Below, in pieces: positions 1 through 64,000 of a stretch of 64,000 nucleotides of DNA (the first letter of the stretch is position 1; each line of letters opens with the position of its first letter). The notes beneath the pieces were generated by a model. The model made no database searches and had not been told where the DNA came from. It saw only the letters and a list, made by a program, of their open reading frames with translations. The DNA is from Sphingomonadaceae bacterium (lineage in GTDB: Bacteria > Pseudomonadota > Alphaproteobacteria > Sphingomonadales > Sphingomonadaceae). The stretch lies in assembly GCA_947476425.1 (NCBI GenBank), contig CANJQJ010000004.1, positions 1 to 64,000 of the forward strand. The letters are read 5' to 3'. A program made the position numbers and the translations under genes.

Positions 1-126
1 CACTTGATCGAAAACCTGTTCGCCAAAATCAAGGACTGGCGGCGCATTCACACCCGATATGATCGCTGCGCCCACACCTTCATGTCCGCCATCGCAATCG
101 CCGCTACCGTCATCTTCTGGTTGTGA
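1..126 (+). CDS. Transposase C-terminal fragment, IS5-like (partial at the window edge)
   Basis: The reading frame is open from base 1 to a TGA at 124-126 and encodes 41 residues. It contains the IS5-family C-terminal pattern of a conserved Phe, then KDWRRI, then TRYDR, followed by a hydrophobic end. It belongs to the DDE transposase family that moves the element by cut and paste. Only the tail is visible, so the catalytic residues and the completeness of the gene cannot be judged. Confidence 0.7.
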   Translation, partial: HLIENLFAKIKDWRRIHTRYDRCAHTFMSAIAIAATVIFWL

Positions 127-143
127 TCAATGAGTCCTGACCC
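1..143 (+). mobile_element. Right end of an IS5-like insertion sequence (left part outside the window)
   Basis: The element consists of the transposase 3' end plus a short tail. The 12 bases at 132-143 resemble an IS terminal repeat and fall right where a different gene begins on the opposite strand. The left end is not in the window, so the inverted repeat cannot be confirmed. The next bases are CTAG-like, which suits the short target duplications of IS5-group elements, but this is inference. Confidence 0.55.
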
Positions 144-2353
144 TAGATTTCCCCGCTTGCCCGGCGCTCGATGGAGACCGGGATGGCCCCCATCCGCGGC
201 TGACCGAAGATTGGATCATATGCCGCCTGCGCGTCCATCAGCCGCGAAGTGCAGCCGCCCTGGCCGATGGCATCATCGGGTTCATTCGGGTTGGTGCCGA
301 AGCAATGCGACATCGAGAGTACCCCGAGCCGAAGCCTCGGATCGCCTTCCGCCACTCCCTCAATGATCCCGTGGGCGGAGCGGATCCGCACGATGTCACC
401 CGTTGCGACACCGAAGCGGGCAAGATCCTGCGGATTCACGAAGGCCGGATTGTACCGGCGCTTGGCGGCCAGCTTCGGATTGTTGCGGCCGATCGAGTTC
501 ATCATCTCATTGGCGCGGCGGGGAATGAGCAGCAGCGGAAATTCCGCCGAGGGGTTGGCGGTATCGCCGCGCTTTTCGTGCACCACGGCCAGCTCGGCGA
601 TCATCGTCGGATCGGCCACCTGAAGCATCGCCGTGCAATCCTCGGCGCGCGGCAGGACAGTATGGTCCAACTCGTCAAAAAGCTTGCCGTGGATGTGCTG
701 GCGAACCTCTGCCAGCGGCACGCGCGATCCCGCGCACATCGCCTCGAACATCTCTTCGGTGGTCGGGCGACGATCGAGCGGCAACGGGAACGCGACGGGC
801 GCCTTGTCCCAATGCTGGCCGGTACCCGCGCCATTGCCGAAATAGGTGATCTGCTTGCCCAGCCGCTTGGCCAGTTCGTAAAAGAACTGCCAGCTTTCGA
901 TGGTGTCCGATCCCATCGGCGGATCGACGATCGCGGGTGAATACATGGCGTAAGGCAATTCGAATCCGCCCGTCCAGATGCCGTAATATTTCATCGATTC
1001 AGTGAATTGGGTGCAGCCGGGCGTTTCCATCGACATCCGGTCGGGGATCACATAGTCGGCCATGCGTGCGGTGTTGGACATTTCCACATCGATCGCGACC
1101 AGCAGATCGAGCGCTTCGAGCGCGCGGCCGGTGCGGTTCTGGTCGGGCAGGGACACCGCCGGGTTGCTACCCGAACAGATCAGGGCGCGAACACGCCCCT
1201 TGCCGGGGGTAAGAATCTCGTCAGGCAGCGTCCCCGTAGGGGCACCGACCACGGTCTTGGGCAGGCCGTTGATGCGACTGACCTCGCTATAGTCCCACGG
1301 CGTATAAGGAGCATATGGCTGTGCCCGGATTGCCACGTCGGGTAGCAGGACGTGCGGCTGGGAATGCTGTTCGCCACCCCGCACCCAGCGTCCGCATATC
1401 GTGTTGAGGCACAGGGCAAGATATTCCGCGAGCGTGCCGTGCAGCGGAAAATGCGCGCCCGTCGCCGTCACGACACAGCCGCTTTCCGCAGCCGCGAAGG
1501 TTCGTGCGGCTAGCACCAATTCCTTGGCCGAGATGTCTGCAACATCGGCGACATGGTCGGGCGTGAACGGCGCGACGGCGGCCTTCAGCACGTCCAGGCC
1601 CACCGCATTGTCCGCGACAAAGGCGTGATCATACAGCCCTTCGGTCAGGATCACGCGCAGCAGTCCGGCAAGGATCGTCGAATCCTGCCCGGGCCGCGGC
1701 CGGATATGCAGAAAGGCGTGGGCGGCGGATTCGGTTTCGCGCGGATCGATCACGATCAGCTTCATGCCGTCCTTGACCGCCTGCTTAACCGTCTGGCCGG
1801 GGTTGACCGACATGCCCTGCTTGGAAATGACCGGATTGGTGCCGACCATGATCCAGCTCTGGGCCGTGGCAAAGGGCTGCGGCCCGGCCATCCATCGTCC
1901 ATGCAGCGCCTGGGCGATTACCTTGCCCGCCTGATCGATGGTCTGGACCGAAAAAAAGCGCCAGGGAAAGGTGCCCAGCGCCATGATGAACATCGCGCCG
2001 ATTACCGGATTGATGGGATTGCTGAGGTTGCCATTGCCGGGATAAACCGCGATGGACTCGACGCCATGTTCGTCGCTGATTGCCCGAAGCCGCGCCGCGA
2101 TCTCGTCCAGCGCCTGCTCCATCGGGATCGAGACGTAGCTACCGTCCGGCATCCGTTTTTGCGGATGCAGGATGCGGCTTTCGGCATAGTGTCCTTCCGG
2201 CATGGCACGGCCCTTGGGGCACGTATAGCCTCCATAGATCGGCGACTGCCGATCACCGATCACCTTCGTGGCCCTGCCATTCTCGACAGTCACCTCGATA
2301 GGGCAGCAGGCCCAGCAGACCTTGCAGATCCCGATCCGGGTCTCGCTCACCAT
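143..2353 (-). CDS. Molybdopterin-dependent oxidoreductase, DMSO-reductase superfamily (first copy)
   Basis: This is a large single-subunit enzyme of about 736 residues that would bind a bis-pyranopterin Mo or W cofactor and one [4Fe-4S] cluster. Cluster ligands are visible near the N-terminus as C10, C13, C17 and C45 (C-x2-C-x3-C-x27-C), followed by PKG. The ATG at 2353 was chosen over an upstream in-frame ATG because it has a good GGGAGAGAT Shine-Dalgarno stretch and gives the family's usual N-terminus. There is no twin-arginine signal and no neighbouring iron-sulfur or membrane subunit, so it is probably cytoplasmic. Aligned by eye, the usual Mo-ligand position (Cys, SeCys or Ser in formate dehydrogenase and DMSO reductase) falls in a TIDQ-x2-K-V-I stretch without such a residue. 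The substrate is unknown. A paralogue lies at 38134-40290. The stop codon touches the IS end. Confidence 0.88.
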   Translation of the reverse strand: MVSETRIGICKVCWACCPIEVTVENGRATKVIGDRQSPIYGGYTCPKGRAMPEGHYAESRILHPQKRMPDGSYVSIPMEQALDEIAARLRAISDEHGVESIAVYPGNGNLSNPINPVIGAMFIMALGTFPWRFFSVQTIDQAGKVIAQALHGRWMAGPQPFATAQSWIMVGTNPVISKQGMSVNPGQTVKQAVKDGMKLIVIDPRETESAAHAFLHIRPRPGQDSTILAGLLRVILTEGLYDHAFVADNAVGLDVLKAAVAPFTPDHVADVADISAKELVLAARTFAAAESGCVVTATGAHFPLHGTLAEYLALCLNTICGRWVRGGEQHSQPHVLLPDVAIRAQPYAPYTPWDYSEVSRINGLPKTVVGAPTGTLPDEILTPGKGRVRALICSGSNPAVSLPDQNRTGRALEALDLLVAIDVEMSNTARMADYVIPDRMSMETPGCTQFTESMKYYGIWTGGFELPYAMYSPAIVDPPMGSDTIESWQFFYELAKRLGKQITYFGNGAGTGQHWDKAPVAFPLPLDRRPTTEEMFEAMCAGSRVPLAEVRQHIHGKLFDELDHTVLPRAEDCTAMLQVADPTMIAELAVVHEKRGDTANPSAEFPLLLIPRRANEMMNSIGRNNPKLAAKRRYNPAFVNPQDLARFGVATGDIVRIRSAHGIIEGVAEGDPRLRLGVLSMSHCFGTNPNEPDDAIGQGGCTSRLMDAQAAYDPIFGQPRMGAIPVSIERRASGEI

Positions 2354-2426
2354 ATCTCTCCCGATCTTATAAACCCGACGACCATGCGCATTATCACAGG
2401 GTCGGCTCAATCTTGACGAGGACCAG

Positions 2427-2579
2427 ATGATCCTTGTTGTTGCCGGCAATGAACAGGCGCTTGCGCAGCATTATGACGATAAAGGAACTTCACCGGGGCG
2501 GCAAGCAACGCAGCGATGGGAGGAGCTTGTTCGGCACGGCCCTTACACGGACGCTGCTCGCTTCAATCGCGGATCATGA
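2427..2579 (+). CDS. Possible 50-residue small protein, unrecognised
   Basis: A short open frame starts with ATG after a GACGAGGACCAG stretch and ends at TGA. It encodes a polar peptide with no signal peptide or membrane segment. It lies in the roughly 300-bp gap between the divergent molybdopterin enzyme and the tRNA and faces away from the former. I recognise no family, and codon use is not strongly biased, so it may be chance. The rest of this gap contains only the palindrome at 2611-2629. Confidence 0.2.
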   Translation: MILVVAGNEQALAQHYDDKGTSPGRQATQRWEELVRHGPYTDAARFNRGS

Positions 2580-2610
2580 ATCGGCAAAAATACCGCTAAG
2601 AGGGGGAGAA

Positions 2611-2629
2611 TTTTCGGCACTGCCGAAAA
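2611..2629. repeat. Perfect palindrome, hairpin TTTTCGGC-ACT-GCCGAAAA
   Basis: Eight-base arms flank a three-base loop just downstream of the tRNA-Leu on the minus strand. The T-rich arm comes first and the A-rich arm second on both strands, so it is not a canonical intrinsic terminator. It may be a transcript-end hairpin or an operator. Confidence 0.4.
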
Positions 2630-2660
2630 CTCTCGATACCCCGCTCTTGCTTGGACTCTG

Positions 2661-2747
2661 TGGTGCGGTCGAGAAGACTCGAACTTCCACGGCCTTACGG
2701 CCACAACGACCTCAACGTTGCGCGTCTACCAGTTCCGCCACGACCGC
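2661..2747 (-). tRNA. tRNA-Leu, anticodon GAG
   Basis: The minus strand folds into a complete type II tRNA of 87 nt. The acceptor stem is GCGGTCG paired with CGACCGC. The anticodon stem CAACG/CGTTG encloses the loop TTGAGGT, which gives anticodon GAG. A long variable arm is formed by TGGCCGTAAGGCCGT, the T arm has the TTCGAGT loop, and the 3' CCA is encoded. The long variable arm and the anticodon identify leucine, reading CTC and CTT codons. It stands alone with no other RNA gene nearby. Confidence 0.95.
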
Positions 2748-2846
2748 ACACCGAGTAGGGCCCCGGGTGACCGGGGCGCTGGTAGGGGCGTGCCTCTAGC
2801 AAAGCAATTCGCGCTCCGCAATGGCCCGCATCGCATCATTTGCGGA

Positions 2847-3950
2847 TCAGTAGAGAAACATCGGCTTGCCCATCACGCGCGCAAGCTTGGCTCGGTAATT
2901 GCGGCTGTCGTAAAGCCCGTCGGCATCGACCTTTTTGGTCCCGCCGAGCAAGGTATCCGCAGGCACATGGCTGTAATTGCCATCGGTGAGAGTCACCATG
3001 CGCCCGGTTTCGCCAGCCTGGATCAGCTGGACGGCAAGCCCGCCGAATGCGAAGCCGACCATCCGGTCGAGCGCATCGGGTTCGCCAGCGCGCATCAGAT
3101 AGGCGAGCTCCTGGACGACAGTGCCGATTCGCGCACGTTCCTCGATGGCCTGGGCGAGGCGGTGGCCGACGCTGATCGAATCGCGTTGCGTCGCTGATTT
3201 GGAGATCTCGCCTTCGGCCTGGGGTGCCGCATTCGAAAGTGTCGCGCCCTCGGAGATCACGCACATCGCATAATTGCCCGGGCGCGACTTGCGATCGGCG
3301 GCGAGCAGCGGCAGCAGCCGGTCGAGATCGGCGGGAACTTCGGCGATCACGGTTCGATCGACCTGCGCGAGGAAGCCAGCGAGCAGCGCGGTTTCTCCGC
3401 TGCGCCGTCCGAACAGCTCGACCACGGCGATACGTTCATGGCTTTCGGTGGTGGTGCGCAAGGCATTGATGGCCTCGACCGAGCGGCTGACCGCAGTCGA
3501 GAAGCCGATGCAGTAATCCGTGCCGTAGACGTCGTTGTCCATCGTCTTGGGCACCGAGATCACCGGGAAGCCCTTCGAAGCGAGATGCGCGGAGAAACGC
3601 AGCGTACCATCGCCGCCGAGCGTTATCATCGCATCGATGCCGAGCGTGGAGAGGACATTGAGGACATGATCGGTGCGATCGCCGCCCTTGGCAGTACGGG
3701 GATCGCAGCGCGAGGTATGGAGGATCGTGCCGCCCATCCGGTCGATCCCGCGCACGGCCTCGCGATCGAGCTTGTAGCTATATGCGGCAATGCTCGCGGG
3801 ATCGTCGGGATCGATCCTCAGCAACCCGTCCCAGCCGCGGCGAAATCCGACGACCTGCCAGCCAAGATCGATCGCGCTGAGCGTGACCGAACGGATGCAG
3901 GGATTGAGCCCCGGGACGTCGCCCCCACCGGTAAGGATTCCGATCCGCAT
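2847..3950 (-). CDS. 6-phosphofructokinase (ATP or mixed phosphoryl donor), PFK-A superfamily
   Basis: The product phosphorylates fructose 6-phosphate to the 1,6-bisphosphate in glycolysis. It is 367 residues long. Visible motifs are the GGGD N-terminal loop (residues 8-11), GGDGT (112-116), PKTMDND (134-140) with the catalytic Asp region, and a GRRSG stretch near 181-185. The residue matching Gly104 of E. coli PfkA is Gly, which favours ATP, while that matching Gly124 is Lys, as in PPi-dependent and long-clade enzymes. The donor is therefore uncertain. The start at 3950 follows an AAAAGGAG site; upstream in-frame ATGs lack one. It is divergent from the MATE gene across 38 bp. A PFK is notable because many sphingomonads rely on the Entner-Doudoroff route. 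Confidence 0.85.
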   Translation of the reverse strand: MRIGILTGGGDVPGLNPCIRSVTLSAIDLGWQVVGFRRGWDGLLRIDPDDPASIAAYSYKLDREAVRGIDRMGGTILHTSRCDPRTAKGGDRTDHVLNVLSTLGIDAMITLGGDGTLRFSAHLASKGFPVISVPKTMDNDVYGTDYCIGFSTAVSRSVEAINALRTTTESHERIAVVELFGRRSGETALLAGFLAQVDRTVIAEVPADLDRLLPLLAADRKSRPGNYAMCVISEGATLSNAAPQAEGEISKSATQRDSISVGHRLAQAIEERARIGTVVQELAYLMRAGEPDALDRMVGFAFGGLAVQLIQAGETGRMVTLTDGNYSHVPADTLLGGTKKVDADGLYDSRNYRAKLARVMGKPMFLY

Positions 3951-3988
3951 TCGTGCTCCTTTTCGCAGTAGCAGCATTGGTCTAACGC

Positions 3989-5368
3989 ATGGCGGCAATG
4001 AACGACAAGCTTTCCCGCCACGCGACCGAAATGAGACGCTTGCTGGCACTTGCCTGGCCGGTGATGATGACCAGCCTCAACTGGACGCTGATGCACCTGA
4101 TCGACGTCGCGATCGTCGGCCATGCCGGACCGGGCCAACTCGGCGCGCTCGCGGCGGGACGCGCTCTGACCTTCGTCACGATCGTCGTCGGCATCGCATC
4201 CCTGTCGGGGATCATCGTGTTCACGTCGCGCTTCGACGGCGCCGGCGAACGTCATCGCTGCGGCGACATCCTGCGGCAGGGGCTGATCTGCTCGCTCGCG
4301 CTTGGCGTCGCGACGGCGCTGCTGATGCGCGGCTGGGCCTCCGAGGTCACCCACGCGATCGGCATCGCACCCGATTTCGCGGATCGCGGCGCTGACGTGG
4401 TGCGCGTAATGGCGCTCGCCTTCCCGGCGCAGTTGATCGGCACCGCGATCGCCTATTTCCTCGAAGGCGCCAGCCGGCCGGGCCGCGCGATGATCGTCAA
4501 TCTCGTCATGCTGCCGCTGAATGCGCTGCTCGCCTGGGCGTGGGTGGGTGGTCATCTCGGCCTTCCTGCGATGGGTGCGGTCGGCGCGGTGAGCGCGACG
4601 GCGGTGGTTTCCGGCCTCGGCATGGCGATGATGGGCATCGCGGTGTGGACGCTGCCCGATGCATCAGCGCTCGGCGTTCGCGAGCTTGGCCTGCGCACCT
4701 GGCTTCGCGCCGCGAAGGCCGCACCCTCGCTGCTCCGCTTCGGCATCATTCCCGGCATCGCCTCCGGGCTCGAAATGGCCGGCTTTTCGATCCTCATAGC
4801 GCTTTCGACGCGGCTGGGCAGCACCGCCACGGACGCCTTCCAGGCGGTGTTTTCGCTCCATAATTTCGGATTCGCCTTCGCGATCGGCATGGCCTCGGCG
4901 GCTGGTGTCCGGGCTGGCAATGCGGTTGGCGAGGATGATCCGGGAGCGGCGCGAACGCGAACGCTGCTCGCGGCCGGGGTCGCGGCGCTCGGCATGGGCG
5001 TGATCGTCGCCACCTACCTGCTGTTCGGGCGGCCGCTTGCGATGATATTTTCGAACCAGCCCGAAGTGCGCACGCTCACAGTAGCCTTGTTGGCGGTGTT
5101 CGCACCCTTCACGCTGTTCGACGGTATCCAGCTGGTCTTCGTCTACGCCTTGCGCTCGCTCGGCGACCAGGTGGTTTCCGGTATCAACGGAATCATCGCC
5201 TTCTTCCTGGTAACCGGCGGGATGAGCTGGTGGCTCGTCGTCCACGAGCATCGCGGCCCGTTCGCGCTGGTCGCCGCCGCTGCCGCCGGCATGGTGATGG
5301 CGGCGTTGCTGCAGGGCGGACGCTTCATCTGGATCAGTCGGGGGTTGCGTCCGCAAAGCTCAGGTTGA
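3989..5368 (+). CDS. MATE family multidrug/toxin efflux transporter
   Basis: This is an inner-membrane antiporter of the MATE (NorM/DinF-like) family, which exports cationic compounds using Na+ or H+. The 459-residue protein has about twelve hydrophobic segments in two halves. An N-terminal LAWPVMMTSL region is followed by a DVAIVGHAG segment, both typical of the family. A second in-frame ATG at 3998 is a possible alternative start, and neither has a strong ribosome-binding site. The 3' end overlaps the convergent zinc-ribbon gene by about 35 bp. The substrate cannot be told from sequence. Confidence 0.88.
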   Translation: MAAMNDKLSRHATEMRRLLALAWPVMMTSLNWTLMHLIDVAIVGHAGPGQLGALAAGRALTFVTIVVGIASLSGIIVFTSRFDGAGERHRCGDILRQGLICSLALGVATALLMRGWASEVTHAIGIAPDFADRGADVVRVMALAFPAQLIGTAIAYFLEGASRPGRAMIVNLVMLPLNALLAWAWVGGHLGLPAMGAVGAVSATAVVSGLGMAMMGIAVWTLPDASALGVRELGLRTWLRAAKAAPSLLRFGIIPGIASGLEMAGFSILIALSTRLGSTATDAFQAVFSLHNFGFAFAIGMASAAGVRAGNAVGEDDPGAARTRTLLAAGVAALGMGVIVATYLLFGRPLAMIFSNQPEVRTLTVALLAVFAPFTLFDGIQLVFVYALRSLGDQVVSGINGIIAFFLVTGGMSWWLVVHEHRGPFALVAAAAAGMVMAALLQGGRFIWISRGLRPQSSG

Positions 5369-6035
5369 GCGCTCGCGAACCGCGCGGAACATCAACCGCC
5401 GCGCTGTCGAAATCGGCCGAGGCGCCAGGCGCGAGCTGCTTGACCGGACGCGTGATCGTCCAGCCATAGACGCTTCGGCCTTGCGCATCGCGAAGCTCGG
5501 CACGGATATCGGGCACCTTCTGGATCTCGCCCGTTGGATTGAGGATCCGCCCGGTCACCGCCAGCAGCTCGTTGCCGCTCGCCATCGTGCGACGCTCGGG
5601 CTTGCGCGTGACCTGGATCGTCAAGGGAACGTTGGATGCACCAAATCCGAACCTGCCGGCAATTCCGCCGGGTCCGAACGCGATCAGTCCCCCGAGCGCG
5701 ACCATCGCCAGCACCGCAAAACCCGCCGCAGCGTAAGTAAGGATCTTCAATCGGTTACGGCGAGGACGAAAGGGCGGTTCATGCGCGAAAGGGTCGTGCG
5801 GTGCCTGCAGCGAATCATCCGTGAAGCTGCGCACTACCTCGGACTGGACAGGCATTGGTGGCGGTGCAGGCGGTGGCGGCGGCGCGACGAAACCGCCGCT
5901 AAGTGGCAGCGTGGCGGTGGCTTCCTCGAACCAGCTATGCCGGCACGATGCGCAGCGAACCTGACGACCAGTAACGCCAATGGCGCTGTCGGGAACCAGA
6001 TATCGCGTGTTGCAGGCGGGGCAGGAAATTATCAT
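5334..6035 (-). CDS. MJ0042-type zinc-ribbon / DUF3426 membrane protein
   Basis: The N-terminus has a zinc ribbon with C5, C8, C28 and C31 (CPAC and CASC knuckles). A proline-rich linker follows, then one transmembrane helix around residues 105-130, then a C-terminal DUF3426-like beta domain, which would be periplasmic. The start at 6035 gives the standard MIISCPAC beginning; upstream in-frame codons add only a non-conserved tail. The gene is divergent from ftsEX across about 140 bp, an association that suggests an envelope or division-linked role, but the function is unknown. Confidence 0.85.
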   Translation of the reverse strand: MIISCPACNTRYLVPDSAIGVTGRQVRCASCRHSWFEEATATLPLSGGFVAPPPPPAPPPMPVQSEVVRSFTDDSLQAPHDPFAHEPPFRPRRNRLKILTYAAAGFAVLAMVALGGLIAFGPGGIAGRFGFGASNVPLTIQVTRKPERRTMASGNELLAVTGRILNPTGEIQKVPDIRAELRDAQGRSVYGWTITRPVKQLAPGASADFDSAAVDVPRGSRALNLSFADATPD

Positions 6036-6178
6036 CGGTTTTGTTGTCCAGCAGGCTTTCATCGACTCTAACCATGCTAGGCGGGATGCTGCAAGCTCTG
6101 CCCGACTTTACGGGGATGACTTCGCTGTGCCATGGCATCCCAAGGGGGCCACAAATCGAAAGGACGGGACGAGGCGCG

Positions 6179-6895
6179 ATGGGCGGCATCGTGCAATTTG
6201 AAAATGTTGGTCTGCGCTATGGAACGGGCGCGGAGACGCTTTCCGATGTCAGCTTCGACCTGGCGATGGGATCCTTCACCTTCCTCACTGGTCCGTCGGG
6301 TGCGGGCAAGACCTCGCTGCTTCGCCTGCTCTACCTCGCCCAGCGCCCGAGCCGCGGTCTGATCCGGCTTTTCGGCGAGGATATCGTGACCTTGCCGCGC
6401 GCCCGCATGCCAGCCTATCGCCGAAGAATTGGCGTCGTATTCCAGGATTTCCGGCTGATCCCCTATCTCTCCGCTTATGACAATGTCGCGCTGCCGCTGC
6501 GCGTTGCCGGCGTCGAGGAACGCGATCTCGATACACCGGTCCGCGAAATGCTCGACTGGGTGGGCCTGACCGGCCGCTCCAATGCGCGGCCGGCGACGCT
6601 CTCCGGCGGCGAGCAGCAGCGTGTCGCCATCGCCCGCGCGGTGATCGCGCGGCCTGAAATCCTCGTTGCCGACGAGCCGACCGGCAATGTCGATCCCGAG
6701 ATGGCGAAGCGGCTGCTCTATCTGTTCGAGGCGCTCAACAAGCTCGGCACCACTGTCGTGGTCGCGACCCACGACGTCCATCTGCTTGCTGGCGTGCCAG
6801 CCGCAATGCAGATGCGGCTTGAACGCGGCCGAGTCACCAATCCCGTCGAGAGCGGCCGCTACCCTTCATCCGGCCCGCACGGACTTGCAACATGA
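6179..6895 (+). CDS. ftsE: Cell division ATP-binding protein FtsE
   Basis: This is the ATPase of the FtsEX complex, which couples ATP hydrolysis at the division site to activation of peptidoglycan hydrolases. The 238-residue ABC protein shows Walker A GPSGAGKT (38-45), the Q-loop Gln89, the signature LSGGEQQR (141-148) and Walker B with ADEPTGN (164-170). The ATG at 6179 begins the conserved domain; upstream in-frame ATGs would add about 46 unrelated residues. It overlaps ftsX by ATGA, so the two are translationally coupled. Confidence 0.95.
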
Positions 6896-7785
6896 TGGCA
6901 TGGCACCACGCCACCGCCGGCGAACGGCGCCTGCTGCCCGAAGCGAGGCTGGGTGGACCGATGCCATGGGTGATCGCGATCATGCTGTTCCTGACAGTGT
7001 TGGCCGCCGCCGCGGGGCTCGGCCTGCGCCAGGCGGCGACGCACTTGCGCAGTGGGCTGGCCGACCAGATCACGATCCAGATCGTCGAGGGCGATCATGT
7101 CGAACGCGAGCGCCAGGCGACGGCGGCGATGCATGAGCTCGATCGGCTCGCTGGCATCGGCAAGCATCGGCGCGTCGACTCCAGCGAACTCGAGGCGTTG
7201 CTCGCGCCCTGGCTTGGCGATTCCTTCACGCGCGGCGAAATACCAATACCGGCGATGATCGATGTCACACTGGCGCCTGGCGGCGCTGACCGGATCGACG
7301 CGATCGGCGAAGCATTGAAATCGGTCGCCCCAGCCGTCCGGATTTCGAGCCATGCCCAATGGCTGAAGCCGATCGAGGCGTTGATCGGGACCCTTCTCTG
7401 GCTTGCGCTCGCGCTGGTGCTGCTCATGGCCGCCGCCACGGCATTCACCGTCGTGCTCGCTGCGCGGGCGGCACTCGATACGCACCGCGAAACGATCGAC
7501 GTGATGCATCTTCTCGGCGCGACCGACGGCCAGATCGCGCGGCTGTTCCAGCGCCGGATCGCAACCGATGCGATGATCGGCGGCCTTATCGGCTTCAGCG
7601 GGGCGGTCGTCGTGGTGCTGATCCTGAGCCAGCGCATCGAGAGCGTCGGCTCCGAACTGTTCGGCGCGATATCCCTTACCACTGCGGCATGGATCGGCCT
7701 GCTGGCCCTTCCCCTTGCCGGCACGATCCTGGCCATGGCCACCGCGCGACTCACCATCCTCGGCACGCTGGAGCGCATATTATGA
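6892..7785 (+). CDS. ftsX: Cell division protein FtsX (permease-like)
   Basis: This is the membrane partner of FtsE. The 297-residue protein has an N-terminal cytoplasmic tail, a first transmembrane helix near residues 25-45, a periplasmic domain to about residue 160, then three further helices, the usual four-helix FtsX arrangement. A cytoplasmic loop after the second helix (ETIDVMHLLGAT) matches the conserved FtsX region that contacts FtsE. It is joined by ATGA overlaps to ftsE before it and the YdcF gene after it. Confidence 0.93.
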   Translation: MMAWHHATAGERRLLPEARLGGPMPWVIAIMLFLTVLAAAAGLGLRQAATHLRSGLADQITIQIVEGDHVERERQATAAMHELDRLAGIGKHRRVDSSELEALLAPWLGDSFTRGEIPIPAMIDVTLAPGGADRIDAIGEALKSVAPAVRISSHAQWLKPIEALIGTLLWLALALVLLMAAATAFTVVLAARAALDTHRETIDVMHLLGATDGQIARLFQRRIATDAMIGGLIGFSGAVVVVLILSQRIESVGSELFGAISLTTAAWIGLLALPLAGTILAMATARLTILGTLERIL

Positions 7786-8312
7786 TACTGAGGCTGACCG
7801 CGATTCCGCTTCTGCTCTGGGCGCTGGGCTTCGCGTTGTTCGCGGTGCTGCTACCGGTTCCCGCCGACGATCGCCAGACCGACGCGATCGTCGTTCTGAC
7901 GGGGGGTGCGGGGCGAATCCATCGCGGGCTCAGCCTGCTTGAAGCGGGCAAGGCGAAGCGAATGCTCGTTTCGGGCGTCGATCGGCGCGTGAAGCCACAC
8001 GAACTCGCCGACGAATATGATGCACCGCGCCGGCTGTTCGATCGCAAGATCGACCTCGGCCATGAATCGGTCGATACCCGCTCCAATGCGATCGAAGCGG
8101 CGAACTGGGTGAAGCACCACGATTATCACAGCGTCCGGCTGGTAACGACCGACTGGCACATGGCGCGGGCGCGTTTCGAGCTCGCGCACGTGCTCGATGC
8201 CGACATCCTACTCGTCGCCGATGCGGTGCCGAGCCAGCCGGGGCTGGTGCTCCTGCTCAAGGAATATAACAAATATCTGCTGCGCCGTGGCGCAGCGCTG
8301 TTCGGGATCTGA
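7782..8312 (+). CDS. YdcF family (DUF218) envelope protein
   Basis: The 176-residue protein starts with one hydrophobic helix that serves as signal anchor, followed by a DUF218 domain with the AIVVLTGG and VTTDWHMARA motifs. ElyC/SanA relatives affect envelope polymer and peptidoglycan precursor metabolism. Its overlap with ftsX and its position before plsC put it in an envelope operon. The exact substrate is unknown. Confidence 0.85.
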   Translation: MILRLTAIPLLLWALGFALFAVLLPVPADDRQTDAIVVLTGGAGRIHRGLSLLEAGKAKRMLVSGVDRRVKPHELADEYDAPRRLFDRKIDLGHESVDTRSNAIEAANWVKHHDYHSVRLVTTDWHMARARFELAHVLDADILLVADAVPSQPGLVLLLKEYNKYLLRRGAALFGI

Positions 8313-8316
8313 TCAC

Positions 8317-9003
8317 ATGATCCTGGTCCGCTCGATCCTCTTCGCGATATTCTTCTATCCCGGATCATTGGTGGCGGTGCTCTCGGGAATGCCGGCGGCG
8401 TTACGGGGAGGACCTTCCGTGCGCAAATATGCCGTCGCCTGGGCGCGTTATCACCGCTGGTGCTGCCGCACCTTCCTGCGCATCGAAAGCCGCGTCGAAG
8501 GCACCCCGCCGACCGGAGCGGTACTTTTCGCCTCCAAGCACCAGTCGATGTACGAGACGATCGAGCTGGTGCTGATCCTCGACACCCCGGCAATCGTGCT
8601 CAAGCAGGAACTCACCGAGATCCCGTTATGGGGCCGAACGGCGCTCAACTATGGTGGCATCCCAATCGATCGCGAGGGCAGCGCGGGCGCGCTGCGGCGT
8701 ATGCTGCGCATCGCGCGCGCCGTCATCGCCGAAAAACGCGGCATCCTGATCTTCCCGGAGGGCACACGCGTCGCCCCGGGCGAGCAGCCGCCACTCAAGG
8801 CCGGCTTCGCGGGGCTCTATGGCCAACTCCGCATTCCGGTCGTCCCGATCGCACTCGACAGCGGCAAGCTCTGCCCGCGCCACAAGTTCGTCAAGCACCC
8901 CGGCATCGTCACCTTCCGCTTCGGCGAAACCATCCCCCCCGGCCTGCCCCGCGCGGAAGCCGAGACGCTGGTCCACACCGCGATGAATGCGCTGGAGCGA
9001 TAG
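8317..9003 (+). CDS. plsC: 1-acyl-sn-glycerol-3-phosphate acyltransferase (PlsC family)
   Basis: This enzyme adds the second acyl chain to lysophosphatidic acid, giving phosphatidic acid at the inner membrane. The 228-residue protein has an N-terminal hydrophobic helix, an HX4E catalytic box (H75 and E80, where HX4D is more common) and the FPEGTR box at 146-151. It begins four bases after the ydcF stop and ends the ftsE-ftsX-ydcF-plsC run. A second PlsC paralogue elsewhere in the genome cannot be excluded. Confidence 0.9.
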   Translation: MILVRSILFAIFFYPGSLVAVLSGMPAALRGGPSVRKYAVAWARYHRWCCRTFLRIESRVEGTPPTGAVLFASKHQSMYETIELVLILDTPAIVLKQELTEIPLWGRTALNYGGIPIDREGSAGALRRMLRIARAVIAEKRGILIFPEGTRVAPGEQPPLKAGFAGLYGQLRIPVVPIALDSGKLCPRHKFVKHPGIVTFRFGETIPPGLPRAEAETLVHTAMNALER

Positions 9004-9048
9004 AGCGGCGCGGGATAAGCGTGATTCGCCCCGTCCTCCCTTCAGACC

Positions 9049-9954
9049 CTAATGCGCGCGGCCGAAATCGGGGCGGGCGTCGTCCTGGCCCTGTTCGATG
9101 ATGCTGCGGCGGATCGCTCGGGTCTTGGTGAAGAGTTCGAACAAAGCATCGCCGTCGCCCCAGCGGATCGCGCGCTGCAATGCCGTCAGGTCCTCGCTGA
9201 AGCGCTGCAGCATTTCGAGCACCGCATCCTTGTTGGCGAGGAAGACATCGCGCCACATCGTCGGGTCGGACGCTGCGATGCGCGTGAAGTCGCGAAAGCC
9301 GCCAGCGGAATATTTGATCACTTCGCTGCGGGTGACGTCCTCGAGATCCGAAGCGGTGCCGACGATCGTGTAGGCGATGAGATGCGGCAGGTGGCTGGTG
9401 ATCGCGAGCACGAGATCATGATGCTTGGGCTCCATGATCTCGACCTTCGCGCCGAGCTTCTCCCAGAAGCTCGAAACGCGCGTAACCGCGATCGGCGTGC
9501 TCTGCTCGGAGGGCGTGACGATGCACCAGCGATCGTGGAACAGCGAGGCGAAGCCAGCCTCGGGGCCGCTATTTTCGGTACCCGCGACCGGGTGCGCGGG
9601 AACAACCGTCGCACCGGGCAGGGCCTCGGCCAAAGCGGCGGCGACGCCTGCCTTGGACGATCCGACGTCGCTGACGATGGCATCGGCGGGCAGATCAGCG
9701 GCGAACTCGCGCGCAACCTCGCCGATCACGCCGACCGGCACGCATAATATGACGAGATCGGCATCGGTAACCGCAGTGCCCACGCTGTCGGCGACGTCAT
9801 GGCAGAAGCCGAGCGCGACGACCCGCGCCCTGACGTCGGGATCGGCATCATGGCCAGTCACCCGCGCGGTCGGCATATATTCGCGGACAGCACGCGCGAT
9901 CGAGGAGCCGATCAGGCCAAGGCCGACGACGGTGATGCGGGCGAATGGCAGCAT
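9049..9954 (-). CDS. tyrA: Prephenate/arogenate dehydrogenase, cyclohexadienyl type
   Basis: The product oxidatively decarboxylates prephenate or arogenate in tyrosine synthesis. The 301-residue protein has an N-terminal Rossmann fold with GxGxxG at G11, G13 and G16, and an HPVAGTE motif of the TyrA substrate region. There is no fused chorismate mutase domain. Its ATG overlaps the hisC stop as TGATG, so the two are translated together. The hisC-tyrA pairing is common in alphaproteobacteria because HisC-type transaminases can serve both histidine and aromatic amino-acid routes. Confidence 0.92.
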   Translation of the reverse strand: MLPFARITVVGLGLIGSSIARAVREYMPTARVTGHDADPDVRARVVALGFCHDVADSVGTAVTDADLVILCVPVGVIGEVAREFAADLPADAIVSDVGSSKAGVAAALAEALPGATVVPAHPVAGTENSGPEAGFASLFHDRWCIVTPSEQSTPIAVTRVSSFWEKLGAKVEIMEPKHHDLVLAITSHLPHLIAYTIVGTASDLEDVTRSEVIKYSAGGFRDFTRIAASDPTMWRDVFLANKDAVLEMLQRFSEDLTALQRAIRWGDGDALFELFTKTRAIRRSIIEQGQDDARPDFGRAH

Positions 9955-11054
9955 CAGCGATGCGCCTCGCACAGATCGCGCAGGATCGCGACGATCGCAC
10001 GCAGGTCGGGCTCCTCGCCGATCGTGATGCGCAATCCGTGCGGCAAGCCCTGCCCGGGTAACCAGCGCACGATATAGCCCCGCTCCATGAGGCCGTGATA
10101 GGCAACTTCGGCGGTGAGATGCCCCTCGAACAGCACGAGCGAGAAATTAGCGCGGCTTGGGACGGCGCGCAGGCCGTGATTGCCGAGCGCCTCGATCTCG
10201 GCTTCGAACCATTTGAGCCAGGTCCGGTTGTGATCGCGGCTGCGCTCGACGAAAGCCTCGTCATGAAGCGCCGCGACCGCCGCAAGCTGCCCCGCCGTCG
10301 TCAGGCAGAATGGCGCGCGGATCTTGTGAAGCGCCGCGATCACATTGGCTGGACCATAGCCCCAGCCGACGCGTTCGGCGGCGAGGCCGAATATCTTCGA
10401 GAAGGTGCGCGTGACCAGCACGTTGGGCGCCGAGCGGGCCAGCTCCAGCGCGCCGTCATTCTCCTCGGCATCGAGATATTCGGAATAGGCCTGGTCGACG
10501 ACGAGCAGGCAGTCCGACGGGATCCCGGCATGAAGCCGCGCCAGCTCGGAACGGCTGGTATAGGTCCCGGTCGGATTATTGGGGTTGGCAATGAAGATCA
10601 CGCGCGTCTTCTCGCTCACCCGGGCAAGCAGCGCATCGACGTCGGTGGCATAGTCGCGGTCGTCGGCTTCGACCGGCACTGCCCCAACCCGACGCGCCGC
10701 GATCGGATAGACCGAGAAGCCGTAGCGAACGAACATGACCTCGTCGCCCTGCCCGGCGAAGGCGCCAGTGGCGAGATGGAGCACCTCGTCCGAACCAGTG
10801 CCATAGATGATGCGCGCCGGATCGAGGTCGTAATGCGCCGCAAGCGCGCTGCGCAAAAGGTTGGCGCCGGGATCGGGGTAGCGATCGAGCGACGCAGCAC
10901 CCTCGGCAAACGCCGCCCGCGCCGCGGCGCCCGTACCGAGCGGATTTTCGTTGGCGGAGAGCTTGATCAGCTTGCGGCCATCGTCGCCGCTGGAACGCCC
11001 CGGCACATAGGGCGCGATCGCTTCGATCCAGGGCTTGGGAACAGGGTGAGTCAT
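9954..11054 (-). CDS. hisC: Histidinol-phosphate aminotransferase
   Basis: This is a fold-type I PLP aminotransferase that converts imidazole acetol phosphate to histidinol phosphate. The 366-residue protein shows KLSANENP near residue 31, NPNNPTG at 157-163 and the PLP-binding Lys220 in TFSKIFG. Placement with tyrA suggests it may also act on aromatic keto acids. It is divergent from metX across about 70 bp, which must hold both promoters. Confidence 0.93.
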
Positions 11055-11123
11055 GGCCGCGTGGTCTAGGGATCATGGCGAAAGTTGACAAGCCGCGCAG
11101 GCTGGCCCTAGCGCTCCTGCTGC

Positions 11124-12245
11124 ATGTCGGACGATCAGCGCTACGGGCTTGCCCGCAATATCACCCTTGCCGGCCCGCTCGTGCTGGATGGCGGCGTGCA
11201 GCTCGGGCCGATTGACATCGCCTACGAGACCTACGGCACGCTGCGCCCCGACAAGAGCAACGCGATCCTGATCTGCCACGCGTTGACCGGGGACCAGTTC
11301 GTCGCCTCGACTCATCCGATCACTGGCAAGACCGGCTGGTGGACCCGGATGGTCGGCCCCGGCAAGCCGATCGATCCCGAGCGCCATTTCATCATCTGCG
11401 CCAATGTATTGGGCAGCTGCATGGGAAGCTCCGGCCCGGCCTCGACCGATCAGGCGACCCGCCTGCCCTATGCGATGCGCTTCCCGGTGATCACCATCCG
11501 CGACATGGTGCGCGCGCAGGCGATGCTGGTCGACCATCTCCGGATCCCCGTGCTGGCTGCGGTGATCGGCGGATCGATGGGCGGAATGCAGGTGCTCGAA
11601 TGGGCGGCGACCTATCCCGATCGGGTTCGCTCGGCGCTCGTGATCGCCTCGGCCGCGCGGCATTCGGCCCAGAACATCGCTTTCCACGAGGTCGGCCGCC
11701 AGGCGATCATGGCCGATCCAAACTGGCGGAACGGCGACTATTATGCAGATGGCACGGTGCCTTCCGCAGGCCTCGCGGTTGCGCGGATGGCGGCGCACAT
11801 CACTTATCTGTCGGAAATCGGCCTCACCGAGAAATTCGGCCGCCGCCTCCAGGCGCGCGACGCGAAGAGCTTCGGCTTCGATGCCGATTTCCAGGTGGAA
11901 AGCTATCTGCGCCACCAGGGGATCAGCTTCGTCGATCGCTTCGACGCAAACTCCTATCTCTACATCACCCGCGCGATGGATTATTTCGACCTCGCCGAGG
12001 AGCATGGCGGCCAGCTCGCCAACGCGTTCAAGGGCAGCGCCACGCGCTTCTGCCTGATCAGCTTCGACAGCGACTGGCTCTATCCGACCCCCGAAAGCCG
12101 CCTGATCGTCCACGCCTTGAACGCAGCAGGGGCGGCGGCAAGTTTCGTTGAGCTGTCATCGCCTTATGGTCATGATGCTTTCCTGCTCGATGTCCCCGAA
12201 ATGTACCGCGTCGTCGACGGCTTCCTGAGAGCTGGAATCGCATGA
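11124..12245 (+). CDS. metX: Homoserine O-acyltransferase MetX
   Basis: The product activates homoserine by acylation in methionine synthesis. It is an alpha/beta-hydrolase of 373 residues with the nucleophile Ser151 in GGSMGG and a C-terminal GHDAF segment carrying the catalytic His. Acetyl versus succinyl specificity within MetX depends on a few active-site positions and is left open. It overlaps metW by ATGA, the conserved alphaproteobacterial metXW arrangement. No SAM-II riboswitch could be recognised in the short leader. Confidence 0.94.
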
Positions 12246-12832
12246 GCATGCTTCGCCCCGATCTCGCGATCATCGCTGACAATGTCGCGCCGTCCACGCG
12301 GGCACTCGATATCGGCTGCGGCGACGGCACGCTGATGGCCGAGCTTCGCCAGCGCAGCAACGTCGACGCGCGCGGGCTCGAACTCGATTCGGTCAATGTC
12401 GCAACGGCGGTCGCCAAGGGGCTCTCGGTAATCCAGGGCGATGCCGATACCGATCTTGCCTATTATCCCGACGGCACCTTCGACTATGCGATCCTGAGCC
12501 AGACGCTGCAGACCACGCGCCACCCGCAAAAGGTCCTCGACGAACTGCTGCGAATCGGCCGGCACGCCTTCGTCTCCTTCCCCAATTTCGCCTATTGGCG
12601 CGTGCGCTGGTCGCTGATGTGGGGCGGCCGCATGCCGATGACCGCGGCGCTGCCGGTGATGTGGTACGAGACGCAGAACATCCACCAGCTCACGGTCGAC
12701 GATTTCCGCGCGTTGGTCGCCGAACTCGGGCTTACCGTCGAGAATGCCTGGTTCCTGACCGGCGATCGCCGAATCTCCCCCGCCGCGGCAAACTGGCGCG
12801 CGGAGCACGCGGTGTTCCTTCTGAAGCGCTGA
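12242..12832 (+). CDS. metW: Methionine biosynthesis protein MetW
   Basis: This is a SAM-dependent methyltransferase-fold protein of 196 residues with the DIGCGDGTL motif around residues 22-30. It is consistently found with metX and is thought to support or regulate homoserine acylation. The biochemical role is not settled. It is translationally coupled to metX. Confidence 0.92.
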
Positions 12833-12867
12833 CGTCATCCCGTGCTGGCATTTCAGATCAGTTGATT

Positions 12868-12961
12868 CGTCATCCGGGCGGACGCCGGGATCCACGTTGC
12901 GGTGGTCGTGCGATCGCTAGACCTGTGGGTCCCATGGATCCCGACTTTCGTCGGGATGACG
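12868..12961. repeat. 94-bp imperfect palindromic repeat, copy 1
   Basis: The ends are CGTCATCC and GGGATGACG. Inside are GTGGGTCCCATGGATCC and an arm pair GACTTTCGTC. The sequence is the reverse orientation of copies at 21762 and 44980. It sits between the 3' ends of metW and the tlpA-like gene, as expected of a REP or MITE-like dispersed element. Confidence 0.8.
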
Positions 12962-12996
12962 GGAGGAGCTGGGGCGACAAGCGAGAAATGAGAGGC

Positions 12997-13539
12997 TCAG
13001 CGCTTCAGAGAATCCTCCAGCAATTTCTTCGCCTGCGCCCCTTCCCAATCCATCGCGCCGACCACGCGCCATTGTTCCTTGCCGTCGGCATCATAAAACA
13101 GCGTCGTCGGCAGCGTCTCGCTGTTCAATGCGAGCATCAGGACGTTTTCCTTGTCGATATAGGGCTTGAGCATCGCAAATTTCCCCTTCGCGAAAAAGGG
13201 ATCGACCGCTCGCTTGCCAGCCATGTCCTGGCTTACCACGATGAGCTGCATCCGCGATTGCTCGCGCGCGGCAAGCTTGTCGAGCGTCGGCATTTCCGCG
13301 ATGCAGGGCGCGCACCAGGTCGCCCACATGTTGACGAGCAGCGGCTTGCCGCGAAACGTCGCCAAGGTTGCCGGGCCTCCGTCGGGGCCAAGGAAAGGCA
13401 TCGCCGGGGCGATCTCGCCCCGGTGCGAAATATCGACCTTGCTCATTGGCGGGCGAGCGCCCTGCGCTTGCTCCTGCTGGGCGGATTGCCTATCGCAGGC
13501 GGCGAGTACGAGCAGGAGCAGAACCATCAACGATCGCAC
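12997..13539 (-). CDS. TlpA/ResA-like thioredoxin-fold lipoprotein
   Basis: The product is a membrane-anchored periplasmic thiol-disulfide protein. I chose the GTG at 13539 because GGAG lies six bases upstream and the resulting N-terminus is a clean lipoprotein signal, with lipobox LAAC and modified Cys15. The upstream ATG at 13557 would put an acidic residue in the signal. The redox motif is WCAPC with C76 and C79. Family members reduce cytochrome c apo-protein or copper-site thiols. The start lies 16 bp from the divergent argH start. Confidence 0.87.
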
Positions 13540-13555
13540 GCAAGACTCCAATAGC

Positions 13556-14932
13556 ATGTGGGGTGGCCGCTTCGCGGAAGGGCCGGCCGCGGTGATGCGC
13601 GAGATTAACGCCTCGATCCCGTTCGACAAGCGTCTTTGGCGACAGGACATTGCTGGCTCGATCGCGCATGTTCGCATGCAGGCCGCGCAGGGCATCATCG
13701 CTGCTGACGACGCAGCCGCCATCGAGCAGGGCCTGCGCACCATCGAGGCCGAATATGAAGCAAATGGCGTGCCCGAGCGCATTGAGCTCGAGGATATCCA
13801 CATGGTCACCGAAAGCCGGCTCGCCGAGCTGATCGGGCCGACCGCCGGCCGCTTGCACACCGCGCGCTCGCGCAATGACCAGGTCGCGACCGACTTTCGC
13901 CTGTGGGTGCGCGATGCGATCGACGCGGTCGATGCCGGGCTGAAGGCGCTTCAGGTCGCCCTCGTGACGCGCGCCGCCGAACATGCCGACAGCGTGATGC
14001 CGGGATTCACCCATCTCCAGGTCGCACAGCCGGTCACGCTCGGTCATCACCTGATGGCCTATTACGAGATGATTCGCCGCGATCGCAGCCGCTTCGCCGA
14101 TGCGCGCGTACGGATGAACGAATGCCCGCTCGGTGCCGCGGCACTCGCCGGAACCGGCTTTCCGATCGATCGCAGCGCAACCGCCGCAGCGCTCGGCTTC
14201 GACAAGCCTACCGACAACAGCCTCGATTCGGTTTCGGATCGCGATTTCGCGCTCGATTACCTGATGTCGGCCACTCAGGTTGCGCTCCACCTTTCGCGAC
14301 TGGCCGAGGAATTCATCATCTGGGCCTCGCAGCCTTATGGTTTCGTCAAGCTGTCCGACGCCTGGTCGACTGGCTCGTCGATCATGCCGCAAAAGCGTAA
14401 CCCCGACGCCGCCGAGCTGGTGCGGGGCCATGCCGGTCGAATCGTCGGCGCAATGACCAGCCTCGTCATCACGATGAAGGGGCTCCCGCTCGCTTATTCC
14501 AAGGACATGCAGGACGACAAGCCACCGGTGTTCGAGGCGCATGACCTCCTCGGCCTCGCCATCGCAGCGATGACTGGGATGATAGAGAGCGTCAGCTTCC
14601 AGGTGCCGCGTCTGCGCCAGGTCGCCGAGGTTGGTTTTTCGACTGCGACCGACCTCGCCGACTGGCTTGTCCGCGACGCCGGCATTCCGTTTCGCGAGGC
14701 ACATCACATCACGGGTCGCGCGGTGAAGCTCGCCGAGGAAGAAGGCGTCGCGCTCGACATGCTCGATCTCGCCGCGCTCAAGAACATCGATCCTCGCATC
14801 GACGAGCGCGTGTTCGCGGCGCTTTCGGTCGATAGCTCGGTCGCCAGCCGCAAGAGCCATGGCGGCACCGCGCCCGATCAGGTACGCGCCCGCATTGCCG
14901 ACGCCCGCATTGCCCTGGAGCTCGACCGATGA
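13556..14932 (+). CDS. argH: Argininosuccinate lyase
   Basis: This is the last step of arginine synthesis, splitting argininosuccinate to arginine and fumarate. The 458-residue protein begins with the family N-terminus MWGGRF and carries the superfamily signature [12 protein letters not shown] near residues 276-287. The frame is open upstream, but the extension lacks family similarity. There is no clear Shine-Dalgarno. It overlaps the next small lipoprotein gene by ATGA. Confidence 0.94.
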
Positions 14933-15168
14933 AGAGCATCACCGCCCTCACCCTGCTCCTGGCGCTTGCCGCCTGCGGTCAGCGGACGACGCTTCGGCCA
15001 CCGCCGGGCGGCAGCCTGCCGCCCAAACCGGCAATGGCGCGCGAGACGCCAACGGTCGATCAGCTGCTGACCCCGTCGCCCGAGGCGCGCCCCAATCGCG
15101 ATACCGAACCGGTACGCCGTTCGCGCGAGCGGACTGGCGATCCGTTCGACCTGCCACCGGCGAATTGA
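14929..15168 (+). CDS. Small lipoprotein, LptM-like
   Basis: The 79-residue protein has a lipoprotein signal with lipobox LAAC and Cys16, followed by [12 protein letters not shown], which resembles the ACGQ-x-GPL start of LptM (YifL). The rest is charged and low in complexity. In gammaproteobacteria LptM helps mature the LPS translocon, and small lipoproteins of this kind often sit next to lysA, as here. The family call rests on the N-terminus and the neighbourhood only. Confidence 0.7.
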
Positions 15169-15178
15169 GCGGAAGAAA

Positions 15179-16438
15179 ATGGATCATTTCGATATCATCG
15201 ACGGCGTGATGCACGCCGAACAAGTAGCACTTCCCGAAATCGCGGCGGCGGTCGGCACCCCCGTCTATGTCTATTCGACCGCGACGATCGAACGCCATGT
15301 CCGGGTATTTCGCGATGCCGTAGCGCCGCTCGGCGACACGCTGGTCGCGTTTGCGGTCAAGGCCAATCCCAATCGCGCTGTGCTCGCGACGCTGGCTCGG
15401 CTCGGGGTCGGCGCCGACGTGGTCTCGGGTGGCGAACTTGCCCGCGCACTCGCGGCGGGGATACTGCCGGAACGCATCGTCTTTTCGGGCGTCGGCAAGA
15501 CAGCGCAGGAAATGGGCGAGGCACTCGATGCCGGCATCGGCCAGTTCAACATAGAATCCGAGCCCGAAGCCGAGATGCTGTCCGCCGTGGCGGTCGCGCG
15601 CGGCACGGTCGCCCGCATCGCCTTTCGCATCAATCCCGACGTCGATGCCGGCACCCACGCCAAGATCTCGACCGGCAAGTCGGAAAACAAGTTCGGCATC
15701 GCCTATGATCGCGCGTCGGCGGCCTATGCGATGGCGCGCGACCTGCCCGGGCTCGATCCGGCCGGCGTTGCGGTGCATATCGGCAGCCAGCTCACCGATC
15801 TCGCGCCGCTCGAAGCGGCCTTCACCCGGATCGGCACATTGATCGCAACGCTTCGCGCGCAAGGCCATGACATTCGCGTCGCCGATCTCGGTGGCGGGCT
15901 TGGCGTACCCTATGACCCGTCGCTGCCGCTGCCACCGACCCCGGCCGCCTATGGCGCCATGGTGGCGCGCGTGACGCAGGGCTGGAACGTTCGGTTCATG
16001 TTCGAGCCCGGCAGGCTGATCGTCGGCAATGCGGGCGTGCTGCTGAGCGAGGTCATCCGGGTCAAGCAGGGCGCTTCGGAGCGGTTCGTCATCCTCGACG
16101 CTGCGATGAACGACCTGATGCGGCCGAGCCTCTACGACGCGTGGCACGATATCCGCGCTGTCCGTCCCGATAGCACGCGGATGACCGCGAACGTCGTCGG
16201 CCCGGTGTGCGAGACCGGCGACACCTTCGCGACCGGGCGCGACATGGATTCGGTCGTCGCTGGCGATCTCGTCGCCTTCATGACCGCCGGCGCCTATGGC
16301 GCGACGATGGCATCGACCTACAACAGCCGCCCGCTCACCCCCGAGGTGCTCGTCTCAGGCGATCGCTTCGCCATTGTCCGCGCACGCCAGCCGATCGAAG
16401 CCCTCATCGCAGCCGATCAACTCCCCGACTGGCTGTAG
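15179..16438 (+). CDS. lysA: Diaminopimelate decarboxylase
   Basis: The product decarboxylates meso-diaminopimelate to lysine. It is a fold-type III PLP enzyme of 419 residues with PLP Lys61 in AFAVKANPN, a GGGLG phosphate loop and the active-site Cys in GPVCETGD. The start follows a GGAAG stretch. It is the third gene of the argH, lipoprotein, lysA run. Confidence 0.94.
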   Translation: MDHFDIIDGVMHAEQVALPEIAAAVGTPVYVYSTATIERHVRVFRDAVAPLGDTLVAFAVKANPNRAVLATLARLGVGADVVSGGELARALAAGILPERIVFSGVGKTAQEMGEALDAGIGQFNIESEPEAEMLSAVAVARGTVARIAFRINPDVDAGTHAKISTGKSENKFGIAYDRASAAYAMARDLPGLDPAGVAVHIGSQLTDLAPLEAAFTRIGTLIATLRAQGHDIRVADLGGGLGVPYDPSLPLPPTPAAYGAMVARVTQGWNVRFMFEPGRLIVGNAGVLLSEVIRVKQGASERFVILDAAMNDLMRPSLYDAWHDIRAVRPDSTRMTANVVGPVCETGDTFATGRDMDSVVAGDLVAFMTAGAYGATMASTYNSRPLTPEVLVSGDRFAIVRARQPIEALIAADQLPDWL

Positions 16439-16451
16439 GCCCTTCTGACTC

Positions 16452-16470
16452 CCCTCCCTTCCAGGGAGGG
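16452..16470 (+). terminator. Hairpin after lysA, possible terminator
   Basis: CCCTCCCT and AGGGAGGG form an eight-base stem with a three-base loop just past the lysA stop. No T-run follows directly, so termination is only likely. Confidence 0.4.
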
Positions 16471-16517
16471 AGAGTCTAACCCCCCCGTTTTCGCCTATTG
16501 ACGCACCCCCTGCCGCA

Positions 16518-19208
16518 ATGCAGCATGCACCTATGGCATCACAGGTTCCGATCACGCAGAACCCTGACATCCGCTATCTCGGACGGCTGCTGGGCGATGT
16601 CATCCGCGCCTATGGTGGCGACGCGCTTTTCCGTCGGATCGAGTATATCCGTGCCTCGTCGGTCGATCGCCATCGCGGCGTCGCCGGTGCCGACCAGAGC
16701 GATGCTGGGCTCGACGCGCTGTCGCTCGACGAGATGCTCGCCTTCGTGCAGAGCTTCATGCTCTTCTCGATGCTCGCCAACCTCGCCGAGGATCGCCAGG
16801 GCGTAACGATCGAACCCGGCGCTGACGTCGCCTCCGCGATCGCGCGGCTCAAGGCCGAGGGGATCGAGCCGGCGCGTATCAGCGCGCTGCTCGACCACGC
16901 GCTGGTCGCCCCCGTGTTGACCGCGCATCCCACCGAAGTCCGCCGCAAGAGCATCATCGATCATCGCAACCATATTGCCGCGCTGATGCAGCTGCGCGAT
17001 GCCGGGTTGACCGAAACCGCCGAGGGCGACCTGATCGAGCATGCGCTGCTCCGCCAGATTGCGCTGCTCTGGCAGACCCGCCCGTTGCGACGCGAGCGCC
17101 TCTACGTCACCGACGAGGTCGATACCGCGCTCGCCTACCTGCGCGACATCTTCCTGCCGGTATTGCCAGCGCTCTACGCTCGCTGGGAACGCGCTCTGGG
17201 CGCCCGGCCTAAGAGCTTCCTGCGGCCGGGGAGCTGGATCGGCGGAGACCGCGACGGCAATCCCAACGTCACCGCCGATTCGCTCAAGCTCGCCCTCGCG
17301 CGCGCTGCAGAGATCGTCATCGCCGATTATCTCGAACGGCTCCACGAACTGGGCGCCGAACTCTCGATCTCGACCGAGCATGCCGCGATCACCGAGGAGG
17401 TCATGGCGCTGGCCGATGCCGGCCATGATACGGCGCCGACGCGTTCCGACGAACCCTATCGCCGAGCGATCAGCGGCATCTACGCGCGCCTCGCTGCGAC
17501 CTACCAGGTGATCACCGGCAATGCCCCACCGCGCCCCGCGCGAATCCCGGCGCCGCCCTATCCCGATCCGTCGAGCTTCCGCGCCGACCTGAAGGTGATC
17601 GCCCACGCGCTCGATGCTGGCGGCAGCGGCATCCTCGCGACCGGCGGCGCGCTCGGGCGGCTCATCCGCGCGGTCGAGACCTTCGGCTTCCATCTCGCGA
17701 CGCTCGACCTGCGCCAGAATTCGGATGTCCATGAGCGTGTCGTCGCCGAACTGCTGAACACCGCCGGGGTCGAAGCCGATTATCTCGCGCTCGACGAGGC
17801 AGCGCGGGTCGCGCTGCTTCGCGAGGAACTGGCGACGATCCGGCCGCTGGCGAGCCCCTATGCGGACTATGGCGCTGAGACCGCGTCCGAGCTCGCGATC
17901 CTGCATGCCGTCGCCGGGGCGCATGCGCTCTACGGTCCGGACTCGATCACCACCTACATCATTTCCAAGGCGGCGAGCGTCTCCGACATGCTCGAGGTCC
18001 ATATCCTGCTCAAGGAAGCCGGCCTTTACCGACCAGGCGACAGCCCGCACGCCGCGATCATGGTCGTCCCGCTGTTCGAGACGATCGGGGATCTCGAGCA
18101 GGCGCCGGACGTGATGCGCGCATGGTTCGCGCTCCCGGAAGTGGCGGTCCTGGTCAAGGCGCGGCACCACCAGGAGGTGATGGTCGGCTATTCGGATTCG
18201 AACAAGGACGGCGGCTACCTCACCTCGGTATGGAGCCTCAACCGAGCGAGCGAGGCGCTCGCCGTGGTATTCGCCGAGGCGGGCGTCGCGATGCAGCTCT
18301 TCCACGGCCGTGGCGGCGCCGTCGGGCGGGGCGGTGGATCGAGCTTCCAGGCGATCCTCGCACAGCCCGAGGGCACCGTTCAGGGCCGCATCCGAATCAC
18401 CGAGCAGGGCGAAGTCATCGCCGCCAAATATGGCACGGCCGAAAGCGCGGCCGCCAATCTCGAAGCCATGGCGTCAGCAACGCTCCTCGCCAGCCTCGAA
18501 AAGCCCGCGCTTTCGGCGAGCGACCGCGAGCGCTTCGGCACCGCGATGGACGGCCTCTCGGCGAACGCCTTCGCCGCCTATCGCGATCTCGTCTACGGAA
18601 CCGAGCATTTCCCGGCATTCTTCCGCCAGATGACCCCGATCGCCGAAATCGCCGACCTCAAGATCGGCTCGCGCCCCGCCAGCCGCACCAAGAGCGACCG
18701 GATCGAGGATCTCCGCGCAATTCCGTGGGTATTCAGCTGGGCGCAGGCGCGCGTGATGCTGCCTGGCTGGTACGGCGTCGGCCATGCCCTTGCCACGCAT
18801 CCCGATCGCGCGATGCTCCGCGAGATGACCGAGGCATGGCCATTCCTGCAGGCGACACTCGGCAATCTCGAGATGGTGCTCGCCAAGTCCGACATGACGA
18901 TCGCGGCGCGTTATGCGGCGCTGGTCGAGGATCGCGCGCTTGCCGATTCGATCTTCGGCCGTATCCGCGACGGCTGGCAGCGCACGCATGAAACTTTGCT
19001 CGGAATCACCCGCCAGACCCGCCTGCTCGAGAAAAACCCCGCCCTCGACATCTCGATCCGGCTTCGCCTGCCCTATATCGAACCGCTCAACCTGTTGCAG
19101 GTCGAGCTGCTTCGCCGCCACCGCGCTGGCGAGGCCGATCCGCGGGTCCGCGAGGGCATCCAGCTCTCGATCAACGCAATCGCGACAGCGCTGCGCAATT
19201 CCGGCTGA
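16518..19208 (+). CDS. ppc: Phosphoenolpyruvate carboxylase
   Basis: This anaplerotic enzyme forms oxaloacetate from phosphoenolpyruvate and bicarbonate. The 896-residue protein is full length and shows the catalytic His137 in VLTAHPTEVRRKS, the GGDRDGNPNVT region, and HGRGGAVGRGGG in the second signature. An in-frame ATG five codons in is an alternative start. It is monocistronic, between a hairpin and the convergent folD. Confidence 0.95.
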   Translation: MQHAPMASQVPITQNPDIRYLGRLLGDVIRAYGGDALFRRIEYIRASSVDRHRGVAGADQSDAGLDALSLDEMLAFVQSFMLFSMLANLAEDRQGVTIEPGADVASAIARLKAEGIEPARISALLDHALVAPVLTAHPTEVRRKSIIDHRNHIAALMQLRDAGLTETAEGDLIEHALLRQIALLWQTRPLRRERLYVTDEVDTALAYLRDIFLPVLPALYARWERALGARPKSFLRPGSWIGGDRDGNPNVTADSLKLALARAAEIVIADYLERLHELGAELSISTEHAAITEEVMALADAGHDTAPTRSDEPYRRAISGIYARLAATYQVITGNAPPRPARIPAPPYPDPSSFRADLKVIAHALDAGGSGILATGGALGRLIRAVETFGFHLATLDLRQNSDVHERVVAELLNTAGVEADYLALDEAARVALLREELATIRPLASPYADYGAETASELAILHAVAGAHALYGPDSITTYIISKAASVSDMLEVHILLKEAGLYRPGDSPHAAIMVVPLFETIGDLEQAPDVMRAWFALPEVAVLVKARHHQEVMVGYSDSNKDGGYLTSVWSLNRASEALAVVFAEAGVAMQLFHGRGGAVGRGGGSSFQAILAQPEGTVQGRIRITEQGEVIAAKYGTAESAAANLEAMASATLLASLEKPALSASDRERFGTAMDGLSANAFAAYRDLVYGTEHFPAFFRQMTPIAEIADLKIGSRPASRTKSDRIEDLRAIPWVFSWAQARVMLPGWYGVGHALATHPDRAMLREMTEAWPFLQATLGNLEMVLAKSDMTIAARYAALVEDRALADSIFGRIRDGWQRTHETLLGITRQTRLLEKNPALDISIRLRLPYIEPLNLLQVELLRRHRAGEADPRVREGIQLSINAIATALRNSG

Positions 19209-19213
19209 CGCCG

Positions 19214-20104
19214 CTACAGGCCGACCGGATCAGCCAGCCCTTCGCGGCGGTGCGCGGCGACCAGCGTATTGCGAAGCAGGACTGCGATCGTCATCGGACC
19301 AACGCCACCGGGCACAGGCGTAATCGCACCCGCCACTTCGGCGGCCTCGGCATAGGCAACATCTCCGACCAGCCGAGTCTTGCCGGGCTCGGCACCGGGG
19401 ACACGGTTGATACCGACGTCGATCACGACCGCACCGGGCTTGATCCAGTCGCCCCTGATCATCTCGGGCCGACCGACTGCAGCGACGACGATATCCGCGC
19501 GACGAACGACATCGGGGAGATTCTTCGTCCGGCTGTGCGCGACGGTGACCGTGCAGCTTTGCTGGATGAGCAGCTGCGCCATCGGCTTGCCAACGATGTT
19601 CGAGCGGCCGATCACCACGGCATCGAGGCCCGCAAGATCGCCGAGCCTGTCCTTGAGCAGCATCAGGCAGCCAAGCGGCGTACAGGGGACGAAACCCTCA
19701 GCGCCGACCGCTAGCCGGCCCGCATTGACGACATGGAAGCCATCGACATCCTTGTCGGGATCGATCGCGGCGATCACCGAGGCCTCGTCGATATGCTTGG
19801 GCAGCGGCAGCTGGACAAGTATCCCGTCGACGCCCGGATCCCGGTTGAGCTGGTCGACCAGCGCGAGCAGTTCGGCCTGGCTCGCGCTGTCGTCGAGGCG
19901 ATGCTCGATGCTCGCCATCCCCGCCTCGACGGTCGATTTGCCCTTCGAGCGGACATAGACCTGGCTGGCCGGATCCTCGCCGACGAGGACCACCGCGAGG
20001 CCGGGCTTGCGTCCAGTGCTGGCGACGAATGCCGGAACCGCGGCGCCGATGCGCTCGCGTAACGCGCCTGCAAATGCCTTGCCGTCGATGATTGCCGCAA
20101 TCAT
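19214..20104 (-). CDS. folD: Bifunctional methylene-THF dehydrogenase / methenyl-THF cyclohydrolase
   Basis: The product interconverts methylene-, methenyl- and 10-formyl-tetrahydrofolate using NADP. The 296-residue protein has the catalytic Tyr50 and Lys54 (YVRSK), the signature [10 protein letters not shown] and a C-terminal PGGVGPMT. The start at 20104 overlaps the DUF167 gene stop as ATGA, favouring it over an upstream in-frame ATG. Confidence 0.94.
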
Positions 20105-20385
20105 GTCTTCGTCCCTATCGTTTCCAGCCATGCCGTCAGGCGCGTGACCTCCCCGTCGAGCCGCAGCCGCTTTTCGCGCGCCAGCTCACCCGCCTCAACC
20201 GTCACCGCTCCCCTCGAAAGCCCCGCCTCTTTCGCGATCAGGCGACGAGCCGCTTCGGTGGCGGCGCCATCCTGTGGCGGGGCGGATACCCGGATCGCGA
20301 GATAGCGGCGACCGTCGCTTGCCGTCCAGACCCCATCGATCGCATCGCGCCCGCCCTTTGGCGTGACGCGGACATGAAGCACCAC
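20101..20385 (-). CDS. DUF167 (YggU) family protein
   Basis: The small protein of about 94 residues contains the core [13 protein letters not shown] and [12 protein letters not shown], which define DUF167. The function is unknown. The start is uncertain: GTG at 20385 is given, but the frame is open a little further upstream towards yggT. It lies between yggT and folD in one minus-strand run, and yggT-yggU adjacency is widely conserved. Confidence 0.82.
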
Positions 20386-20414
20386 GCCGGTGGCGACGAC
20401 TTCCCAGGCTTGCG

Positions 20415-20705
20415 TCAGATGGCGGACCGGAACAGCGAGGGGATGATGATGTTGCGCAGGATGTAGATGACCAGCAGCACGACCATCGGCGAAAGATCGA
20501 GCGCGCCGAAATCGGGCATGATCCGGCGGACCGGCCGGTAGACTGGCTCGGTTATCCGGGCCAGCCCGTAGAGCAGCTGGCGGACGAAGTCATTGTATGT
20601 ATTGATAACGTTGAACGCGACCAGCCACGACATGATTGCCTGGACGACGATGATCCACATCAGGACCGAAAGCAGCAGATCGACGATCTGGAGCAGCACG
20701 AGCAT
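20415..20705 (-). CDS. YggT family membrane protein
   Basis: The 96-residue protein has two hydrophobic segments separated by a loop with RITEPVYRPVRRIMP, the YggT signature. It is linked in some bacteria to osmotic tolerance or cell-division membrane organisation, without a settled mechanism. ATG at 20705 is preceded by GGGAG; a TTG one codon earlier is possible. Confidence 0.87.
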   Translation of the reverse strand: MLVLLQIVDLLLSVLMWIIVVQAIMSWLVAFNVINTYNDFVRQLLYGLARITEPVYRPVRRIMPDFGALDLSPMVVLLVIYILRNIIIPSLFRSAI

Positions 20706-20809
20706 CAAGGTTTCTCCCGGTTTCGTCCCGATCCCTCATCCGACGATGGTCCGGACGAGGGGTTTGCACAGCCTTAGCCAAGCCGTTGATGCGCGACAAC
20801 CGGCTGAAT

Positions 20810-21688
20810 TCACTCCGCCCGGATGAGCGTGCCGGCACCGCGCTTGGTGAAAATCTCGATGAGCATCGCATGCGGAACACGGCCATCGAGCACGACCGCG
20901 GCATCGACGCCGCCCTCGACGGCATGGACGCAGGTCTCGAGCTTGGGGATCATCCCGCCCGAAATCGTCCCGTCGCGCTGGAGCGCGGCGATGCTGCTCG
21001 GGGTGAGATCGGTGAGGAGCCGCTTTTCCTTGTCGAGCACCCCCGAGACGTCGGTCAGCAGGAAAAGCCGCGCCGCGCCGGTTGCGATCGCAATCGCCCC
21101 GGCCATGGTGTCGGCGTTGATGTTATAGCTGTCGCCATTCGCGCCGATCCCGATCGGCGCGATCACCGGGATCATGCCTGCCTTGGAAATCGTGTCGAGC
21201 ACGCGGCGATCGATATCGACTGGCTCGCCGACAAAGCCCAGGTCGGCGCCATCGGCACGAACGACCTTTTCGGCCGTGACGAGACGGCCGTCCTTGCCCG
21301 AAATACCTACCGCCCGCCCACCGGCCCGCGCGATCCAGGTGACGATCTCCTTGTTGATCGTGCCCGACAGCACCATCTCGGCGACCTTCATCGTCGCGGC
21401 ATCGGTGACCCGCAGCCCGTCGATGAAATGGCTCTCGACCCCCGAAGTCTTGAGCATCGCGCCGATCTGCGGGCCGCCGCCATGGACGACGATCGGGTTG
21501 ATGCCGACCGCCTTGAGCAGCACGACATCCTCGGCGAAATCATGCGCGAGCTCGGGATTGCCCATCGCATGCCCGCCATATTTGACGACGAAGGTCTCGC
21601 CCGCATAGCGCTGCAGATAGGGCAGCGCCTCGGTGAGGGTTTCGGCCTTGGCGAGCAGCGCCGGATCGACATTGTGACTGATGGACAT
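20810..21688 (-). CDS. argB: Acetylglutamate kinase
   Basis: This is the second arginine-pathway step, phosphorylating N-acetylglutamate. The 292-residue amino-acid kinase fold protein has VVKYGGHAM at the phosphate site, VVHGGGPQI, and the conserved Asn/Asp stretch [11 protein letters not shown]. Full length suggests the arginine-regulated hexameric type, but that is inference. About 100 bp separates it from yggT. Confidence 0.95.
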
Positions 21689-21761
21689 GGCGCTGCGCTA
21701 TAGCAGGTGCGCGCCACGTTTCCAGTATCCGCGTCCTGGGGCTGGCTGCGAGAGCAAAAAC

Positions 21762-21855
21762 CGTCATCCCGACGAAAGTCTGGATCCATGGGAGCCACAG
21801 GTCTCGCGATCGCACGACCACCGCAACGTGGATCCCGGCCTCCGCCGGGATGACG
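21762..21855. repeat. 94-bp imperfect palindromic repeat, copy 2
   Basis: The left end is CGTCATCCCGACGAAAGTC and the right end CGCCGGGATGACG. It is the same family as the copies at 12868 (reverse orientation) and 44980. It lies between argB and the displaced hbd fragment, so it marks native chromosome at the edge of the insertion. Confidence 0.82.
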
Positions 21856-21876
21856 ATTCATGAAAAAAACCCGCCC

Positions 21877-21963
21877 CTACCGCGTCGGAACCGGCTCCGG
21901 CCCCGAATAATCATAAAAGCCGCGTCCAGTCTTGCGGCCTAGCCAACCGGCCTCGACGAGCTT
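21877..21963 (-). pseudogene. Displaced 3' end of a 3-hydroxyacyl-CoA dehydrogenase gene
   Basis: The last 26 codons and the stop match, residue for residue, the C-terminus of the intact hbd at 23062 (ending [19 protein letters not shown]). All nine base differences across those 26 codons are synonymous, and the stop codon differs (TAG here, TGA there). Similarity runs two codons further (a Leu/Tyr substitution, then a shared Lys) and then stops. No complete gene precedes it, so it is a remnant flanking the insertion. Confidence 0.85.
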
Positions 21964-23061
21964 GTCGCCGCGGATCCGTGAGGCTATCCTACCCGCCGGT
22001 CGTGAGGAACTTCCGAGAAAGCCTTTGAATACACCAAGCAACGCTATGACCTCTCCAGGCAGGCACGCTACGTCTTTTGACATGCTGCCTGATGATGTCC
22101 CCTCTCTAGTTCACACGGTGCGAGGGTTATTTGTCCATATCGGCTTCCTAGACCTCTACGGACTGACCGAAACAGACTTTCCGGCTGTGTCACGTACGAC
22201 GCTCCCGATCGCGGCGCGATTGGAGAATCTCCTGCGGGTGGAGAAAAGGCCGCTAGCCTCAGCTTGTCCCTACCTCCACAGAGAGGTTGGAACGTGCCGC
22301 GACTATGCTCTCATGACCTGCGCCATGTTGCGTCACAAAGGATTTCGGGCGCGCGTGCGATGCGGCTTCGCAGCGTATTTTTCTCTCGGGCGTTATGAAG
22401 ATCATTGGATTTGTGAATATCGAAGCCCTGAAGATAATCGCTGGATTAGAGTGGACGCAGAGCTAGACGACGCGCATCGACGCCACCTCGGTATTGGTTT
22501 TGACACGCTCGATCTACCCGCAGAGCAGTTTCTGACGGCGAACGAAGCGTGGAAACGCATCCGCGAAAGCGGCGACGCGCCCGAATTGTTTGGTCATGGC
22601 GACGCCAGCGGAGGGTGGTTCGTTCTGGTCAATCTTGCGAGGGACTATCTTGCGCTTCAAGGAGGTATAACCTCGGCGTGGGACGATTGGCGGATAGCGT
22701 TCCCCCGTGGTGACGATCTGGACGCTAGCAGTGTTGCTCTAAGCGACCGTCTTGCGGAGCTGATCGACAAGCTCGAACGCAATCTGTTGAGGGATCATGT
22801 CTTGCCGGATCTGGAGCCCTTCTGGATAAACCAACTGGACGAGCGCCTGCCTCGGTGAGCTCGCACCGGTCTAAGAAGCTCTAGTGCGGAAAATCAGTAC
22901 GGCGCTGCACCGCCGGTCACGAAACTCAGCCCATCGGTCTAGGATACCCCTCTATCGGACACCTATGGAGAAAACTTGGTGCGACTGCCCGCGGATGGTT
23001 TTGCCGGCGTGGGTCGGTCCGACAAACGCGAGGCCCTCCGCGAGCGCGGTCAGGCGCTGCG
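21964..23061. other. Accessory insertion between two hbd 3' ends
   Basis: This segment holds the transglutaminase-like gene and about 200 bp of non-coding sequence. Sample lines within it have 30 and 34 G+C per 60 bases against 41 per 60 in the adjacent hbd. No integrase or transposase is visible. The flanking hbd ends act as long direct repeats of 81 bp. Confidence 0.65.
22046..22858 (+). CDS. Transglutaminase-like domain protein
   Basis: The 270-residue soluble protein has the full papain-like transglutaminase triad: Cys84 in GTCRDYA, His120 in EDHW and Asp137 in RVDAEL. Spacing fits the bacterial transglutaminase-core family, whose members act as proteases or amide-bond enzymes. An alternative start is the ATG at 22082 (MLPDDVPS). 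Neither start has a good ribosome-binding site. There is no signal peptide, so it is cytoplasmic. It is visibly lower in G+C than its surroundings and flanked by duplicated hbd ends, which suggests horizontal transfer. The target is unknown. Confidence 0.75.
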
Positions 23062-23142
23062 TCAGCGAGTAGGCACAGGCTCCGGCCCCGAATAATCATA
23101 GAAGCCGCGTCCGGTCTTGCGGCCGAGCCAGCCGGCCTCGAC
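23062..23142 (-). repeat. Direct repeat copy B: 3' end of hbd
   Basis: This is the partner of the 81-bp stretch at 21877-21957, in the same orientation. The encoded peptide is identical while the DNA differs at nine synonymous positions plus the stop, so the copies diverged as functional genes before they came together. Confidence 0.85.
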
Positions 23143-23931
23143 ATATTTCACGAGGATAGGCGCCGGGCGATATTTGGGATCGCCGGTATCGTCCTGGAAC
23201 ACCTTGAGGACATTGAGCAGCGTGTCGAGCCCGATCAGGTCGGCAAGCGTGAGCGGGCCCATCGGATGGCCGAGGCCGAGCCGGACGCCCTTGTCGATAT
23301 CGGGGATCGAGGCGAGCCCCTCGCTGACCGCGAAGAAGGCCTCGTTGAGCAGCGGCAGCAGGATGCGGTTGACGACGAAGCCAGGCGAGTCATGCGCGAG
23401 GATCGTCTCCTTGCCGATCGCGGCGCCGAATTTCTGCGCGGCGGCGGCGGTATCGTCGCTGGTGGCGATGCCGCGGATGATCTCGAGCAGCGGCATCAGC
23501 GGGACGGGATTGAAGAAATGCAGCCCGATGAAGCGGGCTGGATCGCTCGAAGCCTGCGCGAGGCGGGTGATCGAGATCGAAGATGTGTTGGAGGCGAGGA
23601 TCGCCTGCGGGCCGATCACCTTGCCGATTTCAGCGAAGATCGCTCGCTTGATATCCTCGCGCTCGGTGGCGGCTTCGATGATGATCTCGGCATCGGCCAT
23701 CGCTGAGTAGCCGGCGACCGGCTCGATGTTCGCAGCGGCGCTGTCGGCTGCGGCCTGGGTGAGCTTTTCCTTTTCGACGAGGCGCGCGAACTGGCGAACA
23801 ATACCCGCCTTGCCCTTCTCGGCGAGTTCGACCGAAAGATCGGAGAGATAGACGTGAAGCCCCGCCTGCGCCGCTACCTGGGCAATGCCGGCCCCCATTT
23901 GGCCCGCACCGATGACTGCAATCCTGTTCAT
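23062..23931 (-). CDS. 3-hydroxybutyryl-CoA / 3-hydroxyacyl-CoA dehydrogenase
   Basis: The product oxidises 3-hydroxyacyl-CoA with NAD in fatty-acid, butyrate or polyhydroxybutyrate metabolism. The 289-residue protein has GAGQMGAGIA at residues 8-17 and, further along, HFFNPVP, SPGFVVNR and the C-terminal [12 protein letters not shown]. It is full length. Its last 81 bp are duplicated with synonymous divergence at 21877, so the present 3' end may have come with the inserted DNA. Confidence 0.92.
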   Translation of the reverse strand: MNRIAVIGAGQMGAGIAQVAAQAGLHVYLSDLSVELAEKGKAGIVRQFARLVEKEKLTQAAADSAAANIEPVAGYSAMADAEIIIEAATEREDIKRAIFAEIGKVIGPQAILASNTSSISITRLAQASSDPARFIGLHFFNPVPLMPLLEIIRGIATSDDTAAAAQKFGAAIGKETILAHDSPGFVVNRILLPLLNEAFFAVSEGLASIPDIDKGVRLGLGHPMGPLTLADLIGLDTLLNVLKVFQDDTGDPKYRPAPILVKYVEAGWLGRKTGRGFYDYSGPEPVPTR

Positions 23932-23996
23932 TTTTCGACCCTTCGACCATCCAATGGGTCAAATGATAGGCGGTCGCTTTCGCGCTCGCAACCTGC

Positions 23997-24980
23997 TCAG
24001 GGGGCAGTTATCCGGGCGGTTGCACGTGCCAGGATCAACATGAAGCGCGCTTCGGGATCGACCCATTCGGCAAGCGGCGACCATGTTCCCGCGTGAAGCA
24101 GCATATGCGCGTCACGCAGCCCGAATTTATAGCTGTTCTCGGTGTGGATGGTCTCTCCGCCAGCGATCGAGAAGTTGCGCCGCGCAACCGAGAAGTGGCA
24201 ATCGGCGATCGCCTCGAGGTGCATTTCGATCCGCGAGGCGCGTTCGTTCCACACCGCGTGGTGGCGAAAATTATTGATCGGGATGTCGCCCTCGAGCTCG
24301 CGATTAATTCGCTCGACCAGGTTGCGGTTAAAGCTGGCGGTGACACCGGCTGGATCGTCATAGGCGGAGAGCAGCTCGCGGCCTTCCTTGACTCGATCCA
24401 TGCCGATCAGGAGCAGCGACCCCTCGCCGAGCATGGTTGCGAAGTTGCGAAGCAGGTCGACTGCGGTGGCGGGATCGAAATTTCCGATCGTCGAACCGGG
24501 GAAGAAGCCGAACCGGCGCGGGTGCGCGCTGGGCGGAAGCGCCATCGGTGCCATGAAATCGCCTTCCAGCGGCACGATGTCCAGCCGGGGAAATGCGGTG
24601 CCGAGAGTCGCCGCCGAATCATTGAGCGTCTCGCCGGCGATATCGATCGGCACATAGGTCGAGGGATCTATCGCCCGCAGCAGCAGTGGCGTCTTCGTCG
24701 CCGACCCCGAACCGAACTCGACGAGCGTACCGATCGGGCCCGCCAGCGTCGCGATCGCGCTGGCATGGCGTTCGAGCAGCGCGGTTTCGTTGCGGGTAAG
24801 ATAATATTCGGGCAGCTCGGTGATCGCATCGAACAGGCGGCAACCGGGTTCGTCGTAGAACCAGCGCGCAGGGATCGCGCGGGGACGCGTGGCAAGCCCG
24901 GCGAGGACGTCGTTGCGGAACGCCTCGATGACGCTTGGCCGGTCCGTCAGGGCAAGTTCGGGCTCGAAAAGCATGGTCAT
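23997..24980 (-). CDS. egtD: L-histidine N-alpha-methyltransferase EgtD
   Basis: The product trimethylates histidine to hercynine with three SAM in ergothioneine synthesis. The 327-residue protein shows the N-terminal RWFYDEPG and LPEYYLTRNE motifs, a SAM-binding EFGSGSATKT, and a FFPGSTIGNF segment, all typical of EgtD. It overlaps the egtB stop by ATGA and follows it in the same transcript. No egtA, egtC or egtE is nearby. Confidence 0.93.
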   Translation of the reverse strand: MTMLFEPELALTDRPSVIEAFRNDVLAGLATRPRAIPARWFYDEPGCRLFDAITELPEYYLTRNETALLERHASAIATLAGPIGTLVEFGSGSATKTPLLLRAIDPSTYVPIDIAGETLNDSAATLGTAFPRLDIVPLEGDFMAPMALPPSAHPRRFGFFPGSTIGNFDPATAVDLLRNFATMLGEGSLLLIGMDRVKEGRELLSAYDDPAGVTASFNRNLVERINRELEGDIPINNFRHHAVWNERASRIEMHLEAIADCHFSVARRNFSIAGGETIHTENSYKFGLRDAHMLLHAGTWSPLAEWVDPEARFMLILARATARITAP

Positions 24981-26254
24981 AAATCCCTGGCGAGCCGCAA
25001 GCCGGTGAACTGCCAGCGCTGGTGCGGATAGAAGAAATTGCGATAGCTCGCCCGGACATGCCCGCGTGGCGTGGCGCAGCTGCCGCCCCTGAGGACGTGC
25101 TGGCCGGACATGAACTTGCCGTTATATTCGCCGATCGCGCCACTTGCGGGCCGGAAGCCCGGATAGGGCGAGAAGGCGCTCGCGGTCCATTCCCAGACAT
25201 CGCCGAACATCTGGACGAGGCCGTTGGTGGGGCCGACGGAGCCGGGACGGACCGCGCTCGCGCCGTCGAGCAGATTGCCCTGCGAAGGGTCGAGCGCCTG
25301 CGCAGCACTTTCCCATTCGGCTTCGGTCGGCAGGCGAGCGCCAGCCCAGCGCGCGAAGGCATCCGCCTCATAATGGCTGATGTGGGTGACGGGCGCGGCA
25401 GGATCGATCGGCTTGACGCCGTCGAGGCCGAACGACAGCCAATGTTCGTCATGGCTCTGCCAGTAGAGCGGCGCGTCGATCGCATTGGCGTTCACCCATG
25501 CCCAGCCGTCGGCGAGCCAGAGATCGGCGCGACCATAGCCATCCTCGGCGATGAAATCCTGCCATTCGCCATTGCTGACCGGCCGATCCGCGAGCGCATG
25601 CGGGTGAAGCAGCGTGCCATGGCGTGGTCCTTCGCAATCGAAGGCGAAGCGGCCGCCTTCGTCGCCAATCTCGACGATGCCCTCGCGACCCGCGATCCAG
25701 CGAAGCGGCTCGGGCAGGCTGTGGAGTGCGGGATCGCGGTGTTCGCCATAGACCGGCAGCAGCGGATTGGCTGCGAACAGGCATAATATGTCGGTGAGCA
25801 TCAATTCCTGGTGTTGCTCCTCATGCGAGAGGCCGAGCGTGACGAGGCTCAACGCAGCCGGCGGCAATCCCGGCAATGCATCGAGCAGCGCCTGGTCGAC
25901 AATGTCCCGCCAGTTGAGCACGGTTTCGAGCGACGGCCGCGACAGCATGCCACGCCGCGGGCGCGGGTGGCGCGGCCCCTCCGCCTCATAATAGCTGTTG
26001 AACAGATAGGCGAAGCGCGGATCGAACGGCCGATAGCCCGGAACATGCGGCCCGAGCACGAAGGTTTCGAGGAACCATGTGGTATGGGCAAGGTGCCATT
26101 TTATCGGTGAGGCATCGTCCATAGGCTGGACGGTCGCATCGGCATCGGAAAGCGGCGCCGCGATCGCCACGCTGAGCGCACGGACCGATCGGTATCGCTC
26201 TGGAAGCTCAGCCTGGGAATCGCCTGGGTTCGGGGCGAGATTTGGATAAGCCAT
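24977..26254 (-). CDS. egtB: Ergothioneine biosynthesis protein EgtB (iron sulfoxide synthase)
   Basis: This non-haem iron enzyme joins a thiol donor to hercynine with oxygen to form a sulfoxide. The 425-residue protein has an N-terminal DinB-like domain with the three-His iron site (His57 in LAH, His144 and His148 in HEEQHQE) and a C-terminal formylglycine-enzyme-like fold with GGSC and a YRNFF stretch. It carries no fused methyltransferase, which argues against OvoA. Whether it uses gamma-glutamylcysteine or cysteine is not decided by sequence here; absence of a local EgtC fits cysteine use. Confidence 0.92.
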   Translation of the reverse strand: MAYPNLAPNPGDSQAELPERYRSVRALSVAIAAPLSDADATVQPMDDASPIKWHLAHTTWFLETFVLGPHVPGYRPFDPRFAYLFNSYYEAEGPRHPRPRRGMLSRPSLETVLNWRDIVDQALLDALPGLPPAALSLVTLGLSHEEQHQELMLTDILCLFAANPLLPVYGEHRDPALHSLPEPLRWIAGREGIVEIGDEGGRFAFDCEGPRHGTLLHPHALADRPVSNGEWQDFIAEDGYGRADLWLADGWAWVNANAIDAPLYWQSHDEHWLSFGLDGVKPIDPAAPVTHISHYEADAFARWAGARLPTEAEWESAAQALDPSQGNLLDGASAVRPGSVGPTNGLVQMFGDVWEWTASAFSPYPGFRPASGAIGEYNGKFMSGQHVLRGGSCATPRGHVRASYRNFFYPHQRWQFTGLRLARDL

Positions 26255-26328
26255 GCCGGGCTAAACCGCGCACGACACGGATTGGTTGCATCGCCATGCG
26301 CAACATTGCCGCGCAGGCGCGGGGGAAA

Positions 26329-26898
26329 TCAGCGCGTCGCGCCCGGTTGCCACAATATGTCGCCGGTGCCGCCGCCGTTCAGCACCCGGCAAAGCACGAA
26401 CAAATGGTCCGACAAGCGATTGATATACGCCAGCGCATGCGGGTTGATCGTAACGTCATCCGCCGCCCCGACCATCGCCCGTTCGGCACGCCGCACGATC
26501 GCGCGGGCGAGATGAAGCGCGGCAGCGCCCGGATCGCCGCCGGGTAGAATGAAGCTCGCAAGCGGGCTCAGCGCCGCGTTCATCACATCGATCTCGGTCT
26601 CGAGCCGGATGACCTGCGCCGATATGATCCGCAACGCCCCGGCGATCGGGGCAAAGTCGACGATCGGCGTCGCGATGTCGGCGCCGAGATCGAACATCTC
26701 GTTCTGGATTCGCCCGAGCATCGCCTGGGCGTCGGCATCCCCGATCAGCGTCCGCGCCACGCCGATCGCGCTGTTGGCCTCGTCGACATCGCCGATCGCC
26801 GCCATCCGCGCCGCCGACTTTGACAGTCGCGAACCATCGACAAGTCCGGTCTCGCCGCCATCGCCGGTGCGGGTGTAGATCTTGTTGAGCTTGACCAT
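26329..26898 (-). CDS. PduO-type ATP:cob(I)alamin adenosyltransferase
   Basis: The product makes adenosylcobalamin from reduced cobalamin and ATP. The 189-residue protein begins VKLNKIYTRTGDGGETGL, the PduO ATP-binding signature, and has RRAERAMV and a late LFVLCRVLN segment typical of the family. The ATG at 26898 starts the conserved domain. It follows the HIG1 gene by two bases. Confidence 0.92.
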   Translation of the reverse strand: MVKLNKIYTRTGDGGETGLVDGSRLSKSAARMAAIGDVDEANSAIGVARTLIGDADAQAMLGRIQNEMFDLGADIATPIVDFAPIAGALRIISAQVIRLETEIDVMNAALSPLASFILPGGDPGAAALHLARAIVRRAERAMVGAADDVTINPHALAYINRLSDHLFVLCRVLNGGGTGDILWQPGATR

Positions 26899-26900
26899 CT

Positions 26901-27125
26901 CTAGTGGCGCGCGAGCAGAAGCAGCAGCACGATGATCACGATCGCGATCGCCTGGAAGAAGATCCTGTGGCGCATCATCCTGTTCTGGCGCTCGCCCGAA
27001 AGATTGGGGCCATTGCCCGCCACATCCTCCGTACCGGAGCGGAGGAACTCGATGATTCCCCGGAGCAGCGCAACCAGGGTCGCAAGCATCGCGAGGATGA
27101 GGAGGACGGCGAGGAAAGTCTTCAT
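26901..27125 (-). CDS. HIG1-domain / twin-transmembrane small protein
   Basis: The 74-residue protein has two hydrophobic helices separated by a polar stretch with NRMMRHRIFFQA, which matches the HIG1 (hypoxia-induced) domain. Alphaproteobacterial and mitochondrial relatives bind respiratory complexes. It is directly upstream of the adenosyltransferase gene and probably co-transcribed. The function here is inferred only. Confidence 0.75.
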   Translation of the reverse strand: MKTFLAVLLILAMLATLVALLRGIIEFLRSGTEDVAGNGPNLSGERQNRMMRHRIFFQAIAIVIIVLLLLLARH

Positions 27126-27177
27126 GAGCTCCGTCTAGACATTTTGACGCCCCTGCGAAAGCGCGACATTTCAATCG

Positions 27178-28068
27178 TTATCCCGAAAAAAGCGTCGGTA
27201 TCAAAATGCCGGGATCGACAATGGCACGACGCAGCGACGCGACCAGCCCCACCGGATCCTCACCCCGTTCCCGCAACGCCGCCAGCGTCGGCGCATTGTC
27301 GCGCTTGGCGAGGCGTCGGCCCTCGGCGTCGGCGAGCAATCGATGGTGATGATAGCGCGGCACGGGCAGGTCGAGCAGCGCCTGGAGCAGACGATGCACA
27401 TGCGTGGCGGCAAACAGATCCTCGCCGCGCACGATATCGCTGATGCCCTGCGCGGCATCGTCGACCACCACCGCGAGGTGATAGGCAAAGGGCGCATCCT
27501 TCCGCGCGAGCACGACATCGCCATGCGACAGCGGGTCGGCCGCCACCGTCCCGGCGCGATCGTCATGCCAGGACAGCGGCCCGGCCAGCGCCGCCGCGCG
27601 GGCGATGTCGATCCGCCAGCAATGCGCTTCGCCGGCGAGCCGGTGGCGCTGGTCGATGCCCCGGCACGTGCCGGGATAGATCGCACCACCGCCGCCATGC
27701 GGTGCGGTCGCGCTCGCGGCAATGTCCCTTCGCGTACAAAAGCACGGGTAGATCAGCCCCATCGCGCGCAGCCGCTCGAGCGCCGCAGCGTAAAGTTCGA
27801 GCCGTTCCGACTGGCGTACCACCGGCCCGTCCCAATCGAGCCCGAGCCAGCGCAGATCCTCCAAAATGGCGTCGACATGCTCCTCGCGGCAACGGCTCGT
27901 ATCGATATCCTCGATGCGAAGCTGGAAGCTTCCGCCCCCCGCACGGGCGAAATCATGCGCCATCATCGCCGAGAAAGCGTGGCCGATATGCAGCCTTCCG
28001 GTCGGGCTCGGCGCGAAGCGTGTTGCAACTATCGTCACGGCTGCACTTGACGGCGAGTCATCAGCCAT
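27178..28068 (-). CDS. gluQ: Glutamyl-Q tRNA(Asp) synthetase
   Basis: This truncated GluRS paralogue attaches glutamate to queuosine in tRNA-Asp. The 296-residue protein lacks an anticodon-binding domain, as expected. It has the class I HIGH motif in PTGRLHIGHAF, a CFCTRRD and later TC zinc-site pattern, and LAKRD in the KMSKS position. It is divergent from the HNH gene across about 140 bp that contain no other visible feature. Confidence 0.92.
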   Translation of the reverse strand: MADDSPSSAAVTIVATRFAPSPTGRLHIGHAFSAMMAHDFARAGGGSFQLRIEDIDTSRCREEHVDAILEDLRWLGLDWDGPVVRQSERLELYAAALERLRAMGLIYPCFCTRRDIAASATAPHGGGGAIYPGTCRGIDQRHRLAGEAHCWRIDIARAAALAGPLSWHDDRAGTVAADPLSHGDVVLARKDAPFAYHLAVVVDDAAQGISDIVRGEDLFAATHVHRLLQALLDLPVPRYHHHRLLADAEGRRLAKRDNAPTLAALRERGEDPVGLVASLRRAIVDPGILIPTLFSG

Positions 28069-28211
28069 GCTGTCATGACCATGTCACGCTTCTTGTGGAT
28101 GAAGCGTGGGCAACGGAGACGAGGGGCTGGTCTGCTTCCCGTTCCGAGTGCGACGGATCGAGTGGACGACCGACCCTGCGGCCTCCGGCATGCGGGAGGC
28201 AAGGTTCGCTC

Positions 28212-28778
28212 ATGTTTCACCCCGAGATTATTCGACATCCCGATAGCTGTCCCGCGCTCGTGCTCAACGCCGATTACACGCCGCTGAGCTATTATCCGTT
28301 GAGCCTCTGGCCCTGGCAGACCGCGATCAAGGCGGTTTTCCTCGATCGCGTCGATATCATCGATCATTATGATCGCGAAATCCACAGCCCGAGCCAGACG
28401 ATGAAGCTGCCCTCGGTGATCGCACTGAAGCAATATGTCCGGCCCTCGGCGCATCCCGCCTTCACCCGGTTCAATCTTTTCCTGCGCGATCGTTTCCACT
28501 GCCAATATTGCGGCGATCCGCGCGGCCTGACCTTCGATCATGTCATCCCACGCGCGCAGGGCGGGCGGACGACGTGGGAAAATGTCGTCACCGCCTGCGC
28601 GCCGTGCAACCTCAAGAAGGGCGGCCGAACGCCAAAACAGGCAAGCATGCGCCTGCCTTATCCGGCCGCGCGACCGACGACCTGGCAGTTGCAGGAAAAT
28701 GGCCGGCGCTTTCCGCCCAACTATCTCCACCAGAGCTGGCGGGACTGGCTCTACTGGGATGTCCCGCTGGAAGCCTAG
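28212..28778 (+). CDS. HNH endonuclease family protein
   Basis: The 188-residue protein has a C-terminal HNH domain: zinc Cys97 and Cys100, DH at 109-110, Asn124, and zinc Cys129 and Cys132. The N-terminal half (LVLNADYTPLSYYPLS) matches the widespread single-copy HNH proteins whose cellular role is unknown. The frame is open far upstream, but the ATG at 28212 begins the conserved part. There is no toxin-immunity or restriction partner nearby. Confidence 0.87.
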   Translation: MFHPEIIRHPDSCPALVLNADYTPLSYYPLSLWPWQTAIKAVFLDRVDIIDHYDREIHSPSQTMKLPSVIALKQYVRPSAHPAFTRFNLFLRDRFHCQYCGDPRGLTFDHVIPRAQGGRTTWENVVTACAPCNLKKGGRTPKQASMRLPYPAARPTTWQLQENGRRFPPNYLHQSWRDWLYWDVPLEA

Positions 28779-28827
28779 CAGCGCTATCCGCTTGGCAAGC
28801 GCCGGACTTCGCGCGACAAGGCGCCCC

Positions 28828-29589
28828 ATGCACAGCCTGCCCCTCTTCGTTCGCCTTGCCGACCGACCGGTAATCCTGCTCGGGGTGGGCGAGGCGGCCG
28901 ATGCCAAGCGGCGCCTGCTCGAACGCGCCGGCGCGCGCATCGTCGGCGCCGATGCCGATGCGCAACTCGCCTTCGTCGCGATCGAGGACGACGGCGAAGC
29001 ACTCACCGCAATCGCGGCGCTCAAGGCGCGTGGCATTCTCGTCAACGCGACCGATCGCCCGGCGCATTGCGATTTCACCTTGCCTGCAATCGTCGATCGC
29101 GATCCGGTGCTGGTCGCGATCGGGACCGGCGGGGCTTCGGCCGGCCTCGCCAAAGCGCTGCGGATCGCGCTCGAAGGCCTGTTACCGCCGACGCTCGGCC
29201 AGCTCGCCACCACGCTTTCAACCGCGCGCGATCGCATCCGCTCGCGCTGGCCCGATCCCCGCGAACGCCGCCTCGCGCTCGATGCCGCGCTCGCTGGCGG
29301 CGGCGCGCTCGACCCATTGGCTGGCGTCGGAACCGTGGAAAGCTGGCTTGCGCACGGCAGCGAAGGCGAAGGCGGGCTGATCGCAATCACCCTCCGCTCC
29401 GACGATCCGGATGATCTCACGGTACGCGAGGCGCGCCTGCTCGGCAGGGCGGATCGAATCGTCCATCGCCCCGACGTACCGTCGTCGATCCTCGATCGCG
29501 CCCGCGCAGATGCCGTTCGCATTCCGGGCGAAGCACCCCCGGCCGTCCCAGGTGCAGGGCTCACCCTCTGGATTGAAAGACAAGCATGA
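28828..29589 (+). CDS. Siroheme synthase N-terminal domain protein (precorrin-2 dehydrogenase/ferrochelatase-like)
   Basis: The 253-residue protein resembles the CysG N-terminal/Met8 module that oxidises precorrin-2 and inserts iron. Visible parts are VILLGVGEAADAKRRLLE (dinucleotide fold with a relaxed glycine pattern), VNATDRP and VAIGTGGASAGLAK. It lacks the C-terminal CobA uroporphyrinogen methyltransferase domain. The region beyond residue 150 is less recognisable. It overlaps the ZntB gene by ATGA. Confidence 0.8.
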   Translation: MHSLPLFVRLADRPVILLGVGEAADAKRRLLERAGARIVGADADAQLAFVAIEDDGEALTAIAALKARGILVNATDRPAHCDFTLPAIVDRDPVLVAIGTGGASAGLAKALRIALEGLLPPTLGQLATTLSTARDRIRSRWPDPRERRLALDAALAGGGALDPLAGVGTVESWLAHGSEGEGGLIAITLRSDDPDDLTVREARLLGRADRIVHRPDVPSSILDRARADAVRIPGEAPPAVPGAGLTLWIERQA

Positions 29590-30512
29590 CCTGGCACTGG
29601 CAGCTGGCGCATCGCGACGCGTCCAGCGAAACCGACGCATTCACCTGGCATCATCTCGATGTCAGCGCACCCGAGGCACGCGATTGGCTCGCGGCGGAGA
29701 GCGGCATTCCGCCCTCGGCCATCCGCGCGCTTATCGCAACCGAAACTCGACCGCGCACCGAAAGCTTCGACAGCGGCGCGCTGATCAACCTGCGCGGGCT
29801 CGGCACCGATCCCGATACCGATCTCGATCCGCTCGTCTCGATCCGGCTCTGGGCGACCTCCGGCATGGTGATCTCGGCGAGCTATCGCGAACTCGACGGT
29901 CTCGATGCGTTGCGCGAGGACATGACCTCCGGCACGCTGCATGATCCGGGCGATCTCGTTTCGGCGCTCGCGATGCATATTACCGAACGCCTCGATCCGC
30001 ACATCGGCGCGCTCGGCGATACGATCGACGAATGCGAGGAGGATTTGCGCGTCGATCAGGCCTTCGCGCTGCGACGGACGATCGGCCGGACGCGCTCGAC
30101 CGCGATAGTCTATCGGCGGTTCGTTTCTCCGCAGCGGCAGGCACTCGAAGGCCTCGCCGCGCTCGAATGCTCCTGGCTTGAGGATGCGGACCGGCTCCAT
30201 CTGCGCGATGCCGCCGATCGTTTCGCGCGCATGGCCGAAGAGCTGGAGGCGATCCGCGAGCGCGCGGCATTGCTCCACGAACAGCTCACCGATCTTCGTG
30301 CCGAGTTGATCGACACGCGCACGCTCGTGCTGTCGGTGGTCGCGCTTGTCTTCCTGCCGCTGACCTTCCTGTCCGGGCTGCTCGGCATGAATGTCGACGG
30401 GATACCCTATGCGCACGAACCCTGGGCGTTCTGGGGCGTGATCGCGATCTGCGTGGTGATCGCAGCCGGGGTCGGCGTCTATTTCGTACGGGCGCGCTGG
30501 TTCACCGGGTGA
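29586..30512 (+). CDS. zntB: CorA/ZntB-like divalent metal transporter
   Basis: This inner-membrane metal channel or transporter has 308 residues. A long soluble N-terminal domain leads to two C-terminal helices, with the GMN signature (LLGMNVDG) at the first and GIPYAHEPWAFW in the loop, which is the ZntB-type ending. ZntB moves zinc, often inward with protons. Direction and metal are not fixed by sequence. Confidence 0.88.
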   Translation: MTWHWQLAHRDASSETDAFTWHHLDVSAPEARDWLAAESGIPPSAIRALIATETRPRTESFDSGALINLRGLGTDPDTDLDPLVSIRLWATSGMVISASYRELDGLDALREDMTSGTLHDPGDLVSALAMHITERLDPHIGALGDTIDECEEDLRVDQAFALRRTIGRTRSTAIVYRRFVSPQRQALEGLAALECSWLEDADRLHLRDAADRFARMAEELEAIRERAALLHEQLTDLRAELIDTRTLVLSVVALVFLPLTFLSGLLGMNVDGIPYAHEPWAFWGVIAICVVIAAGVGVYFVRARWFTG

Positions 30513-30572
30513 AGCCAGCCGGTCACGCGTGCATGCTTTCATTCCGTCCCCTCCATCGCTACATCGCGAACC

Positions 30573-31367
30573 ATGGCTACCCGTCTCAAGATCGCATCCT
30601 GGAATATCAATTCGGTTCGCGCGCGCATCGATCTCGTCGAACGCTTCCTCACCGAGGAATCGCCCGACATATTGTGCCTGCAGGAAACCAAGGTCGCCGA
30701 TCCGACTTTCCCGGGCGGGCTGTTCCACAAGCTCGGCTACACGCACCAGCTGCTCAACGGTCAGCGAATGCATCATGGCGTCGCCGTCCTCAGCCGCATT
30801 CCGATCCATGCCGACGATCGCCACGATTGGCAGGATAATGGCGAGGCGCGCCATATCGGCGTCCAGCTCGATTGCGGCATCCGGCTCGAAAACGTCTATA
30901 TTCCCGCCGGCGGGGATGTTCCCGATGCGGCGGTCAATCCCAAGTTCGGCCAGAAGCTCGCCTTCATCGAGCGAATGACCCGCTGGTCCGAAAAGCTTCG
31001 CCAGCCGACGATCCTCGTCGGGGATTTCAACGTCGCCCCGCTCGAATCCGATGTCTGGAGCCACAAGCAGCTTCGCGATGTCGTCAGCCACACCGAAATC
31101 GAGATCGAGCAGCTCGCCGCGCTGCAGGCCTCGCACGACTGGGTCGATCTCGGCCGCCAGTTCGTCCCGGCGCCCGAGCGGCTCTACACCTGGTGGAGCT
31201 ACCGGGCGCTCGATTGGGCAGCCTCGGATCGCGGCCGCCGCCTCGATCATATGTGGGCCAGCCCCGATGTCGCCAAACTTGCGGTTGCGCACAAGGTCCA
31301 TGAGTCCTGCCGGAGCTGGCTGAAACCTTCCGATCACGTTCCGCTCATCACCGAATTCGACGTCTGA
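30573..31367 (+). CDS. xth: Exodeoxyribonuclease III / AP endonuclease
   Basis: This base-excision repair nuclease has 264 residues. Catalytic landmarks are Asn11 in [10 protein letters not shown], Glu38 in LQETK, the VGDFN motif and the late SDHVPL with the active His. It ends in TGATG, sharing one base with the ribA start, so both are co-translated. Confidence 0.94.
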
Positions 31368-32443
31368 TGCCGGAGGCCCGCGCTGTTGCCCTCGCCATAG
31401 ACGCGCTTCGGCGCGGCTGGCCGGTGCGCATCGCCGGTGCCGACGGTGCGCTCGACCTGCTCGCGATCGAAACCGCCGACGACGCCCGCCTCGCCGCCTT
31501 CGATCCCGATCGCCGCGCCGCAATCCTGCTCTCGGGTGGCCGCGCCGCCACGCTCAAGCTTGCCAACCAGGCCGATGCCGCCGCACCCGATCGCCCGGTG
31601 CTCGTCGATCGCGCGCCCTGGCTCGATCTCCCCGCAGCGCATGCGCTCGCCGATCCTGCGCTCGATCTGCTCACCCCGCTCAAGGGCCCGTTCCGCGCCG
31701 CGCATTTCGATTCGCTCGACGCCGCCGCCGCCGCACTCGAACTCGCCCGTCTCGCCGGTCTGCTTCCTGCATATTTCGTGCTCCCCGAGGTTCGCCCCCG
31801 CGCCGCCGCAAAGGAAAATACGGTTACGGCCGCCGCGATCCGCGCCTATGAATCCCCCGTCCGCCTCGTCATCGCAGCGCGTGCCCGCCTCCCCGTCGCG
31901 GCCGCCGAAAAGGCCGAGATCGTTGCCTTCCGCAATGCCGACGACGCCGCCGAGCATGTCGCGCTCGTCATCGGCACCCCGGATGGCAAGCCGCCGCTTG
32001 TCCGCCTCCACAGCGAATGCCTCACTGGCGACGTGCTCGGCTCGCTCAAATGTGATTGCGGACCGCAGCTCCACGCCGCGCTCCACGAAATCGCCGAAGC
32101 GCGCTGGGGCATCCTCCTCTACCTTCGCCAGGAGGGTCGCGGCATCGGCCTCATCAACAAATTGCGCGCTTATGCCCTCCAGGATCAGGGCTTCGACACC
32201 GTCGATGCCAATGTCCGCCTCGGCTTCGCGATCGATGCGCGCGATTTCGGCGTTGCGGCGCGAATGCTGAGCCTGCTCGGGCAGGATGAGGTCCGCCTTC
32301 TCACCAACAATCCAGCAAAGGTCGCCGGTCTCGAGGCCGCCGGCATCCGCGTCGTCGAACGAGTCCCCCATCAATTGCCCTCCAATCCCCACAACGAGGC
32401 CTATCTGGCCACCAAGCGCGATCGGACCGGCCACCAGCTATGA
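31367..32443 (+). CDS. ribA: GTP cyclohydrolase II with degenerate RibB-like N-terminal region
   Basis: The product opens GTP in the first riboflavin step. The C-terminal half is a typical RibA domain with zinc Cys218, Cys229 and Cys231 and the RQEGRGIGL motif. The first 170 residues correspond in position to a DHBP synthase (RibB) domain but lack its acidic catalytic motif, so RibB activity is unlikely. The 358-residue protein therefore looks like a former RibBA fusion. Confidence 0.88.
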
Positions 32444-32940
32444 GCGACATCCACGTCGATGCCGCCCGCGCCATCCTCGTCCATGACGGCCATGAAATCC
32501 CCTGCCTGCTAGGGCGCTCCGGCACCATCACCGCCGCCGCCAAGCGCGAAGGCGACGGCGCCACCCCGCTCGGCCGCTGGCCGCTTCGCACCGTCCTGCT
32601 TCGCCCGGACCGGGTTTCCCTGACGCCCGCCCTGCCGTGGCGCTTCCTCCGTCCCGACGACGGCTGGTCCGACGATCCGGCCGATCCCGCCTACAACCGC
32701 CCGGTCCGCCACCCGCATCGCTTCTCGGCCGAACGTCTCTGGCGCGACGACCATGCCTATGACGCGATCATCGTCCTCGCGCACAACGACACGCCCCCAG
32801 TCCCCGGCGCTGGCAGCGCGATCTTCCTCCATTGCATCGGAACCGCCCCCCACACCGAAGGCTGCATCGCCATCCCCCGCGACGCGATGCTTGGGCTCCT
32901 GTCGAAGCTACGGCCGGGTGATGGTCTCGTGATTGATTGA
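32440..32940 (+). CDS. L,D-transpeptidase (YkuD) family protein without a signal peptide
   Basis: The 166-residue protein has the YkuD catalytic segment with His131 (FLHCIG) and Cys142 in TEGCIAI. The usual HGC is EGC here, and no signal peptide or membrane segment precedes it. Classic members cross-link peptidoglycan in the periplasm, so location and activity are uncertain. It overlaps ribA by ATGA. Confidence 0.8.
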
Positions 32941-32954
32941 GCCCTCCCCCTCTC

Positions 32955-33141
32955 CGCTCATCCCGACGAGGGACTGAGCGTACCCCACCCCCGCTCATCC
33001 TGAGGAGGGGCTGAGCGTACCCACCCCCGCTCATCCTGAGGAGGGGCTGAGCACTTGGCGAAGACCCGTCTCGAAGGACCGCAGCGCTCCTGTCCTTCGA
33101 GACGCCATTTCGACAAGCTCAATGGCTCCTCAGGATGAGCG
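32955..33141. repeat. Composite intergenic repeat: three tandem units plus nested inverted repeats
   Basis: Three units beginning CGCTCATCC start at 32955, 32992 and 33028 (period 36-37). The third unit's first 16 bases (33028-33043) are the reverse complement of 33126-33141. Nested inside, GTCTCGAAGGAC (33068-33079) and GTCCTTCGAGAC (33092-33103) form a perfect 12-base stem. The element occupies most of the 320-bp gap between the convergent YkuD and YggS genes, and the remainder holds nothing I recognise. It is unrelated to the 94-bp family. Confidence 0.85.
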
Positions 33142-33261
33142 GGAGGCCTTTAATCACCCTCATCTCACAGGGAAAAACCGAATCACAGTTCTGGAGCGTG
33201 CCAACCTTCTACCCCGTCAGCGTGACGCTGTCAAGGTAAAAAACGCACAGGCAGGTTTTTA

Positions 33262-33936
33262 CTAACGAGCACCGAAAAGCGCGGTTCCAACGCGAACATG
33301 CGTCGCACCGAGCATGATCGCGGTCTCATAATCGCTCGACATCCCCATGCTGAGCCCCCCAACTCCATGATCACGCGCAAACTTGGCGAGCAGCGCGAAA
33401 TAGGGCGCCGGCTCCACTTCAACCGGCGGCACGCACATCAACCCCGCGATCGGCAGTTCCGCAATCCGCGCCTCGGCAAGAAGCCTCGGCAGCGCAGCGA
33501 TCTCGCAGCCGCCTTTCTGGTCTTCGCCGCCAATATTGACCTGGATGAAGCACTCCGGCCGCCGACCCGTCTTGTCCCTCGCCTTTGCCAGCGCGCCGAC
33601 CAGCGAACTGCGGTCGATCGAATGGATCGCGTCGAACAGTTCGACCGCCTCGACCGCCTTGTTCGACTGGAGCTGCCCGACCAGATGAAGCCGGATATCG
33701 GGCGTCGCGTCCCGGAGCGCCGGCCATTTCGCCTCGGCCTCCTGGACTCGATTCTCGCCAAACACGCGCTGCCCCGCCGCGATCAGCGGCACGATCGCGG
33801 TCGCATCATGCGTCTTGGAAACCGCGATCAGCGTCACCGCCTCGGGGTCGCGCCCGGCCAGTCCTGCCGCGCGGGCGATCGAAGTGCGTACAAAAGCCAG
33901 GCGGCCTGCCGCATCCTGAAGGTCGTTCTCGTTCAT
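33262..33936 (-). CDS. YggS family PLP homeostasis protein
   Basis: The product is a PLP-binding TIM-barrel protein that controls free pyridoxal phosphate. The 224-residue protein has the PLP Lys in AVSKTH (near residue 36), FGENRVQEAE, HLVGQLQSNK and SMGMSSDY. The start at 33936 begins the family N-terminus; upstream in-frame ATGs add arginine-rich sequence. It is divergent from the ThiE-like gene with only 22 bp between starts. Confidence 0.92.
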   Translation of the reverse strand: MNENDLQDAAGRLAFVRTSIARAAGLAGRDPEAVTLIAVSKTHDATAIVPLIAAGQRVFGENRVQEAEAKWPALRDATPDIRLHLVGQLQSNKAVEAVELFDAIHSIDRSSLVGALAKARDKTGRRPECFIQVNIGGEDQKGGCEIAALPRLLAEARIAELPIAGLMCVPPVEVEPAPYFALLAKFARDHGVGGLSMGMSSDYETAIMLGATHVRVGTALFGAR

Positions 33937-33958
33937 CGCGGCTGCTATAGGTCGCGCC

Positions 33959-34459
33959 ATGCCGCGCCGCCACCCCCTCCCCAAGCTCTGGCTTCTCACC
34001 GACGAACGCCAGGGCGATGCGCTTTGGCGCGCGATTGCCCGCCTGCCGCGCGGCAGCGGGATCATCGTCCGCCACTACAGCCTGTCACGGGCCGATCGGC
34101 AGCGCCTCTTCACGCGAATCCGTGCATTGGGCCGCGCGAGGGGCCTGATCGTGATCCTCGCCGGACACAATTACCGCCACGGCGACCCACGCCTCGCATC
34201 CGCACACAATCTGTCGGAAATCCGGGCCGCCGAACGCGCCCGCGCCGACATACTGCTGCTCTCGCCGCTGTTCGCAACGCGATCCCACCCCGGTCGGCCA
34301 ACCCTCGGCACGCTGAAATTCGCCACGCTCGCCCGCGCCACCCGCTTGCCGGTGCTCGCGCTCGGCGGGGTGATGCGCCACCACGAGCCGCTGATCGCGA
34401 GAATCGGCGCTTATGGTCGTGCTGGAATCGATGATTTCGTGAAACGCCGGGTCAGCTGA
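33959..34459 (+). CDS. Short thiamine-phosphate synthase (ThiE/TenI)-like protein
   Basis: The 166-residue protein retains SPLFATRSHPG at 102-112 and ALGGV at 134-138, motifs of the ThiE barrel. It is about 40 residues shorter than typical ThiE, and the usual pyrophosphate-binding Asp region is not obvious. It may be a TenI-like or non-catalytic relative. No other thiamine gene is adjacent. Confidence 0.65.
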   Translation: MPRRHPLPKLWLLTDERQGDALWRAIARLPRGSGIIVRHYSLSRADRQRLFTRIRALGRARGLIVILAGHNYRHGDPRLASAHNLSEIRAAERARADILLLSPLFATRSHPGRPTLGTLKFATLARATRLPVLALGGVMRHHEPLIARIGAYGRAGIDDFVKRRVS

Positions 34460-34465
34460 CCGCTA

Positions 34466-35191
34466 TCAGAAGCGGAACGCGGTCCCGACATAAACCGCCT
34501 GCGAATCGAGGCGCTGGTCAGCCAGGCGGGCGATCCGGTCATGCTGCATCTTGTAGCGGATGCCGCCGGTCAGGTCGATATTCCCGGTCAGCGAGTAGCT
34601 GCCGCCCAGATCCACCGAATAGGATTCGTCGTCGATGATCGGGCTGGCACCCGTGGCGCGTTCCGCACCAAGCTGTACCCGCGTGCTCCACTTGTCGCCG
34701 GCGAAGCTCAGGCCGACATCGGCGCCTTCGCGGCTGAGCGGAAGCAGCCCGGTTTCGACTCGAACGACGTCGCCGGTGATCGCGAAGCGACGCCAGCCAA
34801 GCGCAACGCCCAGGTTATACGCGGTCGGTGTGATCGCGGCAGGTGTCGTCGAGATTTGCGTCAGCCGCTCGACTTGCGCCGCAGTCGTCGCGCGAGCGCG
34901 GATCGCCACGGTCACGCCACGGCGCTTGCCGGGGCTCGTCGAAGGCGTAAAACGAAAACCGCTGTCAGCCTGGCCGGCGCGACCAAGGCCAAGTCCATGG
35001 CGCGGATCGGCTGCAGCCGGGGTGAACGAGCCGATGCTGTCGGCCATGCGAAACGATGGCGCAGCCGGCGCGGTGCGAACCGAGAATTTGGGAGACATCG
35101 CCGAAACTGGCGCCGAAACCGGTACGCAAGCGAGCGCAAGGGCAGCAAACGCTACCCCCGACACCAGCAAAGCTCCCCGATTCGAAACCAT
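34466..35191 (-). CDS. Predicted outer-membrane beta-barrel protein, unrecognised family
   Basis: The 241-residue protein has an N-terminal signal peptide with hydrophobic core VSGVAFAALALACV and alternating hydrophobic and polar strands in the second half. It ends in RF, and a C-terminal Phe is the usual outer-membrane insertion signal. A proline- and serine-rich region follows the signal. I do not recognise the family. A 200-bp promoter region separates it from the divergent SDR cluster. Confidence 0.65.
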   Translation of the reverse strand: MVSNRGALLVSGVAFAALALACVPVSAPVSAMSPKFSVRTAPAAPSFRMADSIGSFTPAAADPRHGLGLGRAGQADSGFRFTPSTSPGKRRGVTVAIRARATTAAQVERLTQISTTPAAITPTAYNLGVALGWRRFAITGDVVRVETGLLPLSREGADVGLSFAGDKWSTRVQLGAERATGASPIIDDESYSVDLGGSYSLTGNIDLTGGIRYKMQHDRIARLADQRLDSQAVYVGTAFRF

Positions 35192-35393
35192 CTTAATTTC
35201 CCCCTTGCTTCAGCGATTATCAGATCCCGCAGAAGCGCACCATTGGCCCTTGCACATTTCGTGAGTCTGTTGCTCCTTTTCAACAGGTGACCGCCAGCGA
35301 TCGATCCAAGCGCTCCCAAAATCACTCGCCGCCGGAAAAAATCGCGATTATGCGTCTTCTCTGCAACATACAAAAAGACAGGTGGCGAGGAAT

Positions 35394-36233
35394 ATGAGCG
35401 AAACGCAGCTTCTCAAAGGGCAGGTCGCAGTCGTCACCGGAGGCGCAAGCGGCATCGGGCTCGCGACAGCCGAGCGACTCGCGGCGAACGGCGCGCGAAT
35501 CATCATGTCGGGGCGTAGCGATGAGCGCGGCGCCGCAGCCGAGCGCCGATTGCATGATGCCGGCGCCGACGCTTTGTTCGTCAAGTCCGACGTATCGCTA
35601 GAAGACGATGTCGCCCGATTGATGGAAACCGCCGCGAAATGGGGCGGGATCGACATATTGGTCAACAATGCCGGGCCCTCGGGGGACGATTTCGGCATCG
35701 GCGCGATTCACGAACTTTCCAGCGACTCGTTCGACCGCGCGATGAAGATCGGCGCCTACGGGCCCTTCTGGTGCTGCAAGCACGCCCTTCCCCACATGAT
35801 GGCGCGCGGCGGCGGCGCGGTGGTCAACATCTCCGCCACCGCAGCCGTGCGCGCTTTGCCGCGCTTTGGCGCCTATGCGATGAGCAAGTCGATCCTCGAG
35901 GCGCTCGGCCGCCAGGTCGCCAACGATTATGCCGCCCATGGCATTCGCTGCAACACGCTGCTCGTCGGCACGGTGCGGCCCGGCCCAGGCGATGTTTCGA
36001 CGCTGCCGGCCGATTTCAACGCCGCCGTCCTCGACAAGCGCATTTCGCTGACCACCATGCTCGGCCGGACCGGCAGCTACGCCGACGTCGCCGAAGCGGT
36101 GCTCTTCCTGGTTTCGCCGCTGAGCGGCTACATCACCGGCGCAGCGATCCCGATCGAGGGCGGTGCCATGAACAAGCTTCAATATCCGGACTATGTATCC
36201 GAAATGCACAGCGAAAAAGGAGAGGATCGATGA
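35394..36233 (+). CDS. Short-chain dehydrogenase/reductase (first)
   Basis: This NAD(P)-dependent oxidoreductase has 279 residues. The cofactor motif TGGASGIG is at 15-22, NNAG at 91-94, and the catalytic Tyr161 and Lys165 (YAMSK) are present. The start has a GGCGAGGA ribosome site; an in-frame ATG four codons earlier is weaker. It overlaps the SnoaL-like gene by ATGA, which suggests the pair act on one pathway. The substrate is unknown. Confidence 0.88.
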   Translation: MSETQLLKGQVAVVTGGASGIGLATAERLAANGARIIMSGRSDERGAAAERRLHDAGADALFVKSDVSLEDDVARLMETAAKWGGIDILVNNAGPSGDDFGIGAIHELSSDSFDRAMKIGAYGPFWCCKHALPHMMARGGGAVVNISATAAVRALPRFGAYAMSKSILEALGRQVANDYAAHGIRCNTLLVGTVRPGPGDVSTLPADFNAAVLDKRISLTTMLGRTGSYADVAEAVLFLVSPLSGYITGAAIPIEGGAMNKLQYPDYVSEMHSEKGEDR

Positions 36234-36667
36234 GCGTCGCCGAAAACAAGCAAGCCATTCGCGACTGGATCGCCGCCATCAACCGTGGCGACGAAGCGGC
36301 TATCCTTGCGCTCACCAGCGAGGATTTCGCTTTCCAGACGATGGCGCGCCAGCCCGAATGGCTGTTGCCGCAATGGAATCGCGAAGAGTTCGCCGCCACG
36401 CCGAGCACGATGTCGGCGCTGATGAAGGCGCCGATCCAGCTCGAGGTCGTCAACATGATCGGCGAGGGCGATTCGGTTTCGCTCGAGGCACGCACCGACG
36501 GCGAGATGCTCAACGGCCGCCGCTACAACAACCGCTACCATTTCGTCATCGAGTTCAAGGACGGCAAGTTCAAGAACGTTCGCGAGTATAGCTGCAGCGC
36601 GCTCGCCTCGACCTGCTTTGGCGCGATCGAGCCCGCAACCCCTGAACTATCCCGCATGGCGGATTGA
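36230..36667 (+). CDS. SnoaL/NTF2-like protein (first)
   Basis: The 145-residue small alpha+beta barrel protein has an AIRDWIAAINRGD helix followed by strands, as in ketosteroid-isomerase and SnoaL-like families. Members can be isomerases, hydratases or dehydratases or only bind ligands. It is translationally coupled to the SDR before it. Confidence 0.75.
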   Translation: MSVAENKQAIRDWIAAINRGDEAAILALTSEDFAFQTMARQPEWLLPQWNREEFAATPSTMSALMKAPIQLEVVNMIGEGDSVSLEARTDGEMLNGRRYNNRYHFVIEFKDGKFKNVREYSCSALASTCFGAIEPATPELSRMAD

Positions 36668-36704
36668 GCAATCAAGCGGCGCCATGCAGCGAATGCCGGC
36701 GCCG

Positions 36705-37103
36705 CTATTCCTCGTAGACGTCCTCCCCGAACGTCTCGCGCACATAATGCGTGTCGAAATATTCGCGCATCCGGATGATCAGGTCGCCCTGGAACTCGAT
36801 CATGTGGTGATAGGTGTTGGCGTAGGGCCGCCCGTCGGGAAACGCCATTTCGCCAAGCGCCTCGACGCAGACCTTGTCGCCTTCAGCCACCGTGCCCAAA
36901 ATATGGAGCTTGCGAACCGTAAGCGGCCCTTCGGTCTCGTTGGCGAGTTCGCGAACACGGGCGTGCGATAATTCGCCCTGGCCGATGATCCACCAGACCG
37001 CATTGGGGTGGAACATCGGGTCGGCGTCGGCGAAAGTGCCCTCCGCCAGCGCGATCATCACGCGCACCGCCTTCTCGCGCAGTTCGTCTTGTCGCTTACC
37101 CAT
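36705..37103 (-). CDS. SnoaL/NTF2-like protein (second)
   Basis: The 132-residue protein has the same fold class: ADPMFHPNAVWWIIG, then NTYHHMIEFQGDLIIRMREYF, a common SnoaL ending. It lies on the minus strand, convergent with the first SnoaL gene and divergent from the second SDR. The start at 37103 begins a conserved helix; an upstream extension reads into the promoter gap. The function is not known. Confidence 0.78.
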   Translation of the reverse strand: MGKRQDELREKAVRVMIALAEGTFADADPMFHPNAVWWIIGQGELSHARVRELANETEGPLTVRKLHILGTVAEGDKVCVEALGEMAFPDGRPYANTYHHMIEFQGDLIIRMREYFDTHYVRETFGEDVYEE

Positions 37104-37216
37104 CGTCCACTCCCCCAGCTTGCGTTTGCGTTGTTTTGCTGCATGCTCCGCCACCACGCCCGAGAAATCAATGCAGAGCCCGGGCAAATGCGACAGGCAG
37201 AGGGAGAGGACCCACA

Positions 37217-38026
37217 ATGAATCGTTTGAAGGACAAGGTCGCCATCATCACCGGCGGCGCAGGCGGAATCGGCTCCGCAACGGCAGAACGCTTCATTGCC
37301 GAAGGCGCGACGGTGATCATCGCCGATCTTTTCGAGGACCGCGCAAAGGAAGTCGCCGCCCGCCTCGGCCCACAGGCAGTGCCGATGTTTTTTGATGCCG
37401 GCGACGACGACTCGGTCAAGGCTGCGATCGACGAGACCGCAAAGCGCTTCGGTCGTCTCGACATCCTGTTCAACAATGCCGCCGTCACCGATGTCCGCGT
37501 CCAGGCGATGGACACCACGCCGACCGACATACCGCTCGATGTCTGGGACAAGACGATGGAGGTCAACGTCCGGGGCGTCATGATCGGCTGCCGTTTCGCC
37601 ATTCCGCACATCCTCAAGCAAGGCGGCGGATCGATCATCAACACCGCGTCCGATTCGGGCCTCGCCGGCGACAATGTCCGCCTCGCTTATGGTACTTCGA
37701 AGGCTGCCGTGATCGCGATGACCAAGTATGTTGCGGTGCAATATGGCCGTCAGGGCATTCGCTGCAATGCAATAGCCCCCGGCGTCATCATGACCGCGCA
37801 GATGAAGAAGCTCCCTGTTCTCGCCGAAGCGATCTTCCGTCACGTGGTAACGCCGCGGCTCGGCCTTCCCGAAGATATCGCTGCGCTCGCGGCCTTCCTC
37901 GCAGCCGACGAGTCAGCCTACATCACCGGCCAGACGATCTGTTGCGACGGCGGCCACCTCGCCCACCAGCCGCAGCTCGCCGACATGATCGACCTCGAGG
38001 CCAAGGGCGCTGGCGACCACGTCTGA
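37217..38026 (+). CDS. Short-chain dehydrogenase/reductase (second)
   Basis: The 269-residue NAD(P)-dependent enzyme has TGGAGGIG at 12-19, NNAA at 86-89, Ser145 and the Tyr158/Lys162 pair (YGTSK). A strong AGGGAGAGGA ribosome site precedes the ATG. It is 107 bp upstream of the molybdopterin oxidoreductase on the same strand. Confidence 0.9.
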   Translation: MNRLKDKVAIITGGAGGIGSATAERFIAEGATVIIADLFEDRAKEVAARLGPQAVPMFFDAGDDDSVKAAIDETAKRFGRLDILFNNAAVTDVRVQAMDTTPTDIPLDVWDKTMEVNVRGVMIGCRFAIPHILKQGGGSIINTASDSGLAGDNVRLAYGTSKAAVIAMTKYVAVQYGRQGIRCNAIAPGVIMTAQMKKLPVLAEAIFRHVVTPRLGLPEDIAALAAFLAADESAYITGQTICCDGGHLAHQPQLADMIDLEAKGAGDHV

Positions 38027-38133
38027 GAATATCGTCTCCCCCTGCCAGGGTGGCGAAGAAGCGTGTATGAAGTGTCACCCGTCGTTGCGGCCGATCCTGC
38101 GACGACGGGTGACTGTCGAATTGGGAGTTTGTA

Positions 38134-40290
38134 ATGCGTGAGGTTCGATCTTTTTGCCGCTTCTGCATGCCGTTCTGCGGCACGCATGTGACGCTCGACG
38201 AAGATGATCACATCGTCAGCGTTCGCGGCGACAAGGAGGATCTGATGACCTCTGGCTATGCCTGCATGAAGGGATTGCAGGCGCCCGCATCCTATAGCGC
38301 CGGCGATCGCGTCCTCCACCCGCTCAAGCGCCAGCCCGACGGCAGCTTCCAGCGCATCCCGTTCGAACAGGCGCTCGATGAGATCGCCGCGAAGCTTCGC
38401 GTCATCATCGATCGCGACGGTCCAAAGGCGATCGGTGGCTATCGGGGCGCAGGGGCAATGCTCAATGCCTCGGCAATGGGGATGGTGCCAGCCTTTCTCG
38501 GCGCGATCGGATCGCACAAGAATTTCTCGACCTACACGATCGACCAGTCAGCCAAGTCGATATCGCTTGGCCGCATCGGCATGTGGAACGCGCCGCGCGA
38601 TCCGCTCGCCACCAGCGATATCCGCATGATGTGGGGCGTAAATCCGCTGGTCTCGCTCGCTACGAGCTACTTCGACATGACCAACCCCACCAAGCGCCTC
38701 AAGGATGCGCGGGCGCGGGGGATGAAGCTCATCGTCATCGATCCACGCCGCACCGAGACCGCGCAATATGCCGATGTCTTCCTCCAGCCCTATCCGGGCG
38801 AGGATCCGACGATTGCCGCTGGTATCATTCGAATCATCCTCGCCGAAGGCTGGGAAGACAGTGAATTCTGCGCGCAATATGTTGCCGATCTCGATGATCT
38901 GCGCGCTGCCGTCGAGCCTTATACGCCGGAATATGTCGCGCGCCGTGCTGGCGTCGATGCCGAGGACCTGCGCAAGGCGGCTGCGTTGTTCGCGCGCGAT
39001 TCGAAGCGCGGTGGTGCTGCGGCCGGTACCGGCCCGAGCATGTCGCCTCATTCCAACCTCTCGGATCATCTCATCGAGACCCTCAACGTCATCTGCGGCC
39101 GCTACCAGCGTGCTGGCGAGCAGGTCGTGAATCCGGGCGTGCTGCGCGCACGTGCGCCGCAAAAGGCCCAGGTCCTCGCCGCGCCGCGCTGGTGGGAGCA
39201 TGGCTACAAGAGCCGCATCGGCGGCTATGGCATGCTCGGCGACGAGATGGTCAGCGGGATTTTCTGCGACGAGATACTTGTCCCAGGCGAAGGCCAGATC
39301 CGCGCAATGTTTGCCCACGGCTCGAACCTCGCCAACATCATGCCCGATCAGCGCAAGACCGTCCGCGCCCTGCAATCGCTCGAACTGCTCGTCAACATCG
39401 AGCCCTACATGAACGAGACCTCGAAGCTCTCGGATTATATCCTGCCCACGAAGATGGGCTACGAGCGCGCCGATCTCACCATGTATTATTACGAGAGCCT
39501 CTACGCCCTGCCCTACGCGCGCTACACGCCCGCGGTAGCCGCCACGCCGACCGGATCCGAGATCGTCGACGACTGGCAGATCTTCTGGGGCCTCGCCAGG
39601 CGCCTCGGGATCCAGCTCGTCTTCGACGGCGTCCCGCTCGACATGGATAGCGAGCCAACCACCGATTCGATGCTCGCGGTCGTTGCGCGCCACGCGCCGG
39701 TGCCGTTCGACGAGCTCAAATCCTACGAGCGCGGCCATATCTTCGATGCCGAGCCGCAATATGTCGCGCCCGCCGATCCCGATTGCACCGATCGCTTCAC
39801 CGTCGCGCCAGCCGACGTCGTTCAGGAACTCGGCGAGGTCTTTCGCGAATCGCCAACGCCCGGTGCGTATCTGAGCAATGGCGAGACCTTCACCCACATG
39901 CTCGCCGTTCGCCGAGTCCGCGACGTCCAGAACAGCTGCCATCGCAATGTACCCGCGATCCGCAAGCGCATGCCGTACAACCTCGCCTATCTCCATCCCG
40001 ACGAACTCGTGGCGCTCGGCATCGTCGCGGGCGATAAAATCGAGATCATCTCGGATGCAGGCAGCATTCCAGCGGTGGCAGAGTCCGATCCAACCGTCAG
40101 GAGCGGCGTCATACAGATCACCCATGGCTGGGGCGGCCTGCCCGACGATACCGTCTACGAACGCGATGGCTCCAACACCGGCCTGCTCATCAGCACCGAT
40201 CGCGATCTCGATCCGATCAACGCAATGCCGCGCATGTCGGCGATCCCGGTGCGGATCGCCCCAATGAAGCTTTCGGTCGCGGCCGAGTAA
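38134..40290 (+). CDS. Molybdopterin-dependent oxidoreductase, DMSO-reductase superfamily (second copy)
   Basis: This 718-residue single-subunit enzyme has [4Fe-4S] ligands C8, C11, C15 and C44 (C-x2-C-x3-C-x28-C) followed by MKG. A TIDQSAKSI stretch aligns by eye with the Mo-ligand region of formate dehydrogenase, where no Cys, SeCys or Ser sits at the expected place. The Asp that follows the second cluster Cys in acetylene hydratase is Met here. There is no Tat signal and no partner subunit gene. The context of two SDRs and two SnoaL proteins suggests oxidation or hydroxylation of a cyclic or keto compound, but that is inference. Confidence 0.88.
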   Translation: MREVRSFCRFCMPFCGTHVTLDEDDHIVSVRGDKEDLMTSGYACMKGLQAPASYSAGDRVLHPLKRQPDGSFQRIPFEQALDEIAAKLRVIIDRDGPKAIGGYRGAGAMLNASAMGMVPAFLGAIGSHKNFSTYTIDQSAKSISLGRIGMWNAPRDPLATSDIRMMWGVNPLVSLATSYFDMTNPTKRLKDARARGMKLIVIDPRRTETAQYADVFLQPYPGEDPTIAAGIIRIILAEGWEDSEFCAQYVADLDDLRAAVEPYTPEYVARRAGVDAEDLRKAAALFARDSKRGGAAAGTGPSMSPHSNLSDHLIETLNVICGRYQRAGEQVVNPGVLRARAPQKAQVLAAPRWWEHGYKSRIGGYGMLGDEMVSGIFCDEILVPGEGQIRAMFAHGSNLANIMPDQRKTVRALQSLELLVNIEPYMNETSKLSDYILPTKMGYERADLTMYYYESLYALPYARYTPAVAATPTGSEIVDDWQIFWGLARRLGIQLVFDGVPLDMDSEPTTDSMLAVVARHAPVPFDELKSYERGHIFDAEPQYVAPADPDCTDRFTVAPADVVQELGEVFRESPTPGAYLSNGETFTHMLAVRRVRDVQNSCHRNVPAIRKRMPYNLAYLHPDELVALGIVAGDKIEIISDAGSIPAVAESDPTVRSGVIQITHGWGGLPDDTVYERDGSNTGLLISTDRDLDPINAMPRMSAIPVRIAPMKLSVAAE

Positions 40291-40313
40291 GACTGGTCGA
40301 ATTTCGCGATTTA

Positions 40314-40343
40314 CCGCCACCCCGGCTAATGTCGAGGTGGCGG
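40314..40343 (+). terminator. Hairpin after the molybdopterin gene
   Basis: CCGCCACC and GGTGGCGG form an eight-base stem around a 14-base loop just past the stop. No T-run follows, so it is only a candidate transcription end. Confidence 0.35.
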
Positions 40344-40454
40344 ATCATGTCCGCGGATTTGTCGGTTGGCGGGCCGCCGCACAAGTCCGCTTGGCAAGTG
40401 ACGCGGACATTCTATAACGGCCACCGATAGCCGATTTCCCAAGGATAGAAGCCT

Positions 40455-40898
40455 ATGCCTCGCTTGCTCCACATTGCCCTTATGACCGGGCTCACGCTTT
40501 CGCTCGCCGCGTGCGGAAGCGACAGTGGCAAAAAGGCCCGTATCAAGCAGGATCTCGCCGCCTCGAAGGTAACCCAGATCGGCGTGAACAGCTATTTGTG
40601 GCGCGCTGCGCTCGATACCGTGTCGTTCATGCCGCTCACCCAGACGGATTCGAACGGCGGCGTGATCGTCACCGACTGGTATGCCAATCCGGCCACCCCT
40701 GCCGAGCGCATGAAGCTCACCGTCACCATCCTCGACCAGGATCTGCGCGCCGATGCGGTCCGTGTCGCAGCTTCGCGCCAGGTCTATCAGGGTGGCCAGT
40801 GGCTCGATGCGCCAGTACAGGCCGCCACGGTCCAGAAGCTCGAGGAAATCATTCTTTCGAGGGCGCGTGATCTCAGGCGCGGATCGATCGCCGGTTGA
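40455..40898 (+). CDS. DUF3576 lipoprotein
   Basis: The 147-residue lipoprotein has signal core LTLSLAAC with lipobox Cys20, followed by a GSDSGKK linker and a DUF3576 domain containing [17 protein letters not shown] and a VTDWY segment. This family is largely alphaproteobacterial and usually sits upstream of leuS and lptE, as here. It is probably an outer-membrane-associated factor of unknown function. Confidence 0.85.
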
Positions 40899-40917
40899 TC
40901 GGAACAATTGGATTAAC

Positions 40918-43428
40918 ATGAGTTCGCGCTACAATCCGGCGTCTGCGGACGCTCGCTGGCAGGCTGTCTGGGAAGACCGCGGCACGTTCCACGCGTCCGA
41001 CACCAGCCCCAAGCCCAAGTCGTTCGTGCTCGAGATGTTCCCCTATCCCTCGGGACGCATCCACATGGGCCACGTCCGCAACTACACGATGGGCGACGTG
41101 CTGGCGCGGTTCCGGCGAATGAAGGGCTTCGAAGTCCTCCATCCGATGGGCTGGGACGCGTTCGGCATGCCCGCCGAAAATGCCGCGATGGAAAAGAAGG
41201 TCCATCCCGGCGAATGGACTCGCGCCAACATTGCCGCGATGCGCGCCCAGTTGAAGCGCCTCGGCTTCGCGCTCGACTGGAGTCGCGAACTCGCGACCTG
41301 CGAGCCCGAATATTACGGGCACGAGCAGGCGCTGTTCCTCGATCTCTACGAAGCCGGGCTGGTCTACCGCAAGGAATCCGAGGTCAACTGGGATCCGGTG
41401 GACATGACCGTCCTCGCCAACGAACAGGTCATCGATGGGCGCGGCTGGCGATCGGGCGCGCTGGTCGAACGCCGCAAGCTCAGCCAGTGGTTCCTCAAGA
41501 TCACCGACTTCGCTGACGAACTGCTAGAAGGCCTCTCTACGCTGGACCAGTGGCCCGAAAAAGTCCGCGCGATGCAGGAAAACTGGATCGGCAAGAGCCA
41601 GGGAATGCAATTCCGCTTTGCCATCGACGGCCGCGAGGACGGTCTCGAAGTCTACACGACCCGACCCGACACGCTGTTCGGCGCAAGCTTCGCGGCGATC
41701 GCTCCCGATCACCCGATTGCCCAACGCCTCGCTGGCGACAACCCGGCGCTCCAGGCCTTCATCGACGAGTGCAAGAAGACCGGGACCGCAGCCGCCGAGA
41801 TCGAGACAGCCGAAAAGCTCGGCTTCGATACCGGCCAGTCTGTCACCCATCCCTTTGATCCGGAATGGAAACTTCCGATCTTCGTCGCCAATTTCGTGCT
41901 GATGGATTATGGCACGGGCGCCATCTTCGGCTGCCCAGCGCATGACCAGCGTGATCTCGATTTTGCGCGCAAATACGCCCTCCCGGTCACCCGCGTCATC
42001 GCGCCCTCGCCCGAAGAGGCCGAAGACCCGATCGGCGACGAGGCCTATTCCGGCCCCGGCAAGCTCGTCCATTCGGGCTTCCTCGACGGCATGGACGTGG
42101 AAGCGGCCAAGGCTGCCGTAATCGCGCGCGCCGAAAACGAGGGCTGGGGCACCGGCACCACCGTCTGGCGGCTGCGCGACTGGGGCGTCTCGCGCCAGCG
42201 TTACTGGGGCACGCCAATCCCGATCATCCATTGCGAAGGCTGTGGGCCGGTCGGCGTTCCAAAGGATCAATTGCCGATCACGCTGCCCGAGGATGTCAGC
42301 TTCGATATCCCCGGCAACCCGCTCGATCGGCACCCGACCTGGCGCCATGTCGATTGCCCGAAATGCGGCAAGCCAGCGCGGCGCGAGACCGATACGCTCG
42401 ATACCTTCGTTGATTCGTCCTGGTATTTCATCCGGTTCGCCAGCGCCCCCGCCGATCAGCCATTCGATCGCGCCGTCGCCGAGCAATGGCTGCCAGTCGC
42501 GCAATATATCGGCGGAATCGAGCATGCGATCCTTCATCTCCTCTACGCCCGCTTCCTGACGCGCGCCCTCGCCCACATCGGAAAGATCGGCATCACAGAG
42601 CCTTTCACGGGCCTCTTCACCCAGGGCATGGTGACTCACGAGACCTACAAGAACGCAGCCGGCCAATGGCTTGGCCCCGACGAGGTCGAACGCCGTGACG
42701 GTGTCGTCGTCGAGCTCGCAGGCGGGTCGCCGGTCACGCTTGGGCGCATCGAAAAGATGTCCAAGTCCAAGAAGAACACCGTCGATCCCGGCCCGATCGT
42801 CGATCAATATGGCGCCGACGCGGTTCGCTGGTTCATGCTGTCGGACAGCCCCCCCGAGCGAGATCTCCCGTGGAGCGAAGCCGGCATCGAGGGCGCATGG
42901 CGCTTCGTCCAGCGCCTGTGGCGCCTGACCGACACCAGCGAGACTGCCGAAGGCGAGGATCGCGAACTCGACCGCCGCCTCCACAAGACGATCGCGGCAA
43001 TCGCCGACGACATCGAGGCGCTTTCATTCAACAAGGCCGTCGCTCGCCTCTACGAACTCGCCAATGCAATCGAGAAGGCCGAGCCATCGGCATCGCGCAC
43101 CACCGCGGCCCGCACCCTCGTCCGCCTTGTCGCCCCGATGGTCCCCCACGTCGCCGAAGAAGCCTGGGCCCGGCTCGGCGAAACCGGACTCGTCGCCAAT
43201 GCTGCCTGGCCGGAGTTCGATCCGGCGCTGCTCATTGATGACGAGGTCACCATCGCGATCCAGGTCAATGGCAAGCTTCGTGACACGCTGACCGCTCCCA
43301 AGGGCGCTTCGCGGGAAAAGCTTGAAGAAATGGCGTTCGCATCGGACAAGATCGTCCGCCTGCTTGAGGGCAAACCGCCGCGAAAGGTGATCGTCGTGCC
43401 CGACCGTCTGGTAAACATCGTCGCATGA
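40918..43428 (+). CDS. leuS: Leucyl-tRNA synthetase
   Basis: The 836-residue class I synthetase charges tRNA-Leu. HMGH is in the first quarter ([11 protein letters not shown]), the editing domain includes a [10 protein letters not shown] stretch, and KMSKSKKN is near residue 620. The start ATG gives the family N-terminus; the frame is open upstream. It overlaps lptE by ATGA. Confidence 0.96.
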
Positions 43429-43937
43429 AGCGGCTCCTGCTCCTGCTCGGCGCCAGCCTCGCGCTTTCCGGCTGTGGCCTCCAGCCGCTCTACGGTGGCG
43501 GAACGCACAGCGCCGCCGCGAGCACGCTCGCCAATGTCGGCGTGGCGCCCATACCCGGCCGTCAGGGCTGGCTGCTGCGCAACGCGATCGTCGATCGCAT
43601 CGGCGATAATGGCGAGAGCGCGCACTATCGGCTCGATATCAAGCTCGACGACAAGATCGAGGGCTTTGGCATCCGCTCCGACGCCACCACGACACGAGAA
43701 CGCCGCACGCTCCGCGCGCGCTACCAGCTCGTCGACACCACGAGCGGCAAGGCGATGATCGACGCAACCGCCGGATCGGATATCGGCATCGATATCGTCA
43801 ACAGCGAATATGCGACGATCGCCGCCGAGCAGACTGCGCTCGAACGCCTCGCCGATCGCCTTGCGGACCAGATCGTCACCCGCATCGCCATCGTGGCGAA
43901 AAAGCAGGCCGATCAGGGCAAAGCCCCCGTCCAATGA
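43425..43937 (+). CDS. lptE: LPS assembly lipoprotein LptE
   Basis: The outer-membrane lipoprotein plugs the LptD barrel for LPS insertion. The 170-residue protein has a lipoprotein signal with LSGC and Cys17, then GLQPLYGG, the typical alphaproteobacterial LptE start. It lies between leuS and holA with ATGA overlaps on both sides, an arrangement conserved across proteobacteria. Confidence 0.9.
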
Positions 43938-44959
43938 TCGCCAAGCGCCCGGAGGTCGAGCGAGCGCTCGATGCCGGCGGCGGCGGCTATCGCCTTATCC
44001 TGCTCTACGGCCCCGATGAATCAGGATCGCGTGCGCTGGCCGATCGCATCGCCAAGCCGATGGGCGCGGATGCGGAGCGAATCGACCTTACTGGTGCCAC
44101 GCTGAAAGGTGATCCCGCGCGATTGGCCGACGAGGCGAGCTCGATTTCCCTGTTCGGCAGCAAACGCTACATCCGCGTCGAACCCGCCGGCGACGAGATC
44201 ATCGACGCAGTTACCGCGTTGCTCGAGCAGACCGCCGAAGGCGATCCCGTCATCATCGTCGCGGGGGCGCTCCGCAAGGATGCCAAGCTCGTCAAGCTCG
44301 CCACGAGCTCGCCCGACATCCTCGGTTGCATCAGCTATGTGCCCGAGGGCGCGGATGCCGATCGCATGGCCAATGCGGTCGCACGCGATGCCGGACTCCT
44401 GATAACACCGGATGTCGCCCGCCGGCTCGCGACCGTCTGCAACGGCGATCGTGCAATTCTCGCGCGGGAGATCGAAAAGCTTGCGCTCTATGTCGATGCC
44501 GCGCCCGATCGCCCTCGCGAACTTGGCCATGACGAGCTCGACGCTCTTGGCGCCGCAAAGGAAGAAGGGGACATGGGCAAGCTCGTCGATGCCGTCCTCG
44601 ATGGTCGCCTTGATGCGATCGAGATCGCGCTGGCCCAGCTCGCGGCCGAAGGAATCGAGGGCATCCCGTTGATCCGCGCAATGCTGCGTCGCCTGTTTCA
44701 GGTCGGCGAATATAGCGCCCAGGTCGCGATGGGGAACAGCGTCTCGTCGGTCATGGCGTCAGCAGGCAAGGCCTTGTTCTGGAAGGACAAGGAACCGGTC
44801 ACGCGCCAGGTAACGCATTGGCGACCCTCCGCCATAGCAACGGCGATCGAACGCCTCATCGCCACCGAACGCGCGCTCAAATCAAGCGGTACTGCTGGCG
44901 CCATCCTGCTCGACGAGGAGCTGATGGCCATCGGCCGCGCCGCGAGAAAAATGCGTTAG
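43934..44959 (+). CDS. holA: DNA polymerase III delta subunit
   Basis: The delta subunit opens the beta clamp within the clamp loader. The 341-residue protein has an N-terminal LILLYGPDESGSRALAD region and a FGSKRYIRVE stretch typical of HolA, and a helical C-terminal collar domain. It is the last gene of the leuS-lptE-holA run. Confidence 0.92.
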   Translation: MIAKRPEVERALDAGGGGYRLILLYGPDESGSRALADRIAKPMGADAERIDLTGATLKGDPARLADEASSISLFGSKRYIRVEPAGDEIIDAVTALLEQTAEGDPVIIVAGALRKDAKLVKLATSSPDILGCISYVPEGADADRMANAVARDAGLLITPDVARRLATVCNGDRAILAREIEKLALYVDAAPDRPRELGHDELDALGAAKEEGDMGKLVDAVLDGRLDAIEIALAQLAAEGIEGIPLIRAMLRRLFQVGEYSAQVAMGNSVSSVMASAGKALFWKDKEPVTRQVTHWRPSAIATAIERLIATERALKSSGTAGAILLDEELMAIGRAARKMR

Positions 44960-44979
44960 GAGCTCCGGGTGCCTCCCTC

Positions 44980-45073
44980 CGTCATTCCGACGAAAGTCGG
45001 AATCCATGGGACCCACAGGCCTTGTGGTCGTAGAACCACCGTAACGTGAATCCCGGCGTCCGCCAGGATGACG
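44980..45073. repeat. 94-bp imperfect palindromic repeat, copy 3
   Basis: It has the same element ends (CGTCATTCC and GGATGACG) as copies 1 and 2, with additional flanking CCTCCCTC/GAGGGAGG that extends the palindrome. It lies between the convergent holA and parB. Confidence 0.82.
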
Positions 45074-45117
45074 GAGGGAGGCATCGGGACGAGGATTCAA
45101 CCCAATCGCGAACTGCT

Positions 45118-46005
45118 CTAAATTGCCTCGCCGGTCAGCCGCTGGCAGATCATGTCGAGCTGCTCCAGCGTCGAATAATTGAGCGTCACGCTGCCGCCCC
45201 CGGGTCCATGCCGGATCTGCACATTCAGCCCAAGCAGATCGCCAAGCTGGCGTTCGAGCGCTTCGACGTCGGCATTGCTGCCCTTATATTCCATCTTGCC
45301 CGCCCGCGCCGAAGTCGGCTTGGCAGCGCGCGCCAGTCGTTCAGTTTCGCGAACCGACAAACCTTCCGCCATCACCTTTTCGGCGAGCGCAACCGGATCG
45401 GACGCCGTGATCAATGCGCGCGCATGTCCCATCGATAGACGACCGTCGGCAACAGCCTCTCGAACCGAGGCCGGCAGGTCGAGCAAGCGGATGAGATTGG
45501 CGACATGGCTGCGCGACTTGTGGACAAGCTTCGCCAGTTCCTCCTGGCTATGGCCATAATCCACCGTCAGCCGATGATAGGCCTCCGCCTCTTCAATGGC
45601 GTTGAGATCCTCACGCTGGATATTCTCGACCAGCGCGACTTCGAGCGTTTCCGCCTCGGTAAAATCGCGAACTATTGCTGGAATTTCATGCAGTTGTGCG
45701 CGCTGGGCGGCACGCCAGCGTCGCTCCCCGGCGACGATCTGGAAACCGCCCTCATGCGGACGCACCACGATCGGCTGGATCACGCCGCGAACCCCGATTG
45801 ACTTCGCCAATTCGTCGAGCGCACCCTCGTCGAACCGTCGGCGCGGCTGGCCGGGATGCGGCCGGATCGCCGCAATTGCGATGGTCTGCACGCCTGGCGT
45901 CCGGACGCCGCCGCCGATGGGCTCTTCTGGACCAGCCTCGCCAAGCAGCGCCGAAAGCCCGCGCCCGAGCCCGCTCGGCCGCTTGCGTACCGGATCGTCG
46001 TTCAT
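45118..46005 (-). CDS. parB: Chromosome partitioning protein ParB
   Basis: This CTP-dependent clamp spreads from parS sites and organises the origin for segregation. The 295-residue protein shows an N-terminal GLGRGLSALLGE, the CTPase/nuclease-like GERRWRAAQ motif, a helix-turn-helix with SRSHVANLIRLL, and a C-terminal dimer domain. The start at 46005 has a GAAGGA site; an in-frame ATG twelve codons earlier is possible. parS-like sites lie 1.4-3.6 kb away. Confidence 0.95.
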   Translation of the reverse strand: MNDDPVRKRPSGLGRGLSALLGEAGPEEPIGGGVRTPGVQTIAIAAIRPHPGQPRRRFDEGALDELAKSIGVRGVIQPIVVRPHEGGFQIVAGERRWRAAQRAQLHEIPAIVRDFTEAETLEVALVENIQREDLNAIEEAEAYHRLTVDYGHSQEELAKLVHKSRSHVANLIRLLDLPASVREAVADGRLSMGHARALITASDPVALAEKVMAEGLSVRETERLARAAKPTSARAGKMEYKGSNADVEALERQLGDLLGLNVQIRHGPGGGSVTLNYSTLEQLDMICQRLTGEAI

Positions 46006-46060
46006 CGCTTCAATTCCTTCAGCGCCCATTGCCCCAGCCACTCCCCCGACGTCAGACCCC

Positions 46061-46846
46061 TCACGCCGCCTGTTGCACCGGCTTTGGCAGGCGTCCGATC
46101 AATTCGCGGGCGAGCGCGATATAGGCTTCGGATCCAGGGCAGCGATGATCATAGATAAGCGCGGGCAGACCATGGCTCGGCGCTTCGGAAAGGCGAACAT
46201 TGCGCGGAATGATCGTCTTGAAAACCACATCGCCAAGCACGACGCGAACATCCTGCGCGACCTGTTCCGAGAGTCGATTGCGACGATCATACATCGTCAG
46301 CGCAACCCCGAGGATAGACAATTCAGGATTGAACCGCGCTCGGATCCGCTCGACGGTCTGGAGCAATTGGCTGAGCCCCTCGAGCGCAAAAAATTCGCAC
46401 TGCAAGGGGACGAGCAGCTTGCGCGAGGCGACCAGCGAATTGACCGTCAACAGGCCGAGCGACGGTGGACAATCGATCAGGCAGACATCCCATCGTCCCG
46501 GTGGCGCAGCGTTGAGTGCGGCATCGAGTCGATGGGTACGATTTTCGTAATCGATCAGTTCGATTTCCGCCCCGGACAGATCGACGGTAGCTGCGATGAG
46601 ATCGAGCCTCGGGATACGAGTCGCGATCACGGCTTGGGCAAGCGTGGCATTGCCGGTGAGCACGTCATAGCTCGAAAGATGCCGGTCGTGGCGCGTCACG
46701 CCGAGCCCGGTAGACGCATTGCCCTGAGGATCGAAATCGATCAGCAGGACACGCAAGCCAGTTGCCGCGAGCGCGGTCGCCAGATTGATCGCGGTGGTCG
46801 TCTTGCCGACACCGCCCTTCTGGTTGGCAACCGCGATCCTGATCAT
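46061..46846 (-). CDS. parA: Chromosome partitioning ATPase ParA
   Basis: This Walker-type ATPase partners ParB in origin segregation. The 261-residue protein has KGGVGKTT (10-17), the DFDPQGN box and the DCPPSLGLL box. It overlaps rsmG by ATGA and is 55 bp upstream of parB. Confidence 0.95.
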   Translation of the reverse strand: MIRIAVANQKGGVGKTTTAINLATALAATGLRVLLIDFDPQGNASTGLGVTRHDRHLSSYDVLTGNATLAQAVIATRIPRLDLIAATVDLSGAEIELIDYENRTHRLDAALNAAPPGRWDVCLIDCPPSLGLLTVNSLVASRKLLVPLQCEFFALEGLSQLLQTVERIRARFNPELSILGVALTMYDRRNRLSEQVAQDVRVVLGDVVFKTIIPRNVRLSEAPSHGLPALIYDHRCPGSEAYIALARELIGRLPKPVQQAA

Positions 46847-47475
46847 TGTCGTCTCCTGGGTCGGACATGAGACGCGATGATGATCGCGCCCTCGGGGTCG
46901 GTGATGCTCGGCACCGTGCGGAAATCACCCTGCCATGTTCTCGCTGCGGTATCCAGTTCGGATGCAACACTTCGGCCCTTTGGAAGCAGCCAGAGTGTAT
47001 TCCTGTCGGCCAGGTGATGCGCCACCCCGAAAAGTCGATCGAGCGGTGCAAATGCGCGGGCGGAAATTACCGAATGTGCCCGGATCGGGAGCTGCTCAAC
47101 CTTGGCCTTGACCACCGACACACGATCGCCAAGACCCAACAGCGCAACCATCGTTTCAAGATGTTCCGCACGTTTCGTTCGCACTTCGACCAAGGTCACC
47201 GGCCGATTCGTGAGCAGCGCGATCACCAATCCCGGAAACCCAGCGCCGCTCCCCAGGTCGATCCAGTCCCCGGGGTGATCAGTCGCAAGCGGGAGTAGCT
47301 GTGCGGAATCGAGAATATGCCGGTTCCAAAAATCCTCGATCGTCGAGCGGGCGATCAAATTCTGGCCGTCGTTCGCCGCAATCGTGGCGGCCTCCAGTTT
47401 GGAGAGCATGGCGACTGTTTCACGTGGAACAGACAATATTCGCTCCAACCATGCTTCGACTTCGCTTCGCGTCAT
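46843..47475 (-). CDS. rsmG: 16S rRNA (guanine-N7) methyltransferase RsmG
   Basis: The product methylates G527 of 16S rRNA. The 210-residue protein has the SAM site [10 protein letters not shown] and NRHILDS near residue 50. The ATG at 47475 overlaps the mnmG stop as ATGA. A parS-like palindrome lies in the codons for VPRET near the start. Confidence 0.93.
47416..47431. promoter_or_regulatory. parS-like ParB-binding site 1 (inside rsmG)
   Basis: TGTTTCACGTGGAACA differs from the bacterial parS consensus TGTTTCACGTGAAACA at one position. It is embedded in coding sequence and lies 0.6 kb from parA. Confidence 0.85.
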
Positions 47476-49274
47476 GCCGCCATGCGCCGGCATCGAACGA
47501 GAATCGCAGCCAATGCGGCAGGCGTTACCCCGCGCACCCGCCCTGCCGCGCCAAGCGAAGTAGGCCGCGCTGCCTCGAGCCTTTCGATCATCTCATTCGA
47601 TAGACCGCCTATCAGGCGATAATCCAGATCGTCGGGAATAAGGACAACCTCGTCCGATCGCATCCGCAAGACCTCGCGCTGCTGTCTTTCGACATAGGGG
47701 GCATAGCGTCCATCATTGACCAGCTCGTCGAGCACGTCCGACGAAATATTGCGAAGCAGCGGCTGATGCTCAAACAACTCGGGGAGTGCGAAATCGGGGA
47801 AGCACAGGGATTCAAACAGGGACCGCTTTCCCTGCTTCGCATCAAGCAGCTTACGCGCTTCGCACCGTTCCGTTTCACGTGAAACAAATGCTGCCTCACG
47901 CTCAACCCCGACTACACCGATTGCCATCGCCTTGGCCGTCAGCCGGGACTGCGCATTATCCGCTCGCAATCTGAGTCGATATTCCGCGCGCGCAGTCAGC
48001 ATTCGATAAGGCTCGGTGACGCCATGCAGTGTGAGGTCATCGACCATCACCCCGATATAGCTTTCTGCCCGATCGAAGAGCACAGGTGCAGAGCCCAATG
48101 CGAAGGCAGCGGCATTGAGGCCCGCTACGAGGCCCTGCGCCGCGGCTTCCTCATATCCAGTGGTGCCATTGATCTGCCCGGCACAGAAGACGCCCGGAAA
48201 ATCCCGCAAGCCCAACGAAGGGCCAAGCGCGCGCGGGTCGATATGGTCATACTCGACCGCGTAGCCTTGCTGCACGATTTGGGCACGCTCCAGTCCCGCA
48301 ATCGAGGCGACGATCTGCTGCTGGACGTCAAGCGGCAACGAGGTCGAAATTCCGTTGGGATAGACGATATGATCATCGAGGCCCTCGGGCTCGAGGAAAA
48401 TCTGGTGCCCTTCCCGGTCTCCAAATCGAACGACCTTGTCTTCGATCGACGGGCAGTAGCGTGGACCGGCGCCTTCGATGGCGCCTGCGAACAGCGGCGA
48501 TCGATAAAGATTGTCTCGAATAACCTGATGCGTCTCGAGATTCGTCCGCGTGATCCCGCAAGCAACCTGCGGACAGCTTCTGCCGTGCGACTGGGATGAG
48601 AATGTCCATTCTTCGCCATCCGAAGGCTGGATTTCGACCCGCGCCCAATCGATGGTCCGACCGTCCAGGCGAGGTGGTGTTCCTGTCTTGAGTCGGCCCA
48701 TCGGGAGGTCGAGGGCGCGAAGTTGCGCGGCCATGCCAATCGACGGTGCCTCGTCCACCCTACCGCCGGCCTTCGCATCCATTCCGAAATGCAGCTTGCC
48801 GTTGAGAAAAGTGCCGGTAGCAATCACGACGGCGTCACAAGCCAGTGCCCGGCCATCGCCCAGAACGACGCCAGCGACGTTCCCCCCGTCGATCCGAAAC
48901 GAAAACGCCTCGCCTTCGACGATCTCGAGATTCTCCTGCCCTGTCAGTCCCGCCTGTATTGCAGCGCGGTATCGACGTCGGTCCGCCTGTACGCGCGGTC
49001 CTTGGACAGCGGCACCCTTTGAACCATTGAGCATGCGATAGTGAATCGCGGCTGCGTCGGCCGCGCGCGCCATCAAGCCGTCAAATGCATCGATCTCGCG
49101 AACGAGATGTCCCTTGCCTAGCCCACCGATCGCCGGATTGCAGGACATCGCTCCGATCTGGTCACGCCGTATCGTGAGCAGCGCGACCTTGGCACCCATG
49201 CGCGCAGCCGCTGCAGCGGCCTCGCTCCCGGCGTGACCGCCGCCGACAATGATGACATCAAAGGATCGGGACAT
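47472..49274 (-). CDS. mnmG: tRNA uridine-5-carboxymethylaminomethyl modification enzyme MnmG
   Basis: The FAD protein acts with MnmE to install cmnm5U34 in tRNA. The 600-residue protein has [14 protein letters not shown] at the FAD site and [12 protein letters not shown] downstream. The start at 49274 begins the conserved N-terminus. A parS-like site lies within it. Confidence 0.95.
47871..47886. promoter_or_regulatory. parS-like ParB-binding site 2 (inside mnmG)
   Basis: CGTTTCACGTGAAACA matches the parS consensus in 15 of 16 bases, with a perfect 14-base palindromic core. It encodes VSRET in mnmG. Confidence 0.9.
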
Positions 49275-49329
49275 GACAAAGCCGCTATGCCAGCGCGAGG
49301 ATTCTGTCAAAAGCTTCGCTGCTATTCGA

Positions 49330-50616
49330 TCATTTTCCGATGCAGAACCGGCTGAATATGGCATCGAGGAGTGGTTCGACGCCGCCTTGCCCGGTCAATC
49401 GGTCGAGCGCAGCACGCGCGCCCCTGAGCGATTCGGCCACAAGCAATATGTCGGGCGCACCCTCGGCGAGCTTCAGCGAATCGGCGCAATCCGCCAATGC
49501 CTCGCGCTGTCGCTGGACCAACGCAATCTCGCCTTCGCGCGGCAACAGCGATGTTCCACGTGAAACAAGCAGTGAGACCAGTGCCTCCATTCCCGTCCCC
49601 CCGGTCGCGGAAACCGCGAGGTCGGCGCCGACGGGCAATCCCTCCCTCCCCGGCAGATCGCAACGTGGATGGACATGTAACGCACCTCCTGGTGCTGTCC
49701 CCACCTCTCCCAACCAGATCACGATATCCGCGCTGTCGAGCGCTTGCTGAGCGCGATCGACGCCGATCCGCTCTATAAAATCCTCGGTTTCCCTCAGCCC
49801 CGCAGTATCGATGAAGATGAACGCCATTCCGGAAATCTGAACCGGAAATTCGATCAGGTCTCGAGTCGTCCCAGGAATCGGCGTGGCGATCGCAGCCTCT
49901 CGACCAACAAGTCCATTGAACAACGTCGATTTACCGGCGTTAGGCGGTCCGCCGATCGCAACGCGAATGCCATCCCGCAATCGCTCTGCCGGAGGAACGC
50001 GCAGCATCGCTTCGATCTCGTCGAGCAGCGGCGCAATCACTGCGCCCGCACCACCGTCGTCCTCGGGGACATCATCCTCATCGGCGAAGTCGATTCGTGC
50101 CTCGATCGCCGCCGCCGCGTCGATCAGCGCCGCTCGCCATCGCCGGACCGCGCGCGACAAGGTTCCTTCGGCGAGTGCCATGGCATTTCGCCGCTGGCCT
50201 TCCGTCTCGGCGGTCAGCAGGTCGCCCAGTCCCTCCGCTTCGGCGAGATCGAGCCGGCCATTGGCAAAAGCGCGCCTCGTAAACTCTCCCGGTTCGGCGC
50301 GACGCAGCCCCGGGAGTGCCGCCAGCGCCGCTTCGACCGCAGCGACCACCGCCCGGCCGCCGTGCAAATGCAGCTCGACAAGATCCTCACCCGTCACGCT
50401 GTTGGGACCCGGAAAAAACAGCACCAGCACGCGATCGAGCACCGGATCACGACCCAGCGTCATCAATGTCGCGATACGCGGCTCCGGGACGCGTCCCGCC
50501 AGTTCCTGCAGGCTTTCCACCGCGGCGATCCCACTCACGCGCACGATCGCGATCGCCGCCGGCGGTTGCCCCGACGACAGTGCGAAGATCGTCTCCTGCG
50601 TCGGCACCAGCTTCAC
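49330..50616 (-). CDS. mnmE: tRNA modification GTPase MnmE
   Basis: The product is a potassium-activated GTPase, partner of MnmG. The 428-residue protein has an N-terminal formyl-THF-binding domain, Walker [20 protein letters not shown] in the G3 loop, and the C-terminal FCIGK with the conserved Cys. A parS-like site lies in its coding sequence. The DUF6489 gene is just upstream in the same direction. Confidence 0.95.
49552..49567. promoter_or_regulatory. parS-like ParB-binding site 3 (inside mnmE)
   Basis: TGTTCCACGTGAAACA differs from the consensus at one base, and its core CCACGTGAAAC is intact. It encodes VSRGT. Confidence 0.85.
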
Positions 50617-50626
50617 ATGCCGGCTT

Positions 50627-50863
50627 TCACTTGTCGCCGGAACCGCTCATCCGTTCGAACATCTGTTTCCACATGCCCATTCCTGCCTCGCCGAGGGGTG
50701 ACCAATTGCTGATGAGCGACTTGACCATATCGGGGGTTACGCCTTCCGACATCGCCCGGCGCATCTGGTCGACATAGGCCTCATGGATCGGCGTAAGATC
50801 GGGTAGCCCGAGAAAAGTTCGCGCTTCGACCGGCGTAATATCGACATCGACATTTATCTTCAT
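50627..50863 (-). CDS. DUF6489-like small protein upstream of mnmE
   Basis: The 78-residue acidic protein starts MKINVDVDITPVEAR, carries SEGVTPDMVKSLI and ends in a Met-rich tail. It matches a small alphaproteobacterial family regularly found beside mnmE. ATG at 50863 is preferred, with GGAG upstream; an ATG five codons earlier overlaps that site. The function is unknown. Confidence 0.8.
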   Translation of the reverse strand: MKINVDVDITPVEARTFLGLPDLTPIHEAYVDQMRRAMSEGVTPDMVKSLISNWSPLGEAGMGMWKQMFERMSGSGDK

Positions 50864-50929
50864 TTCATGGATCTCCAATGGTTGAGCAACCGGCCTGTCC
50901 GCTGGTAAAGATTGGCGAAGGTCCCGTCC

Positions 50930-51397
50930 ATGTCCAGCATGACTCTCCCCTCGCCTATCGGCCCCATCATCATCACCGTCTCGGGCAGAACGCTTGAGTC
51001 AATTCGCTTGTGCGGAACCGCATCCGAAATCGTCCTGATCCATCATGATGACGATCCACTCCTCCGGGAGGCCGCCGCCCAGCTCAATGCCTGGTTCGAA
51101 CATCGTCTCACCGAGTTCGATCTGCCACTCGCCCAATGCAGAAGCGAGCGCGGTGAAGCACTCCGCGGCGCAATCAGCGGCATCCCTTATGGTGACACCG
51201 CGAGCTATGGCGAACTCGCCCGTCTCGCGAGTTCAGGTCCACGTGCGATCGGCCAGGCATGCCGGCGCAATCCCTTCACGATTGTCGTCCCCTGTCACCG
51301 CGTCATTGGAGCGGGCCAGGCAATCGGCTATTATTCGGGCGGCGATGGCATCATCACCAAACGCTGGCTGCTGGATCACGAACAACGCCAATCATGA
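50930..51397 (+). CDS. ogt: Methylated-DNA-[protein]-cysteine S-methyltransferase
   Basis: This suicide repair protein removes methyl groups from O6-methylguanine. The 155-residue protein has the acceptor Cys in IVVPCHRVIG and the helix-turn-helix Arg finger region YGELARLASSGPRAIGQA. A GAAGG site precedes the chosen ATG; a TTG six codons earlier is also in frame. Confidence 0.92.
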   Translation: MSSMTLPSPIGPIIITVSGRTLESIRLCGTASEIVLIHHDDDPLLREAAAQLNAWFEHRLTEFDLPLAQCRSERGEALRGAISGIPYGDTASYGELARLASSGPRAIGQACRRNPFTIVVPCHRVIGAGQAIGYYSGGDGIITKRWLLDHEQRQS

Positions 51398-51413
51398 AGA
51401 GGAAAATCGAACG

Positions 51414-52109
51414 ATGGGGTCAATGATCAAAATCCAGGCGCTCGACGGAAGCGGCAGCTTCGACGCCTATCGCGCCAATCCCGTGGGCAAGCCCAAGGGC
51501 GCAATTGTCGTCATCCAGGAGATATTCGGCGTGAACCCCGGTATCCGCCAGAAGGTCGACGACTGGGCGGCTGCAGGCTATTCCGCATACGCCCTTGATC
51601 TGTTCTGGCGGATCAAGCCGGGGATCGAGCTTGATCCGGACATCCCGGACCAGATGGAGAAAGCGCTTGGCCTGATCAACGAATTCGATCGCGACAAGGG
51701 TATCGAGGATATCGAAGCGACCATCCGCACCGCTCGCCACGAATCGGGCGGCAAGGTCGGCGTAACCGGTTATTGTCTCGGGGGACTGCTCGCCTATTTG
51801 ACCGCGACGCGCACCGATTCGGATGCCACGGTCGGCTATTATGGCGTGATGATAGACACGTTCCTTAATGAATCCCATGGTATAGCACGTCCGTTGCTCC
51901 TGCACTTCGCCGAACTCGATCATTTCGTATCGTCCGAATCCTTCGCGAAGATTCGCGACGGCCTGAAGGACAATCCCCGTGTCGAGATCCATCAATATGC
52001 CGGGGTCGATCATGGTTTCGCCGCGCAATTCGGCAAGCGACGCGACGAGGACGCAGCGACACTCGCCGATGGCCGCACCAGGACCTTTTTCGAAAAGCAT
52101 ATTGGATGA
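51414..52109 (+). CDS. Dienelactone hydrolase family protein
   Basis: The 231-residue alpha/beta-hydrolase has the Cys nucleophile in GYCLGG, a DHFVS segment carrying the Asp and VDHGFA carrying the His, the dienelactone hydrolase triad. Family members open lactones in chlorocatechol routes or act as general esterases. A GAGGAAAA ribosome site precedes the ATG. It overlaps qor by ATGA. Confidence 0.88.
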   Translation: MGSMIKIQALDGSGSFDAYRANPVGKPKGAIVVIQEIFGVNPGIRQKVDDWAAAGYSAYALDLFWRIKPGIELDPDIPDQMEKALGLINEFDRDKGIEDIEATIRTARHESGGKVGVTGYCLGGLLAYLTATRTDSDATVGYYGVMIDTFLNESHGIARPLLLHFAELDHFVSSESFAKIRDGLKDNPRVEIHQYAGVDHGFAAQFGKRRDEDAATLADGRTRTFFEKHIG

Positions 52110-53089
52110 CGAGCACTGGCTGGCGCGTCGTCGTTCGCGAACATGGCGGCCCCGAGGTCATCGACCGTGAGGAATTCGACCTGGCTGCGCCAGGAACGGG
52201 TGAGATCCGGCTCCGCATCACCGCGATCGGGGTCAATTATATCGACACCTATCACCGTTCTGGGCTTTACCCGTCCACGCTTCCCATCGGGCTCGGCGTC
52301 GAGGCGGCAGGTGTTGTCGAGGCGATCGGGGCCGATGTCGAGGGATGGCGTACGGGCGATCGCGTTGCCTGCCTGGTTGAAAAGCCAGGCACCTATGCCA
52401 CCCACCTCCTCGTGGAAGCCGATCGTCTATTCGCGCTGCCCGACTCTATCTCCGATGAGCTTGCCGCAGCGATCCTGATGAAGGGTCTCACCGCCTGGAT
52501 GCTGATCGAACGCTGCGCCAAGGTGCAGCCCGGCCAGACGGTCCTCGTCCACTCCGCAGCCGGAGGCGTTGGATCGCTGCTTGTCCCCTGGCTCAAGAAT
52601 ATCGATGCCAACGTCATCGCGCATGCCGGAAGCTTCGAAAAGGCGCGCGCCGCTATCCGGCGCGGTGCCGATCATGCGTTATTCTGTCCGTTCAAGCTGC
52701 TCGCCGAGCAGGTTCATGCCTTGACGGATGGCAAGGGCGCAGATGTTGTCCTCGATGGTGTCGGTGCCGCGAGCTGGTCAGCGTCGCTGGCCGCGATCGC
52801 CCGGCGCGGCATGCTGGTCAGCTATGGTAATGCAAGCGGACCCGCTCCCGCGGTCACGCCGCTGGAGTTGCTCAAGGCCGGATCGATATTCCTGACACGG
52901 CCGACAATGTATCATTATATCGATACCGCCGAGAGTCGGGCCGAGGGCGCCAGGCGGCTGTTCGAACTCGTCGCCGCCGGTGCGCTGAAACTGGAAGCTG
53001 GTCGCAGCTTCCCGCTCGCCGAAGCGGCCGATGCCCATCGGGCCCTGGAATCGCGGCGGACAATGGGATCGACGATCCTGACTCCATGA
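52106..53089 (+). CDS. NADPH:quinone reductase / zeta-crystallin-like MDR
   Basis: This zinc-free medium-chain reductase has 327 residues. It shows GVNYIDTYHRSGLY and LGVEAAGVVEAIG early, the NADPH fold HSAAGGVGSL, and the late NASGPAPAVTPLEL typical of Qor. It reduces quinones or reactive enones. It is coupled to the hydrolase before it. Confidence 0.9.
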   Translation: MTSTGWRVVVREHGGPEVIDREEFDLAAPGTGEIRLRITAIGVNYIDTYHRSGLYPSTLPIGLGVEAAGVVEAIGADVEGWRTGDRVACLVEKPGTYATHLLVEADRLFALPDSISDELAAAILMKGLTAWMLIERCAKVQPGQTVLVHSAAGGVGSLLVPWLKNIDANVIAHAGSFEKARAAIRRGADHALFCPFKLLAEQVHALTDGKGADVVLDGVGAASWSASLAAIARRGMLVSYGNASGPAPAVTPLELLKAGSIFLTRPTMYHYIDTAESRAEGARRLFELVAAGALKLEAGRSFPLAEAADAHRALESRRTMGSTILTP

Positions 53090-53118
53090 ATTACCCGGGA
53101 TAAACTGCGCGAGAAACC

Positions 53119-53766
53119 TCAGGCAACAAGGTGCAGAACGCCGATCTCGTGATCGACGATACCCTCGTAGATCATGCTTCCCGCGACATAGAGGATCACC
53201 GCAAGCCCGATATAGGCGATCCAGTGATGGCGTTCGATGAAGCGAGCGATAATGTTCGCCGCAACCGCCATCAGCGTCACCGACAACGCCAGCCCGAAGA
53301 ACAATACCGTGGGATGCGAACGGGCCGCCCCGGCGACTGCCAGGACATTGTCGAGGCTCATCGAGAGATCGGCGATCGCGACCTGGATCGCAGCCTGTGC
53401 GAAAGTCTTGGTGGCCGGGGGACCTTCGATACCGGGCGTTGAGGGATCGTCAACGACCAGTTGCGCCTTGGGCGGGTGAAGCTCGCGAAACAGCTTCCAG
53501 CCTACCCACAGCAACAACAGACCACCGGCAAACAAGAGGCCGACGACATGAAGCAGCTTGGTTGCAATGAACGCAAAGCCGACAAGGCAGACCAGGGCGA
53601 TGGCGACGCCAAGCCCGAGTACGCGCTTGCGATCCTTTGCAGGCAGGCCCGAGGCGAGCGTGCCAAGCACCACGACATTGTCGCCGGCCAGCATCAGGTC
53701 GATCATGATGACCTGACCCAGCGCGGCAAGGCCCGCTGGCGTCAAGACATCAGCGAAATCGATCAC
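53119..53766 (-). CDS. TerC family integral membrane protein
   Basis: The 215-residue protein has about six to seven hydrophobic helices with the paired acidic motifs LMLAGDNVVVL and LSMSLDNVLAVAG, which define TerC/YjbE-like proteins thought to move metal ions such as manganese. It starts with GTG and is close to rho. The function here is inferred from family. Confidence 0.85.
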   Translation of the reverse strand: MIDFADVLTPAGLAALGQVIMIDLMLAGDNVVVLGTLASGLPAKDRKRVLGLGVAIALVCLVGFAFIATKLLHVVGLLFAGGLLLLWVGWKLFRELHPPKAQLVVDDPSTPGIEGPPATKTFAQAAIQVAIADLSMSLDNVLAVAGAARSHPTVLFFGLALSVTLMAVAANIIARFIERHHWIAYIGLAVILYVAGSMIYEGIVDHEIGVLHLVA

Positions 53767-53774
53767 GGTCTAAC

Positions 53775-55031
53775 CTACTGATTCATCGAGTCGAAGAAAT
53801 CGTCGTTGGTCTTGGAATCCTTCATCTTGTCGAGAAGGAATTCCATCGCATCGATCGTTCCCATCTGCATGAGGATTCGGCGCAGCACCCACATCTTGGA
53901 AAGCTTGCCCTTGTCGACGAGCAGCTCTTCCTTGCGGGTGCCGGACTTGCCGACGTCCATCGCCGGGAAGATTCGCTTGTCGGCAACCTTGCGGTCAAGC
54001 ACAATTTCCGAGTTACCGGTGCCCTTGAATTCTTCGAAGATGACTTCGTCCATGCGGCTGCCGGTATCGATCAGCGCCGTTGCAATGATCGAGAGCGAAC
54101 CACCTTCCTCGATGTTGCGTGCTGCACCGAAGAAGCGCTTCGGCCGCTGCAATGCGTTGGCATCGACACCGCCGGTAAGCACCTTGCCCGACGACGGGAC
54201 GACGGTGTTGTAGGCACGGCCGAGGCGCGTGATCGAGTCGAGCAGGATGACGACATCCTTCTTGTGCTCGACGAGACGCTTGGCCTTCTCGATCACCATT
54301 TCGGCGACCTGGACGTGCCGGCTGGCGGGTTCGTCGAAGGTCGAGGAGATCACCTCGCCCTTCACCGAACGCTGCATGTCGGTCACTTCTTCCGGGCGTT
54401 CGTCGATCAGCAGGACGATCAGGAAAACCTCGGGATGATTGTCGGTGATCGCCTTGGCGATATTCTGGAGAAGCACCGTCTTGCCGACGCGGGGCGGGGC
54501 GACGATCAGCGCGCGCTGGCCCTTGCCCTGTGGAGCAACGATATCAATCACGCGAGCCGACTTGTCCTTGACCGTCGGATCATGCGGATCAAGCGTCAGC
54601 TTGCTGTCGGGATAAAGCGGCGTGAGATTGTCGAAATTGACACGATGGCGGACGACGTCGGGATCGTCGAAATTGACCGAGACCAGCCTGGTCAACGCAA
54701 AATAGCGCTCGCCATCCTTGGGCCCGCGAATTTCGCCTTCGACCGTATCACCGGTGCGCAGGCCGAATTTGCGGACCTGGTTCGGCGAAATATAGATATC
54801 ATCGGGGCCGGCGAGATAATTTGCTTCGGGCGAACGGAGGAAGCCGAAACCATCGGGTAGCACTTCGATCGTGCCGAGGCCCATGATCTGCTCGCCATTT
54901 TCCGCTTCGATTTTCAGGATCGCGAACATGAGATCCTGCTTGCGCATCGTTGACGCGCCTTCGACCCCCAGTTCCTCGGCCATGCTGACCAGCTCTGCGG
55001 GAGTTTTCTTCTTGAGTTCTTTGAGATGCAT
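53775..55031 (-). CDS. rho: Transcription termination factor Rho
   Basis: The hexameric RNA helicase terminates transcription. The 418-residue protein has an N-terminal Rho_N helix bundle, an RNA-binding OB fold including [12 protein letters not shown], and Walker [11 protein letters not shown]. About 150 bp separates it from hemJ, with nothing else seen there. Confidence 0.96.
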
Positions 55032-55182
55032 ACGAATTTTCCGAGTGAAGAGCCGGACGGCAAATGACTGACGAGAGGTTGATGCTGTCAGAAAACAGCC
55101 CGTGCGCGAATGGCGGGCGAGTTCGGGATGCGGTAATCCGGGCCCGATCCCAAGTCAAGCCGGTCTCGAAAGTCAAGCCGGA

Positions 55183-55626
55183 TCAGAAGGGACGAACAAT
55201 CACCAGAATGACGATGATTGCGGTCGCGATGCCCGGAATCTCGTTCATGAAACGCAAGGCTTTATCATTTTTCGCGCGATAGCCCTTCGCCATCTTGCGA
55301 CCATATCCGATCACCCAGCCATGAAATCCGGCAAGTAGGAATGCCGTCGCGAACTTGGCCTGGAACCATGGCACGCCCCACAAATCTAGATCGAAGGCAA
55401 GCATGATGCCGAACAGCCACACCAGGATCATCGATGGTGTGATGATGATCGAACGCAACCGCCGCTCGCGCTCGACCCACAGCAGGTCCTCCTCCGAACC
55501 GGGCACAACCCTTTGATGATAAATATAAAATCTCGGCAACATGAACAGGCCCGCAATCCAGAAGATCACGAAAATAATGTGCGCGGCCTTGACCCAAGGA
55601 TAAGCGTTGCCGAGCATGCCGACCAT
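55183..55626 (-). CDS. hemJ: Protoporphyrinogen oxidase HemJ
   Basis: The product oxidises protoporphyrinogen IX to protoporphyrin IX. The 147-residue membrane protein has four hydrophobic segments and the HemJ landmarks AAHIIFVIFWIAGLF with the haem-ligand His and a conserved RFYIYH. It is downstream of hemE, a consistent pairing. Confidence 0.93.
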   Translation of the reverse strand: MVGMLGNAYPWVKAAHIIFVIFWIAGLFMLPRFYIYHQRVVPGSEEDLLWVERERRLRSIIITPSMILVWLFGIMLAFDLDLWGVPWFQAKFATAFLLAGFHGWVIGYGRKMAKGYRAKNDKALRFMNEIPGIATAIIVILVIVRPF

Positions 55627-55647
55627 ATCAGTTCCCCCGCCCCGAAC

Positions 55648-56709
55648 CTATCGGGCCCTGATCCGATTCAACACCTGCTCGACATGCGCGATCGGCGTAT
55701 CGAGCTGGATGCCGTGGCCCAGATTGAACACATGCGGGCGTCCGGCGAAAGCCCTCAAAATATGATCGACGGCCTCGTCGAGTTCGCGGCCGCCAGCAAT
55801 CATTGCCAGCGGATCGAGATTGCCCTGCACCGGCATCCCTTCAGGCAGCGACTGATTGGCCCATGACGGATCGACCGTCTCATCGAGCCCGATCGCCTGG
55901 ACCCCGGTTTCGCGAGCATAAGCGAGAAGCTTTCCGCCGGCACCCTTTGGAAAACCGATGATCGGCGTATCGGGATGCAATTTCCGCACGCGATCGACAA
56001 TCGCCACGGTCGGCGCAATCACCCAGCGCTCGAATTGTGCGGGCGAAAGGCTTCCCGACCAGCTGTCGAAAAGCTGTACGGCATCGACCCCGGCCTTGAT
56101 CTGCCCGGAAAGATAATCGACCGTCGCATCGACGATGCCATCGATGATCTCCTGGAAAGCTACCGGATCGCGATACGCCATTCGCCGCGCCTCGGCTTGC
56201 TCTCGGCTGCCCTGGCCCGCCACCATATAGGTCGCCACCGTCCATGGACTTCCCGCAAACCCCAGGAAGGTCACTCCAGGGGGCAAAGCAGCCCGTACCC
56301 TACGCACTGTACCATAGACCGGCTCGAGGCGCTGTGGGACAGCTTCCAGCCCCGCCAGCGCATGGTCCACAAGCGGAGGGGTAAGTCGTGGTCCTTCGCC
56401 CGCTTCGAACCAGAGCTTCTGACCCATCGCAAACGGGATCATCAGGATATCCGAAAACAGGATCGCGCCATCGAATCCGAAGCGGCGAATCGGCTGGAGC
56501 GTTACGTCGGCAGCGGCTTCGCTATCATTGACCAGTTCGAGGAACCCGCCTTTTTCGGCACGAAGCGCCCGATATTCAGGAAGATAGCGCCCGGCCTGTC
56601 GCATGAACCACACCGGTGGCGGATCGCGTCGCTCGCCACGCAGCACGGCGAGCAAGGGTCGGTCTGCGGAAAGCTGATCGGCCGTCTGGCCAACAGTTAA
56701 GGACTCCAT
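55648..56709 (-). CDS. hemE: Uroporphyrinogen decarboxylase
   Basis: The product removes four carboxyls from uroporphyrinogen III. The 353-residue protein has PVWFMRQAGRYLPEYR at the N-terminal signature and GFAGSPWTVATYM. The start at 56709 follows an AT-rich leader that belongs to the putative origin. Confidence 0.95.
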   Translation of the reverse strand: MESLTVGQTADQLSADRPLLAVLRGERRDPPPVWFMRQAGRYLPEYRALRAEKGGFLELVNDSEAAADVTLQPIRRFGFDGAILFSDILMIPFAMGQKLWFEAGEGPRLTPPLVDHALAGLEAVPQRLEPVYGTVRRVRAALPPGVTFLGFAGSPWTVATYMVAGQGSREQAEARRMAYRDPVAFQEIIDGIVDATVDYLSGQIKAGVDAVQLFDSWSGSLSPAQFERWVIAPTVAIVDRVRKLHPDTPIIGFPKGAGGKLLAYARETGVQAIGLDETVDPSWANQSLPEGMPVQGNLDPLAMIAGGRELDEAVDHILRAFAGRPHVFNLGHGIQLDTPIAHVEQVLNRIRAR

Positions 56710-56856
56710 AACAATCCTGAATATAAAGAATGAAAGAGATAGTAGAGAGTAGTAGGGGCGCCGATAGCGGGACTTATTCCCAGATGGGAAAATTGCCAAC
56801 AGCTTGACTCGTCGATGCCTGACGCAGGCCCCGCGAGTCGGGATGATTCCCCCCCG

Positions 56857-56865
56857 TTATCCACA
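56857..56865 (+). promoter_or_regulatory. DnaA box, TTATCCACA
   Basis: This is a perfect match to the high-affinity DnaA consensus, within the hemE-ppsR gap. Confidence 0.88.
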
Positions 56866-56888
56866 GCCGGTGTAGAAAAATAGGCGTC

Positions 56889-56897
56889 TGTGGAAAA
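56889..56897 (-). promoter_or_regulatory. DnaA box, TTTTCCACA (minus strand)
   Basis: It differs by one base from the consensus and is 24 bp from the first box, in the opposite orientation. Confidence 0.75.
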
Positions 56898-56979
56898 TTC
56901 ACGGGATTGAATCCTGCCGTCGGGGGTGAATCATGAGCTTGAATCCCATCCCCGCTATCCGCTAGCGCAATCCCCATGG

Positions 56980-56988
56980 TTTTCCACA
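56980..56988 (+). promoter_or_regulatory. DnaA box, TTTTCCACA
   Basis: It has the same sequence as the second box but lies on the plus strand, ten bases before the ppsR start codon, so DnaA bound here could also affect ppsR expression. Confidence 0.75.
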
Positions 56989-56998
56989 GGCTTTGCCG

Positions 56999-57823
56999 AT
57001 GATCCGCCTTCACCTTCATCTGCTGTCGGATTCGACTGGGGAAACGCTTGAGAATATCGCGAAGGCGAGCCTCGTCCAGTTCGATGGCGTCGAGACGATC
57101 AAGCATTTCTGGCCGATGGTGCGTTCCGAAGGCCATCTTGATCGCATACTCACCGAAATCGCCCAGAAGCCCGGGCTGGTATTGTTTACGATCGTCAATG
57201 TCGAGGTGCGTCGCAAGCTCGAGTCGCGCTGTCATGCGCTTGGGCTTCCTGCCGTGGCTGCACTTGATCCGGTCATCGATGCCCTGTCGCGAATGCTTGG
57301 CCAGGAAGCGAAAGCCCGCCCCGGCCGCCAACATATTCTGGATGAAGCCTATTTCAGGCGAGTCGAGGCGATCGGCTATACCATCGCCCACGACGATGGC
57401 ATCGGCGGTGAGGATTGGGAAGAAGCCGACATCATCCTGCTTGGCGTATCGCGTTCGTCGAAGACGCCGACCTCGATCTACCTTGCCAATCGCGGTTACA
57501 AGGTCGCCAACGTGCCGCTGGTGATGGAAGCGCCGCCACCGCAATCGCTCTACCAACTGCGTCATCCCGTGGTCGTCGGGCTTACCGCGAGCCCCGAACG
57601 GTTGGTACAGGTGCGCCGCAATCGCCTGTTGGCGCTCAACCAGTCGCCTGAGACACCCTATGTCGACCAGAATGTCGTCAGCGCGGAAATAGCTTTTGCG
57701 CGTCGCATTTTTTCCGATCGCGGCTGGCCGGTGATCGATGTCACCCGTCGCTCGATCGAGGAAACCGCGGCCGCAGTTATAAATCTCTATAATGCACGCA
57801 ATCCGTCCGAGGCGGAGTCATGA
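56999..57823 (+). CDS. Pyruvate, phosphate dikinase regulatory protein (PpsR/DUF299)
   Basis: This bifunctional kinase/pyrophosphorylase reversibly phosphorylates a Thr of PPDK or PEP synthetase. The 274-residue protein has HLLSDSTGETLENIAKA at the start and the phosphate-binding GVSRSSKTPTSIYLA near 150. ATG at 56999 is preferred to an in-frame TTG two codons earlier. It overlaps maf by ATGA. Confidence 0.92.
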   Translation: MIRLHLHLLSDSTGETLENIAKASLVQFDGVETIKHFWPMVRSEGHLDRILTEIAQKPGLVLFTIVNVEVRRKLESRCHALGLPAVAALDPVIDALSRMLGQEAKARPGRQHILDEAYFRRVEAIGYTIAHDDGIGGEDWEEADIILLGVSRSSKTPTSIYLANRGYKVANVPLVMEAPPPQSLYQLRHPVVVGLTASPERLVQVRRNRLLALNQSPETPYVDQNVVSAEIAFARRIFSDRGWPVIDVTRRSIEETAAAVINLYNARNPSEAES

Positions 57824-58416
57824 GGCTGATTCTCGCATCCCGATCGCAAGCGCGCCGAGCCCTGCTCGAAGCCGCCGGGGTACCGCATGATGCACAGTCG
57901 CCAGCCATCGACGAGGATATGGCCAAGGCCGCTTTGCGTGCCGAGGGCGCCACCGCGCGAGACTTGGCCGATGCTCTCGCTGAATTGAAGGCAATGCGAT
58001 TGTCGCTGCGTTACCCTGACGATCTTGTCCTGGGGTGCGATCAAACGCTTGCGCTCGACAATGGCACGATGCTCGACAAGCCCGAGACACGGAAAGATGC
58101 CGAAGTGCAACTGGTTGGCCTTCGCGGAAAATCACATCGCCTGATCAGCGCGGCGGTGATCTGCCAGGCTGGGGCGCCAGTCTGGCGGCAAATCGACAGC
58201 GCGAAGCTGACGCTGCGCGATTTCTCCGACACGTTTCTTCAGCAATATCTTGATGTGGAGTGGCCGGAAATCGGCGGCTGTGTTGGTGGATACCGTCTGG
58301 AAGGGCTGGGCGTGCAGCTTTTTTCGGCAATCGAAGGCAGCCATTTTACGATTCTCGGCCTTCCGCTGCTGGAATTGCTCGATTATCTCCGGACAAGAGG
58401 CATATTGACGGCATGA
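57820..58416 (+). CDS. Maf-like nucleotide pyrophosphatase
   Basis: The product hydrolyses non-canonical or canonical NTPs to prevent misincorporation. The 198-residue protein has the N-terminal LASRSQARRALLE loop, GCDQTL carrying a catalytic Asp, and KPETRKDA. It is coupled to ppsR before it and aroE after it by ATGA overlaps. Confidence 0.92.
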   Translation: MRLILASRSQARRALLEAAGVPHDAQSPAIDEDMAKAALRAEGATARDLADALAELKAMRLSLRYPDDLVLGCDQTLALDNGTMLDKPETRKDAEVQLVGLRGKSHRLISAAVICQAGAPVWRQIDSAKLTLRDFSDTFLQQYLDVEWPEIGGCVGGYRLEGLGVQLFSAIEGSHFTILGLPLLELLDYLRTRGILTA

Positions 58417-59273
58417 GCACTGCCTATGCCGAGGTCATCGGTGATCCGATTGCGCACAGCAAATCGCCATTGATCCACAATTTCTGGCTTGAGCGGCTTG
58501 GCTTGGCTGGACGCTATGAGCGCAGTCATGTCCGCCCCGACGAGCTTGCATCCTATCTCGCCGAGCGTCGCGGCGATGCCGACTGGCGGGGTTGTAACGT
58601 CACGATTCCCCACAAGCAGGCGGTCGTTCCGCTGGTCGATCGGCTCGACCCAACCGCCGAGAAAATCGGAGCGGTCAACACCATCCGTCGCGAAGGGGAT
58701 GGCAGTCTCACCGGCTTCAACACCGATCTTGGTGGATTCCTCGAACCGTTGCGCGGCGAACTCGCGAAACATCACCTCTACCGGATGGCACGCATCATCG
58801 GTGCCGGTGGCGCTGCGCGTGCGATCGCCCATGCCCTGGCCGGTGCCGGCTTCGCCATCGCGATCATCGCGCGTGACGAGGACAAGGCGCGCGCGCTCCT
58901 CAAGGAGGTCGATCCGGTCGCATCGGATTCGATGCTCGCCTCGCTTTCGAGCTGGGCAGAACACACCGACTTTCGTTGGGACGATCGCTCGGGCGTTCTT
59001 GATATCGTCGTCAATGCGACTTCGCTCGGCATGGTGGGTGCTCCGCCGCTCGCAATCGACTTCAGCCACATTCCAGCTGACGCTATCGTTTATGACATCG
59101 TTTATGCCCCGCTCGAAACGCCGTTATTGGCCGAAGCACGTCATCGCGGCCTGCGTACGGTGGATGGGTTGTCAATGCTGATCGGCCAGGCAGCGGAGGC
59201 GTTCGCGCTGTTTTTCGGAGAACGGCCACCCCGCGAGCAGGATGCCGAACTGCGCGCGTTGCTGACTGCGTGA
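58413..59273 (+). CDS. aroE: Shikimate dehydrogenase
   Basis: The NADPH-dependent enzyme of the shikimate pathway has 286 residues. It shows HSKSPLIHN, NVTIPHK with catalytic Lys, the NTD Asp motif and GAGGAARA in the NADP fold. The ATG overlaps the maf stop. Confidence 0.94.
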   Translation: MSTAYAEVIGDPIAHSKSPLIHNFWLERLGLAGRYERSHVRPDELASYLAERRGDADWRGCNVTIPHKQAVVPLVDRLDPTAEKIGAVNTIRREGDGSLTGFNTDLGGFLEPLRGELAKHHLYRMARIIGAGGAARAIAHALAGAGFAIAIIARDEDKARALLKEVDPVASDSMLASLSSWAEHTDFRWDDRSGVLDIVVNATSLGMVGAPPLAIDFSHIPADAIVYDIVYAPLETPLLAEARHRGLRTVDGLSMLIGQAAEAFALFFGERPPREQDAELRALLTA

Positions 59274-59283
59274 TGACAGGTCG

Positions 59284-59877
59284 ATGATCATACTGGGGCT
59301 CACCGGATCGATCGGCATGGGCAAGTCCGCCGTGGCCGAGATGTTCCGCAAGGCACGGATCCCCGTGTTCGACGCCGATGCCGAAGTCCACAGGTTGCAG
59401 GGAGTTGGGGGCGCATTGGTTGCGGCGATCGAAAAGGCTTTTCCTGGCACCGCGAGTCCCGGTGGAATCGATCGTGCCATCCTTTCGCGCTACGTGTTTG
59501 GCGACAAGGCCGCGCTGCGCCGGCTCGAACGCCTGATTCATCCCGCCGTCGCGGTTGCGCGGCGCAACTTCCTGCGGCGCAATCGCGCCCATCCGCTTGT
59601 CGTCCTCGACATTCCGCTCCTGTACGAAAAGGGCAAGGGTCGCGGCCTGCATGCAGTCGCGGTGGTGTCCGCTCCGGTCTGGAAACAACGTCGCCGCGTG
59701 CTCGCGCGTCCGGGAATGACGGTTGCCAAGCTCGAAAAAATCCTCGCGCTACAGGTGCCCGATCATGTCAAGCGCGAACGCGCCGACTTCATCATCGAGA
59801 CCGGTGTCCAAATGGATCAGACGCGCCGTCAAGTGAGGCAACTGATCGCTTGTCTTGTGGCAAACCAAGGCCGATAG
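59284..59877 (+). CDS. coaE: Dephospho-CoA kinase
   Basis: The final CoA-synthesis kinase has 197 residues, with P-loop GLTGSIGMGKS at the N-terminus, FDADAEVH, and DIPLLYEK in the CoA-binding region. It ends two bases before the dnaQ start. Confidence 0.94.
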   Translation: MIILGLTGSIGMGKSAVAEMFRKARIPVFDADAEVHRLQGVGGALVAAIEKAFPGTASPGGIDRAILSRYVFGDKAALRRLERLIHPAVAVARRNFLRRNRAHPLVVLDIPLLYEKGKGRGLHAVAVVSAPVWKQRRRVLARPGMTVAKLEKILALQVPDHVKRERADFIIETGVQMDQTRRQVRQLIACLVANQGR

Positions 59878-59879
59878 TC

Positions 59880-60602
59880 ATGGGCATGCGTGAGATTGTG
59901 TTCGACACCGAGACGACCGGACTGAGTCCAAAAGATGGCCATCGGCTCGTTGAAATCGGGTGCATCGAACTGATCAACAAGGTTGAGACCGGGCGTCATT
60001 TCCACGCTTATTTCAATCCGGGCCGGTCGATGCCGAGCGAGGCGGAGGCGGTCCACGGCCTCTCAGCAATCTTCCTTTCCGATAAGCCGCAATTCGGCGA
60101 TCTCGTGGAAGACCTGCTTGGTTTCATCGCGGATTCGCCGCTGATCGCGCATAACGCGTCATTCGATTTCGGCTTTCTCAATTGGGAGCTGTCCGCCTGC
60201 GGATTGGTGGCGATCGATCTGGCGCGAATGATCGATACGCTGGCGATCGCACGCACGATCCATCCCGGCGCAAAGCACAGCCTCGACGCGTTATGCACGC
60301 GCTACGGGATTGATCGCAGCCATCGAGTCAAGCACGGCGCCTTGCTCGATGCCCAGTTGCTCGCGCAACTCTATGTCGAGCTGACTGGCGGACGCCAGAT
60401 CGGGTTTGCGCTCAAATCCGAGGAAGGCGTCGCCGCAGACGATGATGAACGAATCAGGACTGGATCGCAGGCGCTTACCGCGCAGGTGATCGTGCTGCCG
60501 ATAAGGCCGCATTTTGCCAGCGAGGAGGAACTCTTGCGGCACGCCAGATTTATCGCGCAGCTCAGCGAGCCGATATGGCTCGAGGAGCAGCAGGTTGGTT
60601 GA
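59880..60602 (+). CDS. dnaQ: DNA polymerase III epsilon subunit (proofreading exonuclease)
   Basis: This DEDDh 3'-5' exonuclease has 240 residues. FDTETTGL carries the first acidic pair, HNASFDFGFLN the third, and HGALLDAQLLAQLY the His-Asp pair. A second ATG two codons in is equally plausible as the start. It completes the ppsR-maf-aroE-coaE-dnaQ origin-side operon. Confidence 0.94.
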   Translation: MGMREIVFDTETTGLSPKDGHRLVEIGCIELINKVETGRHFHAYFNPGRSMPSEAEAVHGLSAIFLSDKPQFGDLVEDLLGFIADSPLIAHNASFDFGFLNWELSACGLVAIDLARMIDTLAIARTIHPGAKHSLDALCTRYGIDRSHRVKHGALLDAQLLAQLYVELTGGRQIGFALKSEEGVAADDDERIRTGSQALTAQVIVLPIRPHFASEEELLRHARFIAQLSEPIWLEEQQVG

Positions 60603-60603
60603 C

Positions 60604-60620
60604 CCCGGACTTTCCGGGGC
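60604..60620 (+). terminator. Hairpin after dnaQ
   Basis: CCCCGGA and TCCGGGG form a perfect seven-base stem with a three-base loop, directly after the stop codon. No T-run follows, so rho-independent termination is uncertain. Confidence 0.45.
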
Positions 60621-60681
60621 CTAATGGCCGCCCCGCCTAGCCATGGGCGGCAAGCGGCCAGATGATGTGGAGGTGTAAGAA

Positions 60682-61269
60682 ATGGAAATCCGGGTTTCTG
60701 GCCATCAGGTCGATACCGGCGCCGCTTTGCGGACGCATGTCGAAAGCAGGCTTCAGGCGATTGCCGACAAATATTTCTCACGCAGCCTTTCTGCGCACGT
60801 CACATTCGGCCGCGGGCCACACGACAATGGATTCGTCTGCGATATCGTGGCGCATGTGATGCAGGGCGTCATCCTGAAGGGACATGGCACTGGCCCTGAG
60901 GCACATCCCGGTTTCGATCAGGCAGCCGATCGGGTGGAAACCCAGTTGCGCCGCTACATGCGTCGCCTCAAGGATCGCCACGCCGGCAATGGCAACGGTT
61001 CCGCGCGGGTCGAGGAAATCGACGACAATGCGGGCTATACCGTGTTCCAGCCCACGGTCGAGGAGGACGAGCTTGAGGACAATCCCGTCATCATCGCCGA
61101 AACCCGCGTCGACGTACCCCAGGCGAGCGTCTCCGATGCCGTGATGATGCTCGATCTTCGCAACACCAATGCCTTGCTTTTCGTCAACTCCGGCACCGGC
61201 GCATTCAACATGGTCTATCGTCGCACGGACGGTACGATCGGCTGGGTGGAACCGCAGCGCGCCGCCTGA
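60682..61269 (+). CDS. hpf: Ribosome hibernation promoting factor, long form
   Basis: The 195-residue protein dimerises 70S ribosomes in stationary phase. The N-terminal half is the beta-alpha fold (MEIRVSGHQVDTGAALRTH) and the C-terminal half the dimer domain with DAVMMLDL and FVNSGTGAFNMVYRR. The AGGTGTAAGAA site precedes the ATG. Confidence 0.93.
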   Translation: MEIRVSGHQVDTGAALRTHVESRLQAIADKYFSRSLSAHVTFGRGPHDNGFVCDIVAHVMQGVILKGHGTGPEAHPGFDQAADRVETQLRRYMRRLKDRHAGNGNGSARVEEIDDNAGYTVFQPTVEEDELEDNPVIIAETRVDVPQASVSDAVMMLDLRNTNALLFVNSGTGAFNMVYRRTDGTIGWVEPQRAA

Positions 61270-61290
61270 GATCATGCCGCGGATCGATCG

Positions 61291-61818
61291 ATGACCGATA
61301 TGCTTACCCAGGCCGGAGCCGACAAGGCTGACGGAATGCCAGTCCGCAGCATCGATTCGCTGGGGGACCTGCTTGCGTCCGACGCGGTCTTGTCGGCGCT
61401 TGCGGTTCCCAACAAGAAGTCGTTGTTCCAGCAGCTGGCCCAGCTCGCAGCGCGCAGCAGCAATCTCGATGCGAAGATGATCATCGAGCGGCTGGTGGAG
61501 CGCGAGCGGCTGGGTTCGACTGGTTTCGGTGGCGGCGTTGCGATACCGCACGGCAAGATCGAGGGACTCGATCATGTCGTTGGAATCTTCGCGCGCCTCG
61601 CGACACCGATCGATTTCGCTGCGATCGACGATCTTCCGGTCGATCTCATCTTCCTGCTGCTGTCGCCACCCGATGCAGGGGTGGAGCATCTCAAGGCGCT
61701 GGCCCGCGTCAGTCGCAAGCTGCGCGATCGTACCTTCGTCGCCAAGCTTCGGGGGGCCGGTTCGCCTGATGCGCTCTACGCCCTGTTCGTGAGCAGTGAT
61801 CCCCAACATGCCGCCTGA
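61291..61818 (+). CDS. ptsN: PTS IIA-like nitrogen-regulatory protein PtsN
   Basis: This EIIA(Ntr) protein receives phosphate from PtsO in the nitrogen-type PTS and modulates potassium, nitrogen and stress responses. The 175-residue protein has the phospho-His in GVAIPHGK. It follows hpf by 21 bp, the classic hpf-ptsN pairing. Confidence 0.92.
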   Translation: MTDMLTQAGADKADGMPVRSIDSLGDLLASDAVLSALAVPNKKSLFQQLAQLAARSSNLDAKMIIERLVERERLGSTGFGGGVAIPHGKIEGLDHVVGIFARLATPIDFAAIDDLPVDLIFLLLSPPDAGVEHLKALARVSRKLRDRTFVAKLRGAGSPDALYALFVSSDPQHAA

Positions 61819-61829
61819 ACGAGCCTGAA

Positions 61830-62300
61830 ATGGCGGTTTCCGGCCAGGCAGCGCATTTTCGCGCGCTCGAATCGCTCTACGCGGCCGCGCCGATCAACCA
61901 CAAGTTCGAGTCGCGGCTGGAAATCCTGTCCGATGGCGTCTCGCGCATCTCGTTCACGATCGACGAAGCGACGCATCATGCCGCCGGGGCCGCGCACGGC
62001 ACGATCTATTTCAAGATGCTCGACGATGCCGCTTTCTATGCGGCCAACAGCCTCGTCAGCGATCGTTTCCTGCTGACGACAGCCTTCAACCTGTTTCTCA
62101 CCAAGCCGATCGTCGCGGGGCCGATCATCGCCGAAGGTCATTGGATCAGCGGCAAGCGCCGGGTGTTCGTCGCCGATGCTCGGCTGATCGATGCCGAGGG
62201 CGAGGAATGCGCGCGCGGAACGGGCACATTCATGCGCTCCCGAATCCCGCTTGCCGATCTCCCCGGCTATCGCCTGCCCGAACAGCAACGATCGAAATGA
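61830..62300 (+). CDS. PaaI-like hotdog thioesterase
   Basis: The 156-residue hotdog-fold protein has HHAAGAAHGTIYFKMLDDAAF with the catalytic Asp. It probably hydrolyses acyl-CoA. It overlaps the DUF1491 gene by ATGA. Confidence 0.87.
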   Translation: MAVSGQAAHFRALESLYAAAPINHKFESRLEILSDGVSRISFTIDEATHHAAGAAHGTIYFKMLDDAAFYAANSLVSDRFLLTTAFNLFLTKPIVAGPIIAEGHWISGKRRVFVADARLIDAEGEECARGTGTFMRSRIPLADLPGYRLPEQQRSK

Positions 62301-62635
62301 GCGCTCGGCTGGCATCGGGGATGCTGGTGTCGGGCCTGATTCGCAAGGTTGCCGCGGAAGGCGGCAACGGCATGGTGCTTGCCCGGGGCGATGATACCGC
62401 CGGCGCCGTGCTCGTCCTTCTCGCGATGCGAGGCCAGGTGACTGGCCTGCGCGAGCGAGGGTGGCGGCCGGATGGTAGCCGAGCGTGGATTCCCTCCGGT
62501 CCGGCCGAGGCCGGCGATCCAATGATCTTGTCGGCCTATATCGAGCGCCGCCGTCGATCGGATCCCGACCTTTGGGTGGTCGAGCTCGACGGGATCGAGG
62601 AAATCGCGGTGGATCACCTGCTGGAGGGGCTATGA
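62297..62635 (+). CDS. DUF1491 family protein
   Basis: The 112-residue protein has MLVSGLIRKVAAEGGNGMVLARGD and DPDLWVVELDG, the DUF1491 pattern found mainly in alphaproteobacteria. The function is unknown. It is translationally coupled to the thioesterase gene. Confidence 0.85.
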   Translation: MSARLASGMLVSGLIRKVAAEGGNGMVLARGDDTAGAVLVLLAMRGQVTGLRERGWRPDGSRAWIPSGPAEAGDPMILSAYIERRRRSDPDLWVVELDGIEEIAVDHLLEGL

Positions 62636-62665
62636 TCCGTTCCTCTCCTGTTCTAATCTCGGGCG

Positions 62666-63154
62666 ATGGCCACCTGTCCTGAATCCGTTTCGCTCGCCGC
62701 CGCGCCGCTTATCGCGGCCGATGTCGTGCGGGGCGTATCGCGGCTGCTCTATCGGCACGACCTGATGGCGTTGTGCGAGGTTCCGCTCGGCAATGGACGC
62801 CGTGCCGATATCATGGCTATCGACAGTCGCGGGCATGTCGTGATCATCGAGATCAAGGTATCGCGCGCCGATCTGCGCGGCGACATGAAGTGGCCGGACT
62901 ATCTCGAATATTGCGATCGCTTCTTCTGGGCAGTGCCTTCGGGATTCGACCTCAGGCCGTTCGACGAAGCCCCGTTCCGTCCCGACATCTGTGGATTGAT
63001 GGTCGCCGATCGCTATGATGCGGCCATCGCCCGCGAGGCGGCGATCCGGCCGCTCGCGTCGGCGCGGCGCAAGGCCGAGGTGCTGCGTTTCGGGCGCCGT
63101 GCGGCCCGCCGCCTTCTCGCGCGCGACGATCCCGAGGGAATCTCGTTCGAATGA
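62666..63154 (+). CDS. mmcB: MmcB family DNA repair protein
   Basis: The 162-residue PD-(D/E)XK-like nuclease-fold protein contains RADIMAIDSRGHVVIIEIK with the acidic-Lys catalytic pattern and DMKWPDYLEYCDRFFWAVP. Caulobacter MmcB protects against mitomycin damage. No LexA box was noticed upstream. It overlaps the next gene by ATGA. Confidence 0.88.
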   Translation: MATCPESVSLAAAPLIAADVVRGVSRLLYRHDLMALCEVPLGNGRRADIMAIDSRGHVVIIEIKVSRADLRGDMKWPDYLEYCDRFFWAVPSGFDLRPFDEAPFRPDICGLMVADRYDAAIAREAAIRPLASARRKAEVLRFGRRAARRLLARDDPEGISFE

Positions 63155-64000
63155 CGCAATTCCTCGGCATTTCATCCCGCGTTCATGCCTTGCTGCGCAT
63201 GGCTGCGCCGATGCTGCGCACCATATCCTCGATAAAGCCGCTCCGCCTGCTGGCGTTTTTCATCCTCAGCTTCGCATTGGCGACCCAACCGGCGATGGCG
63301 CAATCGATCCTGCGCGACGCCGAAACAGAGGCGCTGTTCGCGGACATGGCAAAGCCGATGATCGTGGCGGCTGGGCTAGAGCCGGGCAACGTCCAGGTTC
63401 TCCTGATCGGTGATCCCGAGATCAACGCTTTCGTGGCAGGCGGCCAGATCGTCTATGTGCATTCCGGGCTGATCCTTGCGGCGGACAACGTCAACCAGCT
63501 CCAGGGCGTCGTTGCACACGAGCTTGGCCATATTACCGGCGGGCACGTCATACGCTTCGGCGAGGGCATGAAGGCGGTGACCGGCATCACCCTGCTCTCC
63601 CTGCTGCTTGGCGTGGCGGCGATGGCGGCCGGCGGTGGCGATGCCGGCATGGGGATCATCGCGGCCGGGCAACAGGCGGCGATGGGCAAGTTTCTTGCAT
63701 TCAGCCGCACCCAGGAATCGAGCGCGGATGCCGCCGGCGTCAGTTTCCTCAACAAGGCCGGGGTCTCCGGCAAGGGCATGCTCGATTTCTTCGGCAAGCT
63801 CCGCCACGAGGAGTATCGGTTGTCGTCAAGCTACGCCGATACCGATCCATTCGCGCAGACCCATCCGATGTCAGCCGAGCGCCAGGCGACGCTTGAGCAG
63901 GCGCTCAAGAGTGCGCCTTCCTGGACCGCGCGGACCGATCCTGCGCTCGAGGCGCGCTTCCAGAGGGTCAAGGCAAAGCTCGCCGGCTTCGTCCAGGATC
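63151..64000 (+). CDS. M48-family metalloprotease (BepA-like), partial at the window edge
   Basis: This is a periplasmic chaperone-protease of the outer-membrane assembly-quality family. The ATG overlaps the mmcB stop. A signal peptide ends at AMAQ near residue 50. The zinc site HELGH is at 123-127, and the downstream Glu is in ESSADAAG. A hydrophobic hairpin follows near residues 140-165, as in BepA. The frame is open to the window end with at least 283 residues, so the C-terminal TPR part is missing from view. Confidence 0.9.
   Translation, partial: MTQFLGISSRVHALLRMAAPMLRTISSIKPLRLLAFFILSFALATQPAMAQSILRDAETEALFADMAKPMIVAAGLEPGNVQVLLIGDPEINAFVAGGQIVYVHSGLILAADNVNQLQGVVAHELGHITGGHVIRFGEGMKAVTGITLLSLLLGVAAMAAGGGDAGMGIIAAGQQAAMGKFLAFSRTQESSADAAGVSFLNKAGVSGKGMLDFFGKLRHEEYRLSSSYADTDPFAQTHPMSAERQATLEQALKSAPSWTARTDPALEARFQRVKAKLAGFVQD

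Follow-up and report, generated by a model that had tools for sequence, protein, structure and literature searches.

The hemE–ppsR gap and its surroundings

The window analysed here is a stretch of 64,000 nucleotides of a Sphingomonadaceae genome. In it, the divergently oriented hemE and ppsR genes flank a gap of 289 bp (56710–56998), where the original prediction had placed the chromosomal origin of replication. The minus strand to the left of the gap carries rho, a hemJ-like gene, mnmE, mnmG, rsmG, parA and parB, and the plus strand to the right carries maf, aroE, coaE, a dnaQ-like gene and the genes that follow it. The switch in gene orientation described at the gap was thus borne out for the divergent hemE and ppsR and for the plus-strand genes on the right, while the statement that the genes on the left lie on the minus strand holds for the majority only, since three plus-strand genes at 50.9–53.1 kb break up this set. 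A 263-residue open reading frame that crosses the gap on the minus strand (56774–57565) overlaps ppsR and was taken as spurious. The genes and partition sites used below are:

45118–46041, minus strand: parB, chromosome partition (TIGR00180, 192 bits)
46061–46846, minus strand: parA, chromosome partition (ParA-family matches below the equivalog cut-offs)
47416–47431, plus strand: parS site TGTTTCACGTGGAACA
47871–47886, plus strand: parS site with one mismatch
49552–49567, plus strand: parS site TGTTCCACGTGAAACA
55648–56709, minus strand: hemE, uroporphyrinogen decarboxylase, start at 56709 (TIGR01464, 387 bits, above the cut-off)
56999–57823, plus strand: ppsR (DUF299/COG1806, PEP synthase/PPDK regulator), start at 56999 (NF003742, 327 bits, above the cut-off)

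Three parS matches were found in the window, compared to 0.02 expected. Together with parAB, they are located 7–12 kb from the gap.

The divergent hemE/ppsR pair was found around 103 distinct sphingomonad gaps and at 46 of 49 further loci, a set that includes one sphingomonad and otherwise consists of families elsewhere in the order or class.

DnaA boxes and GANTC sites

The gap contains three DnaA boxes of the TTWTNCACA type, two weaker boxes and a cluster of GANTC (CcrM) sites:

56774–56782, plus strand: weak DnaA box TTATTCCCA, which reads TTATTCACA in several relatives
56806, 56835, 56845, 56909, 56928 and 56941 (span 56806–56945), no strand assigned: six GANTC sites, the densest cluster on the contig
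56857–56865, plus strand: perfect DnaA box TTATCCACA, TTWTNCACA type
56871–56879, minus strand: weak DnaA box TTTTCTACA
56889–56897, minus strand: DnaA box TTTTCCACA, TTWTNCACA type
56980–56988, plus strand: DnaA box TTTTCCACA on the ppsR side, TTWTNCACA type

The three boxes, one of them perfect, had been pointed out previously and are real: the gap holds three sites that differ from TTATCCACA at one position at most, whereas its shuffled sequence gave a mean of 0.05 and did not reach three in any of 500 shuffles. There are 33 TTWTNCACA sites in the 2.81-Mb assembly, among which these are the only three this close together, and the 112-kb contig has no such box outside the gap. A better DnaA-box cluster elsewhere, which the original prediction had named as evidence against itself, was looked for in the 2.81-Mb assembly and none was found. 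The runner-up in this genome is a pair consisting of TTATCCACA and TTTTCCACA, 109 bp apart (L120, G000:C17:36803 and 36912). It sits about 170–280 bp upstream of mraZ and a division/cell-wall cluster, and possibly reflects DnaA control of that cluster.

In the 103 sphingomonad gaps, 138 TTWTNCACA sites were found, where 1.25 were expected, and 28 gaps had none. Two complete relatives, G026 and G034, have no canonical DnaA box in the gap and only scattered single or paired boxes elsewhere; their gaps carry box variants such as CTTTCCACA, ATATCCACA and TTACCCACA. The skew-supported origins of these genomes (G026:C1, about 966000, and G034:C1, about 331600) would be missed by box counting.

GANTC is generally rare in the window, with 189 sites compared to 381 expected, or half, yet six sites lie within 140 bp of the gap. 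In the gaps of relatives, GANTC density was 7.3-fold that of the 20-kb surroundings, compared to 0.4 to 4.0 for control pentamers, and the densest 300-bp window for GANTC fell in the gap at 54 of 61 loci. GANTC sites are known from the Caulobacter origin, and intergenic regions are generally more than 1.5-fold over-represented in them (PMC3973325); the sevenfold enrichment of the gap exceeds this usual intergenic bias. AGNCT was fourfold enriched in sphingomonad gaps L038–L116, apparently owing to a ACAGGCTGTGGA / ACAGCCTGT motif that recurs there and joins two facing DnaA-box ends. The genome itself encodes GcrA and a RAMA-domain methylase resembling CcrM. Two features of a CcrM-methylated origin, a GANTC cluster and a CcrM homologue, are therefore present, and methylation of the sites is predicted from the sequence; conservation of the cluster suggests that it may have a role through this methylation.

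CtrA sites (TTAA-N7-TTAA) are absent from the gap, and only four were found in the sphingomonad gaps, in two of the 103. Such sites are typical of hemE-type origins rather than defining, and are also missing from some accepted or predicted ones (PMC1914354). The gap has no match to the IHF consensus WATCAANNNNTTR.

The A+T-rich stretch and the candidate unwinding module

The hemE side of the gap contains the following features:

56708–56748, no strand assigned: A+T-rich stretch, putative DNA unwinding element (by A+T content)
56747–56755, plus strand: candidate DnaA-trio run, 3'-GAT GAT GAG-5' (minus strand CTACTACTC); strand-specific C-N-A runs occupy the same place across alphaproteobacteria
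56759–56776, minus strand: degenerate tandem DnaA-box pair, TAAGTCCCG then CTATCGGCG, from comparison of the 103 and 46 gaps
56793–56810, plus strand: conserved element TTGCCAACAGCTTGACTC, its core present in 68 of 103 sphingomonad gaps

The A+T-rich stretch had also been noted before, and it proved to be the maximum of the 112-kb contig, with 77% A+T over the 30 bp from 56708. The tandem boxes next to it have counterparts in relatives (TAAACCCCG and TTTCCACGC) and in other alphaproteobacteria (TAATCCCC and TTCACAGG). Read toward hemE on the minus strand, many alphaproteobacterial gaps present the same order: TAATCCCC is followed about ten bases later by TTCACAGG, and a short spacer then separates this pair from successive C-N-A triplets, beyond which the DNA is A+T-rich. 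This order resembles the basal unwinding system (BUS) of Bacillus subtilis and others, in which tandem boxes, a short spacer and a trinucleotide run likewise lead into A+T-rich DNA. A BUS is defined by three or more N-A-N trios on the same strand, no farther than 16 bp from a DnaA box, and by the conserved adenine in the middle of the trios (PMC6669920, PMC8287927).

The strict trio pattern, [CT]T[AT] three times in a row, was present in 11 of 103 sphingomonad gaps (1.9% in shuffles) and in 15 of 46 further gaps (19.6% in shuffles). Because this enrichment was only mild, we tried the C-N-A pattern. Of the 46 further gaps, 22 had at least three consecutive C[ACT]A triplets on the minus strand, compared to 2.0 in shuffles, and none had them on the opposite strand; at least four were found on the minus strand in 14 of 46, compared to 0.1. 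These counts are descriptive, since the pattern was picked after inspection of the sequences, with the opposite strand and the shuffles as controls. Whereas in the BUS the middle position is a single base, the partner of the adenine conserved on the bound strand, the top-strand middle base in the alphaproteobacterial gaps is A, C or T (30, 27 and 34 occurrences, respectively) and never G.

In the genome described here, the module is degenerate. The box beside the trios, clear in many relatives, matches only five of the nine bases of TTATCCACA, and the run is the minimum of three trios, all of which have a middle adenine, unlike the mixture of A, C and T across the class. A role of the module in unwinding is suggested by its conservation, which we regard as a lead and not as proof.

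Farther from hemE, GCCAACAG is separated from the module by a constant distance in 68 of the 103 sphingomonad gaps, mostly as TTGCCAACAGCTTGAC, followed by TC in many. The genome has a single copy of the 14-base pattern GCCAACAGNTTGAC, at 56795. This pattern was considered as a class-wide mark of origins and rejected, as it is confined to part of the Sphingomonadaceae.

Assignment of the origin

The cumulative GC skew of the contig falls steeply to about 57 kb and keeps falling, at a lower rate, as far as the contig end, with no turn. GC and keto skew, both still dropping at that point, are therefore weak locators in this draft contig. The skew check that accompanied the original prediction gave no turn at the gap itself on this contig. 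At the orthologous gap in two complete relatives, the sign changes from negative on the hemE side to mostly positive on the ppsR side: from −0.0147 to +0.0029 in G026 and from −0.0230 to +0.0102 in G034, sampled with 20-kb stretches, so that the position has a resolution of about 20 kb only. The immediate flanks of the gap also differ in sign in G032 and G011, while the near-complete G027 has no clear signal. Beyond about +5 kb (≈62 kb), the contig shows no collinearity with the DNA within 60–120 kb of the origins of G011, G032 and G021, and a rearrangement may thus blur its skew. From about 62000 in the window to the end of contig C4 at 112307, the skew is negative; this DNA is possibly an inversion or a lineage-specific rearrangement.

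A hemE-side origin has been placed experimentally in Caulobacter (PMC1914354). The Cori of Caulobacter crescentus (hemE / CC0001, COG1806) has the same flanking genes in the same orientation, DnaA boxes, an A+T-rich stretch, GANTC sites and parS in the origin region (PMC1914354, PMC3973325, PMC6399470); compared to it, the present gap lacks TTAA-N7-TTAA CtrA sites and an IHF-consensus match, and is only 289 bp long. A hemE-side origin has been predicted for most Sphingomonadaceae (PMC4741004). The oriC predicted near hemE for Sphingopyxis and other members of this family (DoriC) shares the place, the DnaA boxes and the DUE with ours; PMC4741004 reports boxes and a DUE, with no mention of GANTC or CtrA in its main text. 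The placement of the origin is thus already predicted for the family and expected. What is new are the details: a module with a free middle base, the sevenfold GANTC enrichment, the fixed TTGCCAACAGCTTGACTC and the box-less origins in complete relatives.

Gene context, the box cluster, the A+T-rich stretch, parS and parAB, the conservation seen among over 100 relatives and the skew change in two complete relatives strongly support the location of the origin at the hemE–ppsR gap, and we infer that 56710–56998 is almost certainly the chromosomal origin of replication of this genome. We considered whether the gap could be merely a regulatory region shared by hemE and ppsR, with boxes that serve DnaA as a transcription factor and an origin located elsewhere, for example at dnaA. 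The gap must indeed contain the promoters of both genes, a minus-strand TTGGCA-N17-TAAGTC with a spacing fixed in relatives resembles a hemE promoter, and the skew of the contig does not turn. However, dnaA is found on contig C8, which has no TTWTNCACA site, the skew turns at the gap in both complete relatives, parS sites cluster nearby, and the equivalent gap is the experimentally mapped Caulobacter origin (PMC1914354); we consider such an arrangement very improbable. Slighter still are the chances of an origin in the neighbourhood but outside the gap, such as one located between the parS sites (47–50 kb) or in another nearby gap. The skew of the sampled relatives, with its resolution of about 20 kb, would accommodate it, but TTWTNCACA boxes are confined to the gap within this contig, which has no equally A+T-rich 30 bp elsewhere, and it is the hemE–ppsR gap that carries the conserved module across the class.

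With the origin in the gap, DnaA would bind to the boxes at 56857, 56889 and 56980 and nucleate a filament, which would be carried toward hemE over weaker sites at 56774 and 56793 (TTGCCAACA) and the degenerate pair at 56759–56776. DnaA would then engage one strand of the trinucleotide run (56747–56755), leading to melting of the A+T-rich DNA (56708–56748), where helicase would be loaded and two forks would depart in opposite directions. ParABS at 45–50 kb would segregate the new origins. The six GANTC sites, methylated by the encoded CcrM homologue, would become hemimethylated upon replication, which may couple initiation, or transcription nearby, to the cell cycle.

The place of TTGCCAACAGCTTGACTC in this mechanism is evenly balanced. 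The element may be a weak, oriC-specific DnaA box (TTGCCAACA), or it may provide the −35 of a hemE promoter (minus strand TTGGCA-N17-TAAGTC), with transcription crossing the A+T-rich DNA. Transcription toward hemE matters at the Caulobacter origin, and TTGGCA-N17-TAA[AG]C keeps its spacing in relatives. The strongly conserved CCCCG after TAAAC, on the other hand, is no promoter feature and aligns with the TAATCCCC boxes of other alphaproteobacteria; TTGCCAACAG shares seven of ten bases with TTATCCACAG, and its distance to the unwinding module is fixed. In the direction of ppsR, no conserved −10 was found downstream of TTGACT.

We tentatively suggest, at somewhat less than even odds, that the hemE-type origins of alphaproteobacteria have a common module, TAATCCCC-N10-TTCACAGG-spacer-(C-H-A)n-A+T-rich DNA, in which three middle bases are tolerated and DnaA reads a relaxed trio (3'-GDT-5'), and that sphingomonads add TTGCCAACAGCTTGACTC and a dense cluster of CcrM sites in place of CtrA sites, some of them without a canonical DnaA box. 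This comparative anatomy defines, in testable form and for the whole class, which DNA is the first to open in alphaproteobacterial chromosomes. It suggests that the DnaA-trio rule may be looser in alphaproteobacteria than stated, and that the cell cycle more probably acts on sphingomonad origins through CcrM methylation than through CtrA binding.

Two further elements were observed in the gaps. One is a palindrome on the ppsR side:

56960–56967, no strand assigned: palindrome CGCTAGCG; CGCTAGC in 46 of 75 box-bearing gaps

It is conserved in sphingomonad gaps, often as GCGCTAGCGC or TTGCGCTAGCG. The other is a second, inverted CCAACAG element (GGAGTCTGTTGG) in the gaps of L074, L076, L085, L088 and L097, located 47 bp from the first, so that the two copies form an inverted pair around a CGGGGCTTA motif.
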